This document shows, in pieces, positions 1 through 39,839 of a DNA stretch of 39,839 bases. The notes beneath the pieces were generated by a model. That model saw nothing but the letters and a program-made list of their open reading frames with translations. It did no database searches and was not told where the DNA came from. The translations under genes were made by a program, and so were the position numbers. How positions within the stretch are numbered: the first letter of the stretch is position 1; each line of letters starts with the position of its first letter. This DNA comes from an uncultured Bacteroidales bacterium (GTDB lineage: Bacteria; Bacteroidota; Bacteroidia; Bacteroidales; P3), in the NCBI GenBank assembly GCA_900319865.1, contig ONQD01000026.1:1-39839 (forward strand), written 5' to 3'.

Positions 1-998
1 TTGGCCAGCACGAAGCCTGCCTGCCCGTTGGGGGCGAGGTGATAGATGAAGTGTTGTATCCAGGCGAAGTTGGCATTGCCAGTGGGCGGTACACCATACT
101 GCCAGCGGGCGTCGCCACGCAGCTGGTCGCCACTCCAGTCACTGTCGTTGAACGGCGGATTGGCAATGACAAAGTCGGCCTTCACGTCCTTGTGGGCATC
201 GTTGAGGAACGAACCTTCGGTGTTCCACTTCACCTGTGAGGCGTCGATGCCACGGATGGCGAGGTTCATCTTACAGAGGCGCCAGGTGGTCTGGTTGCTC
301 TCCTGTCCGTAGATGGAGATATCTTCGACACGCCCCTGATGCTGGCGCACGAACTTGTCGCTTTGCACAAACATACCACCCGAACCACAGCAGGGGTCAA
401 GCACACGGCCGTGGTAGGGCTCCAACATAGTCACCAACAACTCCACAACGCTGCGAGGCGTGTAGAATTGTCCACCCTTCTTGCCTTCGGCCAAGGCAAA
501 CTCACCAAGGAAATACTCAAACACATGCCCCAGCAAGTCAGCACTGCGGGTGCTGGTGTTCTGTAACGTGGAGTTGCCAATAAGGTCTATCAACTCCCCC
601 AGTGACGTGGGGTCAAGATTTGGACGTGCAAAGACTTTGGGCAGGACACCTTTAAGGGAACGGTTCTCGCGTTCAATGGCATCCATCGCATCATCAATCA
701 GTTTGCCAATCTGCGGGTTTTTTGCCTGTGCCACCAAGTGACTCCAACGGGCACCCTCCGGCACGTAGAACACATTCTCGGCTGCATACTCCTCACGGTC
801 TTCGGGGTCAGCTCCCTCGGCCTTCTGTTTCACCAACTGGTCATAGAGACGTTCAAACTCCACAGAGATATAGCGCAGGAATATCAAACCCAGCACCACA
901 TGCTTGTATTCCGCAGCATCGATGTTCTTACGCAGTTTGTCGGCTGCTTTCCACAGCCGTTTCTCCAACGGCTCTTCCTGTATTTCCTTTTTTGCCAT
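1..998 (-). CDS. hsdM: Type I restriction-modification DNA methyltransferase subunit (HsdM), partial
   Basis: The reading frame starts at an ATG at 996-998 and stays open to the left edge, so about 332 N-terminal residues are visible of a family usually near 500. The N-terminus has the helical HsdM start ([15 protein letters not shown], then [13 protein letters not shown]). The AdoMet-binding motif [10 protein letters not shown] lies near residue 198 and the catalytic NPPF motif near residue 280, as expected for an N6-adenine methylase. With HsdS and HsdR, HsdM methylates host DNA. Those partners would lie beyond the left edge and cannot be seen. A hairpin (1017-1046) separates it from gcvP upstream, so it probably has its own promoter, although I saw no clear -7 element. 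Confidence 0.93.
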
Positions 999-1016
999 AA
1001 TGGTTTAGATGATATA

Positions 1017-1046
1017 ATGCAAGCCCGTCGTATGGCGGGCTTGCAT
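1017..1046 (-). terminator. Hairpin terminator after gcvP
   Basis: Perfect 11-bp inverted repeat (ATGCAAGCCCG and its complement) with an 8-nt loop, 18 bp past the gcvP stop. The T-tract is weak, so termination may be partial. Confidence 0.6.
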
Positions 1047-1063
1047 AGTTAGAAAAGTGCATT

Positions 1064-3919
1064 TTATTCCTCGGCGGGCCAGACGGGCTGGAGATTGCGG
1101 TCGCCGTAGGCGTCGTCAATCTTGCTGATGGTCGGCCAATATTTGTCGCCGTGAGGCAGCGGGAAGGCTGCTTTCTGGCGGCTGTAGGGATAGTTCCACT
1201 CGTCGGCGCAGACCACCTGCATGGTGTGCGGCGCGTTGGCGATGGGGTTGTTCTTCTCGTCATACTTGCCTGTCATCACGTCGTCAATCTCCTGACGGAT
1301 AGCGATAAGGGCGTCGCAGAAGCGGTCGAGTTCGCTGAGAGGTTCGCTCTCGGTGGGTTCCACCATGAGGGTGTTGTGCACGGGGAATGCCACCGTGGGA
1401 GCATGGAAACCGTAGTCGTCCAAACGGCGGGCGATGTCGCCAACGCTCACCTTCAGGCTGAACTCGCTGAAGTCGACAATCATCTCGTGGCCACACATAC
1501 CGTTCTTGTTGGTGTAGAGAATCTTGTAGTATTTCTGCAGGCGGGCACGCAGATAGTTGGCGTTGAGGATGGCGTGCTTGGTGGCCTCGGTCAAGCCCTT
1601 GCCGCCCAGCATCAGCAGATAGCCATAGCTGATGGGGAAAAGCAGAGCGTTGCCGTAAGGTGCACCGGCCATAGCGTTACCCTTCTTGCCGCCCACTTCC
1701 AGCTGGCTATGTTTGGGCAGGAAATCGAGCAGTTTGGCACTCACGGCAATGGGACCCACACCGGCACCGCCGCCACCGTGAGGACCTGCAAACGACTTGT
1801 GCAGGTTCAGATGGCACACGTCGGCTCCCATGTGTCCGGGGCTGGTGAGGCCAATCTGTGCGTTCATGTTGGCACCGTCCATATAGACGAGTCCACCGGC
1901 ACCGTGGATGATATCAATAATCTCCAGAATACCCTCTTCGAAAGCACCGTGAGTGGAAGGATAAGTAATCATGATGCAGGCCAGATTGTCCTTGTACTGC
2001 TCCACCTTTGCCTTGAGGTCGTCGATGTCCACATCGCCGCGGTCGTTGCATTTCACCACCACAACAGTCATACCGGCCTTGGCAGCGCTGGCGGGGTTGG
2101 TGCCGTGGGCACTGGCGGGAATAAGGCACACATTGCGTTGAGCCTGTCCCTGGTCGATATGGTAGTTGCGTATCACGGTCAGACCGCTGTACTCGCCAGC
2201 AGCACCCGAATTGGGCTGCAGCGACACTCCGGCAAAACCTGTAACAATGGCCAACAAATCTTCCATTTCGTTAATCAGCTCGTTCCAACCCTCTGTCTGG
2301 TCCGAAGGTGCAAAGGGATGGATGGCTCCGAACTTGCTCCAGCTCAGCGGCAGCATCTCGGCGGCGGCATTCAGCTTCATGGTGCAGCTGCCCAGCGGAA
2401 TCATGGCACGGTTCAGGCTCAGGTCCTTCACCTCCAGTTTCTTCATGTAGCGCATCATCTCGGTCTCGCTGTGATACTTGTTGAATACGCTGTGGGTCAG
2501 ATACTGGGTGGTGCGCATCAGGTCCTCAGGCAGGGAAACGATGCTGGTGCAGCAACTACCGGAGCACTGCAGCAGTTCGGGAGTCTTGCCGGCGGCGGTG
2601 GCCAAAACTGTGATAATCTCGTTCACATCGTCGCGGCTGGTGGTCTCGTCAATGCTTATGCCGATGCACTCGGGGCAGATATAGCGGAAATTGATATGGT
2701 GCTCCAGGGCAACCACTTTGACCTTCTCGGTAGGCACAGGGCACTGCAGTGCCAGAGTGTCGAAGAAAGCGCGGTTGTGCTGTTTGTAGCCGTATTTCTC
2801 CAGTTCCTTAGCCAGAACGGTGGCAATGCTGTGGATATTGCCGGCAATATTGCGGATGCCTTCGGGACCATGCCATGCGGCATAGAAACCGCTCATGATG
2901 GCCTGCAGGGCCGAAGCAGTGCAGATATTTGATGTAGCCTTGTCGCGTTTGATATGCTGCTCGCGCATACCCAGAGCCATACGCAGGGCGGGATTACCCT
3001 TCACGTCCACACTCCAACCAATAATGCGGCCAGGGAATGCACGCTTGAAGGTCTCGGTGATGGCAAAGAAACCAGCGTGGGGACCGCCAAAGCCCATAGG
3101 CAGGCCAAAGCGCTGGTTGCTACCGAAAGCGCAGTCGGCACCCATCTCGCCGGGAGTCTTCACCATGGCCAGGGCCATCAGGTCGGTAGCCATACCCACG
3201 AAAATGCCCTTCTCGTGGCACTTGGCGATAAACTCGGTATAATCGCGCACCTCACCAAACTGGTTGGGGTTCTGCACGATGACACCAAAATACTGGGAAG
3301 CGTCGAAGTTGAAGTCCTTCACCTCACCCGTCACAATCTCGATATTGCGGGGAGCGGCGTTGGTGCGCATCACGTCGAGCGTCTGAGGCAGCACACCGTT
3401 GTCAACAAAAATCTTGTTCACTCCGTCCTTCTGAGCCTGACGGCTGCGGCTGGCAAAGAACATCAGCATGCACTCGCCACCGGCTGTTGCCTCGTCCAGA
3501 AGACTGGCGTTGGCCATCGGCATGTGGGTCATGTCTGCCACCATGGTCTGATAGGTCATCAGTGCCTCCAGGCGGCCCTGGCTAATCTCGGTCTGATAGG
3601 GAGTGTAGGCGGTATACCAGCCTGCATTCTCAAACACGTTGCGCTGAATCACGGAAGGAGTGATAGTGCCGTAGTATCCCATACCGATATAGGTCTTGTA
3701 AACCTTGTTCTTCTGGGCCAAGGAACGGCAGCGGTTCAGAAACTCGTATTCATTGATGCCGTCGGCTATGGGCATCGGTTCTTTCAGGCGGATAGCGGCA
3801 GGCACAGCCTTGTCGATAAGTTCTTCCATCGAACCGACACCGATTTCATTCAGCATCTTCTGTTCGTCAGCAGGATTGGAGACACCGTTGTGTCTCGGGG
3901 CGAAATTGTTGCTAATCAT
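1064..3919 (-). CDS. gcvP: Glycine dehydrogenase (decarboxylating), P-protein
   Basis: The 951-aa protein is full length for the single-chain P-protein (about 950 aa). It uses PLP to decarboxylate glycine and passes the aminomethyl group to the lipoyl H-protein of the cytosolic glycine cleavage system. The PLP-lysine region NLHKSFAGPHGGGGAG is near residue 705, and the N-terminal half shows the related inactive fold (LDEATAGGEC, GFGGPHAGFFA). No gcvT, gcvH or gcvL lies beside it, so the other subunits must be encoded elsewhere. A promoter with good -7/-33 spacing lies about 48 bp upstream and a hairpin follows the stop, so it is probably transcribed alone. Confidence 0.97.
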   Translation of the reverse strand: MISNNFAPRHNGVSNPADEQKMLNEIGVGSMEELIDKAVPAAIRLKEPMPIADGINEYEFLNRCRSLAQKNKVYKTYIGMGYYGTITPSVIQRNVFENAGWYTAYTPYQTEISQGRLEALMTYQTMVADMTHMPMANASLLDEATAGGECMLMFFASRSRQAQKDGVNKIFVDNGVLPQTLDVMRTNAAPRNIEIVTGEVKDFNFDASQYFGVIVQNPNQFGEVRDYTEFIAKCHEKGIFVGMATDLMALAMVKTPGEMGADCAFGSNQRFGLPMGFGGPHAGFFAITETFKRAFPGRIIGWSVDVKGNPALRMALGMREQHIKRDKATSNICTASALQAIMSGFYAAWHGPEGIRNIAGNIHSIATVLAKELEKYGYKQHNRAFFDTLALQCPVPTEKVKVVALEHHINFRYICPECIGISIDETTSRDDVNEIITVLATAAGKTPELLQCSGSCCTSIVSLPEDLMRTTQYLTHSVFNKYHSETEMMRYMKKLEVKDLSLNRAMIPLGSCTMKLNAAAEMLPLSWSKFGAIHPFAPSDQTEGWNELINEMEDLLAIVTGFAGVSLQPNSGAAGEYSGLTVIRNYHIDQGQAQRNVCLIPASAHGTNPASAAKAGMTVVVVKCNDRGDVDIDDLKAKVEQYKDNLACIMITYPSTHGAFEEGILEIIDIIHGAGGLVYMDGANMNAQIGLTSPGHMGADVCHLNLHKSFAGPHGGGGAGVGPIAVSAKLLDFLPKHSQLEVGGKKGNAMAGAPYGNALLFPISYGYLLMLGGKGLTEATKHAILNANYLRARLQKYYKILYTNKNGMCGHEMIVDFSEFSLKVSVGDIARRLDDYGFHAPTVAFPVHNTLMVEPTESEPLSELDRFCDALIAIRQEIDDVMTGKYDEKNNPIANAPHTMQVVCADEWNYPYSRQKAAFPLPHGDKYWPTISKIDDAYGDRNLQPVWPAEE

Positions 3920-3966
3920 ATTGTTATTTTATAATTATTAATTAATTTATCTTATAATTCAGCCTA

Positions 3967-3997
3967 CAAAAATACGACTTTTACGCGACATATACAA
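3967..3997 (-). promoter_or_regulatory. Bacteroidetes-type promoter of gcvP
   Basis: On the minus strand the -7 element is TATTTTTG (3967-3974) and the -33 element TTG (3995-3997), spaced by 20 nt, matching the TAnnTTTG/TTG consensus of the Bacteroidetes housekeeping sigma factor. Confidence 0.65.
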
Positions 3998-4181
3998 AAA
4001 AAGTTGCTTTTCGCTCTCAAACTTTCCCAGTCCACATTCCTACCACCACGGATAATCCATCCTTATATCAACTCTAGTTCAACGGAATTTCAACGGTATA
4101 TCGACGCTTTTACGACGCTTATGAAGCGTTATACTACGGTTGGAATAATGATAAAGTATTGATGTAGAAAGGAAGACACAT

Positions 4182-4357
4182 CTAAGTCACGGTGAAAGTA
4201 ATAGGTGTTTTTGTTTCAGAATAAAAGAGATTGACTAAGTCTTTGTAGAAATGTCTGGCGGCGTGGCGATTGGCCCAACGCACGGCATAAAGGTTGTCGT
4301 GGCTGTGGTGAGAGAGCCCTGCCAATTCCAACCAATGGATGACGGGGCCGATTGTTT
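4182..4357 (-). pseudogene. C-terminal remnant of an unrecognised gene
   Basis: A minus-strand frame of about 57 codons has no start codon and an in-frame TAA just before it, but reads as protein-like sequence (WLELAGLSHHSHDNLYAVRW, then RHFYKDLVNLFYSE) to a TAG at 4182-4184. The amino-acid make-up, with several Trp, His and Tyr and no low-complexity runs, suggests the tail of a real gene left behind downstream of the TPR gene. I do not recognise the family. The rest of the 3920-4542 gap holds the gcvP promoter and a REP-like repeat. Confidence 0.4.
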
Positions 4358-4395
4358 ATTAAATGGCTTTAGTATTAATTAAGACTGATTTCTGA

Positions 4396-4488
4396 CAGCC
4401 TCGAGGAGGCTGAATATCAATAACACCGTACAAGCGTAGCGCTGTGCGGTGACAGAAGAATCTATCCATCAGCGTCCCGAAAGGACGC
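4396..4488. repeat. REP-like repeat of three hairpins, copy 1
   Basis: Three successive stem-loops: CAGCCTC/GAGGCTG (4396-4412); an imperfect stem opening with AACACCGTACAAGCG and closing with GTGCGGTGA (about 4422-4451); and GCGTCCC/GGACGC (4472-4488). The same order, linker (ATAACACCGTACAAG) and last hairpin recur at 38583-38676, so this is a dispersed intergenic element and not a gene-specific terminator. It sits between the remnant at 4182-4357 and the TPR gene. Confidence 0.75.
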
Positions 4489-4542
4489 GACAATGAGAAA
4501 GATTTTTGGAAAAAACAATCATACTATATATTTGAGCATTTG

Positions 4543-5151
4543 TTATTTACAACCATTGCCTTCGCAGGGGCTGATGCCCAGTTTCAGATTGCAGCGCAGA
4601 ATGCCCTTGTCGTAGAAGCCTATGATGTCGTCCGAGGGGTTGAGTGCCATACCGGTATTGAGGTCCTGCAGCGCTTTTTTGTAGTCGCCTTTGCCCATAT
4701 AGGCATCGGCACGTGTGGCATAGAGGTGGGCTTTGGTGCAAACCTCGTCGTTCTGCCCATTCAGCTTGAGGGCGGCGGTGCAGTCTGCAATGGCATTGTC
4801 GTATTCTTTGCGGTAGTTGTAAAGCGTGGCGCGGTTGTTATAGGCCGACCAGCTTGGCTGCAAAGCGATGGATTTGGAATAGTTGGATATTGCCTCTTCC
4901 ACATGTCCTTGACAATGCAGCACCAGTGCCAGATTGCTATAATACACCCCTTTCATTGGATTCAGCTCAGTGGCTTTGACAAAATAGGGCAATGCACGCC
5001 CTGGTTGTCCCATGTTGCCGTAGAGCTCGCCTATGTTATTGTATGCCTCCGAGTTCTGTGGGTCCTGCTGTATTATCTTCTCGTATATGCCTATTGCCTG
5101 GGTCGGGGTTTCGGCCCGCTGGGCTTCTTGAAATAACTCTTTTATATTCAT
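4543..5151 (-). CDS. Tetratricopeptide-repeat (TPR) protein
   Basis: The 202-aa protein has no signal peptide and is almost all TPR helices: A-IGIYEKIIQQDPQN, then YNNIGELYGNMGQPGRALPYFVKATELNP, then further units including YYSNLALVLHCQGHVEEAI and YATRADAYMGKGDYKKALQDL. TPR arrays bind other proteins, and no catalytic domain is visible. I take the ATG at 5149-5151 (MNIKELFQEAQ), because the 6-codon extension upstream is not TPR-like and a degenerate second copy aligns from this start. That copy (10724-10946) repeats the first 45 or so codons and about 75 bp upstream at roughly 90% identity. The partner protein is unknown. Confidence 0.8.
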   Translation of the reverse strand: MNIKELFQEAQRAETPTQAIGIYEKIIQQDPQNSEAYNNIGELYGNMGQPGRALPYFVKATELNPMKGVYYSNLALVLHCQGHVEEAISNYSKSIALQPSWSAYNNRATLYNYRKEYDNAIADCTAALKLNGQNDEVCTKAHLYATRADAYMGKGDYKKALQDLNTGMALNPSDDIIGFYDKGILRCNLKLGISPCEGNGCK

Positions 5152-5206
5152 ACTTCGATAACGCAACATCGCAATGATTATTGTGCCCGATGCCTACAAT
5201 CAAAGA

Positions 5207-5240
5207 AGAGGGTGCCCCCATCGGATTAGGAGCACCCTCT
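5207..5240 (-). terminator. Hairpin terminator after the deiminase transcript
   Basis: Perfect 9-bp stem (AGAGGGTGC and complement) with a 16-nt loop, followed on the minus strand by TCTTTGATT. It ends the transcript containing the deiminase. Half of this hairpin is retained in the duplicated fragment near 10930, where the similarity stops. Confidence 0.65.
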
Positions 5241-5293
5241 GAATGGCTGAAATAGTAACATTCATCGGATAACCACCACCCGCAGGACAATCC

Positions 5294-5377
5294 TCATTCA
5301 GCATTGTATTGAGGATAGTTATCTTTACCTTCTTCAAAACAGGCTTTATCTTTCATATATTTCAATGGGCAGGCCAT
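5294..5377 (-). CDS. Possible 27-aa small protein downstream of the deiminase
   Basis: An ATG at 5375-5377, four bases past the deiminase stop, opens a 27-codon frame (MACPLKYMKDKACFEEGKD, then NYPQYNAE) ending in TGA at 5294-5296, just before the terminator at 5207-5240. Placement between the deiminase stop and a terminator and the Cys/charged make-up favour a translated small protein, but such a short frame could occur by chance. I recognise no family. Confidence 0.3.
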   Translation of the reverse strand: MACPLKYMKDKACFEEGKDNYPQYNAE

Positions 5378-5381
5378 GATT

Positions 5382-6275
5382 TTATACTTTAATATTCCAC
5401 GATATGCAGTTCAATGCTCCGCCTCGACTCACGGCTTGCAACGCTGGTATGCCTACTATTTCGCAATCGGGAAGGGCGCTGCTGATTTGCTCCAATGCCT
5501 GCTCATCTTCGGGTATTCCTAGTTGCGGAACAAGCACGAGAGTGCCTATTTGCAAGAAGTTGATGTACGACCAACTGCGCTTATGCATCCGCTTTACATT
5601 ATATTTCAGAGTGGTGACATCAAAATACTTTTCCAAGATTCTAAGGTATTTATCGGCAATGCACTTGTCGAAGTCGGCATAGTTGGTCATCAGCACTCGG
5701 TTGTCGCCCAAACAATGGATGATACCGTCGCTGTGACCATATTCCTCGTTCCTATCCCATGGGAGGAAAACAACCTCACATTGGAAAGCTTCTTCTATCT
5801 GACGTTGCACCTCTTGTGGCGTTTTGTCTTTGTTCTCTACAAACACCTTGTCCGTCATCACAACCTTGTTGCCGCATTTCACCACATTGCCTCCATCCAT
5901 CACCAATTCCAATTCAAATCTATGGAATACTGGATGACTTATTGGGATAGGGTGCATTTCTTCCTCCACGCTCATAGGGAGCAGGCGAGGCAACTCGTTT
6001 GATTCCTCTTGGAAGACGAGTTCCGGATTGGTTTGGAGGGTGAGGCCCGCCTTGTCCTGCAGATAATCGGGAGTATATCTGTAGAACACGAACCTATCCT
6101 TCTGGATTTGGATGGGCATATAATCGCGGCACCAGATGTCTTTTGTTCCTTTCAGATAGGTGAATGGAATATCCCGTTTCCGCAACGCATCAACAATATG
6201 AGCATTCAGAACTGGGCATTTCTCCGGCAGCAGACTTGAAAAATAGACGCGGTTGGTGTGGTTGTCGGTAATCAT
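5382..6275 (-). CDS. Agmatine deiminase / peptidyl-arginine deiminase family protein
   Basis: The 297-aa protein carries the conserved guanidino-group hydrolase motifs in order: WCRDYMP at 48-54, MDGGN at 126-130, GHSDG at 180-184, and the nucleophile region GGALNC with Cys290. Family members hydrolyse agmatine to N-carbamoylputrescine, or protein arginine to citrulline, in both cases releasing ammonia. No signal peptide is seen, so a cytosolic agmatine-type substrate is more likely than secreted protein arginine. It is about 50 aa shorter than typical agmatine deiminases. Its ATG overlaps the stop of the upstream gene (ATGA), so the two are translationally coupled. No carbamoylputrescine amidase lies nearby. 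Confidence 0.82.
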   Translation of the reverse strand: MITDNHTNRVYFSSLLPEKCPVLNAHIVDALRKRDIPFTYLKGTKDIWCRDYMPIQIQKDRFVFYRYTPDYLQDKAGLTLQTNPELVFQEESNELPRLLPMSVEEEMHPIPISHPVFHRFELELVMDGGNVVKCGNKVVMTDKVFVENKDKTPQEVQRQIEEAFQCEVVFLPWDRNEEYGHSDGIIHCLGDNRVLMTNYADFDKCIADKYLRILEKYFDVTTLKYNVKRMHKRSWSYINFLQIGTLVLVPQLGIPEDEQALEQISSALPDCEIVGIPALQAVSRGGALNCISWNIKV

Positions 6276-6949
6276 AAATTTCTTATTACAGATGGAATAT
6301 AACCTAAATTTTTCTTTGCAAAGAAGAGTGCTTTTTCTTTGGACAAATTATTCTTTCTTATTTTTTCGATAATAAGCACCTCTTTGTCACGATATTTACT
6401 ATTTATAAAATCATTGTCAAGCACCACTGCTCTGAGTTTACTCTCAACAAAACCTTTTCCAAGATTGATTCTTTGTGATAATATCACATCATAGGAAACA
6501 TCATTTATCTCAACCACAACAGCATTGTCCTCGATGCCTTTGTAGTCGAGATTGCTAGAAATACGAATGGCTTCCAATACGTTATGGGGACCATAAAAAG
6601 TCTTATCGTTCACAACGGCGCTCCTTATAAGATATGAGTAATATACACCTTTTTCGTTGCTAACCACAAAGTCTATTCCGGTGCGAGTACCTCCCTTGTA
6701 GCGGTCAATCTTTGTTTTACCATTTCGATGCACATAAAAATGATTCATATTATTTTGTTGTAATTCATTCCGATGAACTGATTCATCAGAGAATTCACCT
6801 TCTTTATAGTAATACACTTCTATCTCCTTGGGTATTATTACAACTCCGTTCAATATTAGTTTTATTTGAGAGATAAATTGTATTGCATCGTTTTGCAGTT
6901 TCACTTCTTGTAATTGTGAATATACGATTCCATTTTCCATAACAATCAT
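6272..6949 (-). CDS. Uncharacterised protein with a region resembling 3-methyladenine DNA glycosylase
   Basis: The 225-aa protein has no signal peptide. I do not recognise it with certainty. The middle reads IEVYYYKEGEFSDESVHRNE, NHFYVHRNG, GIDFVVSN, SYLIRSAVV and GPHNVLEAI. This order recalls the alkyladenine DNA glycosylase (Mpg) fold, where an acidic ETEAY strand, a YLIYG-type segment, an LIRA strand and a GPG loop occur in the same sequence. If that holds it would excise damaged bases from DNA. The resemblance is by eye and the catalytic residue cannot be assigned. A promoter lies just upstream, and the stop overlaps the deiminase start by four bases, forming a two-gene operon. Confidence 0.5.
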   Translation of the reverse strand: MIVMENGIVYSQLQEVKLQNDAIQFISQIKLILNGVVIIPKEIEVYYYKEGEFSDESVHRNELQQNNMNHFYVHRNGKTKIDRYKGGTRTGIDFVVSNEKGVYYSYLIRSAVVNDKTFYGPHNVLEAIRISSNLDYKGIEDNAVVVEINDVSYDVILSQRINLGKGFVESKLRAVVLDNDFINSKYRDKEVLIIEKIRKNNLSKEKALFFAKKNLGYIPSVIRNL

Positions 6950-6977
6950 TTATTTTTTAGTTATTTACTTTCAAGTG

Positions 6978-6985
6978 CAAAGGTA
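6978..6985 (-). promoter_or_regulatory. -7 promoter element for the glycosylase-like/deiminase operon
   Basis: TACCTTTG on the minus strand matches TAnnTTTG and lies 28 bp before the ATG at 6949. A TTG occurs 22 nt further upstream, slightly wider than the usual spacing. Confidence 0.5.
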
Positions 6986-7067
6986 TATACAAAAAACGAG
7001 ATGACCAAGCTTTTTTTGCAAAAAGTTGTTAAAGTTTTCGTAATAGTTATTATCCATTTATCTTAAT

Positions 7068-7101
7068 AAAAAAGCCTCCGGCAGAAAAATCAGCCAAAGG
7101 C
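7068..7101 (-). terminator. Terminator of the zeta-toxin transcript
   Basis: On the minus strand a 9-bp stem (GCCTTTGGC with GCCGGAGGC, two G-U pairs) with a 10-nt loop is followed directly by a run of T (7068-7073). It lies past the zeta remnant stop at 7190. Confidence 0.65.
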
Positions 7102-7189
7102 ATAGTCTTCAATATGTCTTTATGTCTATTTTAATTATTTTGTTTTATGACATACTTTCCGTTTTGGTTTTGTGGTGCAAACGCACTTT

Positions 7190-7727
7190 TTATTTATTTC
7201 CGTATATTGGTGCAGCCCAAAAGGGTATGTTGTCGGTGTATTGCTTTTTTATCTCACCAGCAGTCATTCGGAAAAGCAATTGGGCTTCGCTTCCATCAAT
7301 GGAGTTGTCGTAAAACCTTGGTAATTGGCACATCGTGGCCTCCTTCCATCACACGTCGGGCGATGCGGGATGCATTGATTGCTGGCGATGCTGTACACAC
7401 GAAGAACAGCCGAACAAAGAATCCCGCCTGCACGGCACGACGTACAAAATCGACCTTGTCGATAGCAGAGAATACGCTCTCGAAAATCAGGCTTTTCCCC
7501 TCCTTTAGGCAACGTTCCCGCCAGTCGGCACAATACAAAGCGGCTTTAAGCACAGCTTCGCTCGAATTCCAATCGCCAAACATGTCCTGAGCCACCTGGT
7601 CGGGGTTGATATATACCGAATCCTCCAACCATTCGTGCTTCAATATCTTTGAAGTGACGGTGGTCTTGCCAGAACCATTAGGGCCGGCAATAACAATCAA
7701 GACGGGTCTATGTGTTTGTTCAGTCAT
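7190..7727 (-). pseudogene. Zeta-toxin family kinase, internally deleted and frameshifted
   Basis: The 5' part reads as a zeta/PezT-like P-loop kinase: AGPNGSGKTT at 14-23, NPDQ at 41-44, FESVF at 82-86, RIARRV at 121-126. It then loses frame after about residue 138 (DVPITKV) and stops at 7296 with 143 codons. The true C-terminus is still present in another frame, starting at about 7313 (YDNSIDGSEAQLLFR) and ending with NKQ-less tail PIYGNK and a TAA at 7190. Relatives have roughly 25-30 residues between these blocks, so about 80-90 bp plus the frame have been lost. Intact family members phosphorylate UDP-N-acetyl sugars or related targets. This copy is probably non-toxic. Its start overlaps the upstream small gene by four bases. 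Confidence 0.75.
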
Positions 7728-7909
7728 ACCGCATCGGCGATTCTTTGGCGTGCTACCATATCATTGATTTCTTGGAAGAAACGCTGCTCGGCAGCCTTCC
7801 AGCGTAAAGTGGCCTCTTCGGCAGCTTCACGCATAATGGCGGAAAGCATCTCGTCGGTAGGTTCTTCCATCGATGTCAATCGGTATGCATTAAGTTCTTT
7901 CTCTGACAT
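7724..7909 (-). CDS. Small protein upstream of zeta toxin, candidate antitoxin
   Basis: The 61-aa, charged, mostly helical protein begins MSEKELNAYRLTSMEEPTDE and continues with alanine- and glutamate-rich helix (MREAAEEATLRWKAAEQRFF). It overlaps the zeta gene by four bases (ATGA), so the pair is translated together, upstream first, as in many toxin-antitoxin modules. Small proteins of this kind are often found before zeta-like kinases in Bacteroidales, but the antitoxin role here is inferred from position. No DNA-binding motif is visible. Because the kinase is broken, this gene may now be an orphan antitoxin. Confidence 0.6.
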   Translation of the reverse strand: MSEKELNAYRLTSMEEPTDEMLSAIMREAAEEATLRWKAAEQRFFQEINDMVARQRIADAV

Positions 7910-7935
7910 AACTTTATTTATCGTTTTATATAAAA

Positions 7936-8034
7936 GTTCGCTTCTTCACAACAGTCGTTTTCTCACCTCGGCATAGTGCAAACACTGCGTGATTTGCCCT
8001 CTACACTCGGCTTATCGAAAACGTTCGCTTCTTC
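7936..8034. repeat. 12-bp direct repeats bracketing a structured leader segment
   Basis: GTTCGCTTCTTC occurs at 7936-7947 and 8023-8034. Between them, on the minus strand, lies a segment with a short inverted repeat (GGGCAAA and TTTGC arms) directly upstream of the candidate antitoxin gene. It holds no credible coding frame. Confidence 0.35.
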
Positions 8035-8056
8035 GTTGCGTTCTTTTTTGTTTGTT

Positions 8057-8265
8057 TTAGTAACTTACTCTCTCATATATCAGTTTATTATCACGGGTGG
8101 CAGTTTCAGCGGCGTATGGGCGTAGTGAACCTTCCTCTATCAGGTCAACATTGCGACCAAGCAGTTTCTGCAAGTCCATCAGCATTCCGCAAAAAGCCAA
8201 GCTTTCAGTACGGGTTGCGTCTTGAAGTAGTCTGCTATAATCTGTGTCATCTCTTGCGTGCTCAT
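8057..8265 (-). pseudogene. MNT-type nucleotidyltransferase with its catalytic block deleted
   Basis: From an ATG at 8263-8265 the frame reads MSTQEMTQIIADYF, KTQPVLKAWLF and stops within a few codons. A second frame then supplies the family C-terminus: GMLMDLQKLLGRNVDLIEEG, then SLRPYAAETATRDNKLIYER, ending at 8057. In minimal nucleotidyltransferases the GS-x-RG and D-x-D catalytic motifs and about 30-35 residues lie between AWLF and this tail, and all of it is missing. A longer frame starting at 8299 is an artefact: its ATG sits inside the -7 promoter element (8297-8304). Intact family members AMPylate or otherwise modify a HepT partner in toxin-antitoxin pairs. No HepT gene is present. Confidence 0.75.
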
Positions 8266-8296
8266 AAGGCAAGTTTATTATGTTGTTTTCAATTTG

Positions 8297-8304
8297 CAAA
8301 GGTA
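8297..8304 (-). promoter_or_regulatory. -7 element upstream of the nucleotidyltransferase remnant
   Basis: TACCTTTG on the minus strand, followed by GC, implies a leader of about 25 nt to the ATG at 8265. No clear -33 TTG is present. Confidence 0.45.
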
Positions 8305-8456
8305 CACATTTTATTTGGATTAGCGAAATTATTTTTCAACCGCCATTCGGATGGGGCAGTTTTTGAACTGTAGCGCTGTAGCACATAATAAATACGTTGA
8401 TATGATGCGAGTCGGATAAACTTATCAACGGACAACGAATTAAAACAATCAAGCAA

Positions 8457-8831
8457 TCAATCTTCGTTTCTTTTCGTTATCCTGAAGGTGCAACGGTCAC
8501 TCCCTCGAAGAATTGTATTCTCAATCCGGACTTCAAAATGGCTGTCAGGTTCTAGCTGCGAGAGAATAAATAAAATGCTCTGTCGCGAACATTCGCATTG
8601 CTCTGGATTGCTTCTCAGTCCACTTTTTACCTTTGGGCACGAACACTCCAAATAACTCAACTCATATTCCTTCCCGGGTTCAATCACCCTACCCATATAG
8701 GAGGCGTTATTGTATGCTTCGGTATAGATTCTGTCAAAATCCCCATTATACTTGGCATATATTTGCTTATGCATCTGGAGGACATTGCCTTTAACGCACT
8801 CTATCGCTTCTTCTCTATAATCCATAGTCAT
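8457..8831 (-). CDS. Cysteine-motif protein resembling DUF6144 / ATC hydrolase-like proteins
   Basis: The 124-aa protein contains CSCPKVKSGL, then QCECSRQSILFIL and the terminal signature ILRGSDRCTFRI. Closely spaced Cys pairs followed by an ILRGG-x-x-C-x-F-x-I ending are typical of the DUF6144 and L-2-amino-thiazoline-4-carboxylate hydrolase-like proteins. The Cys may bind a metal or serve in catalysis. The substrate is unknown. I use the ATG at 8829-8831 because it overlaps the upstream GNAT stop as TAATG, a common coupled junction. An ATG eight codons upstream is also possible. It is the last gene of a three-gene operon, and is shorter at the N-terminus than most relatives. Confidence 0.6.
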   Translation of the reverse strand: MTMDYREEAIECVKGNVLQMHKQIYAKYNGDFDRIYTEAYNNASYMGRVIEPGKEYELSYLECSCPKVKSGLRSNPEQCECSRQSILFILSQLEPDSHFEVRIENTILRGSDRCTFRITKRNED

Positions 8832-9292
8832 TATCTGTTTGCCGATTTTATCCATGTCATTTTGATGTGGGGAATGCCGTCGAGCATAAAGGTATCGGAC
8901 GACTGCTTGAATCCTACGCTTTCATAGAACCCTTTTGCATATTCCTGTGCCTCGATATCGATGAGTGTTGCACCGAAATGCTCCACGGCTGCATCGATGG
9001 CATGAAGCATGATTTGTTTGCCGTAGCCCTTGCCCCGCTCGGTTGTGATGACTCTACCGATGGAAATCTCCTTCATGTGGGTTCCTGCAGGGCATACACG
9101 CGCCAAGGCGACAACCTTGTCTTCGACAGTCAGCCACAAGTGGATGGACTGCTGGTCGTCGCCGTCAAGGTCTTGATAGACGCAGTTCTGCTCGACCACA
9201 AAGACCTCGCTACGCACTCTCAACAGTTCGTAAAGCTCGTCGGTAGTCAGTTCGTGGAACGATTTCTTGTGCAATGTTACATCTTGTCTCAT
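8831..9292 (-). CDS. elaA: ElaA-type GNAT N-acetyltransferase
   Basis: The 153-aa protein matches the E. coli ElaA pattern closely: LRVRSEVFVVEQNCVYQDLD near residues 24-43, the acetyl-CoA loop ISIGRVITTERGKGYGKQIM near 76-95, and the ending FYESVGF with DGIPHIKM. GNAT enzymes transfer acetyl from acetyl-CoA to an amine, but the ElaA substrate is not known to me. The start overlaps the lipoprotein stop upstream by four bases (ATGA) and the stop overlaps the next start by one base, so three genes form a tight operon. Confidence 0.85.
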   Translation of the reverse strand: MRQDVTLHKKSFHELTTDELYELLRVRSEVFVVEQNCVYQDLDGDDQQSIHLWLTVEDKVVALARVCPAGTHMKEISIGRVITTERGKGYGKQIMLHAIDAAVEHFGATLIDIEAQEYAKGFYESVGFKQSSDTFMLDGIPHIKMTWIKSANR

Positions 9293-9642
9293 TTCTCCAA
9301 GTAGTCGAATAGATTTATCGTCCCTGCGTCGTTTTGGATATCAAGATTGGGGACATACTCCACCATTTTTGTAGAGCCGCTGGCTTTATCGACGTTGAAA
9401 TAGACCAGTGCGCCGGTATAACTGCGGAACACCACTTGATAGGCAGAGTCGGTCTCCTCGCCCATCTCGAGAGTCATGATGTCTGGGTTGTCTTCGGCTA
9501 TGCTCCAGTCGTACGCGCTGTAGCAATAGTTGCTGACTCCTTCGTATGCCATTTCTTTTGTTATGGTGTTCTTTGATGCGTTGGAACCGCAGGAACACAA
9601 AAACAAGACTGTTAATGCAAATAATAGAGCAATTTGTTTCAT
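9289..9642 (-). CDS. Small lipoprotein of unknown function
   Basis: The 117-aa protein has a type II signal peptide (MKQIALLFALTVLFLCSC, lipobox Cys near residue 18) and a soluble domain of about 95 residues with alternating hydrophobic strands (YSAYDWSIAEDNPDIMTLEM, then YQVVFRSYTGALVYFNVD). No catalytic motif is seen and I do not recognise the family. It is first in an operon with ElaA and the cysteine-motif protein. It is probably anchored in the envelope. Confidence 0.7.
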   Translation of the reverse strand: MKQIALLFALTVLFLCSCGSNASKNTITKEMAYEGVSNYCYSAYDWSIAEDNPDIMTLEMGEETDSAYQVVFRSYTGALVYFNVDKASGSTKMVEYVPNLDIQNDAGTINLFDYLEK

Positions 9643-9713
9643 AGATGATCTTAGAGTTAGTATTTATATCATGTTATAGATTCTTTCTGAAGAGGGCGAC
9701 CAGTTAGCAATAG

Positions 9714-10331
9714 TCATAGTGCCTTTATTGTCTTTTGTAGTTCATCAAGAAATTTGGCTGCATGCCCACCATCCATCTGAGCATGATGGAACTGGAAAGA
9801 CACAGGAAGCGTTGTTCTTAACATCCCTTTGCGATACTTTCCCCACATCACCATAGGATTACTGAACTGGTCCGTATATTGGTTGACGATACAATCGAGT
9901 TCGGTCTGTATCATTGCTGATGTGCCGATAACCATACATTCCTCATGGAATGAGCTCTTGCACTCATTGGCACTCTCTGCAGTCAGTTCCTGATAATCAT
10001 TGGCGAACTGCTGTAGGTCATCCGAATAGGGAATGTCGCAAGAGTTGATACCCCCTTTGCTATTATTCACGATGACATTGATGGCAAGTTTGTCGTATTG
10101 GAACAGCTTACCATGCTCAGGTAGAATATAAAACTCCTTGATACCTCTGGTGGCTGTGCCAATGCACCAGCACATTAACGTATTGAACTTGATGCCCATT
10201 CGCTTGCTGGTTCTGACAATGTGGCCCACATCAAGTGTCTTTACCAAAGTGACCATCGGCATGGGTGATGACATCCACAGACGGAATGCTTCAGCCCGGA
10301 TGCTGTCTTGGGGAGTTATCTCGGTTTTCAT
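9714..10331 (-). CDS. Chloramphenicol acetyltransferase-like acyltransferase
   Basis: The 205-aa protein has the CAT-fold active-site motif HHAQMDGGHAAKFLDELQ at 182 onward (HHxxxDG) and the core strand LPVSFQFHH. Length is near the usual 210-220 aa. CAT enzymes act as trimers, with the His taking a proton from an acceptor hydroxyl while acetyl-CoA is bound. Many chromosomal CAT-like proteins in Bacteroidales do not confer resistance, and nothing here (no mobility gene, no resistance neighbour) argues that this one does. It lies 13 bp downstream of csaA on the same strand, so the two are probably cotranscribed. Confidence 0.82.
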   Translation of the reverse strand: MKTEITPQDSIRAEAFRLWMSSPMPMVTLVKTLDVGHIVRTSKRMGIKFNTLMCWCIGTATRGIKEFYILPEHGKLFQYDKLAINVIVNNSKGGINSCDIPYSDDLQQFANDYQELTAESANECKSSFHEECMVIGTSAMIQTELDCIVNQYTDQFSNPMVMWGKYRKGMLRTTLPVSFQFHHAQMDGGHAAKFLDELQKTIKAL

Positions 10332-10344
10332 GCTTCGTCGGTTG

Positions 10345-10677
10345 TCAGAATATCCTGTCTCCGTTTTTCACCTGCATCGAAGGTTGTAGTAGCACTACGC
10401 CGCCTGTGCTTTCGCTGCCAAGGATGCGCACCTCGCTCTTCACCGAGCCGATGTGCATCGGCTTAAGGTTCACGCAGAACACCGCCTGCCGCCCAATGAG
10501 TTGTTCGGGATTATAGAGGTCAGTAATCTGTGCCGACGAGGTCTTGGTGCCGATTTCCTCGCCCAAGTCCACCGTGAGTTTGTAAGCCGGATGGCGGGCC
10601 TTTTTGTTGACATCCACCGCAACAATAGTGCCAATGCGCACATCCACTTTGTCGAAGTCTTCTACTGTTATCTCCAT
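10345..10677 (-). CDS. csaA: CsaA-like tRNA-binding domain protein
   Basis: The 110-aa protein is a stand-alone EMAP/tRNA-binding OB-fold: MEITVEDFDKVDVRIGTIVA, then ARHPAYKLTVDLGEEIG, SSAQITDLY, LIGRQAVFCVN and GGVVLL. These are the signature blocks of CsaA, a dimer that binds tRNA and has been linked to protein export as a chaperone. I choose the ATG at 10675-10677 because the family begins MEITVEDF. The frame is open further upstream into a duplicated 5' fragment of the TPR gene (10724-10946), which has become joined in frame but contains a stop codon. Expression may therefore depend on sequence carried in with that fragment. Confidence 0.85.
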   Translation of the reverse strand: MEITVEDFDKVDVRIGTIVAVDVNKKARHPAYKLTVDLGEEIGTKTSSAQITDLYNPEQLIGRQAVFCVNLKPMHIGSVKSEVRILGSESTGGVVLLQPSMQVKNGDRIF

Positions 10678-10723
10678 AACATTTTCTTTAATTAATTTTT
10701 TGTTGACGATTAAACTGCCCGTC

Positions 10724-10946
10724 GGTTGTCCCATATTGACGTAAAGTTCGCCTATGTTATTGTACGCCTCCGAGTTCTGCGGGTCTCGCTGAATTATCTT
10801 CTCGTATATGCCTATTGCCTGGGGCGGGGTTTCGGCCCGCTGGGCTTATTGATATAGCTCTTTAATATTCATATTTCGATAACGCAACATCGCAATGATT
10901 ATTGTGCCCGACTCCTTCAATAAAGAAGAGAATGCCCCCATCGGAT
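10724..10946 (-). pseudogene. Duplicated 5' fragment of the TPR gene
   Basis: This segment matches 5003-5226 at roughly 90% by eye: the first 45 or so codons of the TPR gene and about 75 bp upstream. The copy's ATG is at 10870-10872. Codon 9 is TAA where the intact gene has GAA, so it cannot be translated through. Similarity ends inside the gene at GQP and, at the other end, in the middle of the terminator hairpin found at 5207-5240. It lies directly upstream of, and in frame with, csaA. Confidence 0.88.
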
Positions 10947-10990
10947 TTACAATTCATACCTCCAGTGTCCATATCGGGCAGAATACGCTT

Positions 10991-11103
10991 CCGCCGCTGG
11001 CGGCAAGAATCATTCCGACCATTCATCCTTGCCGAAATAGTGCTCCCCCAGGCGGTCGGCTCGCCGCTCGGCCCAGAAGTCCTCGTGGCGATGACGCACT
11101 TGC
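10991..11103 (-). repeat. Left direct repeat: duplicated 3' end of the metalloprotease-like gene
   Basis: This is 113 bp matching 13681-13793 at 107 of 113 positions. On the minus strand it encodes the final 27 or so residues (RHRHEDFWAERRADRLGE, then HYFGKDEWSE) and the stop at 11010-11012, plus a short palindrome CCGCCGCTGGCGG. Upstream sequence diverges near 11115. The fragment has no start and is not a gene. Together with the intact gene it brackets the AraC-HXXEE block. Confidence 0.9.
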
Positions 11104-11149
11104 AGCCTCAGGTCTTTTGATAACCCTCCTCAGAGTGCACCGGAGTGTA

Positions 11150-11980
11150 TTACGCTTTTTTGCGGAACTGCAAGGGGGTTGTGCCGGTCTGTTGACGAAA
11201 GAAACGGATAAAGAATGAGGGAGTGGAGAAGCCTAGCGTTTCGGCAACCTCGGCCACTGGCATCTTTGTGTGGTGCAGCAGTACCTTGGCTTCACGCACC
11301 AAAGCACGGTCAATCCACTGCAAAGCTGTCATTCCGCTATGTCGTTTCACCATAGTGCTAACGTATCCCGCTGTAACACATAGGCGGTCGGCATAGTAGT
11401 CGATGGGATGTTTCACCCTTCCTTCTTGTGTGAGGAGTTGCAGAAAGCGATGCATAAAGGATTCTTTTTGTGCCGGGGCCGACACGTAACTGAGACTTTG
11501 CACATCGAGTATCAGGGAATCAAACAAGCGTGCCACAATGTCTGTAGGGGCATCCCCTCGTTTCGACTGTAGGGTGATTAGGTCAATATATTTCTCTATT
11601 CTCAATTGGGTACCCTCATCGCAACGAGCCATAAAGCATTCCTGCCGCCCTTCGCCCGTCGGCATTTGGGTAAACGTCACAAGACTGACAACACAATCAC
11701 ATCCCAACCTGTTGACAATGGCCAATGAACCGGGTATGGCTAACGCGATGTCGCCCGGCTCCAGGTGATATTCTTCCAAGTCAAGCTCCAAATCTATCGT
11801 TCCGCGGTGCACCATCAGGATTCGGCCTTCGGCGAGGCGGTAGGGTTGGCCTTCGAGAAAGAAGGAGAGGTTTTGCTGCATCGGTGCGTGGAAGTTGAAT
11901 CCGTAATCTCCGGCACGACGGAAGCCGTGGTGCGAGAGCTCAGTGGATATTTTCCCCGTGTCAAAGTTTCGTATTGCCAT
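11150..11980 (-). CDS. AraC family transcriptional regulator
   Basis: The 276-aa protein has an N-terminal cupin-like sensor (RILMVHRGTIDLELDLEEYH, then LEPGDIALAIPG, residues about 50-85) and a C-terminal double helix-turn-helix (about 175-276) with the AraC signature LVREAKVLLHHTKMPVAEVA, then LGFSTPSFFIRFFRQQTG and TPLQFRK. It is divergent from two HXXEE membrane-protein genes, with about 160 bp between starts, which suggests it controls them and perhaps itself. The ligand is unknown. It lies within the block bracketed by 113-bp direct repeats. Confidence 0.92.
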   Translation of the reverse strand: MAIRNFDTGKISTELSHHGFRRAGDYGFNFHAPMQQNLSFFLEGQPYRLAEGRILMVHRGTIDLELDLEEYHLEPGDIALAIPGSLAIVNRLGCDCVVSLVTFTQMPTGEGRQECFMARCDEGTQLRIEKYIDLITLQSKRGDAPTDIVARLFDSLILDVQSLSYVSAPAQKESFMHRFLQLLTQEGRVKHPIDYYADRLCVTAGYVSTMVKRHSGMTALQWIDRALVREAKVLLHHTKMPVAEVAETLGFSTPSFFIRFFRQQTGTTPLQFRKKA

Positions 11981-12094
11981 CTCGGTGCTTTTTTGTGCTA
12001 TTATAACGCTCTGTTTCTTCGTTTATTGTACCGTTAGTTAAGGATATGGATATTTTTGTCTTGTATTGTGGTATTTTATTTTACAGAATGACAG

Positions 12095-12102
12095 TAATTT
12101 TG
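12095..12102 (+). promoter_or_regulatory. -7 promoter element for the HXXEE genes
   Basis: TAATTTTG followed by C matches TAnnTTTG, 42 bp before the ATG at 12144. No TTG is at the ideal distance, which would suit a promoter needing an activator such as the divergent AraC protein. This excludes the earlier ATG at 12066. Confidence 0.5.
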
Positions 12103-12143
12103 CAGCCGAAAATCAAATCAGTTCAACAACGAAAAACGAGATT

Positions 12144-12815
12144 ATGAAGGTATTCAGATTTTATTGCAGGTACTGGTCAGCTATTGGAGGCTTAATTTTC
12201 GTACTGTTGGCTTTCTTTGTCGGCCTGATGCCGGACTTGGTTCCCGCAACACAGCGGCTGACGATCCTGCTTTTTATGGCGTTGCTCTTTCACCAGTTCG
12301 AGGAGTATGTGTTTCCCGGCGGTTTCCCTGCTGCTGCCAACCGCGCCCTCTTTGGTGAGAAAGATGACATTGCCCGTTATCCTCTGAACGAGCTGAGTGC
12401 AACGATTGTCAACACATTCCTTGCCTACACACTCTATATCATCGGCATTTTCTGCCACAACTGCTTATGGCTGGGCATATTCATTGCCTACTTCACGATG
12501 GCGCAGGTGCTGATGCATTGCTTGAAACTGAACATCTCGCTCAAGGCTTGGTATTCGCCGGGATGCCTTTCCTCTCTTTTTATTATGCTGCCGATGGGTG
12601 TGTATTATCTTTGGTATGTCGCCACCCATTTCACTGTGCCGCACTACTACTGGTGGGGCCCTATAGTGGCATTCCCCTTTGCGTCAGTTGTGATGATACT
12701 GCTCCCCATCCTGACCTGCCGCAGCCGTAATACAACCTTCGGCTTTGCACGGTATCAGGCAGAGGAGTTCGATGTCAAACACGGCATTGCCACACTTTGG
12801 CGCAAACAATCGTAA
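12144..12815 (+). CDS. HXXEE domain membrane protein
   Basis: The 223-aa protein has six or so hydrophobic segments and the family signature HQFEEYVFPGGFP near residues 50-62, placed at the end of the second hydrophobic segment. HXXEE proteins are bacterial membrane proteins of unknown function, in which the His and Glu residues might bind a metal. The start at 12144 (MKVFRFYCRYWSAIGG) follows the -7 element. The next gene begins 26 bp downstream and belongs to the same family, so this is a duplicated pair under one promoter, divergent from an AraC regulator. Confidence 0.8.
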   Translation: MKVFRFYCRYWSAIGGLIFVLLAFFVGLMPDLVPATQRLTILLFMALLFHQFEEYVFPGGFPAAANRALFGEKDDIARYPLNELSATIVNTFLAYTLYIIGIFCHNCLWLGIFIAYFTMAQVLMHCLKLNISLKAWYSPGCLSSLFIMLPMGVYYLWYVATHFTVPHYYWWGPIVAFPFASVVMILLPILTCRSRNTTFGFARYQAEEFDVKHGIATLWRKQS

Positions 12816-12841
12816 TGTGTAATCTATAACAAAGAAAAGAC

Positions 12842-13447
12842 ATGTGTAAATTCATCAAACATTATGCACTGGAGATTTATACAGTGCTAGCAATGCTCTT
12901 TATGGTAATCACCTCGATGATGGACGGGTTGTCCGTTGTTCAGCGATTCGTGGTGGTGTTCAATTTCCTCTTTATCCTGCACGAATGGGAAGAAGGTGCA
13001 TACCCTGGTGGCTTTATTGATTTGATTTCAAGCCTTATTGGAAAGAAACTGAACGACGATTTGCGCAGGGCAAGCAGAATACCCACAAGCATTCTGTTGA
13101 TATCGATAACCCTTGTGCCGTTCATATTCGACGATACCGCAATGTTCGCTGTTTCTATTGCCACTTTTGGCATTTTCGAAGGTTTGGTACACACTTTAGG
13201 CATCATGTTATTCCGATTAAAGAGAAAATATACCCCCGGAATGGCTACAGCATGGGTCGAGGCCGCTGTCGGTATTTCTCTCTTGTGGTATCTCGCCAGC
13301 AATCATCTTGCCTCTTGGTACGACTACGTATTGGGCATCATCATATTCTTTGCGGCTTTTGTCACCATGCAGAAGACACTTACCATGATGGTCGGAATAC
13401 GTTACAGAGACTTGCCCCGAATGCTGAAGAGTCACTTGAGAAATTGA
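12842..13447 (+). CDS. HXXEE domain membrane protein, second copy
   Basis: The 201-aa protein carries HEWEEGAYPGGF near residues 47-58 and several hydrophobic helices (LLISITLVPFIF, AVGISLLWYLA, YVLGIIIFFAAFVTMQ). It is distant from the first HXXEE protein outside the motif region, so the duplication is old or the two genes came together from different sources. It follows the first copy by 26 bp and is followed by a strong terminator at 13608-13631, giving a two-gene transcript. Function is not known. Confidence 0.78.
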   Translation: MCKFIKHYALEIYTVLAMLFMVITSMMDGLSVVQRFVVVFNFLFILHEWEEGAYPGGFIDLISSLIGKKLNDDLRRASRIPTSILLISITLVPFIFDDTAMFAVSIATFGIFEGLVHTLGIMLFRLKRKYTPGMATAWVEAAVGISLLWYLASNHLASWYDYVLGIIIFFAAFVTMQKTLTMMVGIRYRDLPRMLKSHLRN

Positions 13448-13469
13448 ACTTTATAACCATTTCCTTAAT

Positions 13470-13592
13470 TCAGATGCCCACCGCGAGCACAGCCTTCAAA
13501 TCCCGGTGGGCATCAAGTGTATGGCCGCAACGAGTCAACTTGGTTGATTCCGGCCTCAAACAACTACAGCGTAAAGCGATAATCCTCATAGT
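13470..13592 (-). other. Structured segment with a 40-codon frame, unexplained
   Basis: On the minus strand an ATG opens a 40-codon frame (MRIIALRCSCLRPESTKLTR, then CGHTLDAHRDLKAVLAVG). The DNA also forms a long stem: TGCCCACCG (13472-13480) pairs with CGGTGGGCA near 13502-13511. Sequence constraint could come from an RNA structure or a dispersed repeat and not from a protein. It sits between the HXXEE stop and the terminator. Confidence 0.3.
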
Positions 13593-13607
13593 GTAAAAAA
13601 AATGAGG

Positions 13608-13631
13608 CCGCGAGAATTCTCGCGGTTTTTT
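13608..13631 (+). terminator. Strong intrinsic terminator of the HXXEE operon
   Basis: An 18-bp perfect palindrome (CCGCGAGAATTCTCGCGG) followed by six T. It is preceded by a run of A, so it may work in both directions. Confidence 0.85.
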
Positions 13632-13680
13632 GTTTCGCTGTAGCACAATACAAAAAAGATGATTGTTGTCAATATCATAT

Positions 13681-13793
13681 CCGCCGCTGGCGGCAAGAAT
13701 CATTCCGGCCATTCATCCTTGCCGAAATAGCGCTCCCCCAGTCGGTCGGCTCGCCGCTCGGCCCAGAAGTCCTCATGGCGGTGACGCACTCGC
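13681..13793 (-). repeat. Right direct repeat: 3' end of the metalloprotease-like gene
   Basis: Intact counterpart of 10991-11103 (six mismatches in 113 bp). It covers the last codons, the stop and 19 bp beyond. The two copies are in the same orientation and enclose about 2.6 kb containing the AraC and HXXEE genes. Confidence 0.9.
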
Positions 13794-14422
13794 GGATTCA
13801 GCCCCAACGCCTGACTGACAAGGCTTCCCAGCCCCACTACGGGCAGATATAGCCAACCCCACCGCTGGCTGTCGACCGTGTGACCGTATTCGTGTCGATA
13901 GATATTGAACGGGCTGTGCCTTGCATATTTCTCAAAGTCGCCGCCCACTCTGTCGGGAATCCACATATTCACAAAGCACCCTATCGAAATTCCCACATAA
14001 TTATGCGCCTTACGGCTTCGGCCTGTGGCAAATACCACCCCGTCCAGAATGTCCACCCGCTCAACCTTCCCCAGCACATTGAGGCCCTGGGCCACCCAAT
14101 AGCCAACCTCCAGTTGCGGCAGCTCCCACGTAAAGCGGGTCAAGGCCTGCACCAATCCACGCATGGGTCGCGTGTCGAATCGGTAGCGCCCCGTCAGCAA
14201 GTCCCACCCCTTGACCGGATGGGTCAGCAGCCCCGCAAAGGTAACGATGAGCGTAATGCCTTTCATGCCGAAAAACAACCAGCCCACCACACTCAGCCAA
14301 TCCATCTGGGCATGAACCAACATCCAGCCCACATACCACATCACGCCGTCCAGCCACAGCCCAACAAACAGTATGTCCGGCTCGATATAGTCGTGTTTCA
14401 CATATTTCAAGTATTTCGACAT
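13700..14422 (-). CDS. Membrane protein with HEYGH metalloprotease-like motif
   Basis: The 240-aa protein has two or three hydrophobic segments near its start (ILFVGLWLDGVMWYVGWMLV, then GMKGITLIVTFAGLL) and, near the C-terminus, HEYGHTVDSQRWGWLYLP, a zinc-metalloprotease-like HExxH variant, followed by a hydrophobic segment and DFWAERRADRLGE, whose Glu could be a third zinc ligand. A catalytic role is inferred only. The start at 14420-14422 (MSKYLKYVKHDY) is preferred; 16 codons upstream are also open but rich in low-information residues. Its last 113 bp are duplicated at 10991-11103, and the fragment arrangement suggests it once lay directly before a TPR gene. Confidence 0.65.
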   Translation of the reverse strand: MSKYLKYVKHDYIEPDILFVGLWLDGVMWYVGWMLVHAQMDWLSVVGWLFFGMKGITLIVTFAGLLTHPVKGWDLLTGRYRFDTRPMRGLVQALTRFTWELPQLEVGYWVAQGLNVLGKVERVDILDGVVFATGRSRKAHNYVGISIGCFVNMWIPDRVGGDFEKYARHSPFNIYRHEYGHTVDSQRWGWLYLPVVGLGSLVSQALGLNPRVRHRHEDFWAERRADRLGERYFGKDEWPE

Positions 14423-14796
14423 TCCAACAACCCATAACGCCGCACCTCGCTTTTTATTGTCCACACACACCCGCCAACCCGATACAGCCGCAGAACACTA
14501 TAAGCCACAGCCCCATTCAGCAAACCACACCTCACCCCAACCCTATCCGACCGCAGTGCACAAAAGCGACAACCCCAATCCCCAGCCCACTCACCTACAG
14601 GGAAGGTTCGCTGTAGCTTCGAAGTAGGTTCGCTCCTACCCCGCCCGCCAAGAGAACAGTATTTTTCAAAGAAATAGTCGGCCACCTCCCCTATTGCGAC
14701 CTTTATCACGAATGCTTAAACCCAAATCAATCATCAAAAATATCAGATATCACAATGTATTTTAGACACACTCTCTTGTCGATTATCAAAAGATTA
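14423..14796. other. GC-rich intergenic stretch
   Basis: About 370 bp lie between two divergent genes. I see short repeats of AGGTTCGCT (near 14606 and 14627) and an open minus-strand frame of 100 codons (14407-14709). That frame overlaps the start of the metalloprotease-like gene and looks like chance sequence. The GNAT promoter is at the right end. Confidence 0.5.
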
Positions 14797-14826
14797 TTGT
14801 TATATCAAAAAAAACATGTATTTTTG
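14797..14826 (+). promoter_or_regulatory. Bacteroidetes-type promoter of the GNAT gene
   Basis: TTG (14797-14799) and TATTTTTG (14819-14826) spaced by 19 nt. The ATG used is at 14849, since the earlier ATG at 14816 lies inside the -7 element. Confidence 0.7.
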
Positions 14827-14848
14827 CATCCAAATTATTCTGCTACAC

Positions 14849-15292
14849 ATGAATGAAACTTCGATTCAGAGATGTACACAGGAACACTTAAGCCTGTATG
14901 GTGAGATATATGCTGCCGCCTTTGCCGGTGAGCCCTGGAACGACCACTGGACGGTGGAGGACGCCACCACCCATGTGGGCGAAATACTCGAGAGCCGGCA
15001 GTCCTACGGACTTGAATATCTGGTTGACGGACAGGTGGCGGCTTTCATCCTGGGCTCCTCGATGCTTTTCCACTACGGGCGAACATTCGAAATCAATGAC
15101 CTTGCCGTATCTCCCAAATACCAGGGTCAAGGCATCGCCTCACTCCTGCTCGACAGGCTGATTGACGACCTCAAAAAGCAAGGCATCAAGGGGTTCCACC
15201 TCATCACCGCCGCCCAAGGCACTCTACCCGCATTCTACGAAAGGCACGGTTTCAACAAGGAGCATCGCGTGATTCTGATGGGAATGGAATAA
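14849..15292 (+). CDS. GNAT family N-acetyltransferase
   Basis: The 147-aa protein has the GNAT core: an LEYLVDGQVAAFILGSS strand pair near residues 53-69, then INDLAVSPKYQGQGIASLLL near 81-100 with the acetyl-CoA pyrophosphate loop Q/RxxGxG/A, and ITAAQGTLPAFYERHGF at the C-terminal side. The N-terminal helix and EPWND segment resemble small-molecule or protein acetyltransferases of the RimI/aminoglycoside type, but the substrate cannot be deduced. It has its own promoter and is followed after 51 bp by the glutathione-peroxidase lipoprotein. Confidence 0.85.
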   Translation: MNETSIQRCTQEHLSLYGEIYAAAFAGEPWNDHWTVEDATTHVGEILESRQSYGLEYLVDGQVAAFILGSSMLFHYGRTFEINDLAVSPKYQGQGIASLLLDRLIDDLKKQGIKGFHLITAAQGTLPAFYERHGFNKEHRVILMGME

Positions 15293-15343
15293 ACTCAATA
15301 ACAAGAAATTCAAATTATCATTTTACATTATAATCGATTTATC

Positions 15344-15958
15344 ATGAAACAAAAAAGCATTATCTTTCTGCTTGTTGTCACCTTGGTGTCGCTGACCGCC
15401 ATCTTTGGATGCAAAAAGACAGAAAACCCTACCCCCGAAAGGCCACACACCGACACAACCCCTACCGACACAATTACTCCCGAAGAGCCCCCCGCAGACA
15501 ATATCTATCAGTTCAAAGTGCTCGACGGGCAGGGAGACTCCGTCTCGCTTTCCCAATACAAAGACAAAGTGCTGCTGGTGGTAAACACGGCCACACGGTG
15601 CGGCTACACCCCTCAGTACACCGACCTTCAGCGTATATATGACGCCTACAAGGACAGAGGCTTCGAAATCCTCGACTTCCCCTGCAACCAGTTTGGCGCA
15701 CAGGCTCCCGGCTCATACGACGACATCCACAACTTTTGCACCGGCAACTACGGCATCACCTTCCCCCAGTTTGCCAAAATCAACGTGAACGGTTCAAACG
15801 CCTCGCCCCTCTATGTTTGGCTCAAGAGTAAGAAGCCCGGCGACATACAATGGAATTTCACCAAATTCCTTGTCAACCGCAATGGAGAAGTGATTAACCG
15901 TTTCGAACCCAACAACCCCATGTCGGCAGTAGAAAGTGCCGTGAAGAAGGCCCTCTAA
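15344..15958 (+). CDS. Glutathione peroxidase family lipoprotein
   Basis: The 204-aa protein has a lipoprotein signal peptide with Cys23 (LTAIFGC), a Thr/Pro-rich linker to about residue 52, and a complete GPx domain. The peroxidatic Cys is Cys86 in NTATRCGYTPQY, with the conserved FPCNQFG at 112-118 and WNFTKFLV at 160-167. Such proteins reduce hydrogen peroxide and lipid hydroperoxides, usually with thioredoxin when the active site is Cys and not selenocysteine. Membrane anchoring suggests detoxification in the periplasm. The next gene, also a lipoprotein, starts 24 bp after its stop, so they are probably cotranscribed. Confidence 0.92.
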   Translation: MKQKSIIFLLVVTLVSLTAIFGCKKTENPTPERPHTDTTPTDTITPEEPPADNIYQFKVLDGQGDSVSLSQYKDKVLLVVNTATRCGYTPQYTDLQRIYDAYKDRGFEILDFPCNQFGAQAPGSYDDIHNFCTGNYGITFPQFAKINVNGSNASPLYVWLKSKKPGDIQWNFTKFLVNRNGEVINRFEPNNPMSAVESAVKKAL

Positions 15959-15982
15959 CGCCCTTGCCAACTTGATATAGGC

Positions 15983-16765
15983 ATGAAAACAACGCAAACC
16001 CTGTTGATGGCTGCCATACTTGCGGCATGCAGCCTTTTCGCCACCTCGTGCCGCAACGCCGCAAAGGTAGTCCCCGCCGTTACCCCCGAGACCGATTGCA
16101 GCCAGTTTGTCGTCATAACCGATGTGGTGCCCGACGCCATATTGGAAATACGATACTACAGCACATACAACTTTGTGGGAGCCCGCGTTGACGGCTACGA
16201 AGAGCCCCTCGCCCTCATGACCCGACAGGCCGCCGACAGCCTGAAAGCGGCCAGCGACGACCTGCGCCGTCAAGGCTACTGCATCAAGATTTTCGACTCA
16301 TACCGCCCCCAGACGGCTGTCAACCACTTTGTCCGTTGGGCCTCCAATCTGGCCGACTCGGCCATGAAGCCCTACTTCTATCCCAACGTGGACAAATCTA
16401 AACTTTTCGAACTTGGCTACATAGCCGAAAAAAGCGGCCATTCTCGCGGCTCGACTGTCGACCTCACCATTGTCGACATGTCCACCGGCAAAGAAGTGGA
16501 TATGGGCGGCGTGTTCGACTGGTTTGGCCCTGAAAGCCATCCCGACTGCGGCGGCAACCCCGAGACAATGGAATACCGCCCCAACGACACCCTGACCGCA
16601 CAGCAGTTTGCCAACAGGATGTTGCTGAGAAGCACCATGATGCGCCACGGGTTCATCCCCATCGACTGCGAGTGGTGGCACTTCACACTGGACAACGAAC
16701 CCTTCAAGGACACCTATTTCTCCTTCCCCGTGAAGCGCCTCGACAACCATCCCACCCAACAGTAA
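15983..16765 (+). CDS. ddpX: VanX-type D-alanyl-D-alanine dipeptidase lipoprotein
   Basis: The 260-aa protein has a lipoprotein signal peptide (SLFATSC, Cys23) and the M15D dipeptidase zinc site: SGHSRGSTVD at 151-160 (His153 and Asp160) and EWWHF at 220-224 (catalytic Glu220, zinc ligand His223), with SYRP at 106-109. It hydrolyses D-Ala-D-Ala or similar dipeptides. Being envelope-anchored and without vanH/vanA neighbours, it most likely recovers D-Ala from peptidoglycan and does not give glycopeptide resistance. It follows the GPx gene and precedes a terminator hairpin at 16791-16826. Confidence 0.92.
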   Translation: MKTTQTLLMAAILAACSLFATSCRNAAKVVPAVTPETDCSQFVVITDVVPDAILEIRYYSTYNFVGARVDGYEEPLALMTRQAADSLKAASDDLRRQGYCIKIFDSYRPQTAVNHFVRWASNLADSAMKPYFYPNVDKSKLFELGYIAEKSGHSRGSTVDLTIVDMSTGKEVDMGGVFDWFGPESHPDCGGNPETMEYRPNDTLTAQQFANRMLLRSTMMRHGFIPIDCEWWHFTLDNEPFKDTYFSFPVKRLDNHPTQQ

Positions 16766-16790
16766 TCGGAAAAAACAACATTCACCCTCC

Positions 16791-16826
16791 GGAACCGGTC
16801 GCCAAAGCAACAAGGCAACCGGTTCC
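16791..16826 (+). terminator. Terminator after the dipeptidase gene
   Basis: 9-bp inverted repeat (GGAACCGGT and complement) with an 18-nt loop, followed by TTTCGTTT. Confidence 0.65.
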
Positions 16827-16860
16827 TTTCGTTTAGCACCCAACGATTACCATTTTAATT

Positions 16861-16944
16861 AACCGATATACAAATAAATGTATTCGTTTAACTTTGAAAG
16901 ATGTCCATTAGGAAAAACCGACATATAAATAAATGTATTCTTTT
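16861..16944. repeat. Imperfect 29-bp direct repeat
   Basis: 16861-16889 and 16916-16944 share the form AACCGAyATAyAAATAAATG then TATTC-TTT. They lie in the 493-bp gap before ybjQ. The gap also holds a 16-bp sequence (17009-17024) found again at 35816-35831. No convincing gene is present in this gap. Confidence 0.7.
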
Positions 16945-17259
16945 CTTCTGCTCCATTATCCGTTCGATTCGTCCTTCCTTCGGGTACTTTCCGCCATTGC
17001 CCCAACTCCGCTTTCTCTTCACCTATTAATAACCCCTTAATAAGCTTTTTTTCACCACGATGGTGAAGAAGTATTAAAAGAGTGGTGGGTTGAAGCTGAA
17101 AGGCAAACGAAGGTGGAACAAACCCAAAGACCGATTGGAAATAAACGAGATAGAATCCCGGTTGCAAGTGCAACACGAAAATGAAAAAAGAGCAACAAAA
17201 AACGCGGCAGGGCACAATAAAAATAGGACTTTTCCGTTAAAAAAGAAAAAAGAAACAAT

Positions 17260-17580
17260 ATGATTATTACTACTACTCCGACCATTGAAGGTCGCCAAAT
17301 TACGGAGTACCACGGTGTGGTATTCGGGGAAGTGATTGCCGGAATCAACTTTGTGAAGGATTTCTTTGCCGGAATACGCAATATTGTGGGCGGACGTTCA
17401 GTCTCGTACGAAGAAGAGCTTACCAAAGCCAGAAATGCCGCCATAAAAGAAATGGAGGACCGCGCCGCACGGTTGGGCGCCAATGCCGTGGTGGGTGTGG
17501 ATGTGGACTATGAGGTGCTTGGCGGCGACAACGGGATGTTGATGGTGTCGGCATCGGGAACGGCTGTGACAATTAGATAG
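17260..17580 (+). CDS. YbjQ/UPF0145 family protein
   Basis: The 106-aa protein is a typical full-length UPF0145 (YbjQ, heavy-metal-binding-like) member: [20 protein letters not shown] at the start, [40 protein letters not shown], then [19 protein letters not shown] and the closing strand [13 protein letters not shown]. The family forms pentameric rings of unknown function in the cytosol. It sits 21 bp before the first M20 dipeptidase, so the genes are probably cotranscribed. Confidence 0.93.
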
Positions 17581-17601
17581 TAGCATATAATAACGACCAC
17601 A

Positions 17602-18972
17602 ATGGACAAGGTAAAACAATATATTGAGGAGAATCAAGAGAGATTTCTGGACGAATTGTTTTCACTTATCAGGATACCCTCGATCAGCGCCGAGCAGGAA
17701 CACAAGGACGACATGGTGCGCTGCGCCGAACGATGGAAAGAGCTGCTATTGGCCTCGGGTGCCGACAAGGCAGAACTGATAGAGACCAGCGGCAACCCGC
17801 TGGTTTATGGCGAAAAGATGGTGGACCCGAAGAAAAAGACAGTGCTGGTGTATGGACACTACGACGTAATGCCTGTGGCACCTCTGGAACTGTGGAACAC
17901 CGAACCATTTGAGCCTGTGGTGAAAGACGGCAAGATATGGGCACGCGGCGCCGACGACGACAAGGGACAAAGCTTTATGCAGGCCAAGGCCTTTGAAACC
18001 ATGATGGCACTGGAGATGCTTCCCTGCAATGTGAAATTCCTGCTGGAGGGCGAGGAAGAGATTGGGTCGCCTGCCTTGAAGCAATGGATTGACAACCCAC
18101 AGAACAAGGCCAAAGTGATGGCCGACGTGATAGTGGTTTCGGACACCGACATGGTGAGTGCCGAAATACCCAGTATCACAACGGGACTGCGAGGATTGGT
18201 GAAATTCGAGATGAAGCTGACCGGACCTGACCACGACCTGCATAGCGGTGACTTTGGCGGGACGGTAGCCAACCCCATCAACGAACTGAGCCGAATGATA
18301 GGCACAGTGCTGGACAAGGACGGACATATCACCATTCCGGGTTTTTACGACGATGTGCTGACCTGCAGCGACGAGGAACGCGCCTTGATAAACAAAGCCC
18401 CATACAATGAAGAGGAATACAGGAAAAGCGTGGGTGTGACGCGGCTGCAGGGCGAAAAAGGATACACCACATTGGAAAGGATAGGGATTAGACCCACTTT
18501 TGACGTGTGTGGCATACAGGGAGGATATAGCGGCGAAGGTTTCAAGACTATAATTCCTTCGGTGGCGTGGGCCAAACTGTCATTCCGGCTGGTGGCCAAC
18601 CAAGACCCTGAACGCATAGCACGGATAGTGGAAGAATACTTCCGCAGCATAGCACCCGAGAGTGTGAAACTTGAGTTTACCTACTATGAGAAAGGGATGC
18701 CATACGTATGCCCCATCGATATGCCGGAATACCAAGCCGCGGAGGCCGCGTTTGGCGACACCTACAGCATGCAGCCGATTCCCGCCCACAGCGGATGCTC
18801 GATTAGCATAGTGAGCGATTTTGAGCAGAAACTGGGACTGAAGAGCATACTGCTGGGATTCGGGCTGGGAGCCGACAACATTCACGCCCCCAACGAGAAC
18901 TACAGGATTGACCGTTTCAAGAAAGGAATTGAGACCGCTGTGGCATTCTTCCAACACTATGCCGCACAATAG
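17602..18972 (+). CDS. M20 family dipeptidase
   Basis: The 456-aa protein has the M20 metallopeptidase motifs: GHYDVMP at 85-91 (His86 ligand, Asp88), ARGADDDKG near 114-122 with the bridging Asp, EGEEEIGS near 149-156 with the general-base Glu and a zinc ligand, then VSDTDM and a dimerisation domain beginning near LHSGDFGG. Such enzymes cleave dipeptides in the cytosol with two zinc ions. The last zinc ligand His is in the DNIHAPNE region near the C-terminus. It is followed after 57 bp by a close paralogue and preceded by ybjQ, suggesting an operon for peptide use. Confidence 0.93.
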   Translation: MDKVKQYIEENQERFLDELFSLIRIPSISAEQEHKDDMVRCAERWKELLLASGADKAELIETSGNPLVYGEKMVDPKKKTVLVYGHYDVMPVAPLELWNTEPFEPVVKDGKIWARGADDDKGQSFMQAKAFETMMALEMLPCNVKFLLEGEEEIGSPALKQWIDNPQNKAKVMADVIVVSDTDMVSAEIPSITTGLRGLVKFEMKLTGPDHDLHSGDFGGTVANPINELSRMIGTVLDKDGHITIPGFYDDVLTCSDEERALINKAPYNEEEYRKSVGVTRLQGEKGYTTLERIGIRPTFDVCGIQGGYSGEGFKTIIPSVAWAKLSFRLVANQDPERIARIVEEYFRSIAPESVKLEFTYYEKGMPYVCPIDMPEYQAAEAAFGDTYSMQPIPAHSGCSISIVSDFEQKLGLKSILLGFGLGADNIHAPNENYRIDRFKKGIETAVAFFQHYAAQ

Positions 18973-19029
18973 GCTGCATAGTGCAGATAGGGCAACAAAG
19001 ATGATTATTAACTTAAAACAATATACATA

Positions 19030-20391
19030 ATGAAAGACGTAAAAGGCTATATAGAAGCCAATAAAGAGAGATTTCTTGAAGAATTGTTTGAACTGATACG
19101 CATTCCGTCGATTAGTGCCGAGAGCGAGCATAAGCCCGACATGGTGCGCTGCGCCGAGAAATGGAAAGAACTGCTGATGGCCGCAGGATGCGACAAGGCA
19201 GAGGTGATGCCGTCGGAAGGGAACCCGGTGGTGTATGGCGAGAAAACCATTGATGCCACAAAGCCCACTGTGCTGGTGTATGGACACTATGACGTGATGC
19301 CCGTGGCACCTCTGGAGCTGTGGAAAACCCAGCCTTTCGAGCCGGTGGTGAAAGACGGCAAGATTTGGGCTCGCGGTGCCGACGACGACAAGGGACAGAG
19401 CTTCATGCAGGCCAAGGCCTTTGAATATATGGTGAAAACCGGACAATTGCCCTGCAACGTGAAATTCATGCTGGAAGGCGAAGAAGAAATAGGATCGCCA
19501 AGCCTTTACGGATTCTGCGAGAAACACAAAGAGATGCTGAAAGCAGACGTGATACTGGTTTGCGACACCAGCATGATTGCCAGCAATGTGCCGAGCATAA
19601 CCAGCGGACTGCGCGGACTGTGCTATTGGGAGGTGGAGGTGACCGGTGCCAACCACGACCTGCACAGCGGTATATACGGTGGCGCAGTGGCCAATCCTAT
19701 CAACATACTGTGCAAGATGATTGCCGGACTGCACGACGAGAACAACCACATCACAATACCTGGATTCTACGACGATGTGCTGGTGATAAGCGACGAGGAG
19801 CGTGCGTTGATGGCTAAGGCTCCGTTTGACGAAGAGGCCTACAAGAAAGAGCTGGACATCAAGGCAGTGCACGGAGAAAAGGGCTACACCACCAAGGAAC
19901 GCACGGGCATACGTCCATGCCTGGATGTTTGTGGCATCTGGGGCGGCCACACCGGCGAAGGCTCGAAGACGGTACTTCCCAGCAAGGCTTACGCCAAGAT
20001 TTCGACCCGACTGGTGGCCAACCAGGACTTCAACAAGATAAGCAAGATGTTCAAGGATTATTTCGAGAGCATCGCCCCCGACTGCGTGAGAGTGAAGGTG
20101 ACACCCTGCCACGGCGGTGCCGCATACGTGAGTCCGCTGGAAATGAAGGCCTATCAAGCTGCCGAAAAAGCCATGGAGACCACCTACGGAACTCGCCCAA
20201 TACCCACCCGCAGCGGCGGAAGTAGACCCATCGTGGCCGGATGTGAGAAAATACTGGGCACAAAGAGTATACTGATGGGCTTCGGCCTGGGCAGCGACGA
20301 CATTCACGCTCCCAACGAGAATTACCCACTGGAACAATTCTTTAAAGGTATTGAGACGATACCCTACTTCTATGAATATTTCAGCAAATAA
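19030..20391 (+). CDS. M20 family dipeptidase, tandem paralogue
   Basis: The 453-aa protein keeps all M20 motifs in the same positions as its upstream neighbour (GHYDVMP at 85-91, RGADDDKG, EGEEEIGS, then LHSGIYGG and DDIHAPNE near the end). The two are roughly 60-65% identical by eye along their length, with differences grouped in the lid/dimerisation domain (for example VCDTSM instead of VSDTDM, and CYWEVEVTG instead of VKFEMKLTG). The copies may therefore prefer different dipeptides. The genes share one orientation with a short gap, so they arose by tandem duplication. The 115-bp gap after it contains no strong terminator. Confidence 0.93.
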   Translation: MKDVKGYIEANKERFLEELFELIRIPSISAESEHKPDMVRCAEKWKELLMAAGCDKAEVMPSEGNPVVYGEKTIDATKPTVLVYGHYDVMPVAPLELWKTQPFEPVVKDGKIWARGADDDKGQSFMQAKAFEYMVKTGQLPCNVKFMLEGEEEIGSPSLYGFCEKHKEMLKADVILVCDTSMIASNVPSITSGLRGLCYWEVEVTGANHDLHSGIYGGAVANPINILCKMIAGLHDENNHITIPGFYDDVLVISDEERALMAKAPFDEEAYKKELDIKAVHGEKGYTTKERTGIRPCLDVCGIWGGHTGEGSKTVLPSKAYAKISTRLVANQDFNKISKMFKDYFESIAPDCVRVKVTPCHGGAAYVSPLEMKAYQAAEKAMETTYGTRPIPTRSGGSRPIVAGCEKILGTKSILMGFGLGSDDIHAPNENYPLEQFFKGIETIPYFYEYFSK

Positions 20392-20505
20392 GGGTGACAG
20401 ATTCTCGGATTCGCCAGCATCTCTAAAACAAGTAAAAGACAATTAAAACACATTCCCTAAAGGGATATTTGAAATTAAAGTAAAGAATTAAAAGAGAAAC
20501 ACAGA

Positions 20506-21060
20506 ATGAAGAAAATCATTTTTATAGCACTGATGGCACTGATTTCCGTACCCGCCATGGCCCAGCACAACGGGCACAATTGCGGTAACTGCCCCCACCA
20601 CAAACAACATCAAGCACAGAAGGCCCAGAGCAAGCAATGCTGCGACCAGCAAAAGCCCAAGACCATCAACGGAATGGCCGCTGAAATTGTGGAAGCATTC
20701 CCGGCAGCTAAGAGCGTGAAAAAGGAGAAAAAGTGGACGGTGGTGTATGACGCCAAAAGCAAAGTGCTGGGTTATGCTGTATATTCCAAACCCGCGAGCG
20801 ATGGAATCAAGGGTTTTAACGGTGAAACTCCAGTGATGATTGCATTGGACGCAAACAAGAAGATTGTGTCGGTGACGCTGCTGGACAACAACGAGACCCC
20901 TGGATATGTGAGCCGAGTGATTGAAGCCGGACTACTGAAAAGCTGGAACGACATGAAAGCGGACAAAGCCCTCAAGAAGAAGGTGGACACCGTGACCGGA
21001 GCAACCTTTAGCTCGAAGAGCATTATTGAGACCGTTCAGGCCACTTTGAAGACTTTATAA
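20506..21060 (+). CDS. Exported FMN-binding domain protein with His/Cys-rich N-terminus
   Basis: The 184-aa protein has a cleavable signal peptide (to about residue 20, ending AMAQ), then a metal-ligand-like stretch HNGHNCGNCPHHKQHQ and QCCDQQ (21-48). It ends in an FMN-binding domain (about 75-184) with VTGATFSS at 163-170. In NqrC and RnfG the Thr of this S/T-GAT motif carries FMN through a phosphoester bond added by ApbE, so Thr167 is the probable flavin site. A periplasmic electron-transfer role is inferred. The His/Cys cluster is unusual and might bind zinc, copper or haem. The next gene begins 3 bp after its stop. Confidence 0.82.
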   Translation: MKKIIFIALMALISVPAMAQHNGHNCGNCPHHKQHQAQKAQSKQCCDQQKPKTINGMAAEIVEAFPAAKSVKKEKKWTVVYDAKSKVLGYAVYSKPASDGIKGFNGETPVMIALDANKKIVSVTLLDNNETPGYVSRVIEAGLLKSWNDMKADKALKKKVDTVTGATFSSKSIIETVQATLKTL

Positions 21061-21063
21061 TAG

Positions 21064-21693
21064 ATGATAAAGTACAGAATATTCGACAACATGGAGCGCT
21101 GCACTGAAGAAGAAGTGCAGCGCTTGCTGTTGGAAATGGACGAGAAAAGGCGCGATGAGGCATTAAGATATAAGCACCTGGCTGGGAGATTTGCCTGTCT
21201 GAAATCATACGCAATGCTGTGGGAAATGCTGAGAGAAGACCATGTGATAGAGCCTGGGCAATTGCCTGACTTTGTTTATAATCCTCACGGGAAACCACGG
21301 CTGGCCGATGTGGAGGGCGTACATTTCAACATAAGCCACTGCCCACACGCAATTGCCGTGATGACAGGAAACATGGAAGTGGGAATTGACGTTGAACGAT
21401 ACGTATCGCCCAGCGAGTCACTGCTGAACTACACCATGAACGATGACGAAATAGCCGAAGTGAAGGCTGACGCTATGGCGGAACGGGCTTTTGCCAGACT
21501 GTGGACGAGGAAAGAGGCTTTGGGAAAGCTGTACGGTACAGGTCTGACAAAGAGTATGAAGGTGATGCTGAATGACATCGACAAAGACATAGTGTTGAGG
21601 ACTTGGGTGAACGAAGAAAAAAAATATGCCTGCACACTAGCGTACTACCGTCAGGATGCAGGCACGGAAATAGACGATACCGTAAAAGGTTGA
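21064..21693 (+). CDS. 4'-phosphopantetheinyl transferase (Sfp type)
   Basis: The 209-aa protein shows the PPTase motifs: FNISHCPHAIAVM near residues 87-99, GIDVERY near 106-112 with the magnesium-binding Asp/Glu, and FARLWTRKEALGKLYGTGL near 142-160 (WxxKEA with the catalytic Glu/Lys). These enzymes transfer phosphopantetheine from CoA to a serine of acyl or peptidyl carrier proteins. No carrier protein or biosynthetic cluster is nearby. It begins 3 bp after the FMN-binding protein and is convergent with the next gene after a 3-bp gap. Confidence 0.9.
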   Translation: MIKYRIFDNMERCTEEEVQRLLLEMDEKRRDEALRYKHLAGRFACLKSYAMLWEMLREDHVIEPGQLPDFVYNPHGKPRLADVEGVHFNISHCPHAIAVMTGNMEVGIDVERYVSPSESLLNYTMNDDEIAEVKADAMAERAFARLWTRKEALGKLYGTGLTKSMKVMLNDIDKDIVLRTWVNEEKKYACTLAYYRQDAGTEIDDTVKG

Positions 21694-21696
21694 AGC

Positions 21697-22107
21697 CTAT
21701 TCCTGCTTAGGTTGTTCAGCAACAACAGTGAAGTCTATTTCGTCGACACGCTTGTACGCACCAAGAAAATCCATGTATCCAACACGGAGGGTAATAACGC
21801 CTTCGGGGATGACGGGCGTAATGATGTATACACCGGCATCGCGGTCATGACGGAGGGTGCACGTTGAGTCATTCAGAGGTTTAATAATAAGATAGTTAGA
21901 ATTAACACCCTTAATTGACACTTTAACCCTGTTTTCGACATTGTAGACCAAAGTCTTGGAAGCCGGCTCCAGGATTGTGACGGGAGATTCCGACTGGTCA
22001 CTTTTAGACTGAGTTGTCTGTGAATTTGCAGCAGACGTTTCAGGCTGCTGGGCAAAGGCCCAAGCGGAAAGACTTGCAAAGACAAATAAGAATAGCAGTT
22101 TTTTCAT
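21697..22107 (-). CDS. Exported protein with a GldM-like beta-sandwich domain
   Basis: The 136-aa protein has a signal peptide (MKKLLFLFVFASLSAWAFAQ), a Ser/Gln-rich linker to about residue 42, and one domain: LVYNVENRVKVSIKGVNSNY, then LIIKPLNDSTC, AGVYIITPVIPEGVITLRV. The pattern (a short strand, VxxRVKVSIKGV, then YIITP) resembles the Ig-like repeats of GldM, the gliding/type IX secretion ring protein. It is too short to be GldM itself. Function is unknown, periplasmic location is likely. It is transcribed toward the PPTase gene. Confidence 0.6.
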   Translation of the reverse strand: MKKLLFLFVFASLSAWAFAQQPETSAANSQTTQSKSDQSESPVTILEPASKTLVYNVENRVKVSIKGVNSNYLIIKPLNDSTCTLRHDRDAGVYIITPVIPEGVITLRVGYMDFLGAYKRVDEIDFTVVAEQPKQE

Positions 22108-22149
22108 AGGATTATAATTTTTAATGTTATTTTTTCGAGAGGTATTGAA

Positions 22150-23565
22150 CTATCGTGCGAAAAGTTTCAGCATCTTCATCTTCTTCTCACCCACCTTGCC
22201 ACTGTAAGGATGCTCGCGCAAGGAAAGGTTGAAACGATGGGAACCGTAGAGAACGGTGGAGGGGTGAGTGAATTCGCGAAATCCCCAGATGCCATGGTAT
22301 GCGCCCATGCCCGAATGGCCAGTACCGTTGAACGGAACCCCTTTAACCATTAGATGTATGCAAACCTCGTTGACACAGCCACCGCCATACTGCTGGCTTT
22401 GCATCACGCGACGAGCCCATCGCTTGTTCTTGGTAAAGAGATAGAGTGCCAACGGATGCTCACGGAGAGAGATGGTGTGGAGGAGTTGGTCGATTTGGCT
22501 ATCGGGGAAAGGAACCACAGGAAGCAACGGACAGAAGAGTTCCTGCTGCACGATGGGTTCATCAACACCGACGGGATAGATGACGGTGGGCTCATATTTG
22601 CACAACTCACGGCTGCCATTGCCACCAAATACTATCCGGTCACGGTATTTATCGGCCAAATCGGTACACTTGCTCCAAGCGGCCTCGGTTATAAGACGGG
22701 GATAGTCGTTATTGGACAAGGGCGTCTCCCCTATTTGACGGACAAAGGCTTCCTTGAGTTCGGCGATGAACGGCTCTGCCACTTCCTGCGCAACTGCCAC
22801 TTGGTTGATGTTAATGCAAATCTGACCGGCATTGCACAATTTGAAAAAGGCAATTTTGCGGGCAGCATCTTTCAAATCAGCATCCTTGCGGACAACACAC
22901 CAGTTGCCCGTTTCGCCCCCCAATTCGAGAGCTACAGGGGTGAGGTTGCGAGCCGCGGCAGTCATAACATGTTTGCCCACAGAAGGAGAACCAGTGTAGA
23001 ATATTTTATCAAAACGCTGAGCCAGACACATATCAGCTACATCATGTCCACCATCAATTAAAGTCACATACTCGGGCGGAAATGTTTCGGAAATAAAACG
23101 TTTCAATATCGCTGTGCATGCCTTGGATTTCCCACTAGCTTTAATCACTGCAGTGTTGCCTCCTGCCAAACTGGCCGTAAGGACCCCGAGGGTGAGTAGA
23201 ATAGGGAAATTAAACGGACTAATAATCAATGTTACACCATAAGGCATCTTGTACACCTTTGTGACAACGCTGGGAAAGCACATCAGCCCACTAAAGTGGC
23301 ACTCGGGTCGAGCCCAACGCCTAAGACCATGTATGGTTTCATCAATTTCAGTAATTGTTGGAACAATATCACATAAAAAGCCCTCCACCGGACTTCGACC
23401 GAGATCGGCAGTCAATGCCTGCTGGAATTGTTCGGAATAGGCTTTGACAGCTGACTTGAGTCGTTTCAACTGCGCTATCCGCCATGAAATATCAAGAGTC
23501 CTCCCCGAAAGAAAGAAATCGCGCTGTTGCTCAACAATCCCTTTAATATCTTCTTCTGTGTACAT
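22150..23565 (-). CDS. Aldehyde dehydrogenase, class 3-like
   Basis: The 471-aa protein has the ALDH fold: cofactor region ISPFNFPILLTLGVLTASLA near 115-134, FYTGSPSVGKHVM near 189-201, general base Glu214 in ALELGG, and nucleophile Cys250 in NAGQICININ. It belongs with class 3/fatty aldehyde enzymes (shorter, VPTITEIDETIHGLRRW N-terminal region), which oxidise medium- to long-chain or aromatic aldehydes to acids with NAD(P)+. The segment after the Glu is LGGETGN and not LGGKSP, a modest departure. Many such proteins have a C-terminal membrane helix; here the tail is short and basic (GEKKMKMLKLFAR). It appears to be a single-gene unit. Confidence 0.9.
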   Translation of the reverse strand: MYTEEDIKGIVEQQRDFFLSGRTLDISWRIAQLKRLKSAVKAYSEQFQQALTADLGRSPVEGFLCDIVPTITEIDETIHGLRRWARPECHFSGLMCFPSVVTKVYKMPYGVTLIISPFNFPILLTLGVLTASLAGGNTAVIKASGKSKACTAILKRFISETFPPEYVTLIDGGHDVADMCLAQRFDKIFYTGSPSVGKHVMTAAARNLTPVALELGGETGNWCVVRKDADLKDAARKIAFFKLCNAGQICININQVAVAQEVAEPFIAELKEAFVRQIGETPLSNNDYPRLITEAAWSKCTDLADKYRDRIVFGGNGSRELCKYEPTVIYPVGVDEPIVQQELFCPLLPVVPFPDSQIDQLLHTISLREHPLALYLFTKNKRWARRVMQSQQYGGGCVNEVCIHLMVKGVPFNGTGHSGMGAYHGIWGFREFTHPSTVLYGSHRFNLSLREHPYSGKVGEKKMKMLKLFAR

Positions 23566-23627
23566 GGATACTTATATTAATGCTATAAATGAAATATACC
23601 GAAGTGAACGTTTTTACAACTAAAAGA

Positions 23628-24497
23628 TTAGTTATCTTGCACCAGTCGGACACTGTGTCCATTACTACGGGCAGCAGTAGACAAATCATAACCTGTGTGG
23701 TACATATAAAGCTCACGTGCAGACAGGTGGTCATAATAAGTTGATGTCCAATAGCAACCATATTCACCAACAAGCGATACTTTCTTTATATCACGGTAGC
23801 CGCCAGCTGGAAGAAAAACCGCACCAGCCGCCTGCATACGATTCCACTCGGGAACAGTGTAGGTGTTGGTTGCATATCCGTCAGCAGAGCCATACTGGAA
23901 AGCACAACCACTTGGCAACTCCCATTTATCGGGTAAAATGACTAGCCCAGACATACCCTTTCCGTCCGCACCTACATCTTGAATAGTGGCCAACCCCCTT
24001 TTGACACCAGCAGAAGGGCGAAAAGAGAATAGATAAGTCCACTCATTGTATGAAAGTGTGCGCCAAAGACCTTTTTTGTTGCCAGCATTGCTGATAGCGT
24101 TAAATTGCCCCCAGTCATAATCGGAACCGGATATATCACGATTCACAAAACCATAATATTGACAAGAATCATTAGCCGTATATGGCATCGATTCGTTATA
24201 TCCTGACGTACCCCAGCCAAATAGATCAATCCATCCAGAATATAATGTATCTATATTCTCATTGGATAGCCCAATGATGTCATACTGATTTGATGCAAAA
24301 CGCCAAGTATTAGTTGATGCTTGATACTGGAGATTGCCTTTGGCAAAAACAACAGTAACGCTATCATTAACAGAAAACCTTGCATTTATTGCACCCTCAG
24401 TGGGATACAATGGACGCTCAACCGGCTCCTCGTTTCTATTACATGAAACGACAACTCCTAATGCAATCAACAAAATAATATATCTTATAAACTTCAT
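23628..24497 (-). CDS. FISUMP-like lipoprotein
   Basis: The 289-aa protein begins with a lipoprotein signal (IALGVVVSC, Cys19). The rest has repeat-like blocks familiar from Bacteroidales FISUMP-related proteins: VVFAKGNLQYQASTNTWRFA, WIDLFGWGTSGYN, SDYDWGQFNAISNAGN and a closing GCYWTSTYYDHLSARELYM. The domain resembles the Fibrobacter succinogenes major paralogous domain, often in surface lipoproteins of unknown ligand. It stands alone, is likely displayed on the envelope, and is more AT-rich than the genes to its left. Confidence 0.75.
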   Translation of the reverse strand: MKFIRYIILLIALGVVVSCNRNEEPVERPLYPTEGAINARFSVNDSVTVVFAKGNLQYQASTNTWRFASNQYDIIGLSNENIDTLYSGWIDLFGWGTSGYNESMPYTANDSCQYYGFVNRDISGSDYDWGQFNAISNAGNKKGLWRTLSYNEWTYLFSFRPSAGVKRGLATIQDVGADGKGMSGLVILPDKWELPSGCAFQYGSADGYATNTYTVPEWNRMQAAGAVFLPAGGYRDIKKVSLVGEYGCYWTSTYYDHLSARELYMYHTGYDLSTAARSNGHSVRLVQDN

Positions 24498-24680
24498 AAT
24501 TATATATAACGAAGAATTGCAATAAAAATTGTAAATATAAATATAATGTATTTCAATATTTAATGGGACGCCACAATTTGAACTAAAGGAATCTCAACTT
24601 CAAATAATGAAGATAGAATAGAAATGACAATCAAAGGAAAAACATTAGACTATTCCATTTCTTTATTCAATATTTGAGCA

Positions 24681-25310
24681 TCATTCTGGATAATATTCAG
24701 AAAAAGTGTGGTCATCAAACAGTACTATCAATTTAACTATCTTCTTATTCAGGTTTGGCTGAATGGAATCAGATTTTTTTGCAGCCTCATTCATTGAATT
24801 CTCGTTGGGTTGAGTTGTTGCACCCTGAGGAGGGATTGTTGCTTTATTATTTACATCCTGACCCGGCATTGAATCAAGTGACAACTCCTCACGAGGAAGT
24901 ATATTATCAACACTTTGAGCGACACGAGCATCCTCATCTTTACCATTGACAAGAGTGGATTCAGAAACAACGGCATCTCCATTGTTAGAATAATCGCCAG
25001 GCTGAGAAAATAAGTCAAATTGTTTTTCTCCATGAACAGCAACACCACTGACAACCTGCTCTTTTTTAGATGCTTCAGGAACAGTTTGTGTGCCATTACT
25101 GCTCACATACATTTCGCCCTTCCCAAACATCAACCAATTAATATTAATTTCTGGCCATCGCTTAACAACCTTCATTACAAAATCAAGACTTGGATTATTT
25201 CGTCCAGATAAGATATGTGACATACCACTCGGTTGAATACCGATTTCTTCCGCAAACTGTCGAGAAGATTTGTTTTTAGCCTTCAAAAGTAGATTAATTC
25301 TATCAACCAT
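24681..25310 (-). CDS. XRE family transcriptional regulator
   Basis: The 209-aa protein has an N-terminal helix-turn-helix (RINLLLKAKNKSSRQFAEEI, then GIQPSGMSHILSGRNNPSLD) of the phage-repressor/XRE kind, followed by NINWLMFGKGEM at 56-67, a long Ser/Asn/Gln-rich linker (about 70-180), and a short C-terminal strand pair IVKLIVLFDDHTFSEYYPE common in Bacteroidales regulators. It faces a 1.2-kb non-coding AT-rich tract with four TACAWWTGTA sites, two of them within 160 bp upstream of its start, so it may repress itself. Low GC suggests transfer. Confidence 0.83.
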   Translation of the reverse strand: MVDRINLLLKAKNKSSRQFAEEIGIQPSGMSHILSGRNNPSLDFVMKVVKRWPEININWLMFGKGEMYVSSNGTQTVPEASKKEQVVSGVAVHGEKQFDLFSQPGDYSNNGDAVVSESTLVNGKDEDARVAQSVDNILPREELSLDSMPGQDVNNKATIPPQGATTQPNENSMNEAAKKSDSIQPNLNKKIVKLIVLFDDHTFSEYYPE

Positions 25311-25435
25311 AATACAAATATTAAAAATACCATATCAAATCATTTAATGAAAATAGTATATTTATTTGATAACAACACTATTTCACATTAGTAAATGAAC
25401 ATGATTGTGATTACAAAGATACAAATAAATTCTGA

Positions 25436-25776
25436 TACATTTGTAATCAATTTAATTAAATACATTTGTAAATATTATTAATGGCAAAGTAATACATTAT
25501 GTATTATATAATAATATACTATAAATAAAATATTTATACATTATATACCTATCAATCAAAAGCAATTGGCATCAATTGTGAAATAATTATATTTATACTT
25601 TATATAGATAAAGTATATATCTAGTATACAATATACAAACTAGTACATATATTTGATTTCAAACATTTTTAACAGATAATTCACTTGTAATCATATTTAC
25701 AAATGTAAACCACATAAAACGATTACAGATGTGTATATTATTATACTCTTGTAATTTGTTATTGCATACAAATGTA
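25436..25776. promoter_or_regulatory. Four TACAWWTGTA sites, candidate operators
   Basis: Inverted-repeat sites occur at 25436-25445 and 25461-25470 (TACATTTGTA) and at 25698-25707 and 25767-25776 (TACAAATGTA). A degenerate form (TTACAGATGTG) lies near 25722. The two pairs have spacings of 25 and 69 bp. The first site overlaps the upstream side of the XRE -7 element. Confidence 0.5.
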
Positions 25777-26451
25777 ACCAAAATTATCATGGATTATTTA
25801 CTTATATACTATGGTTTATTATCAAATAGTATTGTTATCTCAAAGATAACAACAATCCATATTTATGCCACATGCTATCTCTGAAACCACATTGGTATTA
25901 ATAATAATTGAAGTCCTATAATATTGTATTAGATTCCTTACCGACATTTCATTATTAATATACCTCTACCCTACTTTTAATAAATATTGAAATCAGAATG
26001 TTAAATACAACACGAGATAATAATACATAGAAACTCTTCACCATAAAACAATTTCTGTTTTAACATAAAGAGAATTAGCTACCATTGGAACGATGCTTAT
26101 TTAAATCATACCTGATACCTCATAAGAATAAATAGGTCATCGATGAGATCCTCTTGTTATTACTCTTTCAGGGTTATTTCTTTGTTATTTCAATAATTCT
26201 TCTCATTTCTTGTACCAATCACTATAACGACGTTAACTATGTTTGCCTCATCCCTTCATCCCTTTCGAAAGTATCTGATGGAAGCCTTATTCAAATGTTC
26301 GTAAATGAAGCAACGTATGCTTGAAACAAAAAGTGATCTGCCTCATATAAAATCAACCGATTCTGGATTATAAGAGAGAAGATGGTTTAGTATTAATTCA
26401 TCGTTTAAGAGAAATAAAGAATGTTTTTTTATATATATCAATTTATTTATG

Positions 26452-26459
26452 TATATTTG
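26452..26459 (+). promoter_or_regulatory. -7 element of the 77-aa/38-aa gene pair
   Basis: TATATTTG lies 56 bp before the ATG at 26515. No clear TTG is present at the -33 position. Confidence 0.4.
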
Positions 26460-26514
26460 TATTTTGAAACGATTACAAAATCCCTTATTATATCATTAAT
26501 ATACAATAGAATAA

Positions 26515-26748
26515 ATGGCCGAAAACAAAAACAAAAGTTGGCGTAATAGCTCTAACAAATGGGCATACCTCAAAGTTGCTTTTCATTTCCTGACCACTCC
26601 AGGAAAGGTATATGAGATCGCCCATAAGACTAGAGGTTCCAACATGAGAGAACGAATGATACGCGGAAGACTCGTTGAATTGGGCGTTCTAAAGAGAGAC
26701 AGTAACAACTCTCATAGTAATATCGACCTCGAAAATGGTCACATTTGA
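26515..26748 (+). CDS. Small basic protein of unknown function
   Basis: The 77-aa protein is basic in its first 55 residues, and reads as helix-turn-helix-like: WAYLKVAFHFLTTPGKVYEI, then AHKTRGSNMRERMIRGRLVE and LGVLKRD. The arrangement of helices with a GKVYEIAHKT turn and a MRERMIRGRLVELGVLKR helix could be a winged-helix DNA-binding domain, but I do not recognise a family. It is followed after 59 bp by a tiny lipoprotein and a strong terminator, so both may be on one transcript. Confidence 0.6.
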   Translation: MAENKNKSWRNSSNKWAYLKVAFHFLTTPGKVYEIAHKTRGSNMRERMIRGRLVELGVLKRDSNNSHSNIDLENGHI

Positions 26749-26807
26749 TTTGCACCCTATAGAATTATTCTTTTTTAATAACAACATCCAAAAATACATT
26801 AGCAATC

Positions 26808-26924
26808 ATGAAGAAATCTTTTATTGTCATTTGCATTGTCATGTTTCTTGCTTCCATAGCAACCTCATGCACACATCACACCTGCCCTGCTTACCGTGGC
26901 TCTATTGCTGAAGTAGTAGAATAG
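26808..26924 (+). CDS. 38-aa lipoprotein
   Basis: ATG at 26808-26810 opens 38 codons ending at TAG 26922-26924. The protein has a complete type II signal peptide (MKKSFIVICIVMFLASIATS, lipobox Cys21) and a mature peptide of only 18 residues (CTHHTCPAYRGSIAEVVE). The intact signal sequence and the strong terminator 28 bp later support a real gene. Very short lipoproteins with a C-x-x-x-x-CPAY ending exist in Bacteroidales, as far as I recall. Function is unknown. Confidence 0.6.
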   Translation: MKKSFIVICIVMFLASIATSCTHHTCPAYRGSIAEVVE

Positions 26925-26952
26925 GCAGCAATTCTTGACAATTTAAATGGAA

Positions 26953-26988
26953 AAGGTTACCAACACACGCTGGTAACCTTTTTCTTTT
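26953..26988 (+). terminator. Strong intrinsic terminator after the 38-aa lipoprotein
   Basis: Perfect 10-bp stem AAGGTTACCA/TGGTAACCTT with an 8-nt loop, followed by TTTCTTTTG. Confidence 0.85.
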
Positions 26989-27072
26989 GATAGGAATAAC
27001 CATCTCCTACCCTATTCTTTTCTGATACTGTCTATGTTTTCGAATTGGAGTACTAATATTATATAAACCAAA

Positions 27073-27294
27073 CTATTCCACACAATTATCCAGCATTGAC
27101 CTAAGCACATCTATACGCGAACGAATCCTTTTTACCTGTTCCTCGAGGAAATCTTCACTATACTTGGCATCACAAAAGCCATTCCCACGAGCCACATAAG
27201 CATCATCGTCCACCATATCCACCTCCAATTCTTCATAATTGAACAGCAGCTGTTGCTGCTGTTCAATCTCTTTAAGTATCTCTTGTTTTGTCAT
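27073..27294 (-). CDS. Small coiled-coil protein downstream of ftcD
   Basis: The 73-aa acidic protein reads as a helical hairpin: ILKEIEQQQQLLFNYEELEV, then a loop DDDAYVARGNGFCDAKYSED, then FLEEQVKRIRSRIDVLRSML. I do not recognise a family. It begins 14 bp after the ftcD stop on the same strand and is probably cotranscribed with it. A link to histidine or folate metabolism is only suggested by position. Confidence 0.6.
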   Translation of the reverse strand: MTKQEILKEIEQQQQLLFNYEELEVDMVDDDAYVARGNGFCDAKYSEDFLEEQVKRIRSRIDVLRSMLDNCVE

Positions 27295-27308
27295 TCTTAG
27301 TGAATGAA

Positions 27309-29006
27309 TTATAGTCCTATCTTTTCATTCACAATCTTGATAATCTCTGCCTCTTCCTTGATGGCACGGGCTTCCAGAGCAGCCGCCTTAGCTAAGATAT
27401 CATTCTTGAATGCCTCATCCTTCAGTGAACTTGCATTGATTTTCACATTCAGATGTGCTCCCATTACTGCACTGCGGGCTGCCAAAGCGCCAACGCCGCC
27501 GTCAGTAACACTTGCTGGATTGCCCCATTCCACCATAGCACGGCACACCTCAAATGCCTCAAAACTCTTCTGCATTGTCTGGAAAGGAACTTCTGTTGCA
27601 AACTTTGTTGCCTCCTGGATAGCGGCACTACGCGCAGCCTTCTCTTCATCGGTCTTTTTAGGCAATCCGAATGCGTTCATTATCTTGTTGAAAGCATTGG
27701 TATCTTCATCCACTAAATGAAGTAATTCTGTCTTCAACATCTGACCCTTTACAGCCACATCACTATATTTCTCCCACTCATCATCATATGCAGCTTTGCC
27801 ACCAGTCAGATTGGCAACCATAGTACCCAACGAAGCTGCCAAAGCGCCCATATATGCACTCACGCTTCCACCTCCGGGAGCAGGGCTCTCGCTTGCCGTC
27901 TCGTCACAGAAACCTGTGCAGGTCAAGTCCACCAGTTTTTTCTGACTGTGATCTTCGATCAAGAATTCAATCACCTTCTCCTTCGGGTCGAAAGGTTTCA
28001 AGTCATCCAACCCCATGCTCTTTATTGCCACCTTCATGATTTCGTCCTCGCTTACGCCAAGACTGCGCTGCTGTTTGGCCAAATAATACTTTCCAGCATC
28101 AATCAAAACACTCTTGGGAATAAGTCCGACGATTTCGCAACCGGTGACGCGGAGTCCACGGTTAGCGGCACAACGGCACACCTCATCAAAGCACAGATGT
28201 ACGGGAGCCACCTTAATGCTGGTAATGTTCATCGACACCTGGGCAATACCGTAATCTTCTATAAACCAACCAATGGCTTTCGTTCCCTTCAGCGTACCCG
28301 GAATCATAATTGTGTTGCCCTTCTCATCCTTCATTATCTTACCGCTGGGCTTTCCTCCCTCGCGTTGCGGACGGCCCTTCTCTCTCACGTCAAAAGCCAC
28401 AGCGTTGGCTCTGCGTGTGCTGGTGGTATTCAGGTTGTAGTTGATAGCCACAAGGAAGTCGCGTGCGCCCACCTGTGTGGCTCCGGTCTGTGCCACATGG
28501 TCGTTCCACTCATTGGGTCCGAAATCGGGTTTCCATTGTTCACTACCCAAACGGCTGCTCAAGCTCTCATACTCGCCAGTACGGCAGTAGGCCAAATTGC
28601 GACGCTCAGGTTTAAATGCTGCGTTCTCATAACAATAGATGGGGATATTCAACTCTTCGCCCAGACGTTTACCAAGCTTATGGGCATATTTCACCACCTC
28701 TTCCATCGAGATATTGCTCACGGGAATCAGCGGGCACACATCTGTGGCACCCTGTCGCGGGTGTGCACCATGGTGGTTTCTCATGTCTATCAATTCAGCT
28801 GCCTTTTTCACCACGCGGTATGCAGCCTCACATGCCTGTTCCGGCTCTCCTACAAAAGTGATAACAGTTCTGTTGGTGGTTTGGCCGGGATCCACATCCA
28901 GCAGTTTCACACCGTCCACTTTCTCAATCTCGGCAGTAACCTGATTGATAATATTCATATCACGCCCTTCACTGATATTGGGCACGCATTCGATAAGTTG
29001 TTTCAT
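27309..29006 (-). CDS. ftcD: Glutamate formimidoyltransferase / formimidoyltetrahydrofolate cyclodeaminase
   Basis: The 565-aa bifunctional protein has the formiminotransferase domain (residues about 1-330: ECVPNISEGRDM, RNHHGAHPRQGATDVCPLIP, GLRVTGCEIVGLIPKSVLID) fused to the cyclodeaminase domain (about 345-565: DETASESPAPGGGSVSAYMG, VTDGGVGALAARSAVM). It transfers the formimino group from formiminoglutamate to tetrahydrofolate and then forms 5,10-methenyl-THF and ammonia, the last steps of histidine degradation. No hutH, hutU or hutI is in the window. A well-spaced promoter lies upstream. Confidence 0.97.
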   Translation of the reverse strand: MKQLIECVPNISEGRDMNIINQVTAEIEKVDGVKLLDVDPGQTTNRTVITFVGEPEQACEAAYRVVKKAAELIDMRNHHGAHPRQGATDVCPLIPVSNISMEEVVKYAHKLGKRLGEELNIPIYCYENAAFKPERRNLAYCRTGEYESLSSRLGSEQWKPDFGPNEWNDHVAQTGATQVGARDFLVAINYNLNTTSTRRANAVAFDVREKGRPQREGGKPSGKIMKDEKGNTIMIPGTLKGTKAIGWFIEDYGIAQVSMNITSIKVAPVHLCFDEVCRCAANRGLRVTGCEIVGLIPKSVLIDAGKYYLAKQQRSLGVSEDEIMKVAIKSMGLDDLKPFDPKEKVIEFLIEDHSQKKLVDLTCTGFCDETASESPAPGGGSVSAYMGALAASLGTMVANLTGGKAAYDDEWEKYSDVAVKGQMLKTELLHLVDEDTNAFNKIMNAFGLPKKTDEEKAARSAAIQEATKFATEVPFQTMQKSFEAFEVCRAMVEWGNPASVTDGGVGALAARSAVMGAHLNVKINASSLKDEAFKNDILAKAAALEARAIKEEAEIIKIVNEKIGL

Positions 29007-29083
29007 TGTTATTTATATTTATATACTATATATTATTAAACTCCAATACATTGCATCACCCACTGCATTCCTTGCCATTTTTG

Positions 29084-29114
29084 CAAAGATACACTTTATT
29101 TTTGATATTTTCAA
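29084..29114 (-). promoter_or_regulatory. Bacteroidetes-type promoter of ftcD
   Basis: TATCTTTG (29084-29091) and TTG (29112-29114), spacing 20 nt on the minus strand, 78 bp before the ATG. Confidence 0.65.
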
Positions 29115-29194
29115 CATCATTTCGCCTTTCCATTATGTCCCCACACACAATCCGTCCTCCCATAACCCATAACATCACTCCCTACTAGCACCTA

Positions 29195-32083
29195 CTACTC
29201 AACCTCTCGTCCATCCCCATCTCTCGAATCTTCTCTGCAATCTTCCATTTCACCCTTGTGTCCAATCACAAATCGGTCAAATGCTGCCAAACTACCCGGT
29301 AGCACAAACAGAATCAAAACTATCACTGCCAATCCTCCCACCGACAAACATCCCACTATCGAAGATATCGTATGGTCTTCCACCAGAAACGACATTACCC
29401 CTGGAGCCAGCACTATTATCAGCCCCGAAGTCAATATGGTGCGTATCGAGCCTCGGTATGCAGTCTCCAAAGCTTCGCTCACTCCCCGCGTCCTCCGTCC
29501 TTCTCTGTAATAGTTGGCAAACAGAATAGCATAGTCTATCGTCGCCCCCATCAATATGCTCTGCACTATCAGATATGCCAGATACAACATTGTCCTGCCT
29601 CCCAATCCACTGATAAACACATTCACATACACACCCGACATCACCGTAATCACCAGCAACACCGGCAGCAGCACCGAACGGAATGTCAATGCAACAATCA
29701 GGAATATCGCCAACACCGTCAGTAACGTCAGCAGCAACAACTCCCTACTAAAACCCTCTCTCATTTCGTCAAACATAACCGACTCGCCTATCAAGGCATA
29801 TTCCCCTTCCAGTTCTTCTTCGCAACATTGCCTCAACCGCTTCAAGAAATCGTGAGTCTCGTCACCTTCATCCGCATAGCTTGTCACAATAGCAGCCATC
29901 GACCATTCCTTCCCTTTCATTTTCCCAATCCCTTCATCCATCATCCTACTCACATCTGTCAATTTCCCCCTCATCTCCTCATTTACCCATTCTGCATATT
30001 CTTCATTCTCCAACAACTCGCCGGTCATAAAGTCCACCATCTCTTCCAACGAACATGTAAGCACTCTCTTCTCTTCTGTCACAACAGCCGTTTCAATCAC
30101 CCTCTCCACTCTTGGCGTTTCTTTGCTTTCCACCACAACCGTCTTCATTGTGTCCATTGCCACACTAAAGCTGTTATCCACCATTGCCACTGCTCCACTG
30201 TCACTCTCCACCGATTCCATAGCCATTTCGGTCACCACCTCCACCATCTTCGGCTGTGCCAAGTATGCACTGTCCATCCGCTGTTTCAATCTCTCCAGCT
30301 GCTGCCGCTGATCCACCGATATAAACGATGCATACATTCTGTTGGTCAATATCTTGTCCGTCACATAATGCACAAATTCTATCGGGGTCATCTCCCCCTT
30401 TGCCCTTCCGGCCATCCTGTACAGAGTCGCTGCTTGCTTTCCGTCAAATCCCAGATATGCCGACATTTTCTGTGCCGTCATTCTCATCCTCACCGTGTCG
30501 TACAAACTCGGCACATACACTCTCTCCACCTTTTTCACCATCTTTCTTTCCTCCGTGCCTGCCACTTTGGCACTATCCTCTACGGCCTCAACTTCCACCT
30601 CCTCTTGTTCCACTTCCAACACTTCTGCCACTTCGCTATTCTCTTTGGACATCTCTGGCAATTCCGGCAATTCAACTACAGGACCATCCTGCACAACATT
30701 TTCAGTGTTCATCAGTCCAAACACCATTTCCAGCATTTCTGGCGTCAACATCGAATCCACCATCCTTGCCACATCCTCTCCCATCATTGCCGTCATTCCT
30801 TTTAACCCATCACACATCTCCTCGGCATTCATCTGTCGCTGCATCAGGCTGGGATACGACACCACCGTATCCACCCTGCCGTCCAACCCCAGCGCGTCTG
30901 TCAATCTCCCAATCTTGCTTTCATCCTCATTCCTGTACAGCAGCACCACCGTGTTTTTCCGCGGAAACACCTCGCTTATCTCTGTCGGCCAATTGGTCGA
31001 AAACGAAATCTCTGTCTTGTTATGAAGCCAGAATGCCACTCCAAATACTGCCACCCCAACCACTGCCAATGCATATCTATTCCTGCTTTCAAATCTTGCC
31101 AGCCTGTCGGTATTGGGCACCACCACCCGCTTCCTGCTCTTCTCTATGGCCTTGTCAAACAGCAACACCAGTGACGGCAACACACCGTACAAACACACCA
31201 CACTGCACACCACACCCTTGGCCAGCACTATTCCCAAGTCCATCCCTATCCGGAATTTCATAAAGCACAGCATCAACAGCCCTGCCATAGTGGTCAGTGC
31301 ACTGCTCAGCACCGATGGCGACGCAGCCTGCAGAGCCTTCTTCATGGCCGCTTTCTTGTCCACCGTTCCTTCTCTCCTCATTCGCTCCACCTCCTGTCGG
31401 TAGCGGTTCATCAGTATTATGGAATAATCCATCGACAGCACCAACTGCAATATTGCCACTATCGCATTTGTCGTCATCGACACACTCTCCAGCAACACAT
31501 TGCTACCCACATTCATCACCACCGCCACACCTATTGTGGCCAAAAACAGCAACGGCTCCATCCACGACTCACACATCAAAAACAAGATAACAAACACCAG
31601 CAGCCCGGCAATCAAAAAAACCGATACATCTGGCAAATTCCCGTCAATACTGGTCTCCACCACCACCTCTTTTTCCCCGTTCCTTATCTCTCTTGCCACG
31701 CCCTTCGGATCCCCGTTGGTCACTATCGTCATATCATACAGCACATATTCCCCCTTCTCCTCCACCGATGTCACCATCTCCACATCTTCCATTCCCGCCA
31801 GCATCCTCCTCACACTGTCCTTCTCCTCTCTGGTCAACCCTTTATACATCGCCCGCACACTCAGCATATTTGCCGCATCCTGCCCCAGTTCATCCTTCAT
31901 GCGGTCCAAACCCTTCTTCATCTCCGAATCCCGTGGCAGATACTTTGTCATATCTGTGTTCACATTCACCCTCGGCACCATCACACCGCACACCACAGCC
32001 AACACCAACATCAGCCCCAACAGCCAATGTCTCCTTTCAACCAGAAAGCCACAGAATATGTTGTTCTTCTTCAATTCAGTCAC
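29195..32083 (-). CDS. MMPL/RND family membrane transporter
   Basis: The 962-aa protein has the two-half RND layout: one helix near residue 20, a periplasmic loop, a six-helix bundle with LSMDYSIILMNRYRQEVE, a second helix and loop, and a second bundle with GATIDYAILFANYYREGR. The DY pairs are the usual proton-relay Asp positions of MMPL transporters. The second extracytoplasmic loop (about 400-730) is enlarged and very rich in Val, Glu and Met (for example EVAEVLEVEQEEVEVEAVED). Relatives export lipids or hydrophobic compounds. The cargo is unknown. The coding strand is unusually G-rich with many GTG and GAG codons. Confidence 0.9.
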   Translation of the reverse strand: MTELKKNNIFCGFLVERRHWLLGLMLVLAVVCGVMVPRVNVNTDMTKYLPRDSEMKKGLDRMKDELGQDAANMLSVRAMYKGLTREEKDSVRRMLAGMEDVEMVTSVEEKGEYVLYDMTIVTNGDPKGVAREIRNGEKEVVVETSIDGNLPDVSVFLIAGLLVFVILFLMCESWMEPLLFLATIGVAVVMNVGSNVLLESVSMTTNAIVAILQLVLSMDYSIILMNRYRQEVERMRREGTVDKKAAMKKALQAASPSVLSSALTTMAGLLMLCFMKFRIGMDLGIVLAKGVVCSVVCLYGVLPSLVLLFDKAIEKSRKRVVVPNTDRLARFESRNRYALAVVGVAVFGVAFWLHNKTEISFSTNWPTEISEVFPRKNTVVLLYRNEDESKIGRLTDALGLDGRVDTVVSYPSLMQRQMNAEEMCDGLKGMTAMMGEDVARMVDSMLTPEMLEMVFGLMNTENVVQDGPVVELPELPEMSKENSEVAEVLEVEQEEVEVEAVEDSAKVAGTEERKMVKKVERVYVPSLYDTVRMRMTAQKMSAYLGFDGKQAATLYRMAGRAKGEMTPIEFVHYVTDKILTNRMYASFISVDQRQQLERLKQRMDSAYLAQPKMVEVVTEMAMESVESDSGAVAMVDNSFSVAMDTMKTVVVESKETPRVERVIETAVVTEEKRVLTCSLEEMVDFMTGELLENEEYAEWVNEEMRGKLTDVSRMMDEGIGKMKGKEWSMAAIVTSYADEGDETHDFLKRLRQCCEEELEGEYALIGESVMFDEMREGFSRELLLLTLLTVLAIFLIVALTFRSVLLPVLLVITVMSGVYVNVFISGLGGRTMLYLAYLIVQSILMGATIDYAILFANYYREGRRTRGVSEALETAYRGSIRTILTSGLIIVLAPGVMSFLVEDHTISSIVGCLSVGGLAVIVLILFVLPGSLAAFDRFVIGHKGEMEDCREDSRDGDGREVE

Positions 32084-32115
32084 TTACAATACCACTAACA
32101 ATGTTAATTAGTTTG

Positions 32116-32123
32116 CAAAGATA
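32116..32123 (-). promoter_or_regulatory. -7 element of the MMPL gene
   Basis: TATCTTTG followed by GC on the minus strand, 32 bp before the ATG at 32083. No TTG lies at the standard distance. Confidence 0.5.
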
Positions 32124-32598
32124 AACAAATTCTTTCACATATCACTCCTGTTCTCTCATCCCCTGTTCCCTTTTCACCCAAACTCTACTCAATAGCCCCC
32201 TCCCATCCAACGCCTGCACTCTCCTGCATCCACTTTTAACTGCCCTGGAAGTATAGTTACAAATATAGATATAGGCATCAGCCACCTAAACAAATACGCC
32301 CTATATGGACATAAACATATCGTTCTTACATCATTTTAACTGTTTTCCCAACAGCTTCGATGAGACTGAGATTTATCCCATTTCGGTCGATATGGTTTGT
32401 AGCCTGCCCTCTTAGGCAACGACCATTGGACAGTCTCCGCTAGTCCCCTCTCGAGGAGTACGGCGAAGACGGGGGTATGTATCCCCCAAAAATACAGAAA
32501 GTCTTTATATGTGGAAGAGATATTCGTGCTGGTTCCGTCAGCGGAATACATACCTCGCCACTGCAGTGGCACCCCTTTCTAAAGGGGAGAATGGTATG
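32124..32598. other. Intergenic stretch with palindromic, repeat-like segments
   Basis: The right part has a palindrome GCCACTGCAGTGGC (32557-32570) followed by CCCCTTTCTAAAGGGG (32572-32587), just past the stop of the four-helix gene, so it may act as its terminator. Between 32400 and 32500 short stretches such as CCCCTCTCGAGGAG recall degenerate dispersed repeats of this phylum. I see no gene. The left part is featureless. Confidence 0.5.
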
Positions 32599-33252
32599 TC
32601 AAGGTTTATTGTTGGCCAGTTTTTTCCGCAGGGCGGCGATTTCTGCTTTGAGGAGGCGGTTTTCCTCTTCAAGGGCCTGCATCCGACTGTCTTGTTGTTG
32701 GCGGTAAGAGGTGCGGGCGGCATGCATCCGTTCCTTTACGCCCCCCTCAGACACAAACCTACTCTCCAAGTGATGCAGATAGGAGTCGGCCATCTTGTCG
32801 GTAATATGGCAAAGGGTGATGGCCATATTGCAGAACTCCTCGGCCGATAGGGTCTCCGCCAAATGGCAGTAGTCGTCGCTGGTGTTATGCTCCCGGCAGA
32901 AGGCCAACATCTTCTCAAAACGCGGGTGCTTTTTGTCCCAAAGCGGCAGGGAATGTTTTTTCAGATAGTCCTCATAGTCCTCTCTCAGCTCCTGAAGGCT
33001 GGCGCGTCCCACGTTCACCAGTTTCACTTCTGTCTCGCTGCTGGTCATGGCTGCCTCGCTGCCCTCCACAATATTCTGCTTGCCGCTACGTGCAGCCTGG
33101 GTCATCTGGTCGACGGTGCGGTCGCCATAAGGCGGAAGGAAACGCTTACAGAACCTGTCGGTCAGAACAACCAGAACCTCGCTTTTCTGGTAAAGGTGGA
33201 GGCTCCTGTAGTCCGGCACTCGGCGGAAGATGCTGTTTTGCTGGGTGGGCAT
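32599..33252 (-). CDS. Four-helix-bundle suffix domain protein
   Basis: The 217-aa protein begins with an S23/four-helix-bundle-like region (LHLYQKSEVLVVLTDRFCKR, then DQMTQAARSGKQNIVEGSEA, RASLQELREDYEDYL, residues about 15-95), continues with a helical middle containing NMAITLCHITDKMADSYLHH, and ends in a coiled coil (MQALEEENRLLKAEIAALRK). This order matches the Bacteroidales four helix bundle suffix family. The function is unknown; related bundles bind nucleic acid or partner proteins, as Avd does in diversity-generating retroelements. A 54-bp CTAG repeat lies 31 bp upstream. Confidence 0.85.
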   Translation of the reverse strand: MPTQQNSIFRRVPDYRSLHLYQKSEVLVVLTDRFCKRFLPPYGDRTVDQMTQAARSGKQNIVEGSEAAMTSSETEVKLVNVGRASLQELREDYEDYLKKHSLPLWDKKHPRFEKMLAFCREHNTSDDYCHLAETLSAEEFCNMAITLCHITDKMADSYLHHLESRFVSEGGVKERMHAARTSYRQQQDSRMQALEEENRLLKAEIAALRKKLANNKP

Positions 33253-33276
33253 GGGGTTGATTTTTTTAGTTTAAAA

Positions 33277-33339
33277 AGTATTTCTAGTATGTCTAGTATT
33301 ACTAGTCATACTAGTTTTACTAGCCATACTAGAAATACT
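33277..33339. repeat. Six-unit 9-bp CTAG tandem repeat within a 15-bp inverted repeat
   Basis: CTAG begins at exactly 9-bp steps: 33284, 33293, 33302, 33311, 33320 and 33329, with variable middles (TATGT, TATTA, TCATA, TTTTA, CCATA, AAATA). The block is also bounded by a perfect 15-bp inverted repeat, AGTATTTCTAGTATG (33277-33291) and its complement (33325-33339). It lies between the start of the four-helix gene and the end of the M13 gene. Confidence 0.92.
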
Positions 33340-33354
33340 ATTATTCATTGCTGT

Positions 33355-35406
33355 TTACCACAACTGGGCGCGCAGCTCGGGTGCCAGATACATGGCGCAG
33401 CCGGGCTGTATACCGAAGGCTTCGAGGAACTCGGTGACGTGCGGCAGTGTAGCATTCACACGGTTCTCAGCCAAGCTGTGAACGTCGGCAGCGGTGAGCT
33501 GCAGTTTCATTTCCTCACGGATGTTGCTGGCCCAAACACCGGCATAGGCCAGGAAGAAGCGCTGGGCAGGAGTGAAGCCGTCCATCTTCTTCTCGTTCAC
33601 CTGACGTTTCTTCAGAGCATTCTGCAAAGCCTGATAGCTGATATGCAGACCGCCGTTGTCGGCTATGTTCTCACCCAGGGTGAGCTTGCCGTTGGCATAG
33701 ACCTCGGGGTCGTCGCTAATCTTGACTTTATTGAACCAGTCAACCAGCACCTGTGCGTTCTTCTGGAAACGGGCGGTATCCTCGGCCTCCCACCAGTCGT
33801 TCAGGTTGCCGTTCTTGTCGTAGTGGCGGCCCTGGTCGTCGAAACCGTGGGTCATCTCATGACCAATCACCACTCCAATGGCACCATAGTTGAAAGCATC
33901 GTCGGCATTCATGTCGAAGAAGGGTTTCTGCAGGATGCCTGCGGGGAAACAAATCTCGTTGGTAGTGGGGTTGTAGTAGGCGTTGACCGTCTGCGGAGTC
34001 ATGCCCCATTCGGTCTTGTCCACAGGTTTGTCAATCTTCGACACCATATAGGCGATGTCGAACTGGTTGCTGCGGATAACGTTAGCGAAGTAGCTGTCGT
34101 TCTTGATTTCCAAACCGCTATAGTCGCGCCACTTGTCGGGATAGCCCACCTTCACCATAATGGTGGAGAGTTTTTCAATAGCGCGCTGTTTGGTGCCCTC
34201 GCTCATCCATTGTGCATCGTGGATGCGCATGGCGAAAGCCTCTTTCAGGTTGTTCACCATCTCAACCATGCGGTGTTTGGCGGCAGCGGGGAAGTAACGC
34301 TCCACATAGAGCTGACCCAGAGCCTCGCCCATGGCACCGTCAACAGTGTTGGTTACACGTTTCCAGCGGGGACGAATCTGCTCGGCACCACTGAGAGTGC
34401 GTCCGTAGAACTCGAAGTTGGCATTCACGAAATTGCTGCTCAAGTAGCTCGCAGCCGAGTTGATAACATTCCAAGCATAGTATGCCTTGACGGCTTCCAG
34501 ACTCTTGGTCTCGTTCAGAGCCTTGCCCACCTCTTGGAAATACTCGGGCTGGCACATGTTGAAACTGGTGAGCTCGGGCAGACCGATTTCGGCGAAATAG
34601 GCCTTATAGTCGATGCCGGGGGCCTTGATATTGGCCGTATCCAAGGTCATCTTGTTGTTGGTCTTGAAGGGGTCGCGGTTGGTCTCATTGTCATACTGGG
34701 CTTTGGCCAAACGGGTTTCAAAATCCATCACCATCTTGGCCAACTGGGCAGGAGTCTTGCCGCTCATCTTGTCGTAGCCGGCATTGGCAAACTGGGTCTC
34801 CATCAACTTGACGTAAGCCTTGCGCAACTCGGGCTCGCGGCCTTTGCTCTCAAGATAGTAGTCGCGCTCGCCCATCCCGATACCGGTTTGATAGAACCAT
34901 GCAATGCACATATTGGCATCGGAAGCGTCGGCCTCGTTGAACATGGCAAAGAACGGATTGATGCCAATGCCGTGCAGACGGCGCATCTCGGCCTGCGACT
35001 CGGCGGTGGTCTTCAATGCGGCAATCTCTTCCAGATAGGGCTTGATAGGTTCAACACCCTGCTGCTCGATAGTGGCGGTGTCCATACCCACCTTATAGAG
35101 GGTGGCAATCTTGTCGCCATAGCTGCCGGCGGCGTTCTGCGTGTTGACTAGCGAGTCGATGAGAGTACGCAGCTGCTCCTGGTTAGTCTCGGCCAACACG
35201 TCGAAAGCGCCATAGCGGCTGTGTTCGGCATCCAGCGGATGGGCCTTAAGCCAGCCGCCGCATGCATAGTGATAGAAATCCTCGGCAGGGTCGAATGTAG
35301 TGTCGAGGTTGTCCAGATTGACACCCGAGCTCAGCTCGGAACCTTTGTTGCACGATGTCGCTGCAAAGAGTGATAGTGTCATGATTGCTAATAAGGTTTT
35401 TTTCAT
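33355..35406 (-). CDS. pepO: M13 family metalloendopeptidase (PepO/neprilysin-like) lipoprotein
   Basis: The 683-aa protein has a lipoprotein signal (LFAATSC, Cys19) and the M13 zinc site: VIGHEMTHGFDDQGRHYD near residues 520-537 (HExxH), GENIADNGGL near 580-589 (ENxAD with the third ligand Glu), and a C-terminal RVNATLPHVTEF (the NxxHxxxF-type ending) with RFFLAYAGVWASN. Upstream NAYYNPTTNEICFPAGILQ is the substrate-binding NAYY motif. It cleaves peptides on the periplasmic or surface side. The length is standard for the family. A clear promoter is upstream. Confidence 0.96.
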   Translation of the reverse strand: MKKTLLAIMTLSLFAATSCNKGSELSSGVNLDNLDTTFDPAEDFYHYACGGWLKAHPLDAEHSRYGAFDVLAETNQEQLRTLIDSLVNTQNAAGSYGDKIATLYKVGMDTATIEQQGVEPIKPYLEEIAALKTTAESQAEMRRLHGIGINPFFAMFNEADASDANMCIAWFYQTGIGMGERDYYLESKGREPELRKAYVKLMETQFANAGYDKMSGKTPAQLAKMVMDFETRLAKAQYDNETNRDPFKTNNKMTLDTANIKAPGIDYKAYFAEIGLPELTSFNMCQPEYFQEVGKALNETKSLEAVKAYYAWNVINSAASYLSSNFVNANFEFYGRTLSGAEQIRPRWKRVTNTVDGAMGEALGQLYVERYFPAAAKHRMVEMVNNLKEAFAMRIHDAQWMSEGTKQRAIEKLSTIMVKVGYPDKWRDYSGLEIKNDSYFANVIRSNQFDIAYMVSKIDKPVDKTEWGMTPQTVNAYYNPTTNEICFPAGILQKPFFDMNADDAFNYGAIGVVIGHEMTHGFDDQGRHYDKNGNLNDWWEAEDTARFQKNAQVLVDWFNKVKISDDPEVYANGKLTLGENIADNGGLHISYQALQNALKKRQVNEKKMDGFTPAQRFFLAYAGVWASNIREEMKLQLTAADVHSLAENRVNATLPHVTEFLEAFGIQPGCAMYLAPELRAQLW

Positions 35407-35526
35407 TTGTTGTTAGATTATTAATTTTAGCCTATTTTAATGTTATAAAAACTGATTTATCTATAGAGTCAACGGTATCACCCGTTACAACATCTATCAA
35501 TTCAATCCCATGTATTAATTATTTTG

Positions 35527-35556
35527 CAAAAGTACGTTTTTTTTTCGGATTATCAA
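35527..35556 (-). promoter_or_regulatory. Bacteroidetes-type promoter of pepO
   Basis: TACTTTTG (35527-35534) and TTG (35554-35556), spacing 19 nt on the minus strand. Confidence 0.65.
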
Positions 35557-36062
35557 CAATAATTCATCGATTAACCCAAATCAACCGATCGTATTTGTGA
35601 CAGATAAAGCCAGCTTGCCGTTCCGAACCCAAGTAACGTCATGGAACATATAGAAATGCTTAGATGTCATTGATGGTCCGTAATAAATGATAAAAAAGAG
35701 AAGCCGTTCCGCTGACCGACTTGGGTTTACCAAAAATCCCTACAACACTAATTTACAGAAAACCATAATCACACAATTCTACCCAAACACATTTTCCCCA
35801 TTTCAGTCCCAGCTTCGCTTTCTCTTCACCTCATGCTAAGCTCATAGTAACCTCTTCTTAACTTCTGGGATGGAGAAAAACTTGTTATGAGTCAAGAATA
35901 GAGTTAACTGGAAATGGAGGTGAATAGGATTAACTGATAGCTTAGATAACTACGGATAAAAATATGTTTATCAACAGAATTGCACAGCGATAAAACAGGT
36001 CGACTAGGATGATAAAAGTGCTGATATGAGAGGAGCGAATATGTATCGAGAAGAAAAATATG
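35557..36062. other. Intergenic stretch with a 16-bp element shared with 17.0 kb
   Basis: No gene is visible. CGCTTTCTCTTCACCT at 35816-35831 is identical to 17009-17024, and the sequence around both is similar (a run of CCCA before it, and TAA-rich sequence after). Both lie roughly 235-275 bp before a plus-strand gene. Confidence 0.5.
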
Positions 36063-36070
36063 TATATTTG
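36063..36070 (+). promoter_or_regulatory. -7 element of the HET-C-like gene
   Basis: TATATTTG followed by C, 19 bp before the ATG at 36090, so the leader is very short. This excludes the earlier in-frame ATG at 36060. Confidence 0.5.
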
Positions 36071-36089
36071 CAGTCTAAAACAATCTGTC

Positions 36090-36782
36090 ATGGAGGAAAA
36101 CATCAACAAGAGAAACAGCCAGATACGTGTATCACGGATGGATAGGGTGCTGGAGAGATTCGGCATCAAGACACACAAGGTAATGCTGATGGACGCATTT
36201 GTGGGAGCGGATTTTCCTGTAAAGGCGGTGAAAAGAATGATGTTCGGCGTGGGATTCATGTCGGATGTGGTGCTGATGCTGAAGGAGTCGGTGCATCTGG
36301 ACAACCACAAAGGCAACAACCTGCTGATGAAACGGTACATGGATGCAGTCAACAATTTCCACAAGCATTCGGACAAGGGGAACTACATACGCGCGGGCGT
36401 ATGTCTGCACACGATAGGTGATTTCTATGCCCACACCAATTATATAGACCTGTATAGCCAATACGCCATGGAACACGGTTTATCGCTGGCGTTGATGGAT
36501 TTACACACCTTTGCCGAGATGAAGGACAATCCAGACTTTATGGCCTTTGCCACGAGCAAAGGGGTACTGCGGGCGGGGACGTATGGACTGATTAGCGACT
36601 TGATAGAGAAGATATTCAAAACAAAACCGAAACCCGGTTCGCACACGGTGATGAACCTCGATTCGAACAAATCAATCAACGGTGGAAAACCCTTTGCACC
36701 AGGTGCAAACTACACCAAACACGAAGCCGCAGTGCGAGCGGCCTACGAGGACTGCCGCGACCTGCTGCAAAGAATAATGTAG
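36090..36782 (+). CDS. HET-C-like / zinc-dependent phospholipase C-like protein
   Basis: The 230-aa protein contains VHLDNHKG at 68-75 (His69, His73) and CLHTIGDFYAHTNYIDLY at 105-122 (His107, Asp111, His115), the metal-ligand spacing of HET-C and zinc-dependent phospholipase C proteins, where the helix reads LHTIQDFYAHSN. A later MDLHTFAEM adds another His. No signal peptide is visible, so a cytosolic location or an unusual export route is possible. Catalytic activity is inferred from the motif only. The start at 36090 (MEENINKRN) follows the -7 element. It converges on the acid phosphatase gene. Confidence 0.72.
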   Translation: MEENINKRNSQIRVSRMDRVLERFGIKTHKVMLMDAFVGADFPVKAVKRMMFGVGFMSDVVLMLKESVHLDNHKGNNLLMKRYMDAVNNFHKHSDKGNYIRAGVCLHTIGDFYAHTNYIDLYSQYAMEHGLSLALMDLHTFAEMKDNPDFMAFATSKGVLRAGTYGLISDLIEKIFKTKPKPGSHTVMNLDSNKSINGGKPFAPGANYTKHEAAVRAAYEDCRDLLQRIM

Positions 36783-36866
36783 CCCGGCGGCATCGATAAT
36801 GTTTAGTCGGGATATGGATTACAACACGTTGTAAAGCAGCGATGGAGACTTTCGCACCGCATTCTG

Positions 36867-37583
36867 TTATCGGGCGGAAAGCCTACGGTATTCGCGGCGG
36901 GCTTTTTTCATCAGCCGTTGAAAACGTTTGTCGGCATGGAGACGCGCCACAGCTGCACTGGCAGCCAGACGGCCTGCATCCACATCGCTTTGCCAATGGT
37001 AGCCGGCAATGACACGACTTTGCCCATACATATAGCCTCGGGCCAGGATGGTGTCTGCCCTGTCAGGATTTAATTCTGTCAGCAGTAACGCTGCGCTCCA
37101 ACCCTCGATGGTGTGTCCCGAAGGATAAGAGCCATTGTTTCGCAACTCCTCCTCGTCTTGCGGGTAGATAGTGGGCTCGTTGTAATAGACGTATGGACGT
37201 GTGCGGTGGTAGTAGTCCTTGGGCAGCTTGCCCACCATGTCGGTGGAGATGAGCCCCACGTAAAGCATCCAATAGATGGCAGGAGTGGCCTCCTTCGAAA
37301 TAGTCATACCGAAAGGCTCGCTAAACTCGCGGCAAATACAGTTTATGCTCCAGTCGGCGTCCCTTACAGCAATGGCCAACCGCGCGGAGTCCAGCCGTTG
37401 TTCCTTGCCCCAGCGGTATTGCGACTGGTCGTATGCAAAGGCGGCCGAGCCGCTGGCGGGAGGTGGCGGGAGGAAATGGATGGGGTTTGGCATCTGCTGA
37501 GGTGTGAGCAATGGGAGTGGCTCTTGCGAATGGACAATTAGAACCACCGAAAGCGACAGGATGAGAAAGAGGATTCTTTTCAT
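36867..37583 (-). CDS. Class A acid phosphatase (PAP2 superfamily)
   Basis: The 238-aa protein has a signal peptide (to about residue 19, VHSQ) and all three PAP2 active-site motifs: K122-x6-R129-P130 (KDYYHRTRP), PSGH at 154-157, and SR-x5-H-x3-D at 189-200. These residues form the vanadate-sensitive phosphate site, with His196 as nucleophile. Class A (PhoN-like) enzymes are soluble periplasmic phosphatases of broad specificity and lack membrane spans, as here. The gap of 136 bp on one side and 17 bp on the other suggests that it is cotranscribed with the HD gene upstream. Confidence 0.93.
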   Translation of the reverse strand: MKRILFLILSLSVVLIVHSQEPLPLLTPQQMPNPIHFLPPPPASGSAAFAYDQSQYRWGKEQRLDSARLAIAVRDADWSINCICREFSEPFGMTISKEATPAIYWMLYVGLISTDMVGKLPKDYYHRTRPYVYYNEPTIYPQDEEELRNNGSYPSGHTIEGWSAALLLTELNPDRADTILARGYMYGQSRVIAGYHWQSDVDAGRLAASAAVARLHADKRFQRLMKKARREYRRLSAR

Positions 37584-37599
37584 TGGTCAAATAATCATA

Positions 37600-38436
37600 T
37601 TACAAATAACGCTTAGGCTCAGTCCCTTCGACGCAGGCGTAGAGCTCTATATACTCCTTGGCGGGGCTGGAGTTGATTTTGGGCAGCAGGACCTCTTCTA
37701 TCTGAAAGAAGCCTACCTCTGCCGACATCTGGACAAAGATTTGGATAGGGAGCACGTCACCTTTACGAATCAACACACGGTCGATAGAGTTGGCGGAATA
37801 CTTATGGATGTCACCCATCTTGGGGGCAGAGTGTATCACGATGGGCACTCGCGCACGCCCTTTGGTCATGTCGCAACCGTCAGCAATGAGAATGATGCCC
37901 GCCTCAATGGAATGGACCTTTCGGGTGCCCATGTGGCCGAGAATGCCCTCCATGGCGGTGGAACGGATAACGACACGGCGCATCAAGTCGCGTTCGTCAG
38001 GCAGATTCTTTTGCAGTATGCTGTCGATGATGTTGTAGGCCAGGATGCCTGAGTATAGTTCATGGTCCTGACGGCCGATAGTCATACCAAAGTCGTGACA
38101 GAACGAGGCGAGGACCACGGCAGTGACGCTGTCGTCGAATGTGCCGACCTGCTCTTTCTGGAGACTGGTGGGGATGCCGGCGGTGTACAGCAGTTTGAGC
38201 ATTCGCAAGGCATTGTGACACACCGTACGCATGTGCACTGGGCCGTGATCGTTGAAGCCGAGGCGGGTGATGGACACCTTGTTGGCATAGTCCTGCACAG
38301 CTTGTATTTCCTTGTTGTTGATGAGGTCGTTGATGACGTGAAGCGGCAAGTTGTCCTCCTCTGGGGTGATGTCTACAAGCTCCTGCGTCAGACGCATCAA
38401 CCACTGCTCGACAGTTATTTCTTTAGGTGATTTCAT
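37600..38436 (-). CDS. HD-domain protein (metal-dependent phosphohydrolase-like)
   Basis: The 278-aa protein has an HD-type metal site: HGPVHMRTV (His64, His68), ASFCHDFGM with the H114-D115 dyad, and a further HELYSG (His125), then ADGCDMTKGRARVP near 185-198. HD proteins usually hydrolyse phosphate esters of nucleotides or cyclic nucleotides; the substrate here is unknown. I use the ATG at 38434-38436 (MKSPKEIT) because the -7 element TATCTTTG (38441-38448) lies only four bases before it and inside the longer frame that starts at 38463. Transcripts probably begin at or very near the ATG. Confidence 0.82.
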   Translation of the reverse strand: MKSPKEITVEQWLMRLTQELVDITPEEDNLPLHVINDLINNKEIQAVQDYANKVSITRLGFNDHGPVHMRTVCHNALRMLKLLYTAGIPTSLQKEQVGTFDDSVTAVVLASFCHDFGMTIGRQDHELYSGILAYNIIDSILQKNLPDERDLMRRVVIRSTAMEGILGHMGTRKVHSIEAGIILIADGCDMTKGRARVPIVIHSAPKMGDIHKYSANSIDRVLIRKGDVLPIQIFVQMSAEVGFFQIEEVLLPKINSSPAKEYIELYACVEGTEPKRYL

Positions 38437-38440
38437 GGTG

Positions 38441-38448
38441 CAAAGATA
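38441..38448 (-). promoter_or_regulatory. -7 element directly before the HD gene
   Basis: TATCTTTG followed by CACC and the ATG. The small distance implies a leaderless or nearly leaderless mRNA. Confidence 0.5.
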
Positions 38449-38519
38449 CACAAATATTATCACATCGCGAAAAAAACATTTCCGAGTGCACGGCTATCCC
38501 ATCAAAACAGCACATAGAA

Positions 38520-38550
38520 AAAGAGGATGCCCCAAGAGGACATCCTCTTT
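38520..38550 (-). terminator. Terminator after the glycosyltransferase gene
   Basis: Perfect 10-bp stem AAAGAGGATG/CATCCTCTTT with an 11-nt loop, and a T-run on the minus strand. Confidence 0.7.
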
Positions 38551-38582
38551 CTGAAAAGGATATAAAGGGGACTTCCATAAAT

Positions 38583-38676
38583 CACCCCGAAGGGGTGAGA
38601 TATGAATAACACCGTACAAGCCGAAGGCGCAGTGCGGTGATTGTCAGCAGCTACTGATGCGTCCCGATAGGGACGC
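38583..38676. repeat. REP-like repeat of three hairpins, copy 2
   Basis: Hairpins CACCCCGAAGGGGTG (38583-38597), an imperfect stem from ACACCGTACAAGCC to GTGCGGTGA (about 38609-38640), and GCGTCCCGATAGGGACGC (38659-38676). The block is between the glycosyltransferase stop and the terminator at 38520-38550. Same layout as 4396-4488. Confidence 0.75.
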
Positions 38677-38772
38677 GACACACTAGCAGATTAATAGAAC
38701 CTGCTTAAATATGGTCTTTCCAACAAAACCCTTAGGCAGGGTTGCAGCAACAGGTATGGATAGCGACAGATG

Positions 38773-39690
38773 TTACGATTTGATGCCTTTGATAGTGTGA
38801 AGTATCTGACGACGGAGGCTTATGGGAACCACGGACGAAAGCCCGTTTCGAAGACTGGTGCGATAAAGGGAAATATTCATTCCGGGCCACACACGCTCAC
38901 CCTCCTGGGCAGCACCCAGATGGTAGAGAGCATCGCACAGGGTTGTGTATTTCTTGATTACAGCATGATCCACTAATCCGTTGAGGGTCTCCCAGATGCC
39001 GACTGACTGGGTGTTCTCAATGGGGTTGAAACAACCCTTGTACCAGACACGGCAGCCTATCACCGGAATGTCGTTCTTAATAAGCCACGCCTTGACCCAA
39101 GAGTCGTCACACTTATAGCAATACAAGGTCCGTTTCCACCTGTGGCGGAGGACATCGGGTGGCAGAAGCCCTGGAGCGAAACAGCACAATCCGCTATAAA
39201 ACTCATTCTGATGGGAAGGCTCGGGAATATAAGTCTCGTGTGACCACTCTCCCTGCTTGTAGATGGACCGTCGTCCATAGTAGCAGACGACCGTGCGGGG
39301 ATAGGCCAAGGAATAGGCCAGTAGGGTCTCGACATAATCTTCGGGATAATAAAGGTCGTCGTCAATCATCAGGTTATAACCGTCGCCGTAGTACTTGAAA
39401 GCCTCCCAACGTTTGTGGCAATAAGTGTTGCCACGCACCCAGCGTACTTCGTCGAGCAGATGATTGTCGAGGCATTCTTGAACATGCTGTGGTATGGTAT
39501 GATGGTACTCTGAGATGGAGAGCCAACAGATGATTTTCGTTGGTTTGAAGGTCTGGTGAGAAAAATGGGACAGCATGGTTGGGACAACCATTTCGCGCTT
39601 CTTCCAAGTGGTGAAATTGACATACACAGGGGTAGAAAAGCCCTCTCTCAGACTCTGCCGCATGCGTTCTACTGTTTCATTTTCTGTCAT
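38773..39690 (-). CDS. Glycosyltransferase-like protein
   Basis: The 305-aa protein has the N-terminal nucleotide-sugar fold of a GT-A enzyme: VYVNFTTWKKREMVVPTMLS, QTFKPTKIICWLSISEYHH, then YNLMIDDDLYYPEDYVETLL near residues 105-124 with a DDD metal-binding motif, and a later CDDSWVKAWLIKNDIPVIG, where the Asp pair is the probable base region. It probably transfers a sugar during surface polysaccharide or glycoprotein synthesis, although no other sugar gene is in view. A -7 element (39723-39730, TATTTTTG) lies 32 bp upstream. Confidence 0.82.
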   Translation of the reverse strand: MTENETVERMRQSLREGFSTPVYVNFTTWKKREMVVPTMLSHFSHQTFKPTKIICWLSISEYHHTIPQHVQECLDNHLLDEVRWVRGNTYCHKRWEAFKYYGDGYNLMIDDDLYYPEDYVETLLAYSLAYPRTVVCYYGRRSIYKQGEWSHETYIPEPSHQNEFYSGLCCFAPGLLPPDVLRHRWKRTLYCYKCDDSWVKAWLIKNDIPVIGCRVWYKGCFNPIENTQSVGIWETLNGLVDHAVIKKYTTLCDALYHLGAAQEGERVWPGMNISLYRTSLRNGLSSVVPISLRRQILHTIKGIKS

Positions 39691-39722
39691 CTGACCTTTA
39701 TCTCTATCGATTATTGATACTG

Positions 39723-39730
39723 CAAAAATA
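39723..39730 (-). promoter_or_regulatory. -7 element of the glycosyltransferase gene
   Basis: TATTTTTG followed by CAG on the minus strand. No TTG lies at 19-20 nt. Confidence 0.45.
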
Positions 39731-39839
39731 CAAAAAAAATTATTACTGTCCGCTAAACAATAATGTGTAGCAGATAATAGTTTGATTGTTATAATAAAGA
39801 CGCTTTCATGTTTCAGGACAAGCCCCCCTGCTCAATGGA

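What the first reader, a model, noticed from the sequence alone, without database searches (positions are those of the whole stretch)
33277..33339. Six CTAG units at exact 9-bp steps, inside an inverted repeat, beside a four-helix-bundle gene
CTAG is usually scarce in bacterial DNA, yet six copies begin at 33284, 33293, 33302, 33311, 33320 and 33329. The bases between vary while the spacing does not. The whole is flanked by a 15-bp perfect inverted repeat. It starts 25 bp upstream of the four-helix-bundle suffix protein. Nearly one helical turn per unit would place CTAG on a slowly rotating face, suiting a protein array or a slippage-prone switch.
Basis: partly seen in the sequence, partly recalled or inferred. 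Interest (0 to 1): 0.7.

Follow-up and report, generated by a model that had tools for sequence, protein, structure and literature searches.

The report
Gene bracketed by its own repeats
The evenly spaced CTAG repeats are one example of a pattern seen in many kinds of bacteria: genes of one small helical protein family sit beside arrays of very short repeats, each gene lineage has its own repeat word, and the same words are scattered elsewhere in the genome, which suggests a partner gene for bacterial repeats that had none.

Summary
In detail: six CTAG at exact 9-bp steps (33284-33329) in a 63-bp array with perfect 15-bp inverted ends, 25 bp upstream of a four-helix-bundle-suffix gene. It is one case of a general rule. 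Of 107 such genes in 51 of 99 related genomes, 90 have a short-period array (mostly 9 bp) at their edges, against 5 of 90 in same-size stretches further out. The repeat word follows the gene lineage: ACTAGTNNN here, elsewhere GTCNGACNN, TCCGGANNN, GATAGANNN, CCTAGGNNNN (Mantel r 0.68). Arrays without a gene are dispersed, some in-frame inside other proteins, and one loop holds different words in different species. The rule reaches plain four-helix-bundle genes (TIGR02436) in cyanobacteria and other phyla, bracketed by 7-bp arrays: 18 of 22 upstream, 19 of 22 downstream, 1 of 22 in each control. Occupied and empty sites exist. Best reading: mobile or selfish units whose protein recognises, and probably spreads, its repeats. 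The association is shown; binding and spreading are inferred. A purely regulatory reading is less likely.

The parts
33277..33339 (.). Array of ACTAGTNNN-type 9-bp units with six exact CTAG, inverted ends; read as the 5' terminal repeat of the unit
33277..33291 (+). Left 15-bp inverted arm
   Evidence: exact reverse complement of 33325-33339
33325..33339 (-). Right 15-bp inverted arm
32599..33252 (-). Four-helix-bundle-suffix gene, 217 aa, ends in a long helix (residues 172-214 of the model)
32980..33192 (-). Four-helix-bundle match TIGR02436 (residues 21-91)
32698..32844 (-). Suffix domain TIGR04258 (residues 137-185)
33355..35406 (-). M13-family peptidase gene; the conserved neighbour that defines occupied and empty sites in congeners (not part of the unit)

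Best explanation
The array is the 5' terminal repeat of a small mobile or selfish unit: a four-helix-bundle gene plus flanking arrays built from its own short word. The protein recognises that word (DNA or RNA level not settled) and, with host enzymes, lets arrays and gene be copied, lengthened, exchanged and left at new sites, including in-frame inside protein loops. Shown: the gene-array association, words that follow gene lineage, dispersed arrays, occupied and empty sites. Inferred: direct binding, active spreading, use of host replication or recombination, and the period (7 bp for plain proteins, mostly 9 bp for suffix proteins) as a measure of the protein's binding geometry.
For: 90 of 107 suffix genes have an array at an edge against 5 of 90 in same-size stretches 500 bp further out. 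At lag 9, 37% of 106 upstream and 41% of 105 downstream edge windows pass, 0-1% at 300-750 bp. Word similarity follows protein identity (98 loci, Mantel r 0.68, 0 of 2000 permutations reach it); in 40 genes with both arrays the two share words in 37. Each of four gene clades tested is enriched for its own word in its genomes. Arrays without the gene lie elsewhere, some in-frame in ORFs, with different words at the same loop in different species. Natural empty sites. Association repeats in other phyla at lag 9 and, for plain genes, at lag 7 on both sides, arms inverted in 12 of 16 scorable pairs. One clade carries a DNA-binding type zinc ribbon, PF01396, above cut-off in L168.
Against: No catalytic domain was found and no binding was tested. 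The window gene has no clear downstream array. Many genomes carry a word without a detected gene of its clade (19 of 53, 6 of 56, 6 of 54, 14 of 51). Counts include the gene's own flanks; the CCTAGG hits of G028 and the TCTATC hits of G018 are all of that kind. The Mantel result cannot tell co-evolution from plain co-inheritance. No target-site duplication was seen, and in the one insertion read at base level about 325 bp of host gene are replaced. Arm lengths are not correlated overall (rho 0.06, 7 of 16 within 1 bp).
Confidence: 0.66

Rival explanations
1. Cis-regulatory operator: the protein binds the array beside its own start and regulates itself; dispersed arrays are its regulon.
For: The window array lies 25 bp from the start codon; palindromic cores and steady spacing suit a protein binding row; words follow gene lineage.
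Against: Arrays lie downstream of genes at least as often as upstream (66 against 51 of 107), inside coding sequence of other proteins, and one loop carries different words in different species.
Confidence: 0.14
2. RNA-level element like the 23S rRNA intervening sequences: the array is a stem in the transcript that is bound by the protein and cut by RNase III, and insertion is tolerated for that reason.
For: Same protein family as the rRNA intervening-sequence protein (PF05635); the Coxiella intervening sequence has inverted ends cut by RNase III and heptameric repeats of varying number before its ORF (PMC4990558, passages); arrays are partly inverted.
Against: G.T mismatches, which would be G.U pairs in the sense RNA, are not in excess (109 against 263 A.C), though base composition may mask this. 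Only 37 of 123 arrays are more self-complementary than all 40 column shuffles. No match to a known RNA family reached its gathering score (window 31900-34000 only).
Confidence: 0.14
3. Slippage-born tandem repeats that merely happen to lie beside tolerant genes.
For: Short period and varying unit number; slippage is one explanation cited for heptamers in PMC4692102 (discussion section).
Against: Core bases are kept while spacers vary; the association is confined to the gene edges; words follow the gene lineage.
Confidence: 0.04

Closest known systems
REP/REPIN sequences with RAYT transposases (search listing and starts of abstracts; details recalled)
   Same: A gene associated with short palindromic repeats that are dispersed in the genome, with repeat classes that go with gene lineages.
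   Different: No HUH transposase: the domains found are a four-helix bundle and a suffix. The repeats are 7- to 10-bp arrays, also inside coding sequence.
23S rRNA intervening sequences with S23p ORF (PMC4990558, abstract and passages)
   Same: Same protein family (PF05635), inverted ends, heptameric repeats of varying number near the ORF in Coxiella.
   Different: The units here lie in protein-coding operons and intergenic DNA, not in rRNA in any locus read; words differ by lineage and are dispersed.
Heptamer repeats of cyanobacteria, Beggiatoaceae and Xanthomonas (STRR and similar; PMC4679880 abstract and section 10, PMC4692102 passages and discussion)
   Same: Period of 7 bp, mixed words, intergenic and some intragenic sites, similar host groups.
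   Different: Those papers name no partner gene of this family in the parts read; here the repeats bracket four-helix-bundle genes. That these are the same repeats is my inference.
Avd of diversity-generating retroelements (recalled)
   Same: Four-helix-bundle partner protein of a system that rewrites sequence (recalled).
   Different: I ran no search for reverse transcriptases beside these genes; Avd is not among the 50 fold matches shown.

Membership tests
REP/RAYT | HUH (Y1) transposase gene beside the repeats | tested here: not met
   NCBIfam and Pfam find only four-helix-bundle and suffix models in the window gene; no other transposase was searched for nearby
REP/RAYT | Repeat class tied to gene lineage and dispersed in the genome | tested here: met
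23S rRNA intervening sequence | S23p/PF05635 protein family | tested here: inconclusive
   window gene 26.1 bits, below the Pfam cut-off 33.8, but above the TIGR02436 cut-off; plain relatives L330 and L335 far above
23S rRNA intervening sequence | Location inside the 23S rRNA gene | tested here: not met
   the window gene lies beside an M13 peptidase gene; the 22 plasmid loci lie among protein genes as annotated
23S rRNA intervening sequence | Excision by RNase III | not testable with these tools
   needs an experiment
Cyanobacterial heptamer repeats (STRR) | Tandem 7-bp units | tested here: met
   for plain four-helix genes; not for the window array, which is 9 bp
CRISPR array | Repeats of about 20-50 bp with spacers of similar length (recalled) | tested here: not met
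   9-bp period
Diversity-generating retroelement | Reverse transcriptase with template/variable repeat pair | not tested
   no reverse-transcriptase search was run

The most novel reading that the evidence does not exclude
The four-helix-bundle superfamily (plain and suffix types) is the missing partner of short tandem repeats in many bacterial phyla: each lineage writes or spreads its own 7- to 10-bp word, so that cyanobacterial heptamers and the 9-bp arrays of Bacteroidales come from one class of selfish system without a known catalytic domain, which rewrites arrays genome-wide and reshapes protein loops.
Probability: 0.42. Interest if true: 0.94.

Novelty: categorically new. Interest (0 to 1): 0.87.

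Why it matters
Heptamer and related short tandem repeats are abundant in some bacteria, and two papers read in part here say that no mechanism is evident (PMC4679880) or that a functional role remains to be found (PMC4692102). A gene family that sits between such repeats, with words that follow the gene lineage, is a candidate partner and makes the question testable with one gene and one array. It also offers a role for a widespread protein family whose members are said to have no known function (PMC4990558, passage) and a source of in-frame repeat insertions into proteins.

Tried and rejected
CTAG as a special word: rejected, other clades use other words. RNA stems shown by G.U wobble: tested, not supported. 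Self-complementarity beyond palindromic units: 37 of 123 arrays exceed all 40 column shuffles, so it holds for part of them. Purine arm first: in flanks of the 80 loci of other phyla, 29 hairpins against 7 at threshold 11, 20 against 5 at 13, 17 against 4 at 15; suggestive, kept out of the main argument. Equal arm lengths in plain elements: not general, although L331 is one heptamer shorter than L333 and L334 on both arms. Viral carriers: the suffix family had no relative among viral contigs (23 stretches matched a pattern, none confirmed); the plain protein had one, L327, which shows lag-7 matches of 0.75 and 0.83 at its two edges. Plasmids: the two suffix queries found one record, Prevotella nigrescens, with a CTAG array behind the gene read by eye. 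Literature: searched an open-access library; no paper listed links these genes with such arrays except the Coxiella intervening sequence. Only PMC4679880, PMC4692102, PMC4990558 and PMC5524665 were opened, in part. Subscription literature was not searched.

Full report
What is there. The window holds six CTAG at exact 9-bp steps in a 63-bp array whose outer 15 bp are perfect reverse complements. No other step from 5 to 14 bp has a run above 1, and 300 Markov sequences never exceeded 2. CTAG is scarce here, 23 seen against 89 expected. The gene next door encodes a 217-aa protein with the four-helix-bundle model TIGR02436 and the suffix model TIGR04258. Its predicted structure (pLDDT 90.7) best matches the bundles 2gsc and 2rld, the latter labelled S23 ribosomal protein family; no match reaches E 0.001. 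PMC4990558 says the Xanthomonas protein is a homopentamer (passage); that this is 2gsc is my inference.

The same genome. CTAG triples at 9 bp occur at five places (the one on C42 belongs to the GTCNGAC word), and GTCNGAC pairs at 69 positions against 3 for the reversed control. There are three suffix genes. L047 lies between two GTCNGAC arrays; L048 ends in an array of a third word. Other arrays have no such gene in the stretches read.

The rule in relatives. TIGR04258 is found in 51 of 99 genomes, own genome included, at 107 places; all 107 were examined. The strongest self-match lag between 4 and 20 is 9 or 18 in 84 of 107. At lag 9, 37% of 106 upstream and 41% of 105 downstream edge windows pass, 2-5% within the gene, 0-1% at 300-750 bp. 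With any period allowed, 90 of 107 have an array at an edge, 51 upstream and 66 downstream; the same test 500 bp further out gives 5 of 90. Of the 17 that fail, L114, L115, L118, L150 and L158 show an array at my guessed start, so the guess may be at fault. Other periods occur: 10 bp for CCTAGGNNNN, 8 bp for ATCGAANN. In some genes the array lies within the reading frame and gives the protein a tail of tripeptide repeats, as in L075 and L080.

Words follow genes. Over 98 loci with an array, 6-mer sharing rises from 0.04 at 20-50% protein identity to 0.50 above 80%; the Mantel correlation is 0.68 and none of 2000 permutations reaches it. Upstream and downstream arrays of one gene share 6-mers at 0.46 on average against 0.07 between genes, above 0.1 in 37 of 40. 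The clades and their words are listed, read by eye. Plain co-inheritance would also give this. On 59 congeners, four clades were tested: GTCNGAC 6/6 against 19/53, CCTAGG 3/3 against 6/56, TCCGGA 4/5 against 6/54, TCTATC 8/8 against 14/51, Fisher p 0.004 to 0.0001. Caveats: gene flanks are counted; clades were chosen by eye; L100 of G014 (CCTAAG-like word, 0 CCTAGG triples) and the fragment L171 of G031 (0 TCTATC) were left out; the reversed control is 0 for three words and gives hits in G028 (4), G007 (1) and G068 (1) for TCTATC.

Arrays elsewhere. In the own genome arrays lie in-frame in a 374-aa protein (L049), a 929-aa protein with two words (L053), a long open frame (L052) and what reads like a signal peptide (L054). 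For L053, 29 orthologous loci were compared per site. At the first site 24 aligned: by eye 6 carry the TCCGAC word, 5 a TCCGAA/TCAGAN word, 5 a heptamer, 8 none. At the second 28 aligned and at least four words occur (CTAG, TCTATC, AATCAGAAT, heptamers). For L049 28 of 29 aligned, and 6 carry the own genome's word. One loop thus holds unrelated words in different species.

Occupied and empty sites. The region query matched 112 of 119 congeners. Of 12 loci fetched, gene plus array follows the M13 gene in six (G000, G040, G057, G037, G006, G018), G135 has a broken gene with a decayed array, four have neither (G119, G021, G134, G027), and L265 could not be read. Array length is 50 to 85 bp among the six. 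Between G000 and G040 a change in the left arm is matched by one in the right.

Beyond the order. At their edges lag 9 stands out (26% of 80 and 19% of 78 against 0% far away), and inverted repeats scoring at least 12 occur in 34 of 157 edges against 1 of 147 distant stretches.

Plain four-helix genes. In L298 a plain gene (TIGR02436, 109.9 bits) abuts a heptamer array. Its protein found 26 plasmid records, Nostoc 11; 22 were fetched. Lag 7 passes in 18 of 22 upstream and 19 of 22 downstream, other lags from 5 to 12 once, distant controls 1 of 22 each. Arms are inverted in 12 of 16 scorable pairs, direct in 3, neither in 1. In L331, L333 and L334 the element interrupts a DNA methyltransferase gene seen intact in L350-L352; its left edge lies at a heptamer-like sequence also present in the intact gene, and about 325 bp of host sequence are replaced. 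In L335 and L336 it lies between cas2 and cas1, which abut in L353 and L354.

Reading. Association and lineage-specific words are shown. That the protein binds its word and drives copying or exchange is inferred. A zinc ribbon of the topoisomerase DNA-binding type (PF01396 above cut-off in L168, below it in L173) points to nucleic acid binding. The nearest known things are REP/RAYT (works alike, other protein) and rRNA intervening sequences (same protein family, other place). 'Categorically new' rests on the open-access searches listed and on failed membership tests; if one counts every S23p element as one kind, this is a large new variant of it.

Noticed in passing
L335, L336, L338, L345, L346, L347: Plain four-helix genes sit inside operon-like runs of defence genes as annotated: cas2/cas1, type I restriction S/R subunits, DUF1156/Swt1, helicase/N-6 methylase, csx2/cas1.
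   Followed up: partly
L168, L173 (also L164, L169, L170 by eye): A clade of suffix proteins ends in a zinc ribbon; its arrays use 8- to 9-bp CGTTAT/ATCGAA words.
   Followed up: partly
window 32439-32588: Stretch of about 150 bp beyond the gene's end with an 83% copy on contig C46 of the own genome; a similar motif is visible near the L050 array. A second dispersed repeat family.
   Followed up: no
L054 about 2328-2370: A CTAG array on the antisense side reads as the hydrophobic stretch of what looks like a signal peptide.
   Followed up: no
L260 (G135): Broken suffix gene whose upstream array has also decayed to a short AT-rich inverted repeat.
   Followed up: no
L177, L217: Suffix genes with an internal stop, natural pseudogenes or sequencing errors.
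   Followed up: no
L270, L271, L272, L275, L279, L286, L292, L294, L305: Heptamer arrays (AATTGAG and related) dispersed in the genus of the window, also inside coding loops.
   Followed up: partly
L327: A viral contig carries a plain four-helix gene with heptamer-like edges.
   Followed up: partly
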